Part shown: positions 1 to 40,274 of the stretch, piece by piece
How positions within the stretch are numbered: position 1 is the stretch's first letter
How the letters are laid out: every line of letters begins with the position of its first letter
Origin: Clostridiales bacterium
GTDB taxonomy: Bacteria > Bacillota > Clostridia > Christensenellales > DUVY01
Assembly (NCBI GenBank): GCA_012840805.1
Contig: DUVY01000021.1
Location: 1 to 40,274 of the forward strand
Direction: 5' to 3'
DNA length: 40,274 nucleotides
Made by a program: the position numbers and the translations under genes
Notes under the pieces: generated by a model
Told to the model about the DNA's origin: nothing
What the model saw: only the letters and a program-made list of their open reading frames with translations
Database searches by the model: none

Positions 1-48
1 ACGATAATCTAGAAATCTTTTTCATAAAAAATTCACCTTCAAAAAATT

Positions 49-78
49 ATAATTATGGTAAAAATAACTATAATTATA
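49..78. repeat. AT-only inverted repeat near left edge
   Basis: An inverted repeat pairs ATAATTATGGT (49-59) with ACTATAATTAT (68-78) across a short A-rich loop, with one G-U pair. It lies downstream of the acyl carrier protein terminator and contains almost no G or C, so it may only reflect base composition. I see no gene in positions 1-90. Confidence 0.3.
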
Positions 79-90
79 TGATAACACTAA

Positions 91-123
91 AAAAGGCTCT
101 GGTAAATATCCCGAGCCTTTTTT
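91..123 (-). terminator. Intrinsic terminator after acpP
   Basis: Perfect 10-bp stem (AAAAAGGCTC at 91-100 with GAGCCTTTTT at 114-123) around a 13-nt loop. Read on the minus strand the stem runs into a T tract, about 20 nt past the acyl carrier protein stop codon. The other strand also ends in T residues, so it may work in both directions. Confidence 0.85.
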
Positions 124-141
124 GATTAAAATTTAACAAAA

Positions 142-387
142 TTATTTTATAGCCGACTGTAAAAATTCTACCACATCTTTTACCGTCTTCATTTCCAAAG
201 CTTTTTCGCTGGGAACGGAAATGTTATATGTGTCTTCTAGCTCCATAAGCATTTCTATGATATCTATTGAGTCCGCGTTAAAATCAGCCACAATATTGGA
301 TTCCATAGTGATCTTGTCGGTATCTTTGATTTTGAGTTGTTGCGCCAAAACTTGTTTTACTTTTTCAAATAATGCTTTTTCTTCCAT
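142..387 (-). CDS. acpP: Acyl carrier protein
   Basis: 81-residue acidic protein of the size and pattern of a type II fatty-acid-synthase acyl carrier protein, the cytoplasmic carrier of acyl intermediates on a 4'-phosphopantetheine arm. The attachment serine is Ser40 in the ADSI motif (DSL in most homologues), followed by the usual acidic helix II (IDIIEMLMELED). The start is fixed by GGAGG just upstream (near 392-398). It is monocistronic here, with its own promoter and terminator and no fab genes beside it, so it could serve fatty acid synthesis or act as a secondary carrier; the sequence alone cannot say which. Confidence 0.93.
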   Translation of the reverse strand: MEEKALFEKVKQVLAQQLKIKDTDKITMESNIVADFNADSIDIIEMLMELEDTYNISVPSEKALEMKTVKDVVEFLQSAIK

Positions 388-422
388 AATTTCCTCCGAA
401 TAAAACGGTTTAAATCATAACC

Positions 423-451
423 ATTATATATTATATCTTCAAAAAACACAA
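423..451 (-). promoter_or_regulatory. Sigma-A promoter for acpP
   Basis: On the minus strand TTGTGT (446-451) and TATAAT (423-428) are separated by exactly 17 bp, about 35 bp upstream of the acpP start. The -10 box is perfect; the -35 matches in its first three bases. Confidence 0.55.
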
Positions 452-474
452 TCATTTTGAAAAAAATTAAAAAT

Positions 475-1755
475 TTAAGCCGCTACAAGCTCTTTTAGCC
501 AAGGTATTTCTCTTTGAAGATATAGCTCGTTAATCGTATAAAAGCCATTATCAAATGTTAACTCGAGCCTATAAAACGGATGTTCTCTTAATTGAGGCTT
601 AGGGGTCGCGCCGTAATAATAGCTAATTTCGGGAAAAATTGAAGCCGAGGGCACATAAGTTCCTTGATGTAAGTCATTGATGTCAACATCGTTGATTTTG
701 ACGATAATCTTATCGCTCAAATCGCCAAGCCTATAATCATTGTCAACTTTTAAGAGATTGTTAAATTGCCCGTCCATTACTACGCTTACATTTTTTAAAT
801 TAAGCTTCAAGATATCTCTTTTTCTAGCTACTTCGCCTATGCTTTGGTCATAATTGCCGCTACTGCTTTTTATATAATCCAATATCGCCACTGCCATATT
901 GGACGGCACGGCCAGTCCCACATTATCGGCTGGGATATCTATCTTTTGACCTACGGTGATTGTTTGCGCCATTACCTTGTAGGTGTTAACGCCTATTACC
1001 TGACCATTGCCCGACATGTTCAAAAGCACGCCGCCGCTGTTGCCCGAATTGATCGCGGCGCTGGTTTGAATCAAATGTTGAGTTGTGCCGTCGGCTTTGC
1101 TGCCTTCTAATTGAAGCTCTTGCACTACTTCGGGTATGCTTATCTCGCCCGCCGTGACGGATAATCCGCCGCCTAGCGCGTTTCCTATCGCCACAACTCT
1201 TTGACCGTACTGTAGTTGCCTGCTGTTGCCAAACTCTACGACTCTATGTTCCACATCTTGCAAATCAATGCCCAATTTTAAAACGGCGATATCAATCTCG
1301 GAATCATAGCCTAAAACTTGCGCGGGCGTGTCAAAAAAATCGGCTTTGTCAAATAGCTTAATATAAATCTTATATCCAAAAACAGAGTTGTTGACCGCCT
1401 CTGCTATTACATGGTAGTTGGTCATTATTATCGGGTTTTTGGCGTCGCCGTTTTCAACATAGTCCACAATAAAGCCCGTTCCCGAAAATTGACTGCCGCC
1501 CTTTTTTACTTCTATCATAACCATAGATAACAAATTGTTTTTGGCGATGACAACCTCGGCGTCGTCTGTGACTTTGTAGTCAATTGCGGTTTTTTGGATT
1601 AGTTTGCCGGGCACTCTTTCGGGCTCAATAGCTTTAAACACAAAATAAGAAGTAACGGCGCCCAATAATAAGCTTAATACTAATAAGACGGCTATTAAAA
1701 AAACACTGTTTCTTTTGGGGTTTTTATTATTATATTCTTCTTGTGTGTAATGCAT
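475..1755 (-). CDS. Membrane-anchored trypsin-like serine protease (HtrA/DegP type)
   Basis: 426-residue protein with a short cytoplasmic N-terminus, one transmembrane segment (about residues 17-40) and an extracytoplasmic trypsin-like domain. The catalytic triad is visible: His115 in TNYHVIAEA, Asp155 in SEIDIAVLKL and Ser240 in INSGNSGG. The order and spacing match HtrA-family quality-control proteases. The C-terminal part (about 310-426) should hold the PDZ domain but lacks the usual PDZ signature; LSDKIIVKINDVDI may be its remnant. It stands alone between acpP and ung. In this family expression often responds to envelope stress, but no operator was recognised here. Confidence 0.85.
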   Translation of the reverse strand: MHYTQEEYNNKNPKRNSVFLIAVLLVLSLLLGAVTSYFVFKAIEPERVPGKLIQKTAIDYKVTDDAEVVIAKNNLLSMVMIEVKKGGSQFSGTGFIVDYVENGDAKNPIIMTNYHVIAEAVNNSVFGYKIYIKLFDKADFFDTPAQVLGYDSEIDIAVLKLGIDLQDVEHRVVEFGNSRQLQYGQRVVAIGNALGGGLSVTAGEISIPEVVQELQLEGSKADGTTQHLIQTSAAINSGNSGGVLLNMSGNGQVIGVNTYKVMAQTITVGQKIDIPADNVGLAVPSNMAVAILDYIKSSSGNYDQSIGEVARKRDILKLNLKNVSVVMDGQFNNLLKVDNDYRLGDLSDKIIVKINDVDINDLHQGTYVPSASIFPEISYYYGATPKPQLREHPFYRLELTFDNGFYTINELYLQREIPWLKELVAA

Positions 1756-1943
1756 CTTTTTTATCCTTTGATTATATTAATTTTATTATATCATAAATAT
1801 CAAGCCACTTTTTTACAAATGAGTTAAATTATATGCGTTTTTTGCCGCTAAATCGTAATAAAAATAGCATCTAATTTTAGATAAAAAAATATTCAAGCTT
1901 AATAAATTTGCTTTTAATTATAAGGTTTGTTATGGCTATTGTT

Positions 1944-1978
1944 ATCTTTTAACTGTTATTAGAAATGCCTTAAAAGAT
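1944..1978 (-). terminator. Possible weak terminator after ung
   Basis: A 9-bp A/T stem (ATCTTTTAA at 1944-1952 with TTAAAAGAT at 1970-1978) lies about 20 nt past the ung stop codon. No clear T tract follows on the minus strand, so termination here is uncertain. Nothing else is evident in the 243-bp gap between ung and the protease gene. Confidence 0.25.
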
Positions 1979-1998
1979 TAAGTTTTTACGTTGGCGGT

Positions 1999-2703
1999 TT
2001 ATCTAACCATATAAAGATAAGGATTATCCCTAATATCCGAAATTTGCCAATTAATCGGCTGGATACCATGCGCCATTAGGTATTGATTGGTTTTGGAAAA
2101 GTGGCGGCACCCAAAAAAACCGCCATGCGCGGATAGCGGGCTAGGATGAACGGTTTCTAATATGTAATGCTTGTTAGAATCTATCAATACTTTTTTGCTT
2201 TTTGCGTTATTACCCCAAAGCAAAAACACGACATTTTGTTTTTCTTGATTGATTGTTTTGATAACTTGGTCGGTGAAAATCTCCCACCCTATGTTTTTGT
2301 GCGAGTTTGGCCTGCCCGCGCGAACAGTCAAGACAGTGTTTAGCAATAACACCCCTTGCATTGCCCACTCTATCAAACACCCGTTATCGGGGATTTTTAG
2401 CCCTAAGTCGTTTTTTAATTCCAAAAACATATTTTGCAATGACGGCGGAATTGGAACATTGGGCTTAACCGAAAAACACATGCCGTGCGCCTGTCCTTCG
2501 CCGTGGTAGGGGTCTTGACCTAATATAACGGCTTTTATATCGCCCAAAGAAGTAGCCTTTAAGGCGTTAAAAATATCATACATATCGGGATATACCGTAT
2601 AATGAGTATATTCGTATTTTAAAAACTCTCTTATCTTTTTGTAATAATCTTTTTGAAACTCTTCTTTTAAAATTTCATCCCAATCGTTATTAAACTTGAC
2701 CAC
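1999..2703 (-). CDS. ung: Uracil-DNA glycosylase, family 1
   Basis: 234 residues, the usual length for family-1 uracil-DNA glycosylase, which removes uracil from DNA to start base-excision repair. The catalytic water-activating motif GQDPYH is at 62-67 (Asp64) and the DNA-intercalation motif HPSPLSAHGGFFGCRHFS begins at His186. The uracil-pocket segment GVLLLNTVLTV is also present. Single gene, read the same way as its neighbours but separated from both by more than 150 bp. No unusual feature was seen and the assignment is secure. Confidence 0.96.
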   Translation of the reverse strand: MVKFNNDWDEILKEEFQKDYYKKIREFLKYEYTHYTVYPDMYDIFNALKATSLGDIKAVILGQDPYHGEGQAHGMCFSVKPNVPIPPSLQNMFLELKNDLGLKIPDNGCLIEWAMQGVLLLNTVLTVRAGRPNSHKNIGWEIFTDQVIKTINQEKQNVVFLLWGNNAKSKKVLIDSNKHYILETVHPSPLSAHGGFFGCRHFSKTNQYLMAHGIQPINWQISDIRDNPYLYMVR

Positions 2704-2753
2704 TTCGCATACACCTTTGCTTTTTTAGTTTAGCACAAGCAATTGTTATATGC

Positions 2754-2810
2754 AAATATATGCTTTTATGGACATATGAAAAGACCCCAACATCAAAAAA
2801 ATATATGCTT
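2754..2810. repeat. Short direct repeats upstream of ung
   Basis: The 12-mer AAATATATGCTT occurs at 2754-2765 and 2799-2810, 45 bp apart, with CATATG palindromes at 2773-2778 and 2834-2839 nearby. They lie between the CDF gene and ung and could be regulator sites, but the sequence is AT-rich and chance is possible. Confidence 0.3.
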
Positions 2811-2870
2811 ACTTTGATATATGACGACTTGAGCATATGGGCACAAAACTGTTATATCAAACAAAGTATT

Positions 2871-3737
2871 TTATTTGGACGGGCTGGTATGCACTTGAAC
2901 ATGCTTGGCGTTAAATTCTTTTTCAATTAGATCGTGGACATTATGGCTAATTTCGTGCGCGCGCTCAAATGAAACATTTTTATCCACTATTATATCTATA
3001 TCCACATACAAACGCGCGCCAAACTTGCGGGTTTTTAGGCTTTCTATCGCCAAAACATCTGTCATTTTCATAGTTCGCTCTCTGATTTTGTTTTCAATGT
3101 CTTCGCCTACCGAGCTGTCTATCAGTTGTTTTGCGCTGTGAACTATGATTTTGATTGCCTCAAATAATATAATGCCCGCGACTATTATAGACGCTACTTG
3201 TTCCATAAAATAAATGCCAAAATAAGCGAATATCAAGCCTATCAAGACGGCTATTGAGCTTAACGCGTCTGTTCGGTTGTCAATGGCGGCGGCTTTTATC
3301 GCTTGGGAATGGTATTTTTTGCTGGCTCTTATGCTTATCTGATAAAGCCCTTCTTTCATCAATATTGAGATAACCATAATAATTACAGAAACATTAAGAT
3401 ACTTTATGGGCTCGGGCGTCAAGACAAGACCTTTGATTGAAGTTATCAAAAAGCCGCCTGCTGTTATTATCAATAAAAAAGCTATTATAATGCTGATTAC
3501 AAACTCTATTCTTTCATGCCCGTATGGATGATGTTTGTCGCTTTTTTCCGAGCTTAAACCTACTGCAATCATTGAAATAATGGTCGTGCCTATGTCCGAT
3601 AAGCTATGCACCCCATCCGCCATAATCGCCGCGCTCAAAGCAAAAACGCCCGTAATAATTTTCATTATCGCCAATAAAGTGTTGACGATTAAAGATATTA
3701 TATTGATTTTTTGAAGGGCTTTTATTCTTGTGTCCAT
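2871..3737 (-). CDS. Cation diffusion facilitator family transporter
   Basis: 288-residue membrane protein of the cation diffusion facilitator family, which exports divalent metals (Zn, Mn, Fe, Co) in exchange for protons. About six hydrophobic segments cover residues 10-210, followed by a cytoplasmic metal-binding domain (about 210-288) with the typical ESLKTRKFGARLYVDIDI strand. The family signature HPYGHERIE is at 70-78. The TM2 metal site reads HxxxD (His44, Asp48) and the TM5 site reads DxxxD (Asp153, Asp157), a mixed pair that does not settle the metal. Single gene; metal specificity is unknown. Confidence 0.92.
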   Translation of the reverse strand: MDTRIKALQKINIISLIVNTLLAIMKIITGVFALSAAIMADGVHSLSDIGTTIISMIAVGLSSEKSDKHHPYGHERIEFVISIIIAFLLIITAGGFLITSIKGLVLTPEPIKYLNVSVIIMVISILMKEGLYQISIRASKKYHSQAIKAAAIDNRTDALSSIAVLIGLIFAYFGIYFMEQVASIIVAGIILFEAIKIIVHSAKQLIDSSVGEDIENKIRERTMKMTDVLAIESLKTRKFGARLYVDIDIIVDKNVSFERAHEISHNVHDLIEKEFNAKHVQVHTSPSK

Positions 3738-3818
3738 TTTTCTCTATTTAAAATTGATTTATTATATCATATTAAAATATATATAATCAATGTTAATCAC
3801 AAAAAAAGCGTATAAGTA

Positions 3819-3847
3819 AGCCCAAACTAATTTAGTTAGTTTGGGCT
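3819..3847 (-). terminator. Hairpin ending the metG-tatD-rSAM operon
   Basis: Perfect 12-bp stem (AGCCCAAACTAA at 3819-3830, TTAGTTTGGGCT at 3836-3847) with a 5-nt loop, 33 bp past the radical SAM stop codon. On the minus strand the T-rich stretch begins only about 10 nt after the stem, so the terminator is not textbook, but its position fits well. Confidence 0.65.
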
Positions 3848-3879
3848 AATTTTATTATATCTTTTTATCTAATTAATAT

Positions 3880-4482
3880 TTAGTTTTTATCAATATAGCT
3901 TCTTATTTCCAAATCAATGCCAATGTTTTGGGCAAGCTGTTTGCATTTATTTATCTCTTCTTCTTTCAAAACATCCACAATGGTAAGCCTTGTTTCTATA
4001 CCTGCGTTCTTACAAGCCTTGGCGAATTCCAACATCGCGTAAAATGCTTGTTCGCCAAACACGCTAAGGCAGATTTTGTCATACTCTTGAGCGTCATAGT
4101 GGTTAAGGCTTATGCTGACTTTGTCTATATTGCCTTTTAGCTTAGGCACTATATCATAATTATTAATAAGGTTGCCCTGCCCGTTGGTGTCTAGCCTTAC
4201 TTTCGCGCCGCGCGACTTTAGATAATGGGCGATTTCCACAAGCTGTTCTATCCGATATGTCGGCTCGCCATAGCCGCAAAACACAACCTCGGGATATTTG
4301 GACAAATCTTTTTTCTCAAGCGAGGATATAACTTCTTGAGCTTCGGGCTCTTTACTAAGCCATAGATTGTGTCCGTTAAGTTCGTCTAGATTATTTCTTA
4401 TGCAAAACGAGCATCTGTTGCTGCATCTATTGGTCAAATTAATATATAACTTTTGTCCGTATTCATAAATATAATTATTCAT
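3880..4482 (-). CDS. TatD-associated radical SAM protein
   Basis: 200-residue radical SAM protein. The [4Fe-4S] cluster motif CxxxCxxC is Cys20, Cys24, Cys27 (NRCSNRCSFCIRN), followed by the GEPT-type SAM-binding motif (CGYGEPTYR). It is shorter than most radical SAM enzymes and has no C-terminal extension or auxiliary cluster motif. It sits 34 bp downstream of tatD in the same operon. This pairing is the hallmark of a family known as TatD-linked radical SAM proteins, whose substrate is not known to me. Inferred role: modification or repair chemistry linked to TatD. Confidence 0.88.
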   Translation of the reverse strand: MNNYIYEYGQKLYINLTNRCSNRCSFCIRNNLDELNGHNLWLSKEPEAQEVISSLEKKDLSKYPEVVFCGYGEPTYRIEQLVEIAHYLKSRGAKVRLDTNGQGNLINNYDIVPKLKGNIDKVSISLNHYDAQEYDKICLSVFGEQAFYAMLEFAKACKNAGIETRLTIVDVLKEEEINKCKQLAQNIGIDLEIRSYIDKN

Positions 4483-4516
4483 TTCAAATTGTTTTCCTAT
4501 TCAGCTAAAAAAGTTT

Positions 4517-5290
4517 TTATTTCATCTTCTTAAAAAAATTATACGCGTTTTGGGTGGTGATTTGTTCTACCTGCTCTGTGGCGATGTTTTTCCATTCGGC
4601 AATCTTTTCCGCCACAAATTTGATATATTTTGGCTCGTTAATCTTACCCCTATGCGGCACAGGGGTTAGATAGGGGCAATCGGTTTCCAAAACCACTTTA
4701 TCAAGCGGGATATTGGTTATTACCTCGTAAGCGGTATGGTTGTTTTTGTATGTTATCGCGCCGCCAAAAGAAAGATAAAACCCTCGCTTTAATATCTCTT
4801 GCGCAAAATACAAATTGCCCGTATAACAATGCACCAAAATGCCGTTGCGGGTAAATTCTTGGTTATCGTCCAAAATCTTTAGGGTGTCGTCATAGGCTTC
4901 ACGGCTGTGGATGATAACGGGCAAGCCCATATTATACGCCATTTCTAACTGATACAAAAAAGCGGATTTTTGGGCGTCTTTGGGCGAAAAGTTATAATGG
5001 TAGTCAAGCCCTATTTCGCCTATCGCCACCAACTTTTTTTGGTCGGTAAAAGATTGGTAAAAGTTTAGATCATCCTTGACAAAATCTTGGGCGTAGTGGG
5101 GATGCGCGCCTACGGAAAAATATACTATATCAAACTCTGAGGCTATCTTTTGGGCTTTGACTGACGACCGCTTGTCATAGCTTGCGCAGATTATTCTGCC
5201 CACGTTTTGACGCGGCAAGTCTTGGATTATATCTTTGAAATTATCTCTATATCTAGGGTCGTTTAGATGGGCATGGGTATCTATAAGCAT
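4517..5290 (-). CDS. tatD: TatD family metal-dependent hydrolase (DNase)
   Basis: 257 residues, full length for TatD-type amidohydrolase-fold nucleases that act on DNA with divalent metals. Metal ligands are visible: His6 and His8 (DTHAHL), Glu92 (AIGEIGLDY), the histidine in VIIHSRE, that in LVHCYTG, and the aspartate in LETDCPY. It lies 13 bp downstream of metG, the same order as metS-yabD in B. subtilis, and just upstream of the radical SAM gene, so it is co-transcribed. Whether the cellular role is DNA repair, RNA processing or a quality-control deacylation cannot be told from sequence. Confidence 0.94.
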   Translation of the reverse strand: MLIDTHAHLNDPRYRDNFKDIIQDLPRQNVGRIICASYDKRSSVKAQKIASEFDIVYFSVGAHPHYAQDFVKDDLNFYQSFTDQKKLVAIGEIGLDYHYNFSPKDAQKSAFLYQLEMAYNMGLPVIIHSREAYDDTLKILDDNQEFTRNGILVHCYTGNLYFAQEILKRGFYLSFGGAITYKNNHTAYEVITNIPLDKVVLETDCPYLTPVPHRGKINEPKYIKFVAEKIAEWKNIATEQVEQITTQNAYNFFKKMK

Positions 5291-5303
5291 TTTTAAATCG
5301 CCT

Positions 5304-6872
5304 TTAACACAGCTTAGAAAGCTCTTCTAGCTCTTGTTCTAGTTTTAGTCTAGGGAATATTATCTCGCCTTTTTTGACCTTGCAGCCCGCTAATTTTGGG
5401 GGGAATTGTCCCGCGCTCTCAATCGCGATTAGTTCGTCATCTTTAACGCCCAATTGCTCAAAAATTTTGTTAGGCGTCTGTATCAAAAACGGTCTCAAAA
5501 GCACGGCAACCGTCCTTATGGACTCGCAAAGGTTATAAATAACCGTCTTTAGCCTGCTCTTTTTGTCGGGGTCTTTTGCCAAAACCCACGGCGTCGTTTG
5601 GTCTATATATTTATTGGCGCGCTCTGTTAGCAAGATAATTTCTTCTAAGGCTTTGCTGAACTGAATCTTTTCTAACAAATCAGTTACCTTGTCGCGAATG
5701 CTTTTTATTTCATTGATAAAGTCTTGGTCTAACTCGTCCTTAATCTCGGGCGACGGTATTACGCCGTCAAAGTATTGCTCGGTCATAGCTACAGTTCGGC
5801 TTACCAAATTGCCCAAAGTGTTGACAAGGTCGGTATTTATTTTTTTGATAAAGGCTTCGTTAGTATATGTCCCGTCGGTTCCGTCCGCGGGCAACGCTGT
5901 CAAAAGATAATATCTGACCGCGTCAAGCCCGTATCTATCCACCAAAATAAACGGGTCAACCACATTGCCCTTGGACTTGGACATTTTGTCGCCGCCAAAC
6001 AAAAGCCATCCGTGCGCGAAAACTTTTTTGGGCAAGGGTAGCTCAAGCGCCATCAAAATTGCTGGCCATATAATAGAGTGAAACCTTATGATTTCTTTTG
6101 CCATCATGTGCGTATCGGCGGGCCAATAAGTCTCAAAGTCTTGCTCGTTGTCCGATGTGTAGCCCAGCGCCGTAATGTAATTGGACAGCGCGTCTATCCA
6201 AACATAGATTACATGGTCGGGGTCAAAAGGCACTTTTACGCCCCAATCAAAGCTTGTGCGGGATACTGATAAGTCATTAAGCCCGGGTCTAATAAAATTA
6301 TTGACCATTTCGTTGACTCGGGACTTTGGCTCTAAAAAATCGGTCTTGGTCAAAAGCTCTTCCACTCTGTCTTGATACTTGGACAATCTGAAAAAATAGC
6401 TGTCTTCTTTGGTCAGTTTGACTTCGCGTCCGCAGTCGGGGCAATTGCCGTCTTTTAGCTGGGTTTGAGTCCAATACGATTCGCAAGGAGTGCAATACCA
6501 ACCCTCATAGGTCGATTTGTAAATATCGCCTTTTTCATACAGCTTGGTAAATATCTTTTGCACCGCCGCCTCGTGCTCGGGGTCGGTTGTTCTTATAAAT
6601 TTGGTATAGCTTATGTCCAAAAGCTTCCATAATTTTTTGATATCGTCCACAAGCCCGTTCACAAACTCTTTGGGTTCCATATTTTGCTGGCGGGCGCGTT
6701 CTTGGATTTTTTGACCGTGCTCGTCCGTGCCGGTTAGATAATAGACATCGTAACCTTGCAGGCGCTTAAATCTGGCAAGCGCGTCACAGCAGACCGTAGT
6801 ATAACAATGTCCCAAATGCCAATTGCCGCTTGGATAGTAAATCGGCGTGGTTATATAATATTTTTTGCTCAT
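5304..6872 (-). CDS. metG: Methionyl-tRNA synthetase
   Basis: Class I aminoacyl-tRNA synthetase that charges tRNA-Met. Signature HLGH is at 19-22 and KMSKS at 296-300. A zinc knuckle with Cys127/Cys130 and Cys144/Cys147 identifies the four-cysteine type. At 522 residues it lacks the C-terminal tRNA-binding/dimerisation (EMAP-like) domain that lengthens many Firmicute enzymes to about 650. The start ATG has AAAGG upstream. First gene of the metG-tatD-rSAM operon, with a strong promoter only about 30 bp upstream, so there is no room for a T-box leader. Confidence 0.97.
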   Translation of the reverse strand: MSKKYYITTPIYYPSGNWHLGHCYTTVCCDALARFKRLQGYDVYYLTGTDEHGQKIQERARQQNMEPKEFVNGLVDDIKKLWKLLDISYTKFIRTTDPEHEAAVQKIFTKLYEKGDIYKSTYEGWYCTPCESYWTQTQLKDGNCPDCGREVKLTKEDSYFFRLSKYQDRVEELLTKTDFLEPKSRVNEMVNNFIRPGLNDLSVSRTSFDWGVKVPFDPDHVIYVWIDALSNYITALGYTSDNEQDFETYWPADTHMMAKEIIRFHSIIWPAILMALELPLPKKVFAHGWLLFGGDKMSKSKGNVVDPFILVDRYGLDAVRYYLLTALPADGTDGTYTNEAFIKKINTDLVNTLGNLVSRTVAMTEQYFDGVIPSPEIKDELDQDFINEIKSIRDKVTDLLEKIQFSKALEEIILLTERANKYIDQTTPWVLAKDPDKKSRLKTVIYNLCESIRTVAVLLRPFLIQTPNKIFEQLGVKDDELIAIESAGQFPPKLAGCKVKKGEIIFPRLKLEQELEELSKLC

Positions 6873-6901
6873 AATAAAACCTTTTATTAATGTTTCTTTT
6901 A

Positions 6902-6930
6902 ATTATATATCTTTTGGATTTTTTTGTAAA
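6902..6930 (-). promoter_or_regulatory. Sigma-A promoter for metG operon
   Basis: Minus strand TTTACA (6925-6930) and TATAAT (6902-6907) with a 17-bp spacer. The predicted transcript starts near 6895 and leaves a leader of about 23 nt before the metG ATG. Confidence 0.75.
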
Positions 6931-7009
6931 ATATAACCCCAACGCCAAATTAAAGTATTGACGCTTTTTGGCTTTCATATCAAAACAGGCTTGGTCATAT
7001 TATATTACA

Positions 7010-7591
7010 ATGAACAGAATTTGGTCGGCATTGATGCTTATAGGCGTTATAGCAATGTTTTTCGTAAAACCTCAAGACACTTTGGAAGGAATGATTGACG
7101 CTGTAAATAACGCTTTGAAACTGTCTTTTTCGCTTATGGCGCTATACGCGATTTGGCTGGGTATTCTCAATATTTTAGAGCAGACAGGCTTTAACAAAAA
7201 GTTGTCAGTAGGACTAAGACCTATGATATATTTTTTGTTCGGCAGGGTTTCGGACACCACCGCCGAATATATCAGTATGAATATCGCCGCCAATTTGCTC
7301 GGAATGGGCAACGCCGCGACGCCAATGGGCATTAAGGCAATCAATAGTATGGACGACCAAAGCGGCGTCGCCACTGACGCTATGATTATGCTGTTTGTCA
7401 TCAATGCTTCGTCTATACAGATACTGCCGACCACGATAATTTCTCTAAGAACCGCCCTAAAAAGCGCAAGCCCCGCGGACATAATATTGCCCACTATTAT
7501 CACATCGTTTATATCGACTTTGAGCGCCGTGTTATTGGTAAAAATCATTATCAAAATTAAAAACCGCAAAAGAAGGCGCGAATATGACTGA
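7010..7591 (+). CDS. spmA: Spore maturation protein A (nucleoside-recognition/Gate domain)
   Basis: 193-residue membrane protein with several hydrophobic helices and a Gate (nucleoside-recognition) domain. MNRIWSALMLIGVIAMFF resembles the SpmA N-terminus, and NAANLLGMGNAATPMGIKA-like spacing (AANLLGMGNAATPMG) is characteristic. In B. subtilis SpmA and SpmB are needed for spore core dehydration. I chose the ATG at 7010; an upstream in-frame TTG (6968) adds 14 non-homologous residues. No clear Shine-Dalgarno sequence is present. It is divergent from metG and overlaps spmB by 8 nt, so the two are translationally coupled. Confidence 0.92.
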   Translation: MNRIWSALMLIGVIAMFFVKPQDTLEGMIDAVNNALKLSFSLMALYAIWLGILNILEQTGFNKKLSVGLRPMIYFLFGRVSDTTAEYISMNIAANLLGMGNAATPMGIKAINSMDDQSGVATDAMIMLFVINASSIQILPTTIISLRTALKSASPADIILPTIITSFISTLSAVLLVKIIIKIKNRKRRREYD

Positions 7592-8090
7592 TTATATATT
7601 ACCTGTTTTATTTTTAATACTGTTTTTGATAGTAACTTTCAAAAACATTCCCGCTTACGACTATTTTACCGAAGGCGCTAAAGGCGCGATAAATCTAGGG
7701 ATCGGTATTTTCCCTTATATCGCGGCGATAATGATAGCGGTCAATCTTTTGAGGCTAAGCGGCGTTACGGATTGTTTGGCTGTTATCCTGTCGCCTGTAT
7801 TTAATTTTTTAGGCATACCTACCGAACTTGCCGAATTGACTTTACTAAGACCTTTTAGCGGCTCGGGAAGTTTGGCTCTTCTTAACGAAATTATGACCAA
7901 ACACGGCCCCGACAGCTACGCCTCAAGGGCTGCTTGCGTGATAATGGGCTCGTCCGAGACCGTCTTTTATGTCGCGGGCGTTTATTTCGCGTCCAGCAAG
8001 GCGCGGAAATTAAGGTTTGCCGTGCCTGTGGCGCTTGTGTCAAGTTTGATAAGCGTTGTGGCGGGGTGTTTTTTGGTCAGATTTTTATAG
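7584..8090 (+). CDS. spmB: Spore maturation protein B (Gate domain)
   Basis: 168-residue hydrophobic protein, partner of SpmA, with the second half of the Gate pair. Conserved segments include AKGAINLGIGIFPYIAAIMI, the LRPFSGSGSLALLNE loop and IMGSSETVFYV. Its ATG lies inside the 3' end of spmA (ATGACTGA), the usual arrangement. The 3' end overlaps that of rsmI tail to tail by 6 bp, and no terminator separates the convergent transcripts. The pair indicates an endospore former or a descendant of one. Confidence 0.93.
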   Translation: MTDYILPVLFLILFLIVTFKNIPAYDYFTEGAKGAINLGIGIFPYIAAIMIAVNLLRLSGVTDCLAVILSPVFNFLGIPTELAELTLLRPFSGSGSLALLNEIMTKHGPDSYASRAACVIMGSSETVFYVAGVYFASSKARKLRFAVPVALVSSLISVVAGCFLVRFL

Positions 8091-8894
8091 CTTTATGGCG
8101 ATTTGATAGACTTCATTTCTGGATAAATTTCGTTCGGAAGCCACTTTTTTGATAGCGTCTTTTTTGGCTTCGCCTTGTTCTATATAATGTTTTAGATGTT
8201 CTTCAATTGATAATTCCAATAATGGATTTTGTTTGGGCTTGCCCTCTAGAACCAATACATACTCGCCTTTGGGCTCTATGTCTTGATAATCTTTAAGGTC
8301 AATAAACACAATCTTTTCAAACATCTTGGTCATCTCTTTGATAACCGCGACCTTGCGATTGCCCAAATTTTTATATAAAAATTCCAAATCGGCTTGAATA
8401 TTATGCGGGGCGGAAAACATAATCAAAGGTATGGGCAAATACGCATATAGTCGCAATATATTTTGTCTTTCTTTGTTTTTCTCGGGCAAAAATCCCACAA
8501 AGACAAAACCTTTTTCGCACATGCCGCTAAGCGCCGCCCCGTTGATTACGGCGCTTGGACCGCTTATGACAAACACTTGGATATCGTTTTGATGACAAGC
8601 GCTAACAAGCCTCGCGCCCGGGTCGGATATGGTAGGCATGCCCGCGTCCGTAATAAGCGCAATATCGTGGCCTGCGTCTAGCTGGTTGATTATATCGGGA
8701 ATGCTTTTAGCTTCGGAAAACTTGTGATAGCTTTTTATCGGCGTGTTAATTTCAAAATGCCTTAGCAGTTTCTTGCTATGGTTTGTGTCCTCGCATAAAA
8801 TAAAATCAACGCTTTTTAGTGTCTGGACTGCTCTTGGGCTCATTTCGTTAAGGTTTCCTATTGGCGTCGCCGTAATATATAATTTTCCTTTCAT
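8085..8894 (-). CDS. rsmI: 16S rRNA (cytidine(1402)-2'-O)-methyltransferase
   Basis: 269-residue SAM-dependent methyltransferase of the tetrapyrrole-methylase fold that 2'-O-methylates C1402 in the 16S decoding centre. Diagnostic motifs are the N-terminal TPIGNLNEMSPRA (residues 9-21), LCEDT and ITDAGMPTISDPG. The start overlaps the upstream methyltransferase stop as ATGA (8891-8894), indicating coupling. In B. subtilis the orthologue yabC likewise lies close to yabB (trmN6-like) and metS. The 3' end overlaps convergent spmB. Confidence 0.95.
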   Translation of the reverse strand: MKGKLYITATPIGNLNEMSPRAVQTLKSVDFILCEDTNHSKKLLRHFEINTPIKSYHKFSEAKSIPDIINQLDAGHDIALITDAGMPTISDPGARLVSACHQNDIQVFVISGPSAVINGAALSGMCEKGFVFVGFLPEKNKERQNILRLYAYLPIPLIMFSAPHNIQADLEFLYKNLGNRKVAVIKEMTKMFEKIVFIDLKDYQDIEPKGEYVLVLEGKPKQNPLLELSIEEHLKHYIEQGEAKKDAIKKVASERNLSRNEVYQIAIKL

Positions 8895-9634
8895 TTTTTA
8901 ATCCTGCCATAAATTTGATTTAACTCGGGCGTCTCTTGTCCGTTTTCGTCATATAATATGAGATTTTGTTCCACGATAAGCCCCTCATTGCCGTAAGAAT
9001 AAGCTTCTATCATAACAAGGTTAGGTCTTAGACCTATTTTGCCTTGAATAAATCTCAACCTTTTGGGCTGGAATTTGTATTTATGAAAATAAAAAAATAT
9101 CTGGCTTAATCTTTCTACTTGATGAATAAGATAAAACCTGCCGCCATATTTAACCAAATCCGCGGCGCTTTTTATTACTTCTTCTAGGTTTACCTTTATC
9201 TCGTGGCGGCATATAGCGATTTCTAAATCTTGATTTTTTTCGCCGTCGCCTTGGCGCGTATAAGGCGGGTTGCAAATAACGGCGTCCATAGTATGCTTGC
9301 CCAATATTTTGTGCGCTGTCTGCATAGGCGTATTATGAACTTTTATCTTATGCGCCAAATTATTATAGTCAACGCTAAGCTTGCTCATCTTCGCCAAATA
9401 CTCTTGAATCTCTACGGCGTGGACCATAGAAGCGTTATATTTGCCCGCCAATAAAATTGAAATTATACCGCTACCGCTGCCCAAATCGACAAAAACCTCG
9501 TTCTTCTTGACGCGAGCGAAGTTAGCCAATATTACCGCGTCCGAAGTAAAGCAATATTTATCTTTGTGCTGATAAATTTTTAGCCCGTTGACTTGCAAGT
9601 CGTCAAGTCTTAGCTCTTTTATATAAATTTCCAT
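8891..9634 (-). CDS. tRNA1(Val) (adenine(37)-N6)-methyltransferase-like (YabB/TrmN6)
   Basis: Rossmann-fold N6-adenine methyltransferase of about 247 residues. The SAM-binding motif FVDLGSGSGIISILLA and the catalytic NPPY (AVICNPPYTR) are clear. The start is set at MEIYIKELRLDD; the open frame runs 24 codons further upstream but through the ferredoxin terminator, so the longer form is rejected. No Shine-Dalgarno sequence precedes the ATG, and a TATAAT box sits only 6 bp upstream, suggesting a leaderless or very short-leader transcript. Coupled to rsmI by an ATGA overlap. The exact modified tRNA is inferred from the family. Confidence 0.88.
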   Translation of the reverse strand: MEIYIKELRLDDLQVNGLKIYQHKDKYCFTSDAVILANFARVKKNEVFVDLGSGSGIISILLAGKYNASMVHAVEIQEYLAKMSKLSVDYNNLAHKIKVHNTPMQTAHKILGKHTMDAVICNPPYTRQGDGEKNQDLEIAICRHEIKVNLEEVIKSAADLVKYGGRFYLIHQVERLSQIFFYFHKYKFQPKRLRFIQGKIGLRPNLVMIEAYSYGNEGLIVEQNLILYDENGQETPELNQIYGRIKK

Positions 9635-9640
9635 AGGTTT

Positions 9641-9669
9641 ATTATAGCTTAAATTTTCCCTATAAACAA
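9641..9669 (-). promoter_or_regulatory. Putative promoter for trmN6-rsmI, overlapping a terminator
   Basis: Minus strand TTGTTT (9664-9669) and TATAAT (9641-9646) with a 17-bp spacer. The -35 region lies in the T tract of the ferredoxin terminator. A start 6-7 nt below the -10 would fall almost on the ATG at 9634. Confidence 0.45.
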
Positions 9670-9701
9670 AAATCTCTCCTAAAGATTTTAAGAGAGATTT
9701 T
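9664..9701 (-). terminator. Intrinsic terminator after ferredoxin
   Basis: Perfect 10-bp stem (AAAATCTCTC at 9669-9678, GAGAGATTTT at 9692-9701), 13-nt loop, then T residues on the minus strand. It lies about 33 nt past the ferredoxin stop. Confidence 0.85.
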
Positions 9702-9733
9702 ATCATTTTAGCCTAAAACCTTATTTTTTCAGC

Positions 9734-9904
9734 TTAATCAGCCGAAATAGCTCCTACGGGACAAACTTCCGCGCAACTACCGCAGTCAATGCAAGCTTCC
9801 TCGTCTATGATATATTGAGTTTCGCCTTCGGAAATCGCTTCAACAGGGCATTCTGAAACGCAGCTACCGCAAGAAATACATTCTTCACTGATTTTGTATG
9901 CCAT
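9734..9904 (-). CDS. 2[4Fe-4S] ferredoxin
   Basis: 56-residue clostridial-type ferredoxin with two cluster motifs, CISCGSCVSECP and CIDCGSCAEVCP, a low-potential electron carrier in the cytoplasm. The start is set at MAYKISEE because AAGGAG lies just upstream (near 9911-9917); the longer open frame upstream is AT-rich promoter DNA. It has its own promoter and terminator. It is absent from the matching B. subtilis cluster, where yabA lies in this position, and sits next to ricT, whose product binds Fe-S clusters in B. subtilis. Confidence 0.95.
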   Translation of the reverse strand: MAYKISEECISCGSCVSECPVEAISEGETQYIIDEEACIDCGSCAEVCPVGAISAD

Positions 9905-9932
9905 AATATTGCTCCTTATATTTATATAATAA

Positions 9933-9961
9933 ATTATATTGGTTTTGTATAAAAATATCAA
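9933..9961 (-). promoter_or_regulatory. Sigma-A promoter for ferredoxin
   Basis: Minus strand TTGATA (9956-9961) and TATAAT (9933-9938), spacer 17 bp, between the ricT stop and the ferredoxin ribosome binding site. Confidence 0.7.
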
Positions 9962-9972
9962 CCTATTTTATG

Positions 9973-10845
9973 TCAATCAATAAGGCTTTGTATGCTCTCG
10001 TCTATGACTACTTCTTGCTCTAATTCTTCCGCCAAAGTTTCTTTAGCGGTAATTTCTTCTAGCTTAAAATCCATAATCTCATAATCGTCTTTTATCAAAA
10101 CTTTAACTTTTACAATTTCTTTAATCATATTGTTATAAATCACGATGCCAGGACCTTGAGGGGTTATGATCTCGCTATTAATTTTTGGCATGCGCTTGGC
10201 TGTTTCTAGATAATGCTCGTTTTCGTATTCCAAACAGCACATCAGCCTGCCGCAAAGCCCGCTAATCTTGGACGGGTTTAAAGACAGCCCTTGGTTTTTC
10301 GCCATCTTGATATTGACTTTGCTGTAATCGGTAAGATGCGCCACACAGCAGCATTCCCGACCGCACGGGCCCAGCCCGCCTACCATTTTGCATTCGTCGC
10401 GAACTCCTATTTGCCTTAACTCTATACGGATTTTGAAGACATAAGCCAAATCTTTGACAAGCTCCCTAAAATCCACTCTACCGTCCGAAGTAAAATAAAA
10501 AATAATCTTATTGCCGTCAAAAGTATATTCCACATCCACAAGCTTCATGTCCAAATTGTGCTTTTTGATTTTTTCTTCGGCTATTTTGAGCGCTTCGGGG
10601 ATTTTGGACTCCTGCTCTTTCAGCTTGTTTATATCTTCTTCCGTCGCCTTTCTTAAAATTGGCTTCAGTGGCTGAACTATCTTGCTCTCGTCCACTTCGC
10701 GCGGGGTTATCACAATCGAGCCGTATTCTACGCCGCGCGCGGTCTCCACGATAACGCCGTCGCCTTCTTGAAGCTCTAGATCTTCGGGCGAGAAATAATA
10801 TATTTTATTAGTCTTTTTAAATCTAACTCCTGCTATTACTGGCAT
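9973..10845 (-). CDS. ricT: PSP1 domain protein RicT (YaaT), RNase Y regulator
   Basis: 290-residue PSP1-domain protein. In B. subtilis RicT (YaaT) forms the Y-complex with RicA/RicF, carries [4Fe-4S] clusters and steers RNase Y mRNA maturation, competence and sporulation. The conserved cysteines are present: Cys152, Cys161, Cys165-167, Cys198 and Cys203-204 (GPCGRECCCVAH and GLCGRLMCCLEYE). The start overlaps the end of holB by 10 nt, with GGAGG 11 nt upstream. Gene order tmk-darA-holB-ricT matches B. subtilis apart from the absent yaaR. The acidic C-terminus (about 270-290) is variable in the family. Confidence 0.93.
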   Translation of the reverse strand: MPVIAGVRFKKTNKIYYFSPEDLELQEGDGVIVETARGVEYGSIVITPREVDESKIVQPLKPILRKATEEDINKLKEQESKIPEALKIAEEKIKKHNLDMKLVDVEYTFDGNKIIFYFTSDGRVDFRELVKDLAYVFKIRIELRQIGVRDECKMVGGLGPCGRECCCVAHLTDYSKVNIKMAKNQGLSLNPSKISGLCGRLMCCLEYENEHYLETAKRMPKINSEIITPQGPGIVIYNNMIKEIVKVKVLIKDDYEIMDFKLEEITAKETLAEELEQEVVIDESIQSLID

Positions 10846-11807
10846 AACGCCTTAACCTCCAAATAAGAAAACAGCAACTCGTCTATTACAGAAACCAGAT
10901 TGCCGCTATAAAATAATCGTTGCCGCATACGAACAATCAAATCAAGCATTTGGGTTGCCGCTTTTAAGGATATGCTTGAAGCCGCAACCATTATATCATT
11001 AATCCTGTTTTTGCACAAGACCAAATCAATGTCCGCGCACTGAATTACCATAATATCCCTGATGACAATATAAAACAATTCCAAAAATTCTTTTAGGCGG
11101 TTTTTGTGTCTTTCTACCTTTTGGTAATAATCCAAAATATCGGCGCTTTTTCGCATATTGTTGATTATCTCAAACGCCAAATTATACATCGCCCTGTATT
11201 CGTCATCGATCAAATACTTGACGGCGGTATCCAGCCTGCCACCACTGATTGAGGCGGCAATCAATACATCGTCTTGGTCAAATTGAGCGCTTAGCTGGTC
11301 TTGGATGTCGGATACGCTGAATTTCTCAAAATTATAGACCTGCGAACGCGACAAAACGGTGGGCAAGACCATTGCCGAGTCATTGGCGAACATCAAAAAC
11401 AAAACGCCTTTTTGTGGCTCTTCCAAAGTCTTAAGAAGCTTGTTTTGGGCGGCTAGGTTCATATCCTGCAAGTCATAGATAACAAATATGTTCTTGTCCG
11501 AGCTGTAAGGCTTTAGGGCGCTTTGTTCTATTATCTTGGCGATATCTTCTACCGTTACTTTGCCCTCGTAATAATGAATGTCGGTATGCGTCTTGGAAAT
11601 AACCTTTTGGCAAGAAGGGCATTGACCGCAAGGGCTTATCTCTTGCGGGCAAAAAATCCGCGCTAGCAAAAGCGCGCTAAGATTATATTTGACTTCGTCA
11701 TCGTCGGTGATTACAAGATAACTATGAAATAGATTATCAAGCTTTAAGTCATTATCTATTGTTTTATAAACTCGTGTTTTTTGAAATAGTTTTTGATATT
11801 TTATCAT
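10836..11807 (-). CDS. holB: DNA polymerase III subunit delta'
   Basis: 323-residue clamp-loader subunit. The AAA+ fold is visible, with the zinc module Cys53, Cys60, Cys63, Cys66 (FCPQEISPCGQCPSCQ) and the LEEPQKGVLFLMFANDSAMVLPTVLSRSQ block containing the SRS-like sensor. As usual for delta', there is no intact Walker A. It starts 4 nt after darA and overlaps ricT, so it sits inside a tightly packed operon. No convincing Shine-Dalgarno sequence was seen, suggesting coupling to darA translation. Confidence 0.93.
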   Translation of the reverse strand: MIKYQKLFQKTRVYKTIDNDLKLDNLFHSYLVITDDDEVKYNLSALLLARIFCPQEISPCGQCPSCQKVISKTHTDIHYYEGKVTVEDIAKIIEQSALKPYSSDKNIFVIYDLQDMNLAAQNKLLKTLEEPQKGVLFLMFANDSAMVLPTVLSRSQVYNFEKFSVSDIQDQLSAQFDQDDVLIAASISGGRLDTAVKYLIDDEYRAMYNLAFEIINNMRKSADILDYYQKVERHKNRLKEFLELFYIVIRDIMVIQCADIDLVLCKNRINDIMVAASSISLKAATQMLDLIVRMRQRLFYSGNLVSVIDELLFSYLEVKALCQ

Positions 11808-11811
11808 TTAT

Positions 11812-12135
11812 TCATATTTTGATTATTTTTTCTGTCTCGACAACAAAGACCGTCGCTCCTCCGACAACTATTTCCTTGTTGTCATTTTCTATCGCGCTGC
11901 GAAAATCGCGTATTACTTTGCTGGTATCGTATTTGTGCTGCTTGCAAGTATTTCTGATTATTGCTATCGCTTGGTCGGCTCTTTCTGAGTGAGTTCCTAT
12001 CAGCAATGTGTTTGTGCCTACTTTTAAAAAGCCGCCCGTTGAGGACATCTTAGTAACCGAAAACCCGCCTTTTAGAAGCGATCTCACTATTTCTCTGGTG
12101 TCGCTTTTGTTAACAACAGCTATAATCAGTTTCAT
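11812..12135 (-). CDS. darA: Cyclic-di-AMP receptor, PII-like (DarA/PstA)
   Basis: 107-residue PII-like protein, the YaaQ/DarA family that binds cyclic di-AMP as a trimer. Recognised from MKLIIAVVNKSD, GGFSVTKMSSTGGFLKVGTNTLLIG (a glycine- and threonine-rich loop) and its position between tmk and holB, exactly as in B. subtilis yaaQ. The downstream regulatory target is unknown in the family. GAGGG lies upstream of the ATG and a promoter is proposed in the gap after tmk. Confidence 0.94.
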   Translation of the reverse strand: MKLIIAVVNKSDTREIVRSLLKGGFSVTKMSSTGGFLKVGTNTLLIGTHSERADQAIAIIRNTCKQHKYDTSKVIRDFRSAIENDNKEIVVGGATVFVVETEKIIKI

Positions 12136-12185
12136 TATTTTCCCTCATTTCTCTCTTATATATTTTTTTGAGTAATCATATTTTT

Positions 12186-12215
12186 ATTATACACCAAACC
12201 AAAATACCAAATCAA
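12186..12215 (-). promoter_or_regulatory. Putative promoter for darA-holB-ricT
   Basis: Minus strand TTGATT (12210-12215) and TATAAT (12186-12191), spacer 18 bp, in the 96-bp gap between tmk and darA. Confidence 0.55.
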
Positions 12216-12231
12216 TTCCATTAATAGCCTT

Positions 12232-12855
12232 TTAAAAAACGCCCCTATCAATAAGCGCCTTTATTATTAACTCGGAAGTTTGTTCTTTCGCGCCCGAGGC
12301 GTCTATGCTTATTATTCGGTCTTTGTATTTTTCTTTGAGGTTTAAAAACCCTTGATATACTTTTTGGTGAAACTCAAGCGTTTCGTTTTCCATACGGTCG
12401 TCGCGGTCCCGACCGCCTTTTCTCATAAAAGCGATCTGTGGCGGAACATCCAAAAAGATAGTAGCATCAGGCCAGCAATCGGGCGTGGTAAGCTCAAAAA
12501 TCGTCTTGATAAAGTCAACACCCAAACCTCTGGCGTAGCCTTGATAAGCAAGCGTGGAATCTATAAACCTGTCGCAAATCACATATTTGCCCGCTCTTAA
12601 AGACGGCAAAATCAACCCTTGGACATGTTCCACTCTAGAAGCGGTGTATAACAATAATTCGGTAACGCCCGACATCTTAATTAGGCTTGTGTCTAAAATA
12701 AGCTCGCGGATCTTTTCCGCTTCGGGCGTGCCGCCAGGCTCGCGGGTGTCCACCGCCTCAATATTGCGGCTTTTTAGATATTCTAGTAAAAGCCTTTTTT
12801 GCGTGGATTTGCCGCTGCCGTCGCAGCCCTCAATTGTGATAAATTTCGCTTTCAT
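12232..12855 (-). CDS. tmk: Thymidylate kinase
   Basis: 207-residue dTMP kinase that makes dTDP for DNA synthesis. The P-loop GCDGSGKST is at residues 10-18, followed by the DRY-like DRFIDSTLAYQGYARGLG and TREPGGTPEAEKIRELIL, both diagnostic. Lid residues RKGGRDRDDRMEN fit a Gram-positive enzyme. It lies between the yaaO-type decarboxylase and darA, the B. subtilis order. Confidence 0.97.
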   Translation of the reverse strand: MKAKFITIEGCDGSGKSTQKRLLLEYLKSRNIEAVDTREPGGTPEAEKIRELILDTSLIKMSGVTELLLYTASRVEHVQGLILPSLRAGKYVICDRFIDSTLAYQGYARGLGVDFIKTIFELTTPDCWPDATIFLDVPPQIAFMRKGGRDRDDRMENETLEFHQKVYQGFLNLKEKYKDRIISIDASGAKEQTSELIIKALIDRGVF

Positions 12856-12933
12856 TGGTTTTTCCGAGAAATTTTTTTATAAAAGATTTGGTTTCGGTAA
12901 AATGCTCTATAAAAAATTTTAACATAAAATGCA

Positions 12934-14217
12934 TTATTTTAACACCAAAATCTTGTCGTTGTTAAGCCCAAAGGTGTTGTTAGACGATAATATCTCAATA
13001 ATCTCTCTTGTGATAATCTCGCCTCTTGCTATTACGGGCAAGCAAGGCGGAAAAAGCCCCGCCTCAACCGCGCTTATTCTGCCCTCGCTTTTTGCAAGCT
13101 CCACATACTCGGCTTCTCTCATTGCCGCGTCAATAAAGCTTAGGGCTCTTGCGGGCTTAATGGGAACTCTTTGGCTATAATCAAAAGAAGGAAGATCTTG
13201 GGCTTTTTCAAACAAGTCTTGTAAGGCAAAACTTAATTTTTTTACCGTTTCTTCGGTATCTACAATTGAGATTATAAAGACTATATACCTTTGATTGCCA
13301 AATTCGCAATATATATTGTGATACCGTTGCAAGAACTTGTTGGCTTGGGCGCCGTTTATTTTATAGGGTTTTAGATCAATTACTATGCGGGTAAAATCGT
13401 CATTGGGCATCCTAAAGGGCAGGTATCGCTCAATCGCTTGTTTTAGGGCGTTGTAATGTTTGGCATTGTCTATCAAATATTCGGTAGCGTATTCAAGCCC
13501 CGCCAAAAACAAAAACGACGGGCTTGTGGTGGCGCTTAACGATAAAATGTTTTTTACAACGCTTTCTAATTTTTCGTTGTTGACATTCAAATATGCTGTT
13601 TGGGTAAAAGCTGGTAGCGTTTTGTGCGCGCTCAAAACACAAGCGTCGGCGTATTGGGTGGCGTTAGTCGGCAAGTCCGCGACCGCGCCAAAATGCGCGC
13701 CGTGCGCCGCGTCCACCAAAAGATACCTGTCGCCTATAATCTCTTTGATTGCCTTTAAGTCTGTATTAATGCCGTAATAATTGGGCGCGGTCAAAAAAAC
13801 CGCCTTTACATCGGGATTGGCAAGCAAAGCTTTTTCTATTAATTGGGGACTAAGGGGCAGGGCTATATCGTCTTTTATTTCGTTTTCAATTATCAAAGGC
13901 TCTACGCCCCATAACAAGCATCCGTTAAAAATTGATTTATGAGAAGCGCGCGCTACAATAATTCTGCCTTTAGAAAGAGCCGAAATTAAGGTTATTATTC
14001 CGCTTGTCGTGCCGCTTATAAGATAATGGGTATATTTAGAGTTATAATATCGCGCGGTCTTTTTTTCGGCAGCGGCAAGATAAGAAGTAGTGCTTCCATA
14101 ATCTATCAAGTCCAATTCGGTAATGTCAAACGCGTCTAACAATCCTTTGTGCCCGGGCGTATGAAATCTTGAGGGGCTTTTTTGGGCGTATTGTCTTAGC
14201 AACTCAAAAATGTTCAT
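12934..14217 (-). CDS. Orn/Lys/Arg decarboxylase family PLP enzyme (YaaO-like)
   Basis: 427-residue fold-type I PLP enzyme of the basic amino-acid decarboxylase family. Conserved FHTPGHKG is at 18-25, Asp169 in YLLVDAAHGAHFG should bind the PLP ring nitrogen, and Lys199 in LSAHKTLPAFTQTAYL forms the internal aldimine. It is somewhat shorter than the roughly 480-residue YaaO/SpeA-type enzymes. Likely reaction is decarboxylation of arginine, lysine or ornithine to a polyamine precursor; the substrate cannot be read from sequence. Adjacent to tmk, as yaaO is in B. subtilis. Confidence 0.88.
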   Translation of the reverse strand: MNIFELLRQYAQKSPSRFHTPGHKGLLDAFDITELDLIDYGSTTSYLAAAEKKTARYYNSKYTHYLISGTTSGIITLISALSKGRIIVARASHKSIFNGCLLWGVEPLIIENEIKDDIALPLSPQLIEKALLANPDVKAVFLTAPNYYGINTDLKAIKEIIGDRYLLVDAAHGAHFGAVADLPTNATQYADACVLSAHKTLPAFTQTAYLNVNNEKLESVVKNILSLSATTSPSFLFLAGLEYATEYLIDNAKHYNALKQAIERYLPFRMPNDDFTRIVIDLKPYKINGAQANKFLQRYHNIYCEFGNQRYIVFIISIVDTEETVKKLSFALQDLFEKAQDLPSFDYSQRVPIKPARALSFIDAAMREAEYVELAKSEGRISAVEAGLFPPCLPVIARGEIITREIIEILSSNNTFGLNNDKILVLK

Positions 14218-14237
14218 TTGTATAAAATCCTTTTAGT

Positions 14238-15089
14238 CTATAAAGCGTAAGCTTCTTTATTATCTTTTAGGAAAATAATAGCGTCCCAGGCATGTTTAAA
14301 TTCTATGGGCTGCGTTAACGCGTTAAACACGCCTTTGTTGCCGCCGCCCGCTGACTTGGAAAGGTTGGGATTGATTACGCCCATATAATATTTTATATAA
14401 TCGCCTGTGGGCTGTCCGTCTTCGATTATCTCTGCATAATCCAATAAAATATCGTGCCCTAAGGCGTTGAGCTCTATGCCAAACTTTTTATCAAGGATTT
14501 GGTCGGATATTTCTATTTCCTCGTATTTTTGGCTTAATTTATCTTTTTGGGTTTGGTCAAATATATAATAGGCGGGAAAATCGCCGCTGTTAAGATAAGG
14601 GTTTATCGTGATTTGCTCGTTGCCGTCTTTTACTTCAAAACCGTCAAAGACGCTACCCTTTATTTGTCTTCTGTCTGAGACAAAATCATACTCAAAATCA
14701 AAACACACAAGCCTGCCGCTTGCCGCAAGATATCTAAAAGCGTCTTCCTGGGCGAGCACAAGGTCGTATGTAGTAAAAGAGGTAGCCAAAATCGCGTAAA
14801 TAGTGTTTTGGTCGTAATAATCGTGATAAATAAAATTAACTTCTTTTACTGTTTTGTCGTCTAAAGCGTTGAGATATTCTATAAAATCGGTTTCAAATTC
14901 TTGCGCTTTTTCGTTGGAAATCGGGACAGTGACAAAGATGTCAAGCTTTTGGTAGTCTTTGGCTTTATCTAGCATGGAATAAATAAAAACCCATAAAAAG
15001 ACAGCGGCTAAAATAAATAATATATATTTAAACCAATCATATTCCAAATGATTATTAAGTCTTTCTCTGGTAATTTCGTTATCCATCAT
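14238..15089 (-). CDS. Membrane-anchored extracytoplasmic protein, possibly solute-binding-like
   Basis: 283 residues, not assigned to a named family. A cytoplasmic N-terminus of about 19 residues is followed by one transmembrane segment (about 20-39) and an extracytoplasmic domain of about 240 residues without cysteines. The run of a beta strand (LDIFVTVPI), a helix, a second strand (VNFIYHDYY) and TTYDLVLAQEDAFRYLAASG recalls the N-lobe of ABC sugar-binding proteins, but that is inference. Its ATG overlaps the lysS stop as ATGA, so translation is coupled to lysS. Paralogues or a transporter are not nearby. Confidence 0.75.
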   Translation of the reverse strand: MMDNEITRERLNNHLEYDWFKYILFILAAVFLWVFIYSMLDKAKDYQKLDIFVTVPISNEKAQEFETDFIEYLNALDDKTVKEVNFIYHDYYDQNTIYAILATSFTTYDLVLAQEDAFRYLAASGRLVCFDFEYDFVSDRRQIKGSVFDGFEVKDGNEQITINPYLNSGDFPAYYIFDQTQKDKLSQKYEEIEISDQILDKKFGIELNALGHDILLDYAEIIEDGQPTGDYIKYYMGVINPNLSKSAGGGNKGVFNALTQPIEFKHAWDAIIFLKDNKEAYAL

Positions 15090-16582
15090 TCTCTTTTTGG
15101 TTTCATTGTAGGAAATAATATAACATCTCTTATTGACGGGCTGTCCGTCAAAAGCATAACAAGCCTGTCTATACCTATGCCCAACCCGCCTGTGGGCGGC
15201 ATTCCGTATTCAAGCGCCGTCACAAAATCTTCATCGTTCATATGCGCTTCTTCATCGCCTTCTATTCTCTTTTGGGCTTGCTCTATAAATCTCGCTCTTT
15301 GGTCTATGGGGTCGTTAAGCTCGCTGTAAGCGTTTGCCATCTCTCTGCCGCCAATAAACATCTCAAACCTTTCGGTAAGTCTAGGGTCGGCTGGCTTTTT
15401 CTTGGCTAAGGGCGACACTTCTAAGGGATAGTCGGTAATAAATACGGGCTGTATCAGATGCGATTCTACCAATTGGTCAAAAGCGTCATACAGCAATTCG
15501 CCCCAGCTATCAGCTTCAGTTTGGACGCCTTTGGCTTGGACTTCTTGCCGCAACCTTTTTATATCTTCAGTTTTTGAAAAATCAATGCCCGCGTATTCTT
15601 TTACTGCGTCAATCATAGACAGCCTTCTAAACGGCGCGGAAAGATTGATTTGCTCGCCGTTGTAAGTTATGGTTTTGTCAAAACCCAGCTTGTCCAAAAC
15701 ATAACTATAAATACTTTCTGTCAATACCATCATATCGTTGTAATCGTTGTAAGCGGCGTATAACTCTACCATGGTAAATTCGGGATTGTGCTTTACGCTC
15801 ATGCCCTCGTTGCGAAACATCCTGCCCAATTCATAAACTTTTTCAAATCCGCCCACGATAAGCCTTTTGAGATACAACTCGGGCGCTATGCGCATATACA
15901 TCTTAAGCCCCAAAGTATTGTGAAAAGTCTCAAAAGGTCGCGCGCTCGCGCCGCCTACTATCGTGTTTAGTATAGGCGTTTCCACTTCCAAAAATCCTTG
16001 CGAGTCTAGATACTGTCTGATTGCCGTGATAATTTTGCTTCTTGTAACAAAAGCCTCTTTGACTTCGGGGTTGGCTATCAAGTCCAGATATCTTTGACGA
16101 TATCTAAGGTCGGTATCCCTTAGCCCGTGATACTTCTCGGGCAAGGGCAACAAGGACTTGCTCAAAAGCTCTATGTTTTCGGCGTAAATACTGATTTCGC
16201 CTTTTTGTGTCTTAAAGACTTTTCCGCTAACGCCCAAAATATCGCCTATATCCCATTTTTTGAACTCGTTATAATCAATATCGGGCGTATCGGCTCGGAC
16301 ATAGATTTGGATTTTGCCCGAATTATCCTGCAAATGCGCGAAACTTGCCTTGCCCATGACCCGTCTGGTAATCATCCGACCGGCAATTTTGACCTTTTGA
16401 CCATCCAGCTTTTCAAACTGCTGAATTATATCCAAAGAATAATGCGTCTTATCAAACCGAGTCTTCTCAAAGGGGTTTTTGCCCTCTTTTATAAGTGAGT
16501 CCAGCTTTTCCTTTCTTTGTTGATAAATCTCGTTTTGGTCTTGTTGGTCTTGGATTGCTTGCGTTTCTAATTCTTTTGACAT
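15086..16582 (-). CDS. lysS: Lysyl-tRNA synthetase, class II
   Basis: 498 residues, full length. The N-terminal OB-fold anticodon domain includes GRMITRRVMGKASFAHLQD, and the class II core has motif 1 (IRQYLDSQGFLEVETPIL), motif 2 (YELGRMFRNEGMSVKHNPEFT, given here as its key RNEG and HNPEFT residues) and motif 3 (GGLGIGIDRLVMLLT). AGGATA lies before the ATG. It lies 58 bp downstream of greA, the greA-lysS order common in Firmicutes, and precedes the coupled membrane protein. No T-box is seen upstream. Confidence 0.97.
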   Translation of the reverse strand: MSKELETQAIQDQQDQNEIYQQRKEKLDSLIKEGKNPFEKTRFDKTHYSLDIIQQFEKLDGQKVKIAGRMITRRVMGKASFAHLQDNSGKIQIYVRADTPDIDYNEFKKWDIGDILGVSGKVFKTQKGEISIYAENIELLSKSLLPLPEKYHGLRDTDLRYRQRYLDLIANPEVKEAFVTRSKIITAIRQYLDSQGFLEVETPILNTIVGGASARPFETFHNTLGLKMYMRIAPELYLKRLIVGGFEKVYELGRMFRNEGMSVKHNPEFTMVELYAAYNDYNDMMVLTESIYSYVLDKLGFDKTITYNGEQINLSAPFRRLSMIDAVKEYAGIDFSKTEDIKRLRQEVQAKGVQTEADSWGELLYDAFDQLVESHLIQPVFITDYPLEVSPLAKKKPADPRLTERFEMFIGGREMANAYSELNDPIDQRARFIEQAQKRIEGDEEAHMNDEDFVTALEYGMPPTGGLGIGIDRLVMLLTDSPSIRDVILFPTMKPKRE

Positions 16583-16640
16583 ACTATATCCTTCTATATC
16601 CTCTCTCTTAACTAAGGATTAGTCAAACCCTTTGTAAGAA

Positions 16641-17105
16641 TTAACTAATTTTCAAAATCTTAAACTTGATTTTGCCCGAGGGAACGGTAACTTCCACTAT
16701 ATCGTTTTTCTTATGACCTAGAAGCGCTTTACCCACGGGCGATTCTTTACTTAACTTATTTTGGTCGGGGTCGCTCTCAACCGTGCCGACTATCTTATAA
16801 GTAAAAGTCTCGTTCATATCCATATCCAAAATCTTCACGGTGCTGCCTACGCCCACGGTGTCTATATCGTGCTTTCCGTCTTCTATGACAATAGCCGTGC
16901 GAAGTTTGGTCTCAATCTCAAAAATTTCCCCTTCAATCATCGCTTGTTCTTCTTTGGCGGCATCGTATTCCGCGTTTTCGCTGATATCGCCAAATTCTCT
17001 AGCTTCTTTGATGCGTTCGGCGACTTCGCGTCTTGCTACATTTTTCAAATAGCTTAATCTTTCTTCAAGCTTTTTCTTGCCTTCAGCGGTAATTTCTTGC
17101 GGCAT
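16641..17105 (-). CDS. greA: Transcription elongation factor GreA
   Basis: 154 residues, typical GreA length. The N-terminal coiled coil (about 1-75) carries the conserved acidic tip (FGDISENAEYDAAKEEQ) and the C-terminal FKBP-like domain ends in VPSGKIKFKILKI. GreA rescues backtracked RNA polymerase by stimulating transcript cleavage. AAAGGAGC lies before the ATG and a strong promoter precedes it, so greA leads the greA-lysS transcript. Confidence 0.97.
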   Translation of the reverse strand: MPQEITAEGKKKLEERLSYLKNVARREVAERIKEAREFGDISENAEYDAAKEEQAMIEGEIFEIETKLRTAIVIEDGKHDIDTVGVGSTVKILDMDMNETFTYKIVGTVESDPDQNKLSKESPVGKALLGHKKNDIVEVTVPSGKIKFKILKIS

Positions 17106-17152
17106 GTTTTAAGCTCCTTTAAAACCAAATAATTGTATTATTTAATTGAATT

Positions 17153-17181
17153 ATTATATATTATGCTTTTGGTAAAGTCAA
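17153..17181 (-). promoter_or_regulatory. Sigma-A promoter for greA-lysS
   Basis: Minus strand TTGACT (17176-17181) and TATAAT (17153-17158) with a 17-bp spacer, about 48 bp upstream of greA. Confidence 0.75.
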
Positions 17182-17328
17182 TCTATCTATTGACAACCTT
17201 AATTTTTTGTATTTTGCTTCTTGTGTTTGTTAACTTGACTAAAATGCTATAAAAATATGCGTATAAAGCCTTTTAGATATATCCAAAAGCCGATACATAA
17301 TTATATGCCCAAAAGAACGCAAAATGTA

Positions 17329-18513
17329 TTACTTTTTGTGTTCTTGAACAAAATCTTGTATGCGGTTTAAGGCTTCGGTAAGGCTCTTTAGCGCCGTGGC
17401 GTAACACGCTCTTACATGATATTTGCCAAATTCCCCAAAAACAGACCCGGGTATAACGGCTACTTGTTTTTCTTCCAATAATCTTTGGGCGAACTCATCC
17501 CCGTCCATACCCGTAATCTCAACGCTAGGGAACGAATAAAAAGCGCCGCGCGGCTCAAAGCATTTGAGACCCATTTGTTTAAATCTATGCACAATAAATC
17601 TTCGTCTTTTGTCGTAATCTTGTTTCATTGACAAAATGTCCGACCAATTATCAGCCGCGCCGCTTTTTAGCGCCGTAATCGCCGCGTATTGAGAAAAGGT
17701 GGACGCGCACATTATGGTATATTGGTGTATCTTGATAATATGTCGGATGACTTCTTCGGGCGCGGCCAAAAAACCCAATCTCCAACCCGTCATAGCGAAA
17801 GCTTTGGAAAAGCCGTTGATAAGTAGCGTTCTTTCTCTCATGCCGTCTAATGATGCTATGCTTACATGCTCGGCGCCGTAAGTTAGAAAGCTATATATCT
17901 CGTCTGAGATAACTATCAAATCATGTTCCAAAATTATAGGGGCTATTTTTTTAAGATCTTCAATATCCATAAAAGCGCCCGTGGGGTTGTTGGGATACGG
18001 GATGATTATGGCTTTGGTTTTTGGCGTTATGGCGTCTAGGATGTTTTGGGGCGTGAGTTTGAAGTCGTCTTTTAGCTCGGTCTTTACAGGCACAGGCACT
18101 CCGTCGCACAATGTCACGCAAGGATGATACGAAACATAGGACGGCTCGGGGATCAATACCTCGTCGCCCGAAGACACAACCGCTCTTAACGCCAAATCTA
18201 TAGCTTCGCTCGCGCCCACGGTAACCATAATTTCGTTCTCGGGGCTGTATTTTAGCCCGTATAAGCTATCCAAATACGAGCTTATCTGCTCCCTTAACTC
18301 AAGCAATCCCCAATTAGAAGTGTATTGCGTGTAGCCCTTTTGGATGCTTTTGATGGCCGCGTCTCTTACAGCCCACGGCGTTACAAAATCGGGCTCGCCC
18401 ACGCCCAAAGATATCGCGTTGGGATATTCGTTGACAAGGTCGAAAAACTTTCTTATCCCGCTCGAGCGGAGTTTTTTGACCCTTGGACTTAATCGGCTTT
18501 CAAAATCAAACAT
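17329..18513 (-). CDS. PLP-dependent class I/II aminotransferase (AlaT/PatA-like)
   Basis: 394 residues, fold-type I aminotransferase. Lys237 in INGFSKAFAMTGWRLGF binds PLP; NNPTG is at 175-179 and the Tyr/Asp pair is in VISDEIY. GVGEPDF near 37-43 is the usual substrate loop. The gene overlaps an Lrp/AsnC regulator by 8 nt, the same pairing as alaR-alaT in B. subtilis, so alanine or another aliphatic/aromatic amino acid is the likely substrate. The exact specificity is open. The 3' side has a 223-bp gap to greA without an obvious terminator. Confidence 0.9.
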   Translation of the reverse strand: MFDFESRLSPRVKKLRSSGIRKFFDLVNEYPNAISLGVGEPDFVTPWAVRDAAIKSIQKGYTQYTSNWGLLELREQISSYLDSLYGLKYSPENEIMVTVGASEAIDLALRAVVSSGDEVLIPEPSYVSYHPCVTLCDGVPVPVKTELKDDFKLTPQNILDAITPKTKAIIIPYPNNPTGAFMDIEDLKKIAPIILEHDLIVISDEIYSFLTYGAEHVSIASLDGMRERTLLINGFSKAFAMTGWRLGFLAAPEEVIRHIIKIHQYTIMCASTFSQYAAITALKSGAADNWSDILSMKQDYDKRRRFIVHRFKQMGLKCFEPRGAFYSFPSVEITGMDGDEFAQRLLEEKQVAVIPGSVFGEFGKYHVRACYATALKSLTEALNRIQDFVQEHKK

Positions 18514-18994
18514 GGACAGGCAGCCTCTTGTTTAAGCGTCCGTTCAAAAGCACGCCGCCGTCTTTGTATTTTTTGAGAATAAAATGCGTGGCTGTGCTTA
18601 TGACTCTTTCCAAAGTGGACAATTTTTGGGATACAAACATGGCTACTTCTTTCAAAGTTTTGCCTTCTACTATAACCGCTAAGTCATAAGCTCCGCTCAT
18701 AAGATACAAGCTCTTGACTTCTTCAAATTGATAAATCTCTTCGGCAATAGCGTCAAAGCCACGATTATGCTGGGGACTGACTTTGACTTCTATAAACGCT
18801 TCGACCAAGTCTTTGCCCATTTTTTCTTCGTTGATAACAGTCGTGTATTTTACTATAATACCCTTTGTCTCAAGTTCTTTTATGGTGTGTTTTACCTTTT
18901 GTTCTTCCACGCCCAGCATTACCGCTATCTCTTTGGGCGCATGCCTTGCGTCATCCGTAAGAATTTTTAAAATTTCTCGTTCTAACTTGGTCAT
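18506..18994 (-). CDS. Lrp/AsnC family transcriptional regulator
   Basis: 162 residues: an N-terminal winged helix-turn-helix (about 1-60, LTDDARHAPKEIAVMLGVEE) and a C-terminal RAM ligand-binding domain (about 70-140, VEAFIEVKVSP and the MSGAYDLAVIVEG strand). Such proteins sense amino acids and control their metabolism as dimers or octamers. AAAGGAG lies upstream of the ATG. Co-transcribed with the aminotransferase, which it probably controls, as AlaR does for alaT. Confidence 0.93.
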   Translation of the reverse strand: MTKLEREILKILTDDARHAPKEIAVMLGVEEQKVKHTIKELETKGIIVKYTTVINEEKMGKDLVEAFIEVKVSPQHNRGFDAIAEEIYQFEEVKSLYLMSGAYDLAVIVEGKTLKEVAMFVSQKLSTLERVISTATHFILKKYKDGGVLLNGRLNKRLPVHV

Positions 18995-19088
18995 TTTTTC
19001 TCCTTTGCTTTTTTCAAAAAAAAGCTCTTTGGGATTTTTTACCTTATCAATATTTTATAATCTTATACGGTTTTTGGTGTTTATTTCT

Positions 19089-21008
19089 TTATGAGTTTTT
19101 GACGCTGTTTAATAGTCCGCCCGCGACCAATAACTTTTTGGCGCGCTCGCTTATATTAAGCTCGGTTTTTATGATTTTGTTTTTGGTAATGTTCTTTACT
19201 TCTACCTTGCCGCTTAAAACCTGTTGCGGCGCGTTTTCTATAACTAGTTCATCGTCTTGCGATAAATCTTGATAATCCTGAGGGTCTATTATTTCCAAAG
19301 GCAAGATGCCGTTATTGATTAGATTGTCCCTATGAATTCTCGCGAATGACAACGCCAAAACGCCCTTTATGCCTAAATACAAAGGGACTAAGGCGGCATG
19401 TTCTCTAGAAGAGCCTTGCCCGTAGTTATTGCCCGCCACCAAAAATCCGCCGCCTTCTTTTTTGGCTCTTTGGGGAAACTCGCTGTCTATGGGCGTAAGG
19501 CAATATTCGGACAGATACGGGATATTGGACCTAAACGGCAAGAGTTTGGCGTCCGACGGCATAATATGATCCGTGGTTATATTGTCTTCCATTTTTAATA
19601 ATACTTTGCCTGATACTTTATCCGTTAGTTTGGTGTTAATAGGAAAAGGCTTGATGTTAGGACCTCTTACTATTTCTATATCTTGAAAGTCCTCGGGCTT
19701 AAGTATTAAGTTGTCGTTTATCAAAAACTTTTCGGGCATCTTTACTTCTATGGTCTTAGTAAAATAATCCTTGGGCGACACAAAATGCCCGTGTAACGCG
19801 GTCAAAGCCGCGGTCTCGGCGCTTACTAAATAGACTTGGGCGCTTTTGGTCCCGCTTCGTCCGTAAAAGTTTCTATTAAAGGTGCGCACGGATACGGCGT
19901 CGGTTTTGGGCGCTTGTCCCATTCCGATACACGGTCCGCAAGCGCTTTCTAATATTCTGGCGCCCGCGTTTATCATGTCATACAACGCGCCGTTTTGCGC
20001 CAGCATACTCAAAACCTGCTTGCTACCCGGGCTTATGGTAAGGCTTACATTGGGCGCTATTGTTTTGCCCTTTAGGATTGCCGCTACCCTCATCATATCC
20101 AAATACGACGAATTGGTGCAACTGCCGATACATACCTGGTCAACCTTGATGTCTTTTAGCTCGCTGACCTTTTTTATGTTATCGGGCGAGTGCGGACACG
20201 CCGCCAAAGGCTCTAGTTTGGATAAATCTATCACAATCTTATGGTCGTAATGCGCGCCCTCGTCGGCTTTTAACTCCAAAAAATCTTGTTCTCTGCCTTG
20301 CGCGATCAAAAATCGCTTGGTGATATGGTCGGACGGGAATATGCTTGTGGTCGCCCCTAGTTCCGCGCCCATATTGGTTATCGTAGCTCGCTCTGGCACG
20401 CTCAAAGTCTGGACGCCCTCGCCACTGTATTCTATAATCTTGCCCACTCCGCCTTTTACGCTCAAAATTCGCAATACTTCTAGGATTACGTCTTTGGCGG
20501 CCGTGTTATTGACAAGCCCACCTCTAAGCTCAATATTGATAATTTCGGGCATCAAAAGATGATACGCTCCGCCGCCCATAGCGACGGCGACATCCAATCC
20601 GCCCGCGCCTATGGCAAGCATACCCAAACCGCCCGCTGTGGGCGTGTGCGAGTCCGAGCCCAAAAGCGTCATACCGGGCGCGCCAAAGCGCTCTAGGTGC
20701 ACTTGATGACAAATGCCGTTGCCGGGCTTGGAAACATAAACACCGTGCGACAGCGCCACGCTCGTTATATAGGCGTGGTCGTCGGCGTTTTCAAAGCCTG
20801 TTTGCAATGTGTTGTGGTCGATATACGCGACTGACCTTTTGGTCTTTACTTTGTCAACGCCCATTGCCTCAAGCTGCAAATACGCCATAGTGCCCGTTGA
20901 GTCTTGGGTAAGCGTTTGGTCTATCTTGATGGCGATTTCCTCGCCAGGTATCATTTTTCCTTCAACTAAGTGGGATTCTATTATTTTGTAAGCAAGACTT
21001 TTTTTCAT
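19089..21008 (-). CDS. Aconitate hydratase (short single-chain type)
   Basis: 639-residue aconitase-superfamily enzyme, cytoplasmic, isomerising citrate and isocitrate. The [4Fe-4S] ligands are Cys297 (IGSCTNS), Cys357 and Cys360 (SACGPCIG). The N-terminal GSDSHTPTAGGLGMLAIG and C-terminal swivel motif GQGSSREHAAL are intact. The length matches the compact aconitase form found in Clostridia and some thermophiles rather than the roughly 900-residue AcnA. Related homoaconitase or isopropylmalate isomerases are usually two-subunit, so aconitase is preferred. No other TCA-cycle gene is nearby; it probably feeds glutamate synthesis. Confidence 0.9.
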   Translation of the reverse strand: MKKSLAYKIIESHLVEGKMIPGEEIAIKIDQTLTQDSTGTMAYLQLEAMGVDKVKTKRSVAYIDHNTLQTGFENADDHAYITSVALSHGVYVSKPGNGICHQVHLERFGAPGMTLLGSDSHTPTAGGLGMLAIGAGGLDVAVAMGGGAYHLLMPEIINIELRGGLVNNTAAKDVILEVLRILSVKGGVGKIIEYSGEGVQTLSVPERATITNMGAELGATTSIFPSDHITKRFLIAQGREQDFLELKADEGAHYDHKIVIDLSKLEPLAACPHSPDNIKKVSELKDIKVDQVCIGSCTNSSYLDMMRVAAILKGKTIAPNVSLTISPGSKQVLSMLAQNGALYDMINAGARILESACGPCIGMGQAPKTDAVSVRTFNRNFYGRSGTKSAQVYLVSAETAALTALHGHFVSPKDYFTKTIEVKMPEKFLINDNLILKPEDFQDIEIVRGPNIKPFPINTKLTDKVSGKVLLKMEDNITTDHIMPSDAKLLPFRSNIPYLSEYCLTPIDSEFPQRAKKEGGGFLVAGNNYGQGSSREHAALVPLYLGIKGVLALSFARIHRDNLINNGILPLEIIDPQDYQDLSQDDELVIENAPQQVLSGKVEVKNITKNKIIKTELNISERAKKLLVAGGLLNSVKNS

Positions 21009-21050
21009 AAAATGTTTTTCCTTATTGTTTTTACTTATTATTTTTGCATT

Positions 21051-21079
21051 ATTTTATCATACCGCGCAAAAAAAGTAAA
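21051..21079 (-). promoter_or_regulatory. Putative promoter for aconitase
   Basis: Minus strand TTTACT (21074-21079) and TAAAAT (21051-21056) with a 17-bp spacer, about 43 bp upstream of the ATG. Confidence 0.5.
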
Positions 21080-21192
21080 CGCATAAATATTTATACGCCA
21101 AAATATAGTTTTATAACTGAAAAATCTACCTAAATATCTTTAAAAACCCAAATTATGAAAACTAAATTATAACTTTTAAAAACCTATATTAT

Positions 21193-21465
21193 TTATTTTG
21201 AATCGTCTTCTTTGCAAAATTCCAAAATTAATTTGTCAAAATCTATTGGCTCGACAAAATCTTCCTTAATAAAGCTAGTATTATTAAAAGACACAAAATG
21301 ATTAATATGCTTTGACAAAATTACAGGGGTGGGTATGTCAAGCTCGTTGCAAATTTTTGAAACATAATCAAAAAGTTCGTCCTTTTTGAATTTTTGCTCA
21401 AAACTTGTAATTTGGTTTTTTTGAAGTTTATCTTCTTTTAGCGTCCTGACCCATATTGAAAACAT
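21193..21465 (-). CDS. Small conserved hypothetical protein
   Basis: 90 residues, acidic C-terminus, no signal peptide, no membrane segment and one cysteine near each third of the chain at most. The pattern, an N-terminal MFSIWVRTLKEDK strand, a helix with ICNELDIPTP, HINHFVSFNNTSF and a final FDKLILEFCKED, looks like a small clostridial protein family I have seen without a function. An AGGA sequence lies about 10 nt upstream of the ATG. It is 47 bp downstream of the flavin reductase gene and may be co-transcribed. Confidence 0.7.
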   Translation of the reverse strand: MFSIWVRTLKEDKLQKNQITSFEQKFKKDELFDYVSKICNELDIPTPVILSKHINHFVSFNNTSFIKEDFVEPIDFDKLILEFCKEDDSK

Positions 21466-21512
21466 CTGAATATCCTGTTAATAATATTTTAATTTATAAT
21501 AAACTAGCGGCA

Positions 21513-22010
21513 TTAAATAGTGGTATATGCCGCTACAATCTCGCTAAAAAACATAGTATGGTAATTTTTGCTCTCATAAAATTGGTCTTTGATTTTTTGG
21601 TCAATCAGGCTAAACCCTTCCATTCCGCCTTTATACAATACTTTACATTCTAGATGCAACCCGCAATCCGCTACGATATATGTATCTACAATTTTGGCGC
21701 GTGTTGGATGAAGATGTAGTTCTTTGAACTTGTCGGCTGTTCTGCCCGTAATCTGATTACAACGTAGCAAAGAATCCGAAAGGTCTTTTTGGGGAACGGA
21801 TATGACGAACTCATGGTGCTTTTCTATTAAGTCATAAGTGTATCGGGTGTATCTTACAGGCGTGATAATTACGGGCTTATTCCAAATATAGCCTATCGCC
21901 CCCCAACCCAAAGTCATTATATTGGGCGGATTATTGCCCGCTACCAAGAACGCGCCCATTCTTTCCAAAACTTTTAGGGTTTCAAGTATATGCTTTTCGC
22001 TTATTGTCAT
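21513..22010 (-). CDS. Flavin reductase-like (FMN-binding split-barrel) protein
   Basis: About 165 residues resembling the flavin reductase / DIM6-NTAB family that binds FMN in a split barrel and reduces flavins or acts on bound substrates. Supporting motifs are NIMTLGWGAIGYIWNKPVI (the flavin-binding strand pair), RYTRYTYDLIE and EFVISVP, and SGRTADK-like TGRTADKF. The start is set at MTISEKHILE because AGGGAAAG precedes it; the 57 upstream codons are AT-rich intergenic sequence. It diverges from queT across 151 bp. Confidence 0.85.
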   Translation of the reverse strand: MTISEKHILETLKVLERMGAFLVAGNNPPNIMTLGWGAIGYIWNKPVIITPVRYTRYTYDLIEKHHEFVISVPQKDLSDSLLRCNQITGRTADKFKELHLHPTRAKIVDTYIVADCGLHLECKVLYKGGMEGFSLIDQKIKDQFYESKNYHTMFFSEIVAAYTTI

Positions 22011-22094
22011 TCTTTCCCTGCCTTTTTTGTGTATTATATCATAAAATATTATTTTTTGTTTATTAAACTTGAGCTTTTCGCAAAATAATATCAA

Positions 22095-22129
22095 ACAATA
22101 ATTATAATGCCAAAGCGGCAAATTATTGT
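22095..22129. repeat. Inverted repeat over a -10 box, queT/flavin reductase gap
   Basis: ACAATAATT (22095-22103) pairs with AATTATTGT (22121-22129), and an inner TGCC (22108-22111) pairs with GGCA (22117-22120). A TATAAT (22103-22108) for plus-strand transcription toward queT lies inside it. It could be an operator for queT or a structured leader element. Confidence 0.4.
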
Positions 22130-22161
22130 CATATTTCATAATATTTAGTAAACTTTGATTA

Positions 22162-22665
22162 ATGAAAAAAGTTGTAACCATTCAAATAGTCAGAGGCGCG
22201 ATAATCGCCTCTTTATACGCGGGGCTTACTATATTGATGCAGCCGATATCATACGGGCCGATACAGTTTAGGGTCGCGGAAGCCCTTACTATATTGCCTT
22301 TGTTTTTCGTGGAGGCGATACCGGGATTGGCTGTGGGCTGTCTTTTGGCTAACGCTTATATGTATGGCGCTATTGATATGATTTTGGGCTCGTTGGCGAC
22401 TTTGGTCGCAGCTATTTTGACAAGATATTCCAAAAAAATTTGGCTGGGCGTTGTCCCGCCTATCGTTATAAACGCCTTCACAGTCCCTTTAATACTTTTG
22501 TTGGTCGGCGAAGAGATTGGGTATTGGTTTACGGTCGCGACCGTGCTGGCGGGGCAAGCGGGTGCGGTCATAGGCATAGGCGTTCCGCTTTATTACGCTT
22601 TGAGACCGTTGGTCAAAAAAGGCATCTTAAAAACGCCCGACTCTTATTCTCCAAACGATAAATAA
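22162..22665 (+). CDS. queT: QueT-type ECF transporter S component
   Basis: 167-residue hydrophobic protein with about five membrane helices, matching the QueT family of energy-coupling factor substrate-binding subunits, which import queuosine precursors. The signature is SYGPIQFRVAEALTILPLFF near residues 29-48, followed by GLAVGCLLAN and GAIDMILGSLATL. No energising EcfAT module is nearby, as expected for shared-module S components. Weak ribosome binding site. I saw no convincing preQ1 riboswitch in the 151-bp upstream gap, so the substrate is inferred from the family alone. Confidence 0.88.
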   Translation: MKKVVTIQIVRGAIIASLYAGLTILMQPISYGPIQFRVAEALTILPLFFVEAIPGLAVGCLLANAYMYGAIDMILGSLATLVAAILTRYSKKIWLGVVPPIVINAFTVPLILLLVGEEIGYWFTVATVLAGQAGAVIGIGVPLYYALRPLVKKGILKTPDSYSPNDK

Positions 22666-22683
22666 TATCTTTATAATGTATAA

Positions 22684-22779
22684 AATTTGGGGATTGGGAA
22701 ATAATCAAATTGCTCATCATTTTCCCCCTTATAATATGCAATAAGGACAGCTCTATTTTTCCTGTTGGCTGTCCTTTTT
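22684..22779 (+). ncRNA. Putative C-rich small RNA, copy A
   Basis: Proposed small RNA of about 95 nt between queT and the 3' end of xylA. A TATAAT at 22672-22677 could start it (its -35 is poor), or it may be cut from the queT 3' UTR. It contains a 35-nt block (22703-22737) with core CATCATTTTCCCCCTTAT, which is 33/35 identical to a block in copy B (32630-32664, other strand). Five nt later comes a terminator hairpin whose sequence is unrelated to the one in copy B. The core is the reverse complement of a Shine-Dalgarno plus AUG. In this copy GGGAAA at about 22696-22701 could fold onto the C-rich core. Confidence 0.5.
22743..22779 (+). terminator. Terminator after queT / small RNA A
   Basis: Perfect 9-bp stem AAGGACAGC (22743-22751) with GCTGTCCTT (22768-22776), then T residues on plus. 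On the minus strand no T tract follows, so it is a poor terminator for xylA. Confidence 0.8.
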
Positions 22780-22809
22780 GCTGTTGGATTGGTTTTTAGA
22801 TTTTGTCTT

Positions 22810-24123
22810 TTATGAAAACAGTATTTGGTTGATAATACTCTCAAGATATTCTTGACTGCCGCTTTCTACTTTGATTTCGTCCAAAGTCGAGGCGATTTCG
22901 GCAAGTTCTTTTAAGTTGGTTTTGCCTTCAACTATCTTTTTGCCTATGCCTGTTGAGTAACTTTGATATCTTTGGACGACAAAACTATCTATGCGCCCGT
23001 CCGATATAATTTTGTCCGCGGCAATAAGCCCTATCGCGAAAGCGTCCATACCCGCTATATGAGAGATAAATATATCTTTGAATGTGTTGGAGCTTCTGCG
23101 CGCCTTCGCGTCAAAGTTAAGACCGCCTTTGGTAAACCCGCCAGCTGATAGCACTTCATACATACAAAGAGTGGTTTGATATACATCGGTGGGGAATTGG
23201 TCCGTATCCCAGCCTAGCAAAGTATCGCCTTGATTGGCGTCAATTGAGCCGAACATATTATTATCTTTAGCTACTCTTAACTCGTGCTGAAAAGTGTGTC
23301 CCGCCAAAGTCGCGTGATTGGCTTCTATGTTTAGCTTAAAATATTGGTCAAGTTCGTAAGATTTCAAAAAACCTATGACGGTAGCGGCGTCAAAATCATA
23401 TTGATGTTTTGTAGGCTCTTTGGGCTTGGGTTCTATATAAAAATCGCCCTCAAAACCTATACTCTTGGCATAATCTACTGACATTTTCAAAAACCTAGCC
23501 AAATTGTCAAGCTCTAGTTTCATATCGGTGTTGAGCAATGTTTCGTAGCCTTCCCTGCCGCCCCAAAAGACATAACCTTCGCCCGAAAGTTCCAAAGTGG
23601 CGTCTAGCGCCTCTTTGACTTGGGCGGCGGCGTAACAAAACACATCGGCCGAAGGCGAAGTCGCCGCGCCGTTCATATATCGCGGATGCTCAAACAGCTT
23701 CGCTGTGCCCCATAATAATTTTTTGTTATAATCTTGCTGAAGCTGTTTTAGAAGCTTGACTATTTCTTTTAGGTTTTTGTTGGTTTGGACTAAGGTGTCG
23801 CCCTCGGGCGCTACATCGCGGTCGTGAAAGCAATAAAAATCAATATCTAATTTATCCAAAATCTCAAACGCGGCGTAAGCTTTTAGTTTGGCTGTTTCCA
23901 TTGGGTTAGCGCCGCCAAAACTTTTGTCCATTGAAGCCGCGCCAAACATATCTATGCCTTCGCCGCACAGCGTATGCCAATAGCTCATAGCGAACCTTAG
24001 ATGCTCGCGCATTGTTTTGCCCCTTATTACTCTGTCGGGCTCGTAAAACTTAAAACTCAAAGGGTTTTTGCTGTCTTTGCCCTCGTATTTGATTTTGGGG
24101 ATGTCTTTAAAAAATTCTCTCAT
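22810..24123 (-). CDS. xylA: Xylose isomerase
   Basis: 437-residue metal-dependent TIM-barrel isomerase converting D-xylose to D-xylulose, class II length. Catalytic His100 and Asp103 lie in [11 protein letters not shown]; the metal-site segments FWGGREGYE and [14 protein letters not shown] are intact. The ATG at 24123 is preferred over an in-frame TTG at 24132, because GAGG is spaced correctly only for the ATG. It begins one base past the end of xylB. Last gene of the sugar operon; it supplies the pathway with xylulose from xylose freed by the GH31 enzyme. Confidence 0.97.
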
Positions 24124-24124
24124 A

Positions 24125-25648
24125 TCAACCAACCTCGCTTAAAATTTTGAATCTATATTTTAAATCATCATACAAAGCTTTGTAAATTTTATAATATTGA
24201 TCGTATATTTGGGAAGCTGCCATGTCAGGGGTCGTTTTGTTTTCAAGTTTTAATATGTTTTCGCAGGCGGTTTTTACATCTTTATATAACCCCGTTCCTA
24301 TACCTGACAAAATGGCAGCGCCCAAACATCCGCCTGCGTCTTGCTGCAAGGTATAAACATCGCATTTGAAATTGTCGGCAAGCATTTTCCGCCAATACGG
24401 GCTTTTAGCTCCGCCGCCGCCCGCTACAATGTATTCGGGCTCAATGCCCATATCAATCAATATATTAAGACAATCTCTTTGGCTGTAAGTTATGCCTTCT
24501 ATGACCGCCCGCGCAAAATGCGCCTTGGTGTGTATAGCGCTTATGCCAAAAAATACGCCGCGCGCGTTTGTGTCCAGATGCGGAGTGCGCTCGCCCATTA
24601 GATAAGGCAAGAAGATAAGATTGTCCGCGCCTATTTTGAGTTTTTGGACTTGATCCATAATAATGTCGTATATATTAAGCTTTTTATCAGCGGCCTGCTT
24701 TGCCTCGGTTTGATAAAAATTATCCTTAAACCATTTTAGGCTCAATCCCGCGCCTTGCGTCACGCCCATAACATGCCATTGCCCTTCCACAGCGTGACAA
24801 AAAGTATGCACTCTGCCTAACTTGTCAATCAACGGCTCTTGGGTATGGGCAAACACCACGCCGCTAGAGCCCAAAGTGTCCGACACTCTGCCTTTATCTA
24901 TAATCCCGTTGCCCACGGCGCTTGCCGCCTGATCGCCCGCTCCGCCCGCCACAGGCGTGCCTTTACATAACCCTGTCTCTTCTGCCGCTTGGGCGTTAAC
25001 ATAACCGCTTATATACGAGCTTTCATATACTTCGGGCAAAATTTTGGTATCAATCCCTAAAATTTCGCAAAGTTCGCCCGACCATGTTCTTTTGGGCACA
25101 TCCAAAAGCTGCATGCCGCTGGCGTCGCTCACTTCTGTCGCCAAAACGCCCGTTAGTTTGAATCTGATATAGTCTTTGGGTAATAATATATGAGCGCATT
25201 GTTTATAAATATCGGGCTCGTTGTCTTTGACCCATAATAATTTTGCCGCCGTGAACGCGGGCATCGCGGGATTTGCCGTAATTTCTATAATTTTGTTTCC
25301 GCATTTTTCGGCTATTTTTTTGGCTTGCAAGTCGCTTCTGCCATCGCACCAAATGATAGAATTTCTTAACAGGTTTTTTGAGCTGTCCAGCATCACAAGC
25401 CCGTGCATCTGACCCGAAAGCCCGATGCCAGCGATATCTTGCGGATTTATCTTGCTTTGGTTAAGGACATCTTTTATGCCCAAAACGGTCGCCTTCCACC
25501 ATTGGAGCGGGTCTTGTTCCGCCCAGCCGTTTTTGGGCTGTATCAGCTCATATCCAAATATTGACGAAGCCACAATTCCGCCAAATTGGTCAAACAAAAC
25601 GGTCTTCGTGCCGCTTGTGCCTATGTCAATGCCTATAAGATATTTCAT
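24125..25648 (-). CDS. xylB: Xylulokinase
   Basis: 507-residue FGGY-family kinase phosphorylating D-xylulose to xylulose 5-phosphate. The N-terminal ATP-phosphate loop is [26 protein letters not shown] and the catalytic-base segment [12 protein letters not shown] follow, and the FGGY signature region is [18 protein letters not shown]. The start (MKYLIGID) overlaps the fucosidase stop as ATGA, which rejects a 37-codon longer frame. GGGGAAAG lies upstream of the ATG. Fourth gene of the operon. Confidence 0.96.
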
Positions 25649-26943
25649 TGCTCTTTCCCCGTTTGATTTTTTAGCTCTATCTTTAAGACAGTTATATCCT
25701 TGTATTTGGACGGCGCTATGTCCACAAAAGTATATTGCGGATAATTTGTCGCCACCCATTCGGTCATAATATTTAGCTCGCTAAAGTCGTCAAGCATAAT
25801 AATTTTTTGGATGTCTTTTCTGTCTATTGATGGAAACAATAAAGGACCAATGGGGCGCTCGTAAATATGCGCGAATATTATATTATCTTTTTTTGTATAT
25901 CTGCCCCATTCGGGCTTGGGCAAGCCGCTGTCTGTACATCCATAAATACTTTCGCCGTAAACTTTGAGCCAACCGCCTATTTTTTGTAATATCTGTATAC
26001 ACTCTTGCGGAATATTGCCTCTGGCGTCAGGTCCGACATTAAGTATCATATTGCCGCCTTTAGAAACCGCCTCGGTCAATTTTTTTATAATCAAATCGGC
26101 GCTTTTATAATTTTTGTCCGCCGAGTTGTATCCCCAGCTTTCGTTCATTGACACGCAAATTTCCCAAGGCACATGCTCGCCCGCCTCGTTTTTGAGCGCC
26201 TGTGGCGGCATAAGCTGTTCGGGACAGGCAAAATCGCCGCTAAAAATCTCGGGGTTTTGGCTCATAATACCGCCTAAGTTTTCGCCCGAGGCGTCCAATC
26301 TGCTGTTTATTAAAATTTCGGGCTGATAATTACGAATCATCTTCACAAGCTCGCTTGCGCGCCAATACTCGCCTCTATATTGATCATAAGAAAAGTCAAG
26401 CCACATTAGGTCAATCTTGCCATAATTGCTGACAAGCTCTTTTACTTGGGCGTGCATATAGTCCAAATATTTGGAAAAATCTCTCGGCGTATCGTATTTT
26501 GGATTATCGCGCATAGGATGAAAGGGGTCTTTATATGCGGGATAATGCTCGTGACGCCAATCCAACAAAGAATAATACAGCCCTACCTTAAGCCCTTGCG
26601 CCCTGAACGCGTCTAAAAACTCTTTGACTACATCTTTTTTGAGTTTGGTATTGGTTATCTTGTAGTCTGTTAGTTTGCTGTCAAATAGACAAAAACCGTC
26701 ATGGTGTTTTGCCGTCAATACGGCGTATTTCATCCCCGCTTCTTTGGCGCATTTTGCCCAATTATGCGCGTCAAAATCAACGGGGTCAAACATCTCAAAA
26801 TATTGGTCGTAATCTTCATCAGGGATTTTTTGAATGCTTTTTATCCATTCGCCCTTTGCCGCAATGGCGTAAAGCCCCCAATGGATAAACATCCCAAATC
26901 TAAGATTTCTAAACCAAAGGCTGTTTTCAAATCTTTTACTCAT
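25645..26943 (-). CDS. Alpha-L-fucosidase, GH29
   Basis: 432-residue GH29 enzyme that removes terminal alpha-L-fucose. Typical motifs are FGMFIHWGLYAI, VLTAKHHDGFCLFDS and IDLMWLDFS, where Asp183 is the expected nucleophile. No signal peptide, so it acts in the cytoplasm on imported oligosaccharides. The ATG overlaps the GH42 stop by one base (TGATG), indicating coupling; a TTG one codon earlier is less likely. In this operon it probably unmasks galactose under a fucosyl cap. Linkage preference (1,2 or 1,3/1,4) cannot be read here. Confidence 0.93.
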   Translation of the reverse strand: MSKRFENSLWFRNLRFGMFIHWGLYAIAAKGEWIKSIQKIPDEDYDQYFEMFDPVDFDAHNWAKCAKEAGMKYAVLTAKHHDGFCLFDSKLTDYKITNTKLKKDVVKEFLDAFRAQGLKVGLYYSLLDWRHEHYPAYKDPFHPMRDNPKYDTPRDFSKYLDYMHAQVKELVSNYGKIDLMWLDFSYDQYRGEYWRASELVKMIRNYQPEILINSRLDASGENLGGIMSQNPEIFSGDFACPEQLMPPQALKNEAGEHVPWEICVSMNESWGYNSADKNYKSADLIIKKLTEAVSKGGNMILNVGPDARGNIPQECIQILQKIGGWLKVYGESIYGCTDSGLPKPEWGRYTKKDNIIFAHIYERPIGPLLFPSIDRKDIQKIIMLDDFSELNIMTEWVATNYPQYTFVDIAPSKYKDITVLKIELKNQTGKEQ

Positions 26944-28943
26944 CAATCAATCTTCTCCAAACACCTAAAGCTGTATGGTTCTATCTCAATTACCCCCGAT
27001 AGTTTGGTTGATGTTTCAACATCCAAATATTGTCCGTCTAGTTCTACCCAGCCTTTTTCGTAGAATAATTCAATTACGCAATAGCCTATTTTGTCGCCGT
27101 TTCTTCTTTTGATTGCCAATACATTGGAACTTGTCTTTAGCTTAGGCGCGCAATCGGCTTTTTTTAGATAGGTTTTTATTAGCGCTAATAATCGCTCTTG
27201 CTCGGGCATCGCGCCCATTACGACTATTTCGCCTTTTCCTACCTTGCAACCGACTATGGCGGCTTTTTGGTCTATTGACGGGCTCGGCGAATTATACCTA
27301 GCGATAACTTTGTGCTCGGGCTTGGTCAAAAAGACATCGTTCCATATGGTCGTTTTGCTCAATATCCCGTCTTCAAACTCAATGGTATTATTCAAACAAG
27401 TGGACGGAATTTGATAAATATTTTGTATGCCTGTTAAGTCTTCAATAAACCCGAATACCGAATTTCTATACTTCGCGTAATAGCGGTTGCGTATGTCGGT
27501 CAGCGGTCCTGCTATCCAGATCCCGCCTTGGTTAACCCATTCTATAAGCCTAGCGGCAAAATCCCCTTCTTCTATTGATATCAAAAATGGCGAATACAAA
27601 ACTTTGATGCCGTCTAAAGAATTATTGGGATTATGAACGCTCGGCGCTATGCCGTCTTTTAACAAAGGATAATAACAATTTTTAATAATATTTTCGGTAT
27701 AGTGAAATCCCGCTACTACTTTTTGACCTTCAAAGATATTATAGGCGTTGCTTGAAAAGCTCATAGCAAACTCCGCTTTGTCAAGCTCAAACTCGGTCAA
27801 AAATTGTTGGCACTTTTCCAATGTTTGAGCCGCTTGGACGGTTTCGTCAAAAACATGAACGGGCTTGCCTTGCGATGTTATGACCGAAGAATGCATAAGC
27901 TCGGGTCCCGCGTAATGCGCCCTAAACAGCCAATACAAATTCATCTCGCCCCTAAAAGCAAAAGGAATCAAAGTGTTTATATAATTATAACCAATGGGGT
28001 AAAGACTTGGATTGACGCTGTTCGCGCCGTTCGCGGTGGTGGCTGTTTCGGTGTTCCAAAACGGTCTGTCTTTTAGTCGGGACATATAATCCATCCAAAA
28101 CGCGCACTCATAAAAATTTTCCTTAGAGTGATAATGATTAATCATTACCACATCTAGATTTTGATTGGTTATATAATGGTCCTGACTTACAAAGGTCATC
28201 ATATCCGTTCCGATTGGAACTTTTATGCCGTTTTCTCTTAAGATGTCGGCTTGGCGGGATATAAAATTGGCGTTGCTACGCATTTGAAAATCTATGTATT
28301 CGGTAGTAAAAGCCGGATGAGAGCCCCAATCTTTGATTTTGGGATACTCTATTTGGTCAAAGGCGCTATATTCTATGCTCCAAATTCTAAGCGCCATTTG
28401 TTTATTGAGATTGTCTATTGTTTTGTATTTTTTCTTAAGATGCTTGTAAAACTCCTTCATACAAAAATCGCAATGACAGCCTTGAAGCCAGGGATAGATT
28501 TCGTTATCTATTTGCCAGCCTATGACAGCCTCGTGGTCTTTAAAGTACTGCGCCATCTTAGATACTATCTTTTGGACATAGCTATTAAAGACCGGGCTGT
28601 TGGGGCAGCCGTGTCCGCGCCCGCCGTGAACAGCGTATGAGCCATTGTCATCGCGCCTTAAAATTTCGGGGTGTTTTTTAGTAAGCCATATAGGAGGAGT
28701 ATTGGAAGGAGTGCAAAGAATGCTGTAAATGCCGTTTTGATACAGCTTGTCAACTACTTTTTTGAGCCATTTAAAATTATATTGTCCCTCTTGAGGTTCA
28801 AATACGCTCCACGCGAATTCGCCCATCCGCATAACATTAAGACGGGCTTTTTTCATATATTCTATGTCTTCGTCTATGGTTTCAAAATAATATACCTCAG
28901 GATAATACGCCGCTCCTAAATATAAATTTTTTTTTGACATCAT
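26943..28943 (-). CDS. Beta-galactosidase, GH42
   Basis: 666-residue GH42 enzyme. The acid/base is Glu148 (IGWQIDNE) and the nucleophile Glu299 (FWNTETA). The zinc site of the family is complete: Cys113, Cys156, Cys158 and Cys161. The trimerisation/glutamine-amidotransferase-like domain (about 385-590) and a C-terminal beta domain follow. No signal peptide. AAGAGAG precedes the tandem ATGATG. In context it would release beta-linked galactose exposed by the fucosidase; plant arabinogalactan or milk-type substrates are alternatives. Confidence 0.94.
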   Translation of the reverse strand: MMSKKNLYLGAAYYPEVYYFETIDEDIEYMKKARLNVMRMGEFAWSVFEPQEGQYNFKWLKKVVDKLYQNGIYSILCTPSNTPPIWLTKKHPEILRRDDNGSYAVHGGRGHGCPNSPVFNSYVQKIVSKMAQYFKDHEAVIGWQIDNEIYPWLQGCHCDFCMKEFYKHLKKKYKTIDNLNKQMALRIWSIEYSAFDQIEYPKIKDWGSHPAFTTEYIDFQMRSNANFISRQADILRENGIKVPIGTDMMTFVSQDHYITNQNLDVVMINHYHSKENFYECAFWMDYMSRLKDRPFWNTETATTANGANSVNPSLYPIGYNYINTLIPFAFRGEMNLYWLFRAHYAGPELMHSSVITSQGKPVHVFDETVQAAQTLEKCQQFLTEFELDKAEFAMSFSSNAYNIFEGQKVVAGFHYTENIIKNCYYPLLKDGIAPSVHNPNNSLDGIKVLYSPFLISIEEGDFAARLIEWVNQGGIWIAGPLTDIRNRYYAKYRNSVFGFIEDLTGIQNIYQIPSTCLNNTIEFEDGILSKTTIWNDVFLTKPEHKVIARYNSPSPSIDQKAAIVGCKVGKGEIVVMGAMPEQERLLALIKTYLKKADCAPKLKTSSNVLAIKRRNGDKIGYCVIELFYEKGWVELDGQYLDVETSTKLSGVIEIEPYSFRCLEKID

Positions 28944-28996
28944 TTCTCTCTTAATCTATTGTAGCAGATTGTTTTGGTTTTGTAAATAGCGTTTTT

Positions 28997-31288
28997 TTAT
29001 TTTAATGAAACCGTTATGTTGTTTGATTCTGCCTCAAGCATCAAGCCGCGTTCTGTGACTTTGGCTTGCGCGCCTTGAATTTCGGCGTTTTTTATCCCGT
29101 TAAGAAGTATATATTTTACTTCGCCTTGAGTTATTATGTTGATAACATCTTGTTCTTTAGTCGCGTTTACTTTGGCTTGTCTTTTTTGGTCATAAGTATT
29201 AACAACGCACTCAGCGCGGGATTGAAGATTAAATATCTCATATACCGTATCGGCGATATAATCGTAATCAGGGCGGTCATTGACGCTTCCTTTGGGAATA
29301 ATGCTGTCGGAACGAACATACATAGGCAGCGAGAAAAAGTCATATTGCTTTTTGTGCCATCTGCCGCCTTGAAGTTTTTCGCCGCTTAGATAATGAACCC
29401 ATTCGCCCTCGGGCAAATAAAACTCGCACCAATTGTCTTTGGATAGCACGGGCGCGACCAATATATCTTTTCCAAACATATACTGTCTGTCTAGGTATTT
29501 GCAGGTGGGCTCGTCAAACTCAAAAAACATCGGTCGCATAATAGGCGTGCCTTTTTGGTGCGCTGTTATAGACGCTTGATATATGTAAGGCATTAACGAG
29601 CATTTTAGATTGGTAAAAAACCTTAAAACATCGCAGGCTTCCTCGTCATAGACCCAAGGCACTCTATACGCGCCCGAACCGTGCAGTCTGCTGTGCGACG
29701 ACAAAAGCCCAAAGGCGACCCACCTTTTGTATATATCGGGCGGCGAATTGTTTTCGAATCCGCCTATATCGTGGCTCCAATAACCAAAACCGCTACACAT
29801 CAAGGACAGTCCGCCCCTTAGGCTTTCCGCCATAGAATTGTATGTGGAATTACAATCTCCGCCCCAATGAACAGGAAACTTTTGTCCGCCCGCGCAAGCG
29901 CTTCTGGCAAATAATATCGCCTCGTTTATGCCCTTTTTTCTTTGCAACAACTCAAAGACGCAGGCGTTATATAAATAAGTGTAATAATTGTGCATTGCCC
30001 TAGGGTCAGAGCCGTCATAATAAACCGCGTCTTCGGGGATTTTTTCGCCAAAATCGGTCTTAAAAGAGTCCACGCCCATATCTATTAATTTTTCAAGTTT
30101 GTCCGAATACCATTGGCGCGCTTGGGGATTGGTAAAGTCCACTATCGCCATGCCCGCCTGCCATTCATCGCGTTGGTATATCCGCCCGTCCGCGCGCTTT
30201 AAGAAGTAGCCGTTTTTTAGGCCTTCTTCAAACATCTGCGTTTTTTGGGCAATATATGGATTAATCCAAACGCATATTTTTAGACCTTTTTTGCGAAGCC
30301 TTTTTAGCATGCCTTCTGGGTCGGGGAACGAATCCTTATCCCATACCAAGCTGGTCCATTCAAATTCCTTCATCCAAAAACAATCAAAATGAAAAGTGCT
30401 CAAAGGAATCTGGCGCCTTTGCATTTCGTCTATAAAGAAATTAACAGTTTTTTCGTCGTAATTGGTGGTAAACGAAGTTGACAGCCAAAGCCCATACGAC
30501 CAAGGCGGCAATAACGCGGGTCTGCCGGTTAATTGGGTGTATTTGTCCAAAATATCAGCGGGCGTTTTGCCGTATATGATTACATACTCCAGCTCTTCGT
30601 CAGCCACGGAAAATTGGGTTTCCTCTACCTTTTCGCTTCCTATCTCAAACGAAACAAGGTCGGGCGTGTTGACAAAAATCCCATAGCCCTTGCTACTCAT
30701 AAAAAAAGGCACATTTTTGTAAGACATCTCGCTTGCCGTTCCGCCGTCCACATTCCATATATCTATGGACTGGCCGTTCTTGATAAAGGGCGTAAATCTC
30801 TCGCCGCCGCCATAGATGCATTCGCCCACGTCAAGCTCTAAGCCATTGACCAAGTATCTGGTTTGTGTGTGTTTGTCCGTCATTATTGACAAAGATTTGT
30901 CCAAATAACCCGTAAGCTTTTTATCGCCCGCGAAAAACGATATATTAAACGGCTTTTTTTGGGCGCGCATCGTAAGGTTGCCAGAGGTCAACTCAGCGCC
31001 GCTTTCGGTTATGCGGATGTCTATATTTTTGCGTTCCCATTCAAATTTTTTGATATTTCTTTTGCCGCCTTTGTGACCGATTAGCCTTATGCTTATACAA
31101 TCTTGAAGCGGAGAATACGCTTCTATAGTCAAAAGACCCAAATTAAGCGTATGATAACGAAATTCAATGTTTCTAAACGGACAATACATAGTCAGCAAGT
31201 TTTGGGATTGTCTTATATCCCTGATTTCTCGCGCGTACTCAGCATTAAATTTTTCTTTTACTGTCCAAAGCCCTTCCGTAAATTTCAT
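28997..31288 (-). CDS. yicI: Alpha-xylosidase, GH31 (YicI-like)
   Basis: 763-residue GH31 enzyme, very like E. coli YicI throughout. The nucleophile is Asp412 in FKTDFGEKIPED and the acid/base Asp478 in FPVHWGGDCNS; YicI uses the equivalents Asp416 and Asp482. The YicI-type insert signature YGGGERFTPFIKNGQ and KSLLSSHSRLHG-like LLSSHSRLHGSGAYRVPW are conserved. It should cleave alpha-1,6-xylose from isoprimeverose-type ends of xyloglucan oligosaccharides. Cytoplasmic (no signal peptide). First gene of the operon, with AAGGGG before the ATG and a terminator-like hairpin in its leader. Confidence 0.95.
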   Translation of the reverse strand: MKFTEGLWTVKEKFNAEYAREIRDIRQSQNLLTMYCPFRNIEFRYHTLNLGLLTIEAYSPLQDCISIRLIGHKGGKRNIKKFEWERKNIDIRITESGAELTSGNLTMRAQKKPFNISFFAGDKKLTGYLDKSLSIMTDKHTQTRYLVNGLELDVGECIYGGGERFTPFIKNGQSIDIWNVDGGTASEMSYKNVPFFMSSKGYGIFVNTPDLVSFEIGSEKVEETQFSVADEELEYVIIYGKTPADILDKYTQLTGRPALLPPWSYGLWLSTSFTTNYDEKTVNFFIDEMQRRQIPLSTFHFDCFWMKEFEWTSLVWDKDSFPDPEGMLKRLRKKGLKICVWINPYIAQKTQMFEEGLKNGYFLKRADGRIYQRDEWQAGMAIVDFTNPQARQWYSDKLEKLIDMGVDSFKTDFGEKIPEDAVYYDGSDPRAMHNYYTYLYNACVFELLQRKKGINEAILFARSACAGGQKFPVHWGGDCNSTYNSMAESLRGGLSLMCSGFGYWSHDIGGFENNSPPDIYKRWVAFGLLSSHSRLHGSGAYRVPWVYDEEACDVLRFFTNLKCSLMPYIYQASITAHQKGTPIMRPMFFEFDEPTCKYLDRQYMFGKDILVAPVLSKDNWCEFYLPEGEWVHYLSGEKLQGGRWHKKQYDFFSLPMYVRSDSIIPKGSVNDRPDYDYIADTVYEIFNLQSRAECVVNTYDQKRQAKVNATKEQDVINIITQGEVKYILLNGIKNAEIQGAQAKVTERGLMLEAESNNITVSLK

Positions 31289-31316
31289 GCTATCCCCTTC
31301 TTAAATAATATTTTTT

Positions 31317-31357
31317 AAAAAAGGCTAAGGGGCAAGAAATTTGCCCTAAGCCTTTTT
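31317..31357 (-). terminator. Leader terminator (attenuator) before GH31 operon
   Basis: On the minus strand a 12-bp stem (GGCTTAGGGCAA with TTGCCCCTTAGCC, one bulge) is followed by six T residues and lies only about 15 nt upstream of the GH31 Shine-Dalgarno sequence. There is no minus-strand gene upstream before degV, so it cannot serve a preceding gene. The upstream segment 31457-31466 (AAAAGGCTAA in the leader) is fully complementary to its 3' half. The plus strand also ends in T residues. Confidence 0.7.
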
Positions 31358-31465
31358 ATTAAAAATCTAAAGTGTAAAAAAGTTTTCATAGCCATATTAC
31401 AAATTAATTTTTTATGCCAATATTTGTCATAAGATTAAGCGATTAATTTTAAGTTATTAGCCTTT

Positions 31466-31477
31466 TAAAGCGCTTTA
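31466..31477. promoter_or_regulatory. cre-like palindrome (CcpA site candidate)
   Basis: TAAAGCGCTTTA is a perfect palindrome with the AAAGCGCTTT core of high-affinity catabolite responsive elements. It is in the leader between the proposed GH31 promoter and start, a position where CcpA could block elongation. The flanking T-G and C-A bases of the full consensus are missing. Confidence 0.45.
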
Positions 31478-31535
31478 TAAACACCATTTTACCATTATTT
31501 TGATAAATTTTGCAAGTTTTTTGATGCGCATACAA

Positions 31536-31564
31536 ATATTGTTACAAAAATTATCTATTGACAA
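31536..31564 (-). promoter_or_regulatory. Putative promoter of the sugar operon
   Basis: Minus strand TTGTCA (31559-31564) and CAATAT (31536-31541), spacer 17 bp. The poor -10 fits a promoter needing an activator. Initiation near 31529 would give a leader of about 240 nt. Confidence 0.4.
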
Positions 31565-31587
31565 AACAATTTAAAATATATTAATAT
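31558..31587 (+). promoter_or_regulatory. Putative promoter of araC
   Basis: TTGACA (31558-31563) is a perfect -35; TAATAT (31582-31587) at 18 bp is a fair -10. Its -35 box overlaps that of the divergent operon promoter almost exactly. Confidence 0.5.
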
Positions 31588-31708
31588 TGTTATATAAAGA
31601 TTATAAAGTCTGTTTGCCAAAAAATATATGTCAATTATTTTAAAGTTAAGCCAAAAATTGCTCTTCAAAACTGATTAACAGATGTTTTGGTTTTTGTGGG
31701 AGGGGAAA

Positions 31709-32545
31709 ATGAAAGAAGAAATGGTCAATTCTATGTATGAGTTATTAAGAGATAGGGGTAACGACCTTTATATACAGTATGCCGATTTTGATCATTGCGA
31801 TGTGCATTTTCATCAATGTATAGAGCTTGCTTTGCTGGAAGCAGGCGAGATGGTAATTACCGTCAACGGCAAAAGCGAAGCGTTTAGAAGAGGGCAAAAG
31901 GGTCTGGCTTTTATCGCCAGTTATGATGTGCACCATATCTTGCGTTCTGATGACAGTAAAATTATTGTCTGCATTATTCCGGCTTTCTTTTTGAAAGGTT
32001 TTTTTGAAGCGGCGGACGAACTCAATTATCAAAGCTGTTTTATTAAAGACCAAGAGTTTATAGATAAAATTTGGCTATTGCTCAAAGAATTGATGGAACA
32101 TAAAAAAAGCAATCTCTTGTTGGTAAAAGGCATAGTCTATACTATTTTGGGGCATTTGATTGAAAGCAAAATGCTAAAAACCGCCAATGACCCCGCGCCC
32201 AATCAATTGACCCAAAAGGTGTTGGAATATTTAAACAATAACTTCAAATCAAAAATTACATTGGACACTTTGGCGGCAGAGTTCAATTACAGCAAATATT
32301 ATTTTTCTAAGATATTTAATCAATATTTCGCGTGCAATCTTTCAACCTATGTCAATATGTTAAGAGCGACCTATGTCGCCGCTCAACTAAACGAAAACTC
32401 CGCCGAAAAAAATATAGTGGAATTGGCGTTTGATGCGGGCTTTGATAGTATGAGAACATTTTACCGTAGCTTTTATCAATTATTCAAAACAAGTCCCAAA
32501 AATTTTAAAAAGCAGATGTATTGTCAACAAAAAGCCATCAAATAG
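31709..32545 (+). CDS. AraC family transcriptional regulator
   Basis: 278 residues: an N-terminal cupin-type sensor domain (HCDVHFHQCIELALLEAGEM, His29, His33 and His35 near the pocket) and a C-terminal double helix-turn-helix (about 175-275; ITLDTLAAEFNYSKYYFSKI and IVELAFDAGFDSMRTFYRSF). The start is set at 31709, where GGGAGGGG is spaced correctly; the ORF could begin 9 codons earlier. Divergent from the sugar operon, so it probably activates it when an oligosaccharide or sugar binds. Its ribosome binding site and start (GGGGAAAATGA, 31702-31712) are perfectly complementary to the proposed small RNAs. Confidence 0.93.
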   Translation: MKEEMVNSMYELLRDRGNDLYIQYADFDHCDVHFHQCIELALLEAGEMVITVNGKSEAFRRGQKGLAFIASYDVHHILRSDDSKIIVCIIPAFFLKGFFEAADELNYQSCFIKDQEFIDKIWLLLKELMEHKKSNLLLVKGIVYTILGHLIESKMLKTANDPAPNQLTQKVLEYLNNNFKSKITLDTLAAEFNYSKYYFSKIFNQYFACNLSTYVNMLRATYVAAQLNENSAEKNIVELAFDAGFDSMRTFYRSFYQLFKTSPKNFKKQMYCQQKAIK

Positions 32546-32589
32546 CGGATAAAAATAGCCTTAATTTTAGAATAAAAAGTTGAGAAAAT

Positions 32590-32623
32590 AAAAAAATGAA
32601 GCGGCTTAAAAATAAGCCGCTTC
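32590..32623 (-). terminator. Terminator of small RNA B
   Basis: Perfect 11-bp stem GAAGCGGCTTA (32598-32608) with TAAGCCGCTTC (32613-32623), 4-nt loop. On minus it is followed by A and then seven T residues (32596-32590); on plus there is no T tract, so it is directed at minus-strand transcripts (the small RNA and any degV read-through). Confidence 0.9.
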
Positions 32624-32690
32624 AAATATATATGATAAGGGGGAAAATGATGAGCTATTTGATTTTGTTGTCCATACCATCTAGCTTACG
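32590..32690 (-). ncRNA. Putative C-rich small RNA, copy B
   Basis: Proposed stand-alone RNA of about 100 nt between degV and the convergent araC gene. It has a perfect TTGACA-N17-TATAAT promoter 59 bp past the degV stop and a strong terminator. The block 32630-32664 (core CATCATTTTCCCCCTTAT) is 33/35 identical to copy A at 22703-22737, while promoter-proximal and hairpin sequences differ, suggesting selection on the core. The core looks like an unpaired antisense to Shine-Dalgarno plus AUG, as in C-rich regulatory RNAs of Firmicutes (RsaE/RoxS, csRNAs). A competing reading, an 18-codon peptide on plus from 32648, is less likely. Confidence 0.65.
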
Positions 32691-32725
32691 AATTGAATTA
32701 TAATATCAATTTAATTTCTTGTCAA
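32691..32725 (-). promoter_or_regulatory. Consensus promoter of small RNA B with palindrome
   Basis: Minus strand TTGACA (32720-32725), 17-bp spacer, TATAAT (32697-32702): perfect sigma-A consensus. An inverted repeat AATTGA (32691-32696) / TCAATT (32706-32711) brackets the -10 box and could be a repressor site. Confidence 0.8.
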
Positions 32726-32783
32726 CTCTTTTGGGTGACTTTATTACACAATTTGAGAACAAATGTGTGACAGTTCTTTCCAA

Positions 32784-33671
32784 TTATTTTTGAGGATCTA
32801 TTTTTATTCTTTTTTCGCCCTCAAAGACTAACCCAATCGTTCCTGGTCCGGTATGTGTTCCTATAATTGGTCCTATGTAACCTATCTTTACCTCTTTGAC
32901 CAAATTTTCTTCCAAAAGCATATTTTTAAGTTCTTGGGCGGTTTCAATATCGTCCGCGTGCGCGATATACGCCTTGGATACGTCTTTTTTGGCGTATTCT
33001 TTGAACGCGTTGACAGCGTATTTTAATGTTTTAGTCGCGCCGCGTTCTTTGTCAAAAGGAACAAGCTGTCCTTTGTGATTGATAATTATTATGGGACGAA
33101 TGCCCAATACCGAGCCTACCATAGCGACCGCTGGACTTACCCGTCCGCCTCTTTTTAAATGGAACAAATCTTTCGCAAATATAAAATGATGCAGCCTTTC
33201 AATAACTTCTTCTAGATATTGGGCTGTTTCTTGGGCGCTCTTTCCCTCGTCTCTTAGTTGTCGGGCTACGTCTAGAATATACCTTTGACCTTGAGTCGCA
33301 GCTTTGGAGTCAATGGCATAAATTTTGCGGTCGGGATATTTTTCCATTACCTCTTTTGCCGCTAATTGCGCGTTAACGGCGGTATTGGATAATCCGCCCG
33401 ATAAAGCGATATGGACGATATCGCCTTTTTCTTCTTTAATTAATTTCTCAAAATATTCGGCCGTTTCAAAGGGCGACAATTGCGTGGTCTTGGACATTTT
33501 GCCCGACCTTAAAACTCCGTAAAAATCCCTATACTCTTGGTCGCTGTCATAATGATCTCTATACTCGACATCGTCAATAATGTAAGCCATAGAGATATAC
33601 TTTATATTGTGCGTCTTTAACTCGCTTTTGTGGCAATCGCAACAAGAATCTGAAGATAAAATAAAACTCAT
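32784..33671 (-). CDS. DegV family fatty-acid-binding protein
   Basis: 295-residue DegV-fold protein. The N-terminal SSDSCCDCHKSEL replaces the usual TDSxxDL signature and is unusually cysteine-rich (Cys9, Cys10 and Cys12). SKTTQLSPFE, the HIALSGGLSNTAVNAQLAA lipid-phosphate loop and KRGGRVSPAVAMVGSVLGIRPI region are typical. Homologues (FakB) bind a fatty acid for phosphorylation by FakA; no fakA is nearby, so its lipid role is inferred. AAGGAG precedes the ATG. Monocistronic, with the small RNA B promoter just after its stop. Confidence 0.92.
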   Translation of the reverse strand: MSFILSSDSCCDCHKSELKTHNIKYISMAYIIDDVEYRDHYDSDQEYRDFYGVLRSGKMSKTTQLSPFETAEYFEKLIKEEKGDIVHIALSGGLSNTAVNAQLAAKEVMEKYPDRKIYAIDSKAATQGQRYILDVARQLRDEGKSAQETAQYLEEVIERLHHFIFAKDLFHLKRGGRVSPAVAMVGSVLGIRPIIIINHKGQLVPFDKERGATKTLKYAVNAFKEYAKKDVSKAYIAHADDIETAQELKNMLLEENLVKEVKIGYIGPIIGTHTGPGTIGLVFEGEKRIKIDPQK

Positions 33672-33712
33672 TTTTCGACTCCTTATAACAAAAATATCAT
33701 AAATACTTTATA

Positions 33713-33741
33713 AATATAATATTTTTTTGGATTTTTTACAA
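33713..33741 (-). promoter_or_regulatory. Putative promoter for degV
   Basis: Minus strand TTGTAA (33736-33741) and TATATT (33713-33718) with a 17-bp spacer, about 42 bp upstream of the ATG. Confidence 0.5.
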
Positions 33742-33780
33742 TATATTTCTTAATAAATTCTATATTTGTATTTTTTACCA

Positions 33781-33812
33781 AAAAAAACATCCCTTGTATT
33801 TAGGGATGTTTT
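33781..33812 (-). terminator. Terminator after the mutarotase-like gene
   Basis: Perfect 11-bp stem AAAACATCCCT (33784-33794) with AGGGATGTTTT (33802-33812) and T residues on the minus strand, 30 bp past the stop codon. Confidence 0.85.
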
Positions 33813-33841
33813 AGTATTGTTTTATCAAATTTTTATTCGTT

Positions 33842-34819
33842 TTAATCTTCCCAATCGTCAAAATCTTCGCATTCGTCGCAACAGCATTCGTCGTCATGCT
33901 CCAAAATTTCGCCATCTTCATAAGCATCCGTAAAAATTTTGAGTTTTTGGTCTATATCGTCTTCGTCGTTATTTTTGGGTTTGGCAATATCTTTGTAAAT
34001 ATGCCATACTTCCGTATATTCCTCGTATTTTTGAGGCGGTATTATAAGCAAAGGAGTCAAGGATTCTATCTCAATAAAGCGGTCATTGGTGTAGGTTTCA
34101 AAATTGCAGTTAAAATTGGGATACAGCGCGTTTTCAAAAAAAGGAAATTCCTTGACCACAAGGTTGTTATGGTTAAAATACGCCGCCCAGCCTCTATGAC
34201 AGGTGGTTCCTATTTTGAACGCTTCTTTTTTGTTTGTTTGTTGGACGGTGATATATTTGTCGCCCCAATAAACTCTTGGGTCGTTCATTGAGCAATACGG
34301 CCAAACAGCGACAGCTCTATTGGCGACAAGCCCCGTATCGTGATTGGAATTGGGAATGACCAACAATCCGCCTGTGTCAAACATTGTAAGCCCCCACAGC
34401 GCAATCTCCACATCAAACATACCGTGATTGGTTATACGGTGGTCGACATAAACAACGCCGTCTTCATCCATAGTAATACGCATTGATTTGGATAATAGGG
34501 TCTTTTGCTCTATTGGCGCGTGTAAAATCACGCCGTCTTCCAAAATGCGAAATTCTACCGCGCTATTGTCGGGCTGATAGGTACGGATTAACTCTTCGGG
34601 CGCGTGCCATAGCCTGTGCCCGCCATAGTTAGCAAACTCTTGTCCGCCTGTCTTGCCGGCGGTCTCAGGAAACACCACCATATGATTTTTGCCGCCGTCT
34701 ATGGTATAGCTTATTATTCTAGGTCCGATATCGGTGGTAACAATAACTTCCACTTCGCCGTTGGTAATGCTTATGCAGTTTTCCCAACCTTGAAAACTTT
34801 TTTTACTTACCGTAATCAT
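33842..34819 (-). CDS. Galactose-mutarotase-like protein (DUF4380 type) with Cys/acidic tail
   Basis: 325 residues. The first 270 look like a beta-sandwich carbohydrate-binding protein of the aldose-epimerase-like DUF4380 type: GWENCISITNGEVEVIVTTD at the start, IGPRIISY and GGHRLWHAPE are the family marks, and TNHGMFDVEIALWGLTMFD follows. No signal peptide or catalytic assignment. The final 30 residues are strongly acidic and contain four cysteines in CCCDEC (DDECCCDECEDFDDWED), unlike the body of the protein and possibly a metal site. It lies alone between degV and dnaB with its own terminator. Function unknown. Confidence 0.72.
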   Translation of the reverse strand: MITVSKKSFQGWENCISITNGEVEVIVTTDIGPRIISYTIDGGKNHMVVFPETAGKTGGQEFANYGGHRLWHAPEELIRTYQPDNSAVEFRILEDGVILHAPIEQKTLLSKSMRITMDEDGVVYVDHRITNHGMFDVEIALWGLTMFDTGGLLVIPNSNHDTGLVANRAVAVWPYCSMNDPRVYWGDKYITVQQTNKKEAFKIGTTCHRGWAAYFNHNNLVVKEFPFFENALYPNFNCNFETYTNDRFIEIESLTPLLIIPPQKYEEYTEVWHIYKDIAKPKNNDEDDIDQKLKIFTDAYEDGEILEHDDECCCDECEDFDDWED

Positions 34820-34887
34820 TTTTTGAATTCTCCCTATTTTTGTTTTTTACTTATATATTGTAACCCAAAATGACTTTAACTACGCCT

Positions 34888-36285
34888 TCATTCAATCGCG
34901 TCATAAAACCTGACATGTTCGCCCTTATAAATAAGTTTTATCTTGCCCGTGCGACCGTTGCGATGCTTGGCTACAATAAGATCAATATCTTGGGGCTCGG
35001 AAGACGATACAATTTCTTCGTCTTTTTTAGCGCGGTGTATAAACAGAACAATATCGGCGTCTTGCTCTATAGCGCCCGATTCTCTTAAGTCAGATAATTG
35101 CGGCGCGCTCTTGCGCTCTTCGCTCTTTCTGGACAGCTGGCTCAAAAGAAGTATGGGCACATTGAGTTCTTTTGCCGTTATTTTCAAAAACCTTGTTATA
35201 TCTGCTACCTCTTGCGCGCGCGTATCAAAACGGTCTTTATTGGGAGTGATAAGCTGTAAGTAGTCAATCATTACCACATCCAGCCCTCTTTCTTTGCGCA
35301 TCCTTAGACACTTATTCAAAATATCTTGGGGGCGTATGTAAGAAGAATCGTCAATATATAATTCGCATTCGTCCAAAATCTTAGTGGCGGCAAAAACCTT
35401 GTTCCATTCTTCCGCGCTCAAAGCGCCTTTTGCCGCGTTGGTCATAGAAACGCCGCCTACTGAGCAGATAAGCCTTTGCATCAGCTGTTCTTTGGACATT
35501 TCCAAAGAAAACACCGCGCAATGAAGTTTGGGCTTTTGACCGTTTACTATTTTTCTGTTTACATTCAAAGCGATATTGGACATTATATTCATAGCGAGCG
35601 CCGTCTTGCCCACGCCCGGTCGCGCCGCTAGCAGTATAAGGTCGGATGGATGAAGACCGTTGAGCATATTGTCTATGCCGACATAACCCGTGGAGATGCC
35701 CGCTCTAAACGCGGGGTCTTTTAGCTCGTCTAACTTTTTCAAAACAGGCACGGTCAGTTCTTTGACCTTGATAAGCTCGTTTCGCTCTTGCTCTTTGTTG
35801 ATATCATACAAAGCGCTTTCGGCGTTCGCCAGCACTCTTTCGGCGTCTTCGTTTTCATATGCCTGCTCTACAGCGTAAGAACAAGTCTCAATAATCCGTC
35901 TTAGCATGGATTTGGATTTTACTATTTCAGCGTGTTTTTTGAAATTGGCCGAAGTGGGCACAATAGACGCCAAAGAGCTTATATACTGGACGCCGCCAGC
36001 AAGCTGCAACTGCCCCATACGCTCTAGCTCGTCCGTTAATGTGATTACATCCAATGTGGTGTTGACATCGGGACGGGATAGGACATTTTCCATCGCCTCA
36101 AAAATTATCTGATGAGCCTCGGTAAAAAAGCAATTTTTGTTAAGCTCTTGAATAATATAAATCGCTGCGTTATTGTCAATAAGCATACAGCCTAAAACCG
36201 CCTGCTCGGCGTCTAAATTATGTGGCATCCTGCGCGTTGTAGCCAAAACGCTTCTTTTTTCTGTGTTTTTGGCGCGAGCTGCCAT
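34888..36285 (-). CDS. dnaB: Replicative DNA helicase DnaB
   Basis: 465 residues, full length (the DnaC of B. subtilis nomenclature). The N-terminal domain (about 20-125, PHNLDAEQAVLGCMLID) is followed by the RecA-like motor with Walker A ARPGVGKTAL at 221-230, Walker B VVMIDYLQLI and the arginine-finger region DLRESGAIEQDADIV. It is the hexameric fork helicase. AGGAGGGG precedes the ATG. In many Firmicutes rplI precedes it; here the upstream neighbour is a lipoprotein gene read the same way 190 bp away. Confidence 0.97.
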   Translation of the reverse strand: MAARAKNTEKRSVLATTRRMPHNLDAEQAVLGCMLIDNNAAIYIIQELNKNCFFTEAHQIIFEAMENVLSRPDVNTTLDVITLTDELERMGQLQLAGGVQYISSLASIVPTSANFKKHAEIVKSKSMLRRIIETCSYAVEQAYENEDAERVLANAESALYDINKEQERNELIKVKELTVPVLKKLDELKDPAFRAGISTGYVGIDNMLNGLHPSDLILLAARPGVGKTALAMNIMSNIALNVNRKIVNGQKPKLHCAVFSLEMSKEQLMQRLICSVGGVSMTNAAKGALSAEEWNKVFAATKILDECELYIDDSSYIRPQDILNKCLRMRKERGLDVVMIDYLQLITPNKDRFDTRAQEVADITRFLKITAKELNVPILLLSQLSRKSEERKSAPQLSDLRESGAIEQDADIVLFIHRAKKDEEIVSSSEPQDIDLIVAKHRNGRTGKIKLIYKGEHVRFYDAIE

Positions 36286-36419
36286 ATCCCCTCCTAAAAA
36301 ATTAAGTCAATTATTAATTATTATATCAAAATAGTTTTGTTTTTTGGTTTGATTTGGATTTTGTCTTAAATCCCTTGCCTCAAAACTATTTAAAATATTG
36401 ATTAGCCTAAAAATTTTTC

Positions 36420-36458
36420 ATCGCCCAAAAAGATGCTGGCTCAAAAATTTAGGGCGAT
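36420..36458 (-). terminator. Possible terminator after lipoprotein gene
   Basis: A 7-bp GC-rich stem ATCGCCC (36420-36426) with GGGCGAT (36452-36458) and a long loop lies 18 nt past the stop codon. T residues follow on minus only after a few A residues, so efficiency is doubtful. Confidence 0.4.
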
Positions 36459-36475
36459 TTGATTATATTTATTTT

Positions 36476-37432
36476 TTAGTTATATTCGTCTCCAAAAACT
36501 GAAGGCGGCGCTTTGGGCGGCGGCGGGATAATTGGCTCAATTTTGGGCCTGTTTCTTTTGGAAATAAAGGCGACCAATACCAATATACCCGCGAACACAG
36601 CTGTCAAGCCCAGCGCCAAGATATTCCAGCCTACGCTGTTGGGCTTTAGAACAACCAAAGTTATCTCCTCGCCTATTGTGTCGTTGTCGTGTTCCCAAAT
36701 CAAATTGGTGCCATAAGCGCTTTTTTCAATAGCGTGGGCTGTGTTTTCTAATCTGCCCCTTGCGTATGACAATATAAACCGGTAGAGAAGTTGTTGAGCA
36801 TCGTCTTTAGGAATGTCGGGAAAAGTTTTCCTAAAGCCCGCAAAAACCGTGTTGCCTTGCGAATCTTTCAGCCCGAGCATAAAAATTTGGTCAAAATATA
36901 CTTTGCCTTGAGAATCGGCTTCGGGATATAATTCGCCGTCATATAACTCCAACCATTTTTCCTTAACTACCAAAAGGGGCGATTGTATCTTTTGGATTAA
37001 TCTATAATAGAAAAATCCTTTTTTTACTTCGTCGTAAGGTTTGTTTTGCTCGCTTTTAGTTATTCCGTAAAAATCGTAATAATCTTGTTGGTCTTCAAAG
37101 GTTTGATTAAAAGTTATAACGGACTTTTCTTGATCAAAGTCTAGATAACATTTTAAACTGGGGTTCTCATAACTAAATCTAAGCGAATCTCTTTCTAACT
37201 CTGTCGGGGTAAGCGCTTTGCCGCTATATAAACCAAAAAACCTGAACAAAAATGTTTTCATTCGTTCAGCGGTGTAATAGTATTGCGCCAAATACTCTTC
37301 GTCCAAATAGATTTTGTATTGATGAGTCAAAGAATAATCAAAATTTTGGGAATGCGTATATTCTATTTGTGCGCAGCCAAAAAAGCCAAAACTTATGACA
37401 GCGATGAATAATATAATTAATAATTTTCTCAT
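36476..37432 (-). CDS. Lipoprotein with C-terminal transmembrane segment
   Basis: 318 residues, not assigned to a known family. The N-terminal signal (MRKLLIILFIAVISFGFFGC) ends in a lipobox-like FFGC, making Cys20 the probable lipidated residue. An extracytoplasmic domain of about 245 residues with many tyrosines follows, then a transmembrane segment (about 269-291) and a short cytoplasmic tail rich in proline (IIPPPPKAPP). A lipid anchor plus a C-terminal membrane span is unusual. Its ATG overlaps the pepF stop as ATGA, so it is translated with the peptidase. Confidence 0.75.
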   Translation of the reverse strand: MRKLLIILFIAVISFGFFGCAQIEYTHSQNFDYSLTHQYKIYLDEEYLAQYYYTAERMKTFLFRFFGLYSGKALTPTELERDSLRFSYENPSLKCYLDFDQEKSVITFNQTFEDQQDYYDFYGITKSEQNKPYDEVKKGFFYYRLIQKIQSPLLVVKEKWLELYDGELYPEADSQGKVYFDQIFMLGLKDSQGNTVFAGFRKTFPDIPKDDAQQLLYRFILSYARGRLENTAHAIEKSAYGTNLIWEHDNDTIGEEITLVVLKPNSVGWNILALGLTAVFAGILVLVAFISKRNRPKIEPIIPPPPKAPPSVFGDEYN

Positions 37433-39210
37433 AATAATTTTTCCAATTCTTTTACCGTATTTTTAAACACTATCATAGCCTTATTATATGGCCCAGGCGT
37501 AGCAAGGTCAACATTCAAATCTTTCATAATCTCGTAAGGTGATTTTGAGCCGCCAGCTTTTAAGAAATCCATATATTTATCCAAAATACCCTGTTCGCCG
37601 TTTATGATTCTTTGGGATATGTCTATCGCCGAGGTTATGCCCGTGGCGTATTTATACACATAAAAAGAACGGTAAAAATGGGGTATTCTCGCCCATTCTA
37701 TAGCAATCTCGTCGTCATAAGTTACAGCGTCGCCGTAATATCGTTTGTTAATGTCCGCATATATCGAATTTAGCAAGGACGGCGTCAAGGGCTGACCTTC
37801 TTGCACCATATCATGCGCCTTTTTCTCAAACTCGGCAAATTGAGTCTGGCGGAACAAGGTGGTCCGTATCGCGTCAAGCCTGTAAGACAATAGATATTTT
37901 TTGACCGCGGGGTCTTTTGAGGTCTTTAACAAATAATCAAGAAGCAGCATTTCATTGACAGTGGAAGCCACTTCCGCCACAAAAATCTCGTATCTTGCCT
38001 TGGACACAGGCTGGGATTTTGAGCTGTAATAGCTGTGCATCGCATGCCCTAACTCGTGGGCGATAGTGAACACATCGTGCGTGGTCTTATTATAATTAAG
38101 CAAAATAAAAGGATGGACAGTCGTAGCGTCGATGCTATACGCGCCGCTTCTTTTGTTGGGGGTTTCATAAACATCTATCCACCTTTCATTAAAAGCCTTA
38201 TCAAGTAGCGCCTGATATTCTTCGCCCAAAGGCTGAAGACCCTTTTTTACCAACTTGGTCGCTTCTTCGTATTCAAGCTTTAGGTCGGCGTCTTCAACCA
38301 AAGGCACATACATATCATACATATTATATTCAGGATAATTAAGGACTTTTTTTCTAAGCCTGATGTATCTATGCAGCGCGTCCAGATTATCATTGACCGA
38401 TTTTATCAAGGTATTATAAACCTCAATAGGCACATCCTCGCCCGACACGGCTTTTTCAAGATATGAGTTATATTTTCTCGCTTTGGCATAAAATATATTT
38501 TTTTTGACATTGGCGTAATAATTGGCGCTTATTGTGTTGATAAGTTTTTTATATTGGGCATAAAATGCCTTATACGCCTTCGCCCTTACTTGTTTGTCCT
38601 TGTTTTGCATAAGCAGGCTGTAATTGCCGTGCGTAATCTTTATGGTTTTTTTGTCAACTTCTATTTCGGGCGGGATAAAATCGGCGTTGTCTATCATTAC
38701 AAAAATATCCCTAAAATCGCCCGCGAAATCGCCCGCCATCGCCAAAAGTTTTTCTTCGTCTTTGCTTAATATATGCTGTTTTTGTTTAATCAAAAGCTTG
38801 AGCGTATAGTCATAATCTTTAAATTCGGGATCTTGAGCCATCTGTTCTAATTGTTCTTGGGGTAATTGAGATAATTCGGGGTTAATAAAGCTTGTTTGGG
38901 CGGAAGCTTGGCTCGAGAACATAGCTATTTTGCTATACATAGACACATACTTGTCGTTGGTCGTGTCTTCATCCTTGCGACAAAGCGCGTAAACAAACAG
39001 CTTTTCTAATATTAGCCCAAACTCGTCCGAAAGCCTCAAAACTTCTAAGATAGTCTTAGGCTCTTTTAGTCTGCCCGCGAATTTTGAAAACTGGGACAAT
39101 CGGGCTTGAAGCTCTTTAAAATCTTGCTCCCAAAGCTCGTCCGAGGGGTATATATCTTCTAATTTCCATTTGTATCTTGTGTCTATTTGGTCTCTTTTTG
39201 ATACTTCCAT
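37429..39210 (-). CDS. pepF: Oligoendopeptidase F (M3 family)
   Basis: 593-residue zinc metallopeptidase, full length for PepF, cleaving peptides of about 7-17 residues in the cytoplasm. HELGH is at 385-389 in TIAHELGHAMHSYYSS, and the third ligand glutamate lies in EIFVAEVASTVNE. The start is set at MEVSKRDQ because AGAGGA is 8 nt upstream; a longer frame overlaps the preceding gene. It is 13 bp after the UPF0210 gene and overlaps the lipoprotein gene, forming a three-gene unit. Confidence 0.95.
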   Translation of the reverse strand: MEVSKRDQIDTRYKWKLEDIYPSDELWEQDFKELQARLSQFSKFAGRLKEPKTILEVLRLSDEFGLILEKLFVYALCRKDEDTTNDKYVSMYSKIAMFSSQASAQTSFINPELSQLPQEQLEQMAQDPEFKDYDYTLKLLIKQKQHILSKDEEKLLAMAGDFAGDFRDIFVMIDNADFIPPEIEVDKKTIKITHGNYSLLMQNKDKQVRAKAYKAFYAQYKKLINTISANYYANVKKNIFYAKARKYNSYLEKAVSGEDVPIEVYNTLIKSVNDNLDALHRYIRLRKKVLNYPEYNMYDMYVPLVEDADLKLEYEEATKLVKKGLQPLGEEYQALLDKAFNERWIDVYETPNKRSGAYSIDATTVHPFILLNYNKTTHDVFTIAHELGHAMHSYYSSKSQPVSKARYEIFVAEVASTVNEMLLLDYLLKTSKDPAVKKYLLSYRLDAIRTTLFRQTQFAEFEKKAHDMVQEGQPLTPSLLNSIYADINKRYYGDAVTYDDEIAIEWARIPHFYRSFYVYKYATGITSAIDISQRIINGEQGILDKYMDFLKAGGSKSPYEIMKDLNVDLATPGPYNKAMIVFKNTVKELEKLL

Positions 39211-39223
39211 AAAAAAATCCTCT

Positions 39224-40274
39224 TTAGTTTTTGTTGGACTGAACGGGCGCGGGCGCTCTGCCGCCGCGCTCAATAAACCTATCCGGTCTAAATCTATTGA
39301 CATCCATTATGGGCGCGCTTCCCAATAACCCGCCAAACTCAGCTCTTTGGCCTAAAGTCTTGCCTTCCACGGGAATAATCCTTACGGCTGTGGTTTTGTT
39401 ATTGATAACGCCTATGGCGCACTCGTCCGCGATAATTGCCGAGATTATGTTTTCGTCGGTGTCGCCCGGTATGGCTATCATATCAAGACCCACGCTGCAA
39501 ACGCATGTCATAGCTTCTAATTTTTGTAAGTTAAGCGTGCCTTTTTCCACCGCTTTTATCATGCCGGCGTCTTCGCTTACGGGTATAAACGCGCCGCTCA
39601 AACCGCCTGTGTGGCTGCTTGCCATAATGCCGCCTTTTTTGACGGCGTCGTTTAGGATAGCAAGACAAGCCGTCGTGCCGTGAGCGCCCACGCTTTCTAA
39701 GCCCATCTCTTCCAAAATATCGGCTATACTGTCACCCATTTTGGGCGTAGGCGCCAAAGATAAGTCTATAATCCCAAACTGCGCGTTTAGTCTTTTGGCG
39801 GCTTCTTTGGCGACTAATTGCCCTACCCTTGTAATTTTAAACGCCGTTTTCTTGATTGTCTCGGCGACAACTGTCAAATCGCGACCTCGCACTTTTTCCA
39901 AAGCGACTTTTACAACGCCCGGTCCGCTTACGCCCACATTAATAACCGCGTCGCCTTCGCCAATGCCGTTATAAGCGCCCGCCATAAAAGGATTGTCTTC
40001 CACTGAATTGGCGAACACGACCAATTTGGCGCAGCCTATGCTGTCTTGGGAAGCTGTCAGCCTTGCGGTATGTTTTATTATCTTGCCCATTTTAGCGACG
40101 GCGTCCATATTAATGCCCGATTTGGTGCTCGCTACATTGACTGAGCTACAAACTTTGGATGTTGTCGCCAAAGCTTCGGGGATAGTTTCCAAAAAATAAC
40201 TTTCCCATTTGGTCATGCCTTTGTGCACAAGCGCGCTGTATCCGCCCAAAAAATCCACGCCCGTATCTTCCGCC
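39224..40274 (-). CDS. UPF0210 (PFL/DUF711) family protein, 5' end missing
   Basis: Open to the right edge of the window; about 349 C-terminal residues are visible of an expected 450. The reading frame continues past the GTG at 40258 (residues AEDTG before [14 protein letters not shown]), so that GTG is internal. Family marks are [27 protein letters not shown]-like [23 protein letters not shown] and [14 protein letters not shown]. Homologues are structurally related to anaerobic ribonucleotide reductase/PFL folds but lack the catalytic glycyl radical; the function is unknown. An ACT-domain gene often precedes it and may lie beyond the edge. Confidence 0.92.

Follow-up and report, generated by a model that had tools for sequence, protein, structure and literature searches.

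The window analysed here is the whole 40,274-nt stretch of contig DUVY01000021.1 from a Clostridiales bacterium (GCA_012840805.1), and its features are collected in Table 1. Two C-rich 35-nt blocks on opposite strands, 10 kb apart, match at 33 of 35 positions (94%), as originally predicted, and form the longest and first-listed inverted repeat of the window. Copy 1 lies between queT and xylA, and copy 2 between the gene of an AraC-type regulator and degV. One sister species (G002) retains the two placements, while the queT/xylA and degV sides were seen in the other (G001). The interval bracketed by the two copies holds a xylose utilisation cluster and, with it, the AraC-type regulator gene; of this arrangement, the sister species showed only the ends, with copy 1 beside xylA and copy 2 beside the AraC gene and degV.

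Table 1. Coordinates of the two copies and of neighbouring features in the window
Feature	Position	Strand	Remarks
QueT-family transporter gene	22162..22665	+	Pfam PF06177; 46 nt gap to copy 1; synteny kept in G001 and G002
Copy 1 TATAAT	22672..22677	+	25 nt before block; without matching -35
Copy 1 block	22703..22737	+	
Copy 1 conserved core GCTCATCATTTTCCCCCTTATAATA (anti-start codon and anti-Shine-Dalgarno)	22712..22736	+	kept in G001 and G002
Copy 1 terminator hairpin	22743..22776, T tract to 22779	+	z -3.44 for 22737-22779
Xylose utilisation cluster	22810..31288	-	includes xylose isomerase, xylulokinase and alpha-xylosidase
AraC-type regulator gene	31682..32545	+	
Copy 2 terminator hairpin, 12 pairs	32597..32624, T tract to about 32590	-	z -8.17
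Copy 2 block	32630..32664	-	
Copy 2 conserved core GCTCATCATTTTCCCCCTTATCATA	32631..32655	-	kept in G001 and G002
Copy 2 predicted 5' hairpin	32653..32686	-	whole 97-nt transcript z -5.82
Copy 2 promoter TTGACA-17-TATAAT	32697..32725	-	12/12 matches; both boxes kept in G001 and G002
Copy 2 TATAAT	32702..32697	-	32 nt upstream of block

Both copies carry the signals claimed for them: a TATAAT at 25 nt (copy 1) and 32 nt (copy 2) upstream, within the predicted 25-32 nt, and a terminator hairpin that starts 5 nt after the block in each case (5-6 nt predicted), with hairpins and flanks that are indeed unrelated between the copies. Copy 2, with its consensus promoter and a predicted 5' hairpin whose base takes in the first 3 nt of the core, reads as a complete stand-alone gene. 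Copy 1 has no promoter-like site and no recognisable -35 box, and its TATAAT is absent from both sister species. It may be processed from the queT 3' UTR, and is probably either derived in this way or a weakly transcribed paralogue that shares the core. The stem of its terminator is conserved in three species, while the loop is variable. In both sister species this loop (L012, 1500-1600; L026, 70-175) contains a second C-run, ATCCCCCC, which is missing in the window copy and is possibly a second binding site as in LhrC.

We further characterized the architecture of the RNA in 137 distinct copies with an exact 21-nt core. Near-consensus sigma-70 promoters (score of at least 10 of 12) were found for 107 of 135 copies versus 5 of 135 shuffled sequences, and the promoter spacer was exactly 17 in 108 of the 132 copies scoring at least 9. 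Terminator-like hairpins followed within 30 nt in 128 of 135 copies (26.3 expected, with a permissive detector that was positive at 44 of 300 random positions); the seven copies lacking a detected terminator include L012 and L026, whose loops exceed the detector limit. Information content was high only from about -5 to +26 and near zero outside, and conservation did not extend past the unpaired core. The conserved part spans about 25 nt, from GCTCAT to CATA, and is nearly invariant, with one alternative base tolerated in most copies. Folds of 133 transcripts predicted a 5' hairpin, a single-stranded core (mean unpaired probability 0.59-0.82) and a terminator. Within the terminator helix of 15 alignable relatives, 98.6% of cells were paired and 7 of 14 pairs had changed on both sides, compensation that none of 500 shuffles equalled. 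Genus-level alignments kept the core and the stems and diverged elsewhere, and in the mixed alignment A1 the hairpins of different families were out of register, so that RNAalifold returned no consensus for it. No shared or conserved reading frame was found on either strand. In scans for cre, Rex, CodY and Fur boxes, several AT-rich motifs together exceeded their Markov shuffles, an excess to which we attach no meaning. At the level of sequence the layout is a promoter, a variable 5' hairpin, an invariant unpaired core and a Rho-independent terminator, conserved over much of the order, and the RNA would measure roughly 90-110 nt.

The core, GCTCAT(C/A)ATTTTCCCCCTTATCATA, recurs throughout the order to which the matching genomes presumably belong, the GTDB order Christensenellales. 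A 33-position sequence model of the core (cut-off E<=1e-3) matched 161 of 396 sampled genomes of the order, including 140 of 329 good genomes, and 54 of its 142 genera. When 2 mismatches at most were allowed, the core matched 20 of 61 related genomes, against one match in all for the reversed control, and 18 of 61 remained after four loci judged on reading not to be the RNA (L018, L020, L023 and L028) were dropped. Reading of 30 weaker loci, with 12 still weaker matches left out, revealed one plainly false match (L228) and 29 that keep the core and a following hairpin by eye. In a sample of the class, 10 of 391 genomes matched, eight of them within the order (one being L228 again); the two outside it both lacked a terminator, leaving no credible match outside the order among these 391 genomes. 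A scan of named genomes yielded at least 120 stretches with the core, and the matches listed were Clostridia or Clostridiales MAGs, Borkfalkia, Ornithoclostridium, Limadaptatus, Christensenella MAGs and the isolate Pumilibacter intestinalis, as well as a few whose name goes no further than Firmicutes and one that bears the label Roseburia. By all sequence criteria this is a real order-wide small RNA family.

Copy number is low: 148 of the 161 matching genomes have a single copy and 13 have more than one match. The window's own genome (1.71 Mb in 231 contigs, 93.9% complete) holds exactly two copies when 3 mismatches are allowed over 21 nt, and no match to the reversed control pattern. The original prediction of a small RNA family whose seed is under selection is supported, with the correction that this is not a family of repeats, as there is usually one copy per genome. 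The proposed genome-wide search produced no further copies; this did not overturn the prediction, because each copy has an orthologue in each of the two sister species and the promoter-core-terminator layout extends across the order. A recent duplication, a mobile repeat or chance might be suspected from two copies only 10 kb apart, or from the six copies of another genome (G033), yet the prediction was right to set duplication aside: the flanks are unrelated, both copies are syntenic in the sister species, conservation is order-wide (the 161 of 396 matches contradict this explanation directly), and the collection of viral contigs searched contained no core. We give this explanation practically no weight. 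The copies of G033 lie on its contigs C2, C5 and C6, with two of the six arranged as pairs less than 1 kb apart that have near-identical promoters and hairpins. In G060, AAGGGGGACATATG or AAGGGGGACATATAATG turns up about six times over several contigs; this appears to be a repeat that has nothing to do with the sRNA.

No fixed neighbour accompanies the core across the order. The largest cluster among 246 neighbour proteins, which derive from mechanically called ORFs that are in some cases spurious, had 28 members, which we take from the protein itself to be SpmB-like. Mechanically called ORFs of at least 80 aa overlapped 39 of 137 cores, and we counted this against a small RNA. Among the 109 copies with both neighbours called, the upstream gene was on the same strand in 78 and the downstream gene on the opposite strand in 55. 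The first of these counts, and the position of copy 1 46 nt behind queT with no clear promoter, speak for an element that acts in cis on the adjacent genes, as their leader, attenuator or special terminator. Such an element seems highly improbable to us given the strong promoter that most copies possess, neighbours that differ between families, flanks that are not conserved, and the frequency of opposite-strand downstream genes.

The sequence of the core itself points to translation initiation. Its reverse complement, AUAAGGGGGAAAAUNAUGAGC, is an idealised Shine-Dalgarno sequence, spacer and start codon, and reads AUAAGGGGGAAAAU(G/U)AUGAGC as RNA. The start sites of 447 genes, taken from carrier loci and the window, share a consensus with a G peak at -12 to -6 and a T at -1; the reverse complement has its G run, its A-rich spacer and its AUG at the corresponding positions. 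The conserved part is better read as an anti-Shine-Dalgarno plus anti-start-codon element of about 25 nt than as a C-rich seed alone. A small gene starting on the other strand would also account for a near-perfect start site there (Shine-Dalgarno, then ATG AGC). This has only a very slim chance of being correct: the antisense frames are random in length, many being shorter than 20 codons, and unrelated in sequence, which contradicts such a gene, and both the promoter and the T tract belong to the C-rich strand. When paired with 250 of the 447 sites, the A-form core gave a mean of -11.1 versus -9.6 (sd 0.78) for shuffled and -8.6 for reversed cores, and the C form a mean of -11.4 versus -10.1 after shuffling; over the two forms, reversed cores gave -8.6 to -8.9. 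The excess over shuffled cores was only about 2 sd. Divergent members mostly keep CAT and CCCCCTTATCATA, with outer bases that vary and an intervening spacer that changes by one T, which parallels the variation in start-site spacing. Members of family f17 have lost CAT.

It is likely, in our assessment, that the block serves a trans-acting sRNA as its target-binding core, and that this sRNA blocks translation initiation by base pairing without Hfq. We infer that the RNA is transcribed and that its core pairs with translation initiation regions: the Shine-Dalgarno sequence would pair with CCCCCUU, the A-rich spacer with UUUU and the start codon with CAU, so that ribosome binding would be blocked without Hfq. 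Another reading accepts a real RNA and has the core bind a protein or titrate another RNA, with the likeness to a start-site complement being secondary. It would explain why 25 nt, more than most multi-target seeds need, are nearly invariant with one alternative base tolerated in most copies, why no fully complementary mRNA is conserved, and why the choice between C and A at position 7 shows no relation to better pairing with start sites of the same genomes. We regard it as rather unlikely, since the core matches Shine-Dalgarno and AUG in specific spatial register at optimal spacing and its spacer varies by one in divergent members; to our knowledge there is no partner protein, which we also counted against it. 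Base pairing that blocks initiation is the most likely mechanism because the reverse complement of the core is an ideal start site.

We then asked which mRNAs the core might pair with. No mRNA with a full core complement was found in 18 carrier genomes, and none within 3 mismatches in the window's own genome. Genes behind a AAGGGGGA Shine-Dalgarno were mostly unrelated to one another. No target was universal: pairing was strong for 4 of 5 EF-G-like start sites and very strong for 4 of 16 DUF2804 start sites, and RnfD paired well within one family. The EF-G-like genes, identified from reading the protein only, lie near the sRNA in five carriers; with the genomes' own C-form core, four of the five start sites paired at -22.7 to -23.0 and the fifth (L457) at -12.2. 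Those of L055, L146 and L130 were among the six best of 447 sites, that of L133 lying outside this set (the first EF-G and background energies used the A-form core, and one comparison took the better of both forms). For DUF2804 (PF10974), 4 of 16 start sites paired at -25.9 to -31.8 versus 4 of 447 in the background, and 11 of 16 at -15 or better versus 69 of 447 (A form; one comparison used 11 of the 16 sites); complementarity had been the means of finding the sites of G038 and G060, which are thus not independent, whereas those of G252 and G300 are. The EF-G-like and DUF2804 start sites are lineage-specific candidate targets, to be taken as leads and not as proof.

Three further leads were weak or failed. 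RnfD starts paired at -16.5 to -24.6 in all five f3 genomes whose start was read, and at -25.2 in the non-carrier G027; neither RnfD nor DUF2804 was detected in the window's genome. Alpha-glucan phosphorylase has a near-complementary start in both sister species, the only 2 of 20 genomes in which the gene was found. The start of the AraC-type regulator gene adjoining copy 2 (31709, plus strand; GGGAGGGGAAAATGA) is complementary to the core over 11 contiguous bases and was the best of 36 window ORFs (-21.3, equalled by 24 of 1000 shuffled cores), and its orthologue in G002 pairs poorly (-12.4). Targets are probably several per genome and would differ between lineages.

Hfq was not found over the cut-off in any of 24 carrier genomes (two weak sub-cut-off matches, both in f29) and was found in 5 of 12 non-carriers, a contrast confounded by phylogeny; loss of Hfq in the carrier clade is possible. 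Comparison with Rfam 15 at the gathering score gave no match in the window and, among the loci of 19 relatives, only one unrelated tRNA, so that no known family was assigned at threshold; LhrC (RF00616) was among the weak sub-threshold matches (22.7 bits versus a gathering score of 110). Streptococcal csRNAs are described as small intergenic RNAs, usually with two stem-loops and an unpaired linker complementary to Shine-Dalgarno and start codon (PMC3091779). The present RNA resembles them in its two predicted stem-loops flanking an anti-Shine-Dalgarno and anti-AUG (CAU) linker and in having its own promoter and terminator (PMC3091779), and differs in its unrelated core sequence, usual single copy, host order and far stricter core conservation. 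By analogy, pairing that blocks translation initiation, as for the csRNAs, is the most likely mechanism. Regulation by CiaR was rejected, with exact TTTAAG repeats in 0 of 135 copies and repeats within 2 mismatches in 22 of 135 versus 17 shuffled.

Listeria LhrC, which is multicopy, is described with a single-stranded C-rich stretch between two stem-loops that is predicted to cover the Shine-Dalgarno sequence, and regulates its targets without a need for Hfq (PMC4132741). It has three redundant CU-rich sites, in contrast to one binding site here. RsaE/RoxS and FsrA block the Shine-Dalgarno sequence and act without Hfq, and we know of no anti-AUG in fixed register in them. In these sRNAs of Bacilli, C-rich regions are described as binding the targets (PMC8216469). 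Unlike them, the present RNA has no Rfam match, and its regulation by Rex is unsupported. Alphaproteobacterial sRNAs of Gram-negative hosts likewise carry a conserved, unpaired anti-Shine-Dalgarno motif, CCUCCUCCC, located in hairpin loops and different from the present one. The literal core string and the order name with "small RNA" had no literature match, a limited literature search found no described trans-acting sRNA for this order, and the listing for the host names with sRNA literature suggested no such RNA. The supplementary tables of a human-microbiome structured-RNA paper (PMC8040213) could hold an unannotated match. By its sequence, this is a new family within the known kind of anti-start-site sRNAs, whose function would follow from that resemblance.

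The seed is near-invariant over at least fifty genera while no single target is conserved, which is a puzzle. As a bolder reading, possible and still unlikely in our view, the 25-nt core that mimics an ideal start-site complement could be an order-wide, Hfq-free global regulator of initiation, acting either by competing in general for strong ribosome binding sites, that of the EF-G-like gene possibly among them, or as a docking site for an unidentified C-rich-RNA-binding protein. The host order consists mostly of uncultured gut Clostridia, and the family, with its fixed 25-nt core, is present in a named isolate (Pumilibacter intestinalis) and in genomes without detected Hfq. With it, one can test directly how anti-start-site sRNAs select their targets without Hfq.

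Follow-up and report, generated by a model that had tools for sequence, protein, structure and literature searches.

Introduction

RsaE/RoxS of Staphylococcus and Bacillus is a conserved small RNA (sRNA) of Firmicutes with C-rich regions able to pair with Shine–Dalgarno (SD) sequences (PMC4409812). The multicopy sRNAs of the LhrC family of Listeria bind the G-rich sequence upstream of the start codon through UCCC motifs, which have been described as a hallmark of sRNAs of this type among low-GC bacteria (PMC4132741). The CiaRH-dependent csRNAs of Streptococcus are present as several highly similar copies per genome (PMC4132741). CsfG of endospore formers is a 136-nt sRNA with highly conserved CU-rich stretches; in Bacillus subtilis, it is located between ylbG and ylbH (PMC3574147).

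The window analysed here, i.e., the whole stretch of 40,274 nucleotides from a Clostridiales bacterium, contains two small RNA genes with a common C-rich core, which a preliminary description had assigned to the C-rich anti-SD kind and regarded as repressors of the adjacent activator gene araC and, thereby, of a sugar operon. The assignment to this kind was borne out, with a core that is predicted to be exposed and is the complement of a ribosome-binding site (RBS). With moderate confidence, we favour the reading that both RNAs represent an apparently undescribed anti-SD sRNA that acts in trans and is distributed across the order, araC being one plausible target.

Results

The xyl locus, comprising xylA, xylB and genes for an alpha-L-fucosidase family protein, GH42 and a GH31 alpha-xylosidase (22810..31288, minus strand), and the gene of an AraC-type transcriptional regulator of 278 aa (31709..32545, plus strand; Pfam HTH_18 and HTH_AraC) are flanked by small RNAs A and B, which lie on opposite strands. 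Small RNA A, of about 100 nt (32590..32691, minus strand), is convergent with araC and is conserved in the sister species G003 and G004. It has a perfect promoter, TTGACA-17-TATAAT (32725-32697), a 27-nt conserved core GCTCATCATTTTCCCCCTTATCATATA (32629..32655, minus strand) and an intrinsic terminator with a 12-bp stem and a T tract (32597..32624, minus strand); as read from the alignment, the terminator stems of the own genome (G000), G003 and G004 differ in sequence and keep their pairing. Small RNA B (22684..22779, plus strand) carries the same core (22712..22732, plus strand) followed by the terminator AAGGACAGC ... GCTGTCCTTTTT (22743..22779, plus strand), and a −10 box TATAAT is present at 22672-22677. 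RNA B lacks a good −35 box and begins immediately behind queT; the position of its 5′ end is therefore uncertain, and it could alternatively be a piece of the queT mRNA. In the predicted fold of RNA B (window 22684-22732), the C-rich core is paired with its own G-rich leader, so that this RNA may be self-masked. A conserved peptide encoded over the core was rejected because the reading frames differ between RNAs A and B; the opposite-strand frames were short and not conserved.

A search for the core CATNATTTTCCCCCTTATC with at most one mismatch gave hits in 150 of 396 genomes and 55 of 142 genera sampled from the order, compared with one genome for the reversed control. The exact 19-mer was detected in 34 of 297 genomes of the order (control 0) and, among genome contigs, in at least 119 stretches, nearly all from Clostridia records, including Borkfalkia and Pumilibacter (placed by NCBI in Christensenellales and Eubacteriales, respectively). 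The variable position N of CATNATTTTCCCCCTTATC was nearly always C or A among the matches listed, and the core consensus was CTCAT[C/A]ATTTTCCCCCTTATCATA. Most carriers had one copy per genome, and some had 2–6. Among the family copies, 126 of 130 carried an intrinsic terminator directly behind the core, as RNA B does; the median RNA length was 110 nt, and the median promoter score was 10.5 of 12.5. The mean predicted unpaired probability over the 130 copies was 0.83 for the core, 0.46 for the leader, which is often a predicted hairpin, and 0.23 for the downstream part. Promoter, core and terminator are conserved throughout the order, and on this basis the small RNA genes appear to be genuine. 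At the Rfam gathering score, no match was obtained in the window and only tRNA in 15 related loci; a known Rfam family was also rejected on the weak ncr1241 and LhrC scores, which were far under the cut-off. The small RNA family of this order of Clostridia is apparently previously uncatalogued.

Matches outside the order in Bacillus/Peribacillus and in genomes G499, G652 and G409 had, by eye, no promoter–core–terminator anatomy and were taken as chance. Genome G195 contained 14 matches on many contigs, several of them near contig ends; the sequence CATAATGTTCCCCCTTATC accounts for nine of the ten listed, and these matches look like a repeated element. It should also be noted that many family copies (loci L019-L137) have a palindrome, TGTAAANNNNTTTACA, overlapping their −35 region; RNA A does not contain this palindrome. 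With at most two mismatches, it was found in 21% of promoters versus 2% of shuffles, although the shuffles lose the −35 box itself. A CcpA cre site at the promoter was not found above the level of shuffles.

The RBS segment of araC, GGGGAAAATGA (31702..31712, plus strand), covers the SD end and the AUG, the ATG (31709-31711) lying inside it, and is perfectly complementary to TCATTTTCCCC, which both RNA genes contain. The 11-bp pairing set out in the preliminary description was thus exact in sequence and coordinates. In the window, TCATTTTCCCC occurs three times, at 22717-22727 (plus strand), at 32640-32650 (minus strand) and as its complement at araC, whereas 0.03 occurrences are expected from shuffles. 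A promoter-like site of araC (TTGACA, 18 nt, TAATAT; 31558..31587, plus strand) includes the stretch TTGACAAA common to the three species. The araC leader also contains an element TATATGTCAATTATTTTAA ... AAGCCAAAAATTGCT (window 31630-31672), which is kept in the three species and possibly is a regulator-binding site, whereas the sequence just before the start has diverged. Between the GH31 gene and araC lies a terminator-like hairpin, GGGGCAAGAAATTTGCCCT (window 31329-31347).

In the 1.71-Mb genome, a 231-contig draft, GGGGAAAATG was found eight times, namely, in the two RNA genes, at araC and at five places that are not real gene starts; araC is therefore the only true gene start in the genome that carries it. 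The ranking of gene starts, which were called by a simple script, was performed on 40% of this genome, and the duplex energies ignore mRNA structure, with the exception of one co-fold. Among 539 starts of this sample, araC ranked fifth by RNAduplex energy (−21.3 kcal/mol) and second by the length of the contiguous match (11 nt, against 12 for the best start). The best contiguous match of the real core (12) exceeded that of composition-shuffled cores (9.95 ± 1.24), and the co-fold with the araC leader favoured binding of both RNAs (−17.7 kcal/mol for RNA A and −16.7 kcal/mol for RNA B). Since araC is among the best-matching starts, the comparison with the other RBSs does not refute the specificity ascribed to its match. 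The weaker complementarity reported for xylB, darA and GH31 is present, but these starts are unremarkable (ranks 49, 76 and 84 of 539, respectively). A match as good as that of araC is reached by about 0.4–0.9% of gene starts, which, for approximately eight local genes, gives by our own arithmetic a chance of about 3–7% of one such neighbour. In the SD-conditional control, in which CCCCC was kept and the rest of the core was shuffled, araC ranked only 98th of 539, and 4% of the CCCCC-kept shuffled cores paired with araC as well as the real core did. Consequently, the araC match is real but is mostly a G-run against a C-run.

Both RNAs are kept with the same core in G003 and G004, whose araC orthologues have 79–80% identity. 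RNA A still adjoins araC in G003, while in G004 araC and the place of RNA A are on different contigs; an RNA sits just beyond xylA in both species. The araC start sequences were GGGAGGGGAAAATGA in G000, GGATGGGTTAAGATGA in G003 and AAGGGGAAAAAGATGA in G004, and the energies of their pairing with the core were −21.3, −14.2 and −22.7 kcal/mol, respectively, the strong pairing in G004 being in a different register. Among the 270 starts sampled from about 365 kb of G003, araC ranked 44th (weak) and xylB 10th. For 60 ortholog pairs of G000 and G003, the pairing energies correlated at 0.59 versus 0.39 ± 0.10 for fully shuffled cores; this excess of shared pairing is modest and partly reflects the C-run. 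By sequence, araC is thus a plausible target in its own species and in G004 and a weak one in G003. An alternative view is that the RNA is a real regulator whose C5 run meets the unusually G-rich SD of araC incidentally, with its true targets elsewhere. Both the rank of araC among the CCCCC-kept shuffles and the much weaker match in G003 agree with an incidental match, as does the few-percent chance of one such neighbour among eight genes; however, the pairing is strong in G000 and G004 despite the diverged sequence upstream of the start, and we consider this view unlikely.

The neighbours of the RNA vary across the order. The commonest gene cluster, directly upstream on the same strand (26 cases), and the second cluster behind it are, as read from the sequences and not from a family search, presumably spmB and spmA, respectively; on the same basis, we take other neighbours to be nifS, asnS and metG. 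Genes beside the RNA were not better matched than farther genes (near versus far, p = 0.07, the near ones being weaker), and neighbour genes as preferred targets were rejected, as this comparison revealed no enrichment. The claim that the flanking RNAs repress the local activator and the operon is not supported by these data: the core is spread over 55 of 142 sampled genera, adjoining unrelated genes, the genes beside it are no better matched than others, and in G003 both RNAs are kept, yet the pairing with araC is weak. A role of the pair as dedicated local regulators, repressing araC and thereby the xyl operon, would be in line with the two copies flanking the xyl locus, with the retention of RNA A next to araC in G003 and of an RNA just past xylA in both sister species, and with the position of araC near the top of the genome together with its strong pairing in G004; nevertheless, in view of the order-wide distribution of the family, we regard such a dedicated role as improbable.

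No conserved target was found for the order-wide sRNA: many carriers have AAGGGGGAAAA only at the RNA gene itself, which leaves no conserved target with a long perfect match. In G000, the one further gene start with AAGGGGGAAAA belongs to a solute-binding-protein gene (SBP_bac_8; C75, L274 and L374), which adjoins permease and arabinofuranosidase genes and, by its sequence, is a second candidate target; G003 and G004 have distant homologues of it (37–38% identity), without the match. In the own-genome sample, the starts of spoIIIAF-like and spo0A genes (L147:17205-17678 and L212:6437-7231, respectively) matched the core comparatively well. Together with the spmA-spmB-like neighbours, these matches make a link to sporulation possible, although unproven. 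As an order-wide target, spo0A was rejected, its pairing exceeding that of shuffles within the genus only. ABC permeases as a target class were likewise rejected, as the set was small (n = 12) and two of its seeds came from the top list, which makes the argument circular.

Discussion

The complement of the core reads AAGGGGG-AAAAT[G/T]-ATG-AG. Judging from its sequence, the C/A position appears to fall in the spacer, the distance from SD to AUG being normal. When 30 diverse copies were aligned (with MAFFT, in which the hairpins did not align), 19 core columns were invariant; as these copies were chosen by the exact 19-mer, the looser search with at most one mismatch is the better measure of conservation. 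An invariant core that is bound by a protein or by some other RNA (a chaperone or a sponge partner) instead of being an mRNA seed would suit this 19-column run, which looser searches left nearly unchanged, and a core longer than any recurrent mRNA match found, but it is very unlikely, given that the core reads as antisense to a full RBS and that the C/A variation falls in the spacer, as expected for an antisense to start sites.

The order-wide anti-SD sRNA favoured here would be an RNA of about 110 nt with its own sigma-A-type promoter, an often hairpin-forming leader, an unpaired core and an intrinsic terminator. Its core would represent an idealised antisense of an RBS (AAGGGGG, spacer, AUG) and would most likely block translation initiation of several mRNAs through pairing with their SD sequences. 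In the present locus, the 11 bp would cover the SD and AUG of araC, lowering the AraC-type regulator, and araC is probably one of several targets. Transcription, pairing in vivo, the direction of the effect and any link to xylose use are inferred by us. More tentatively, this sRNA might be a core riboregulator of gut Clostridia that acts on carbohydrate uptake and its regulators (araC and the solute-binding-protein gene), with targets varying by species; we hold this broader role to be possible rather than probable.

An RNA present in 55 of 142 sampled genera would provide the mostly uncultured gut Clostridia with a tractable riboregulator, and it is testable, since it is present in a strain record of Pumilibacter intestinalis. 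The locus also illustrates how a match between an sRNA and an adjacent gene, in this case araC, can be misleading as to the purpose of the sRNA.

Among the described systems, RsaE/RoxS resembles the present RNA in being a conserved, C-rich sRNA with the potential to pair with SD sequences; however, RoxS has four C-rich regions, whereas the present RNA has one C5 core and belongs to another order, and the RsaE/RoxS covariance model gave no gathering-score match in the window and 15 related loci. LhrC differs in having three UCCC sites as opposed to one core, and its model (RF00616) scored 22.7 bits against a cut-off of 110. In contrast to the csRNAs, the present RNA is mostly single-copy (2–6 copies in some genomes), with no Rfam gathering-score match. 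From CsfG it differs in its neighbours. Two features of anti-SD sRNAs are present: a free-standing RNA with its own promoter and terminator, as read from the DNA (the promoter of RNA B being weak), and a predicted unpaired C-rich seed, to which RNA B may be an exception. Both RNAs are best explained as an anti-SD sRNA whose mode of action, as suggested by resemblance, would be that of RsaE or LhrC.

Follow-up and report, generated by a model that had tools for sequence, protein, structure and literature searches.

The closest described counterparts of the RNA genes considered here are the streptococcal csRNAs, whose genes are small and free-standing, with several of them in some genomes, and which form two stem-loops, or the terminator stem-loop alone, leaving unpaired a stretch complementary to the Shine-Dalgarno (SD) sequence and start codon, with CAU as the anti-AUG (PMC3091779). 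Their promoters are marked by a CiaR site, TTTAAG-N5-TTTAAG or NTTAAG-N5-WTTAAG (PMC3091779). C-rich pairing regions are also found in RoxS/RsaE and FsrA, and RoxS pairs with SD sequences, for example that of ppnKB (PMC8216469).

Here, we describe a family of small RNA (sRNA) genes from the Christensenellales, an order composed mostly of uncultured Clostridia, which came to light in a 40,274-nt stretch of DNA (contig DUVY01000021.1, hereafter the window). The family is very likely real and apparently undescribed. Only a few trans-acting sRNAs are known to be shared across an entire bacterial order, and those from the uncultured Clostridia of the gut have hardly been explored. Like the csRNAs, its members are stand-alone genes, sometimes several per genome, with a region complementary to SD and start codon that is predicted to be mostly unpaired (mean unpaired probability 0.73 over 49 distinct copies), a terminator stem-loop (49 of 49) and, in many members, a second stem-loop on the 5' side, the 5' part being almost nil in family f24. 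In contrast to the csRNAs, the family belongs to an order outside the streptococci and a CiaR site (NTTAAG-N5-WTTAAG) is found in none of the 49 upstream 150-nt regions, even with one mismatch allowed, and for these reasons we do not file it as csRNA. A search against Rfam at E up to 10 gave no csRNA match, which counts only if Rfam holds a csRNA model. On present evidence, the family would work like the csRNAs without being one, as an independent parallel to their combined anti-SD and anti-AUG design. It shares a C-rich pairing region with RoxS/RsaE, FsrA and CsfG of Bacillus and Staphylococcus, but differs from them in having one long C-tract core with an anti-AUG and in lacking similarity at Rfam thresholds, including to the RoxS/RsaE model, whose presence in Rfam 15 is assumed. 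Multiple copies are likewise a feature of LhrC from the Gram-positive Listeria (PMC4132741); compared through Rfam alone, LhrC gave no match. More generally, a putative promoter of its own, an intrinsic terminator and the lack of a conserved open reading frame (ORF) are what would be expected of a trans-acting base-pairing sRNA.

The original prediction, which found no named class for the RNA, agrees with the databases: searched at gathering thresholds, the window as a whole gave no Rfam match, and related loci gave nothing credible at E up to 10, an overlap with ncr1015 on one of these (L017; E 4.8, 28.6 of 60 bits) being at chance level. The core sequence, as DNA or RNA, was absent from the paper texts searched, and a literature search combining Christensenellales with small RNA terms returned no paper.

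Two gene copies flanking a sugar-gene block

The first gene (copy A), on the minus strand, has degV (32784-33671, minus) on one side and an araC-type gene (31682-32545, plus) on the other. As originally predicted, its promoter is TTGACA-N17-TATAAT at 32725-32697 (minus), a 12/12 match to the sigma-70 consensus and the single such match in a 2.5-kb scan (31500-34000). From this promoter, a transcript of about 100 nt (32590..32690, minus) would be produced. It contains the 25-nt core GCTCATCATTTTCCCCCTTATCATA (32655-32631, minus), that is GCTCATNATTTTCCCCCTTATCATA, which is antisense to an SD sequence plus AUG, followed by a terminator-like hairpin (32624-32597, minus) and TTTTTTT (32596-32590). 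The hairpin and its seven T residues had been noticed before, but the stem has 12 pairs, with a 4-nt loop, and not 11. The 101-nt unit folds with -28 kcal/mol (z = -5.3 against shuffles; none of 200 shuffles was equally stable), the terminator being the main contributor, and the sense strand holds only trivial ORFs of 6 and 24 codons, in keeping with the earlier view that it has no useful ORF.

Copy A is retained next to degV in both same-genus genomes (loci L003 and L004), with a 12/12 promoter, the core and the hairpin, and the terminator stem shows the paired changes TGAAGCGGCTTA/TAAGCCGCTTCA, TAAAGCGGCTGA/TCAGCCGCTTTA and TAAAACGGCTGTA/TACAGCCGTTTTA. An inverted repeat, AATTGA-TATTATAAT-TCAATT, does span the -10 box in the window, and had been taken as a sign of regulation; it is not kept in the two orthologues, and is thus no evidence for an operator. 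Separately, the gap between degV and its upstream gene contains a perfect 11-bp inverted repeat (33784-33812; AAAACATCCCT...AGGGATGTTTT) that is terminator-like on both strands.

A BLAST search of the copy A region against its own genome identified a second gene, copy B, also in the window (match at 22703-22737, plus; E 5.2e-9). It extends approximately over 22685..22775 (plus), between queT and the last gene of the operon, with the core GCTCATCATTTTCCCCCTTATAATA at 22712-22736 (plus) and a weaker promoter (score 9/12) that combines a -10 TATAAT with a weak -35. The covariance model R1, built from the core and a generic hairpin, matches both copies (copy A at 32594-32661, E 5.5e-13; copy B at 22706-22764, E 5.1e-9). 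Copy B also has orthologues in the two same-genus genomes (G001 and G002; loci L072 and L059), again downstream of queT. The terminator loops of these orthologues contain a second C-run (ATCCCCCC), possibly an extra anti-SD, which the window's copy B does not have. The two copies bracket a sugar-gene block (22810-31288, minus) and the divergent araC-type gene. The block encodes a xylose-isomerase-like protein (so labelled from its N-terminus, there being no Pfam match), an FGGY kinase and GH29, GH42 and GH31 enzymes, and together with the AraC-type regulator it forms a putative xylose/xyloglucan-type utilisation locus.

Distribution and layout of the family

At E 0.01, model R1 hits 177 of the 396 genomes sampled from this order (about 45%), although some of the weakest matches may be chance, and 153 of the 329 good-quality genomes of this sample. 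Most matches fall in families f3, f6, f15, f24 and f32, with others in f1, f8 (which has a variant core with one U fewer), f9, f10, f19 and f29. With the copy A region as BLAST query against 60 relatives, 34 of 61 genomes, its own included, were matched at a loose limit (E 0.1), the stronger matches lying mostly on the same 30 nt. Whereas free variation among relatives had been named as the outcome that would speak against a gene, the opposite was found: the core is conserved, which the original prediction had named as support. Among 291 genomes of the class, there was no convincing covariance hit outside the order; the hits obtained there resemble, on inspection, chance SD regions. There was no plasmid match, and the exact core was not found in IMG/VR. 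One full copy lies between a thioredoxin reductase gene and a polysaccharide deacetylase-like gene in a record named ‘Bacteriophage sp.’ and flagged UNVERIFIED (MT835718.1, 11289-14323); given these bacterial-type neighbours, it is probably a mislabelled bacterial contig rather than a phage-borne copy.

The same order of elements recurs at the loci that were read: a promoter, a variable 5' part, GCTCATNATTTTCCCCCTTATCATA and a hairpin. Promoters scoring at least 10/12 are found upstream in 44 of the 49 distinct copies (mean 10.7, compared with 7.9 for shuffled sequences), and predicted transcription starts lie 7-75 nt 5' of the core. In every copy, the hairpin 3' of the core is more stable than its shuffles (z < -2, mean z -6.5), while the terminator sequences themselves are unrelated; many members also show, by inspection, a hairpin in the 5' part. 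RNAalifold predicted no pairs on a MAFFT alignment, because MAFFT cannot align unrelated terminators, and as a separate pair count is partly circular (hairpins were chosen by folding and loops normalised), we take the shuffle z-scores as the evidence. The core is kept over about ten families of the order with fully diverged flanks, and its near-invariance, which makes it findable by a simple pattern, offers a handle on the regulator in metagenomes and metatranscriptomes.

Neighbouring genes mostly differ between families, with thioredoxin reductase or GlmM recurring in a few, so the RNA is not the leader or tail of one particular gene; judged from genome context, the changing neighbours speak for an independent, vertically inherited gene. 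The idea of an independent non-coding RNA gene has therefore held up at the sequence level, as dozens of genomes show promoter, core and terminator hairpin in combination. It is stand-alone in the sense of being independent, but it is not a lone gene, its family being order-wide and represented in the window by a second copy. Usually, there is one copy per genome and at most six. The six are found in G033 (L064, L065, L066), where two tandem pairs lie about 650 and 870 bp apart; at L066 the promoter is not clear by eye and the terminator is GC-rich.

The core and its possible partners

The complement of the core, UAUGAUAAGGGGGAAAAUNAUGAGC, consists of an SD sequence of five G, a 6-nt spacer and AUG-AGC, and its only freely varying base (N) sits in the spacer. 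The core is thus the exact antisense of an ideal initiation region (UAUGAUAAGGGGGAAAAUN-AUG-AGC), which is why the sRNA most likely acts in trans on mRNAs. In the proposed model, the exposed core would pair in trans with several mRNAs, at their G-rich SD sequence and start codon, and block the entry of ribosomes, possibly followed by mRNA decay. We consider it probable that the RNA is a trans-acting antisense sRNA of a new family, masking translation initiation regions. At the sequence level, this is supported by gene architecture, conservation, strand, predicted accessibility and complementarity to initiation regions, from which we infer transcription, pairing in vivo, repression and the identity of controlled genes.

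Target prediction covered G007 (1.51 Mb) together with 1.11 Mb (about 70%) of G080, using crude calls of gene starts (1319 and 938, respectively) and a cut-off of -18 kcal/mol. In G007, 60 of the 1319 starts fell below the cut-off, compared with 13.2 for shuffled cores and 24.6 for flank-shuffled cores (maximum 45, 40 trials), and in the G080 part 37 of 938, compared with 9.5 and 19.3 (maximum 39). In an ungapped complementarity scan, sites were not enriched at gene starts, so that the target excess is modest and depends on the method. Altering the core at its anti-AUG, its GCU or its 3' AUCAUA lowered the number of predicted strong pairings, in the first two cases in both genomes, and the spacing between anti-SD and anti-AUG showed only a broad optimum. 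Changing CCCCC to CCUCC raised the predicted strong starts to 106 in G007 and 61 in the G080 part, which suggests that the core is tuned to G-only SD sequences and not to every SD. A more far-reaching version, in which the core of an ancient master sRNA of the order stayed almost unchanged across families because it pairs with G-only SD sequences (GGGGG, not GGAGG), and so sets apart a group of mRNAs under translational control, perhaps those of carbohydrate uptake, storage and energy genes, is speculative and would have to be called rather unlikely.

A near-invariant stretch of 25 nt is stricter than is usual for loose pairing to many mRNAs, and no single near-perfect mRNA target was found in G007 or the G080 part, where a perfect core complement occurs nowhere beyond the opposite strand of the sRNA gene itself. 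Both points would suit a real RNA whose core is the binding site of a conserved protein, in a sequestering or scaffold RNA, instead of an mRNA antisense. We regard this as unlikely, because the core complement spells a perfect SD, a correct spacer and AUG, with the variable position inside the spacer, and because random cores, and cores with shuffled flanks, show less pairing at gene starts. The same lack of a perfect complement weighs against a sponge or anti-sponge arrangement, in which the C-rich core would pair mainly with a G-rich sRNA, as in the pairing of RosA with RoxS and FsrA; G-rich sponges do control C-rich sRNAs of Firmicutes (PMC8216469), but we give this possibility very little weight here.

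The opposite strand carries an SD sequence plus ATG (mostly ATGAGC), which in the window leads into a hydrophobic ORF of 17 codons, as would be needed if the RNA were a cis-antisense, type I antitoxin-like repressor of a small peptide. However, over the 49 copies the ORF starting at the conserved ATGAGC varies between 2 and 92 codons without any sequence in common. The conserved SD-ATG is therefore no coding start, and this hardly credible reading is already contradicted. As judged from the sequences, the conserved strand is the one bearing promoter and terminator. The analysis of the 49 copies equally led us to reject a small-protein mRNA or dual-function RNA with a translated core, for which the chances seem slighter still: the core can be read through in two of its three frames, but several of the members inspected have a predicted start 7-9 nt before the core, leaving no start codon, and the leader is not conserved. 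Just as improbable is a mobile or palindromic repeat, or another DNA element, in place of an RNA gene, since despite multiple and sometimes tandem copies in some genomes (G033, G136, G212, G281) most genomes have a single copy, the order of promoter and terminator is constant, the termini are unrelated in sequence and orthologous positions are retained within the genus.

Candidate target genes

Returning to an sRNA that pairs with mRNAs in trans, 4 of 305 pairs of reciprocal-best orthologues of G007 and G080 fell below -18 kcal/mol in both genomes, compared with means of 0.13 and 0.37 in the controls (maximum 2 and 4, 60 trials). With gene names taken from reading N-termini, these are rnfD (top), an FGGY sugar kinase, a large secreted-type protein and an MFS transporter; glgD and glgC come next with weaker energies and lie in the neighbourhood of the MFS transporter in both genomes. 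As a conserved target, rnfD failed a check for co-occurrence with the sRNA: its GGGG leader also occurs in a genus in which no copy of the sRNA was found (g43 of f17), and in f3, which does have the sRNA, it is present in no more than about half of the genomes matched.

Among the 36 gene starts of the window, that of araC pairs most strongly with each of the two copies (-21.3 and -23.5), and those of the kinase and fucosidase genes rank high as well. The araC gene was set aside as a target, the match being lost in the sister species (-14.2), and the window's sugar and araC genes are suggestive at most as targets of the sRNA. A possible strong target was seen elsewhere, at locus L023 (G042:C24), where about 18 nt of the core find their complement in the start region of a prepilin-like gene (TATGATAAGGGGGAAAAATATTATG).
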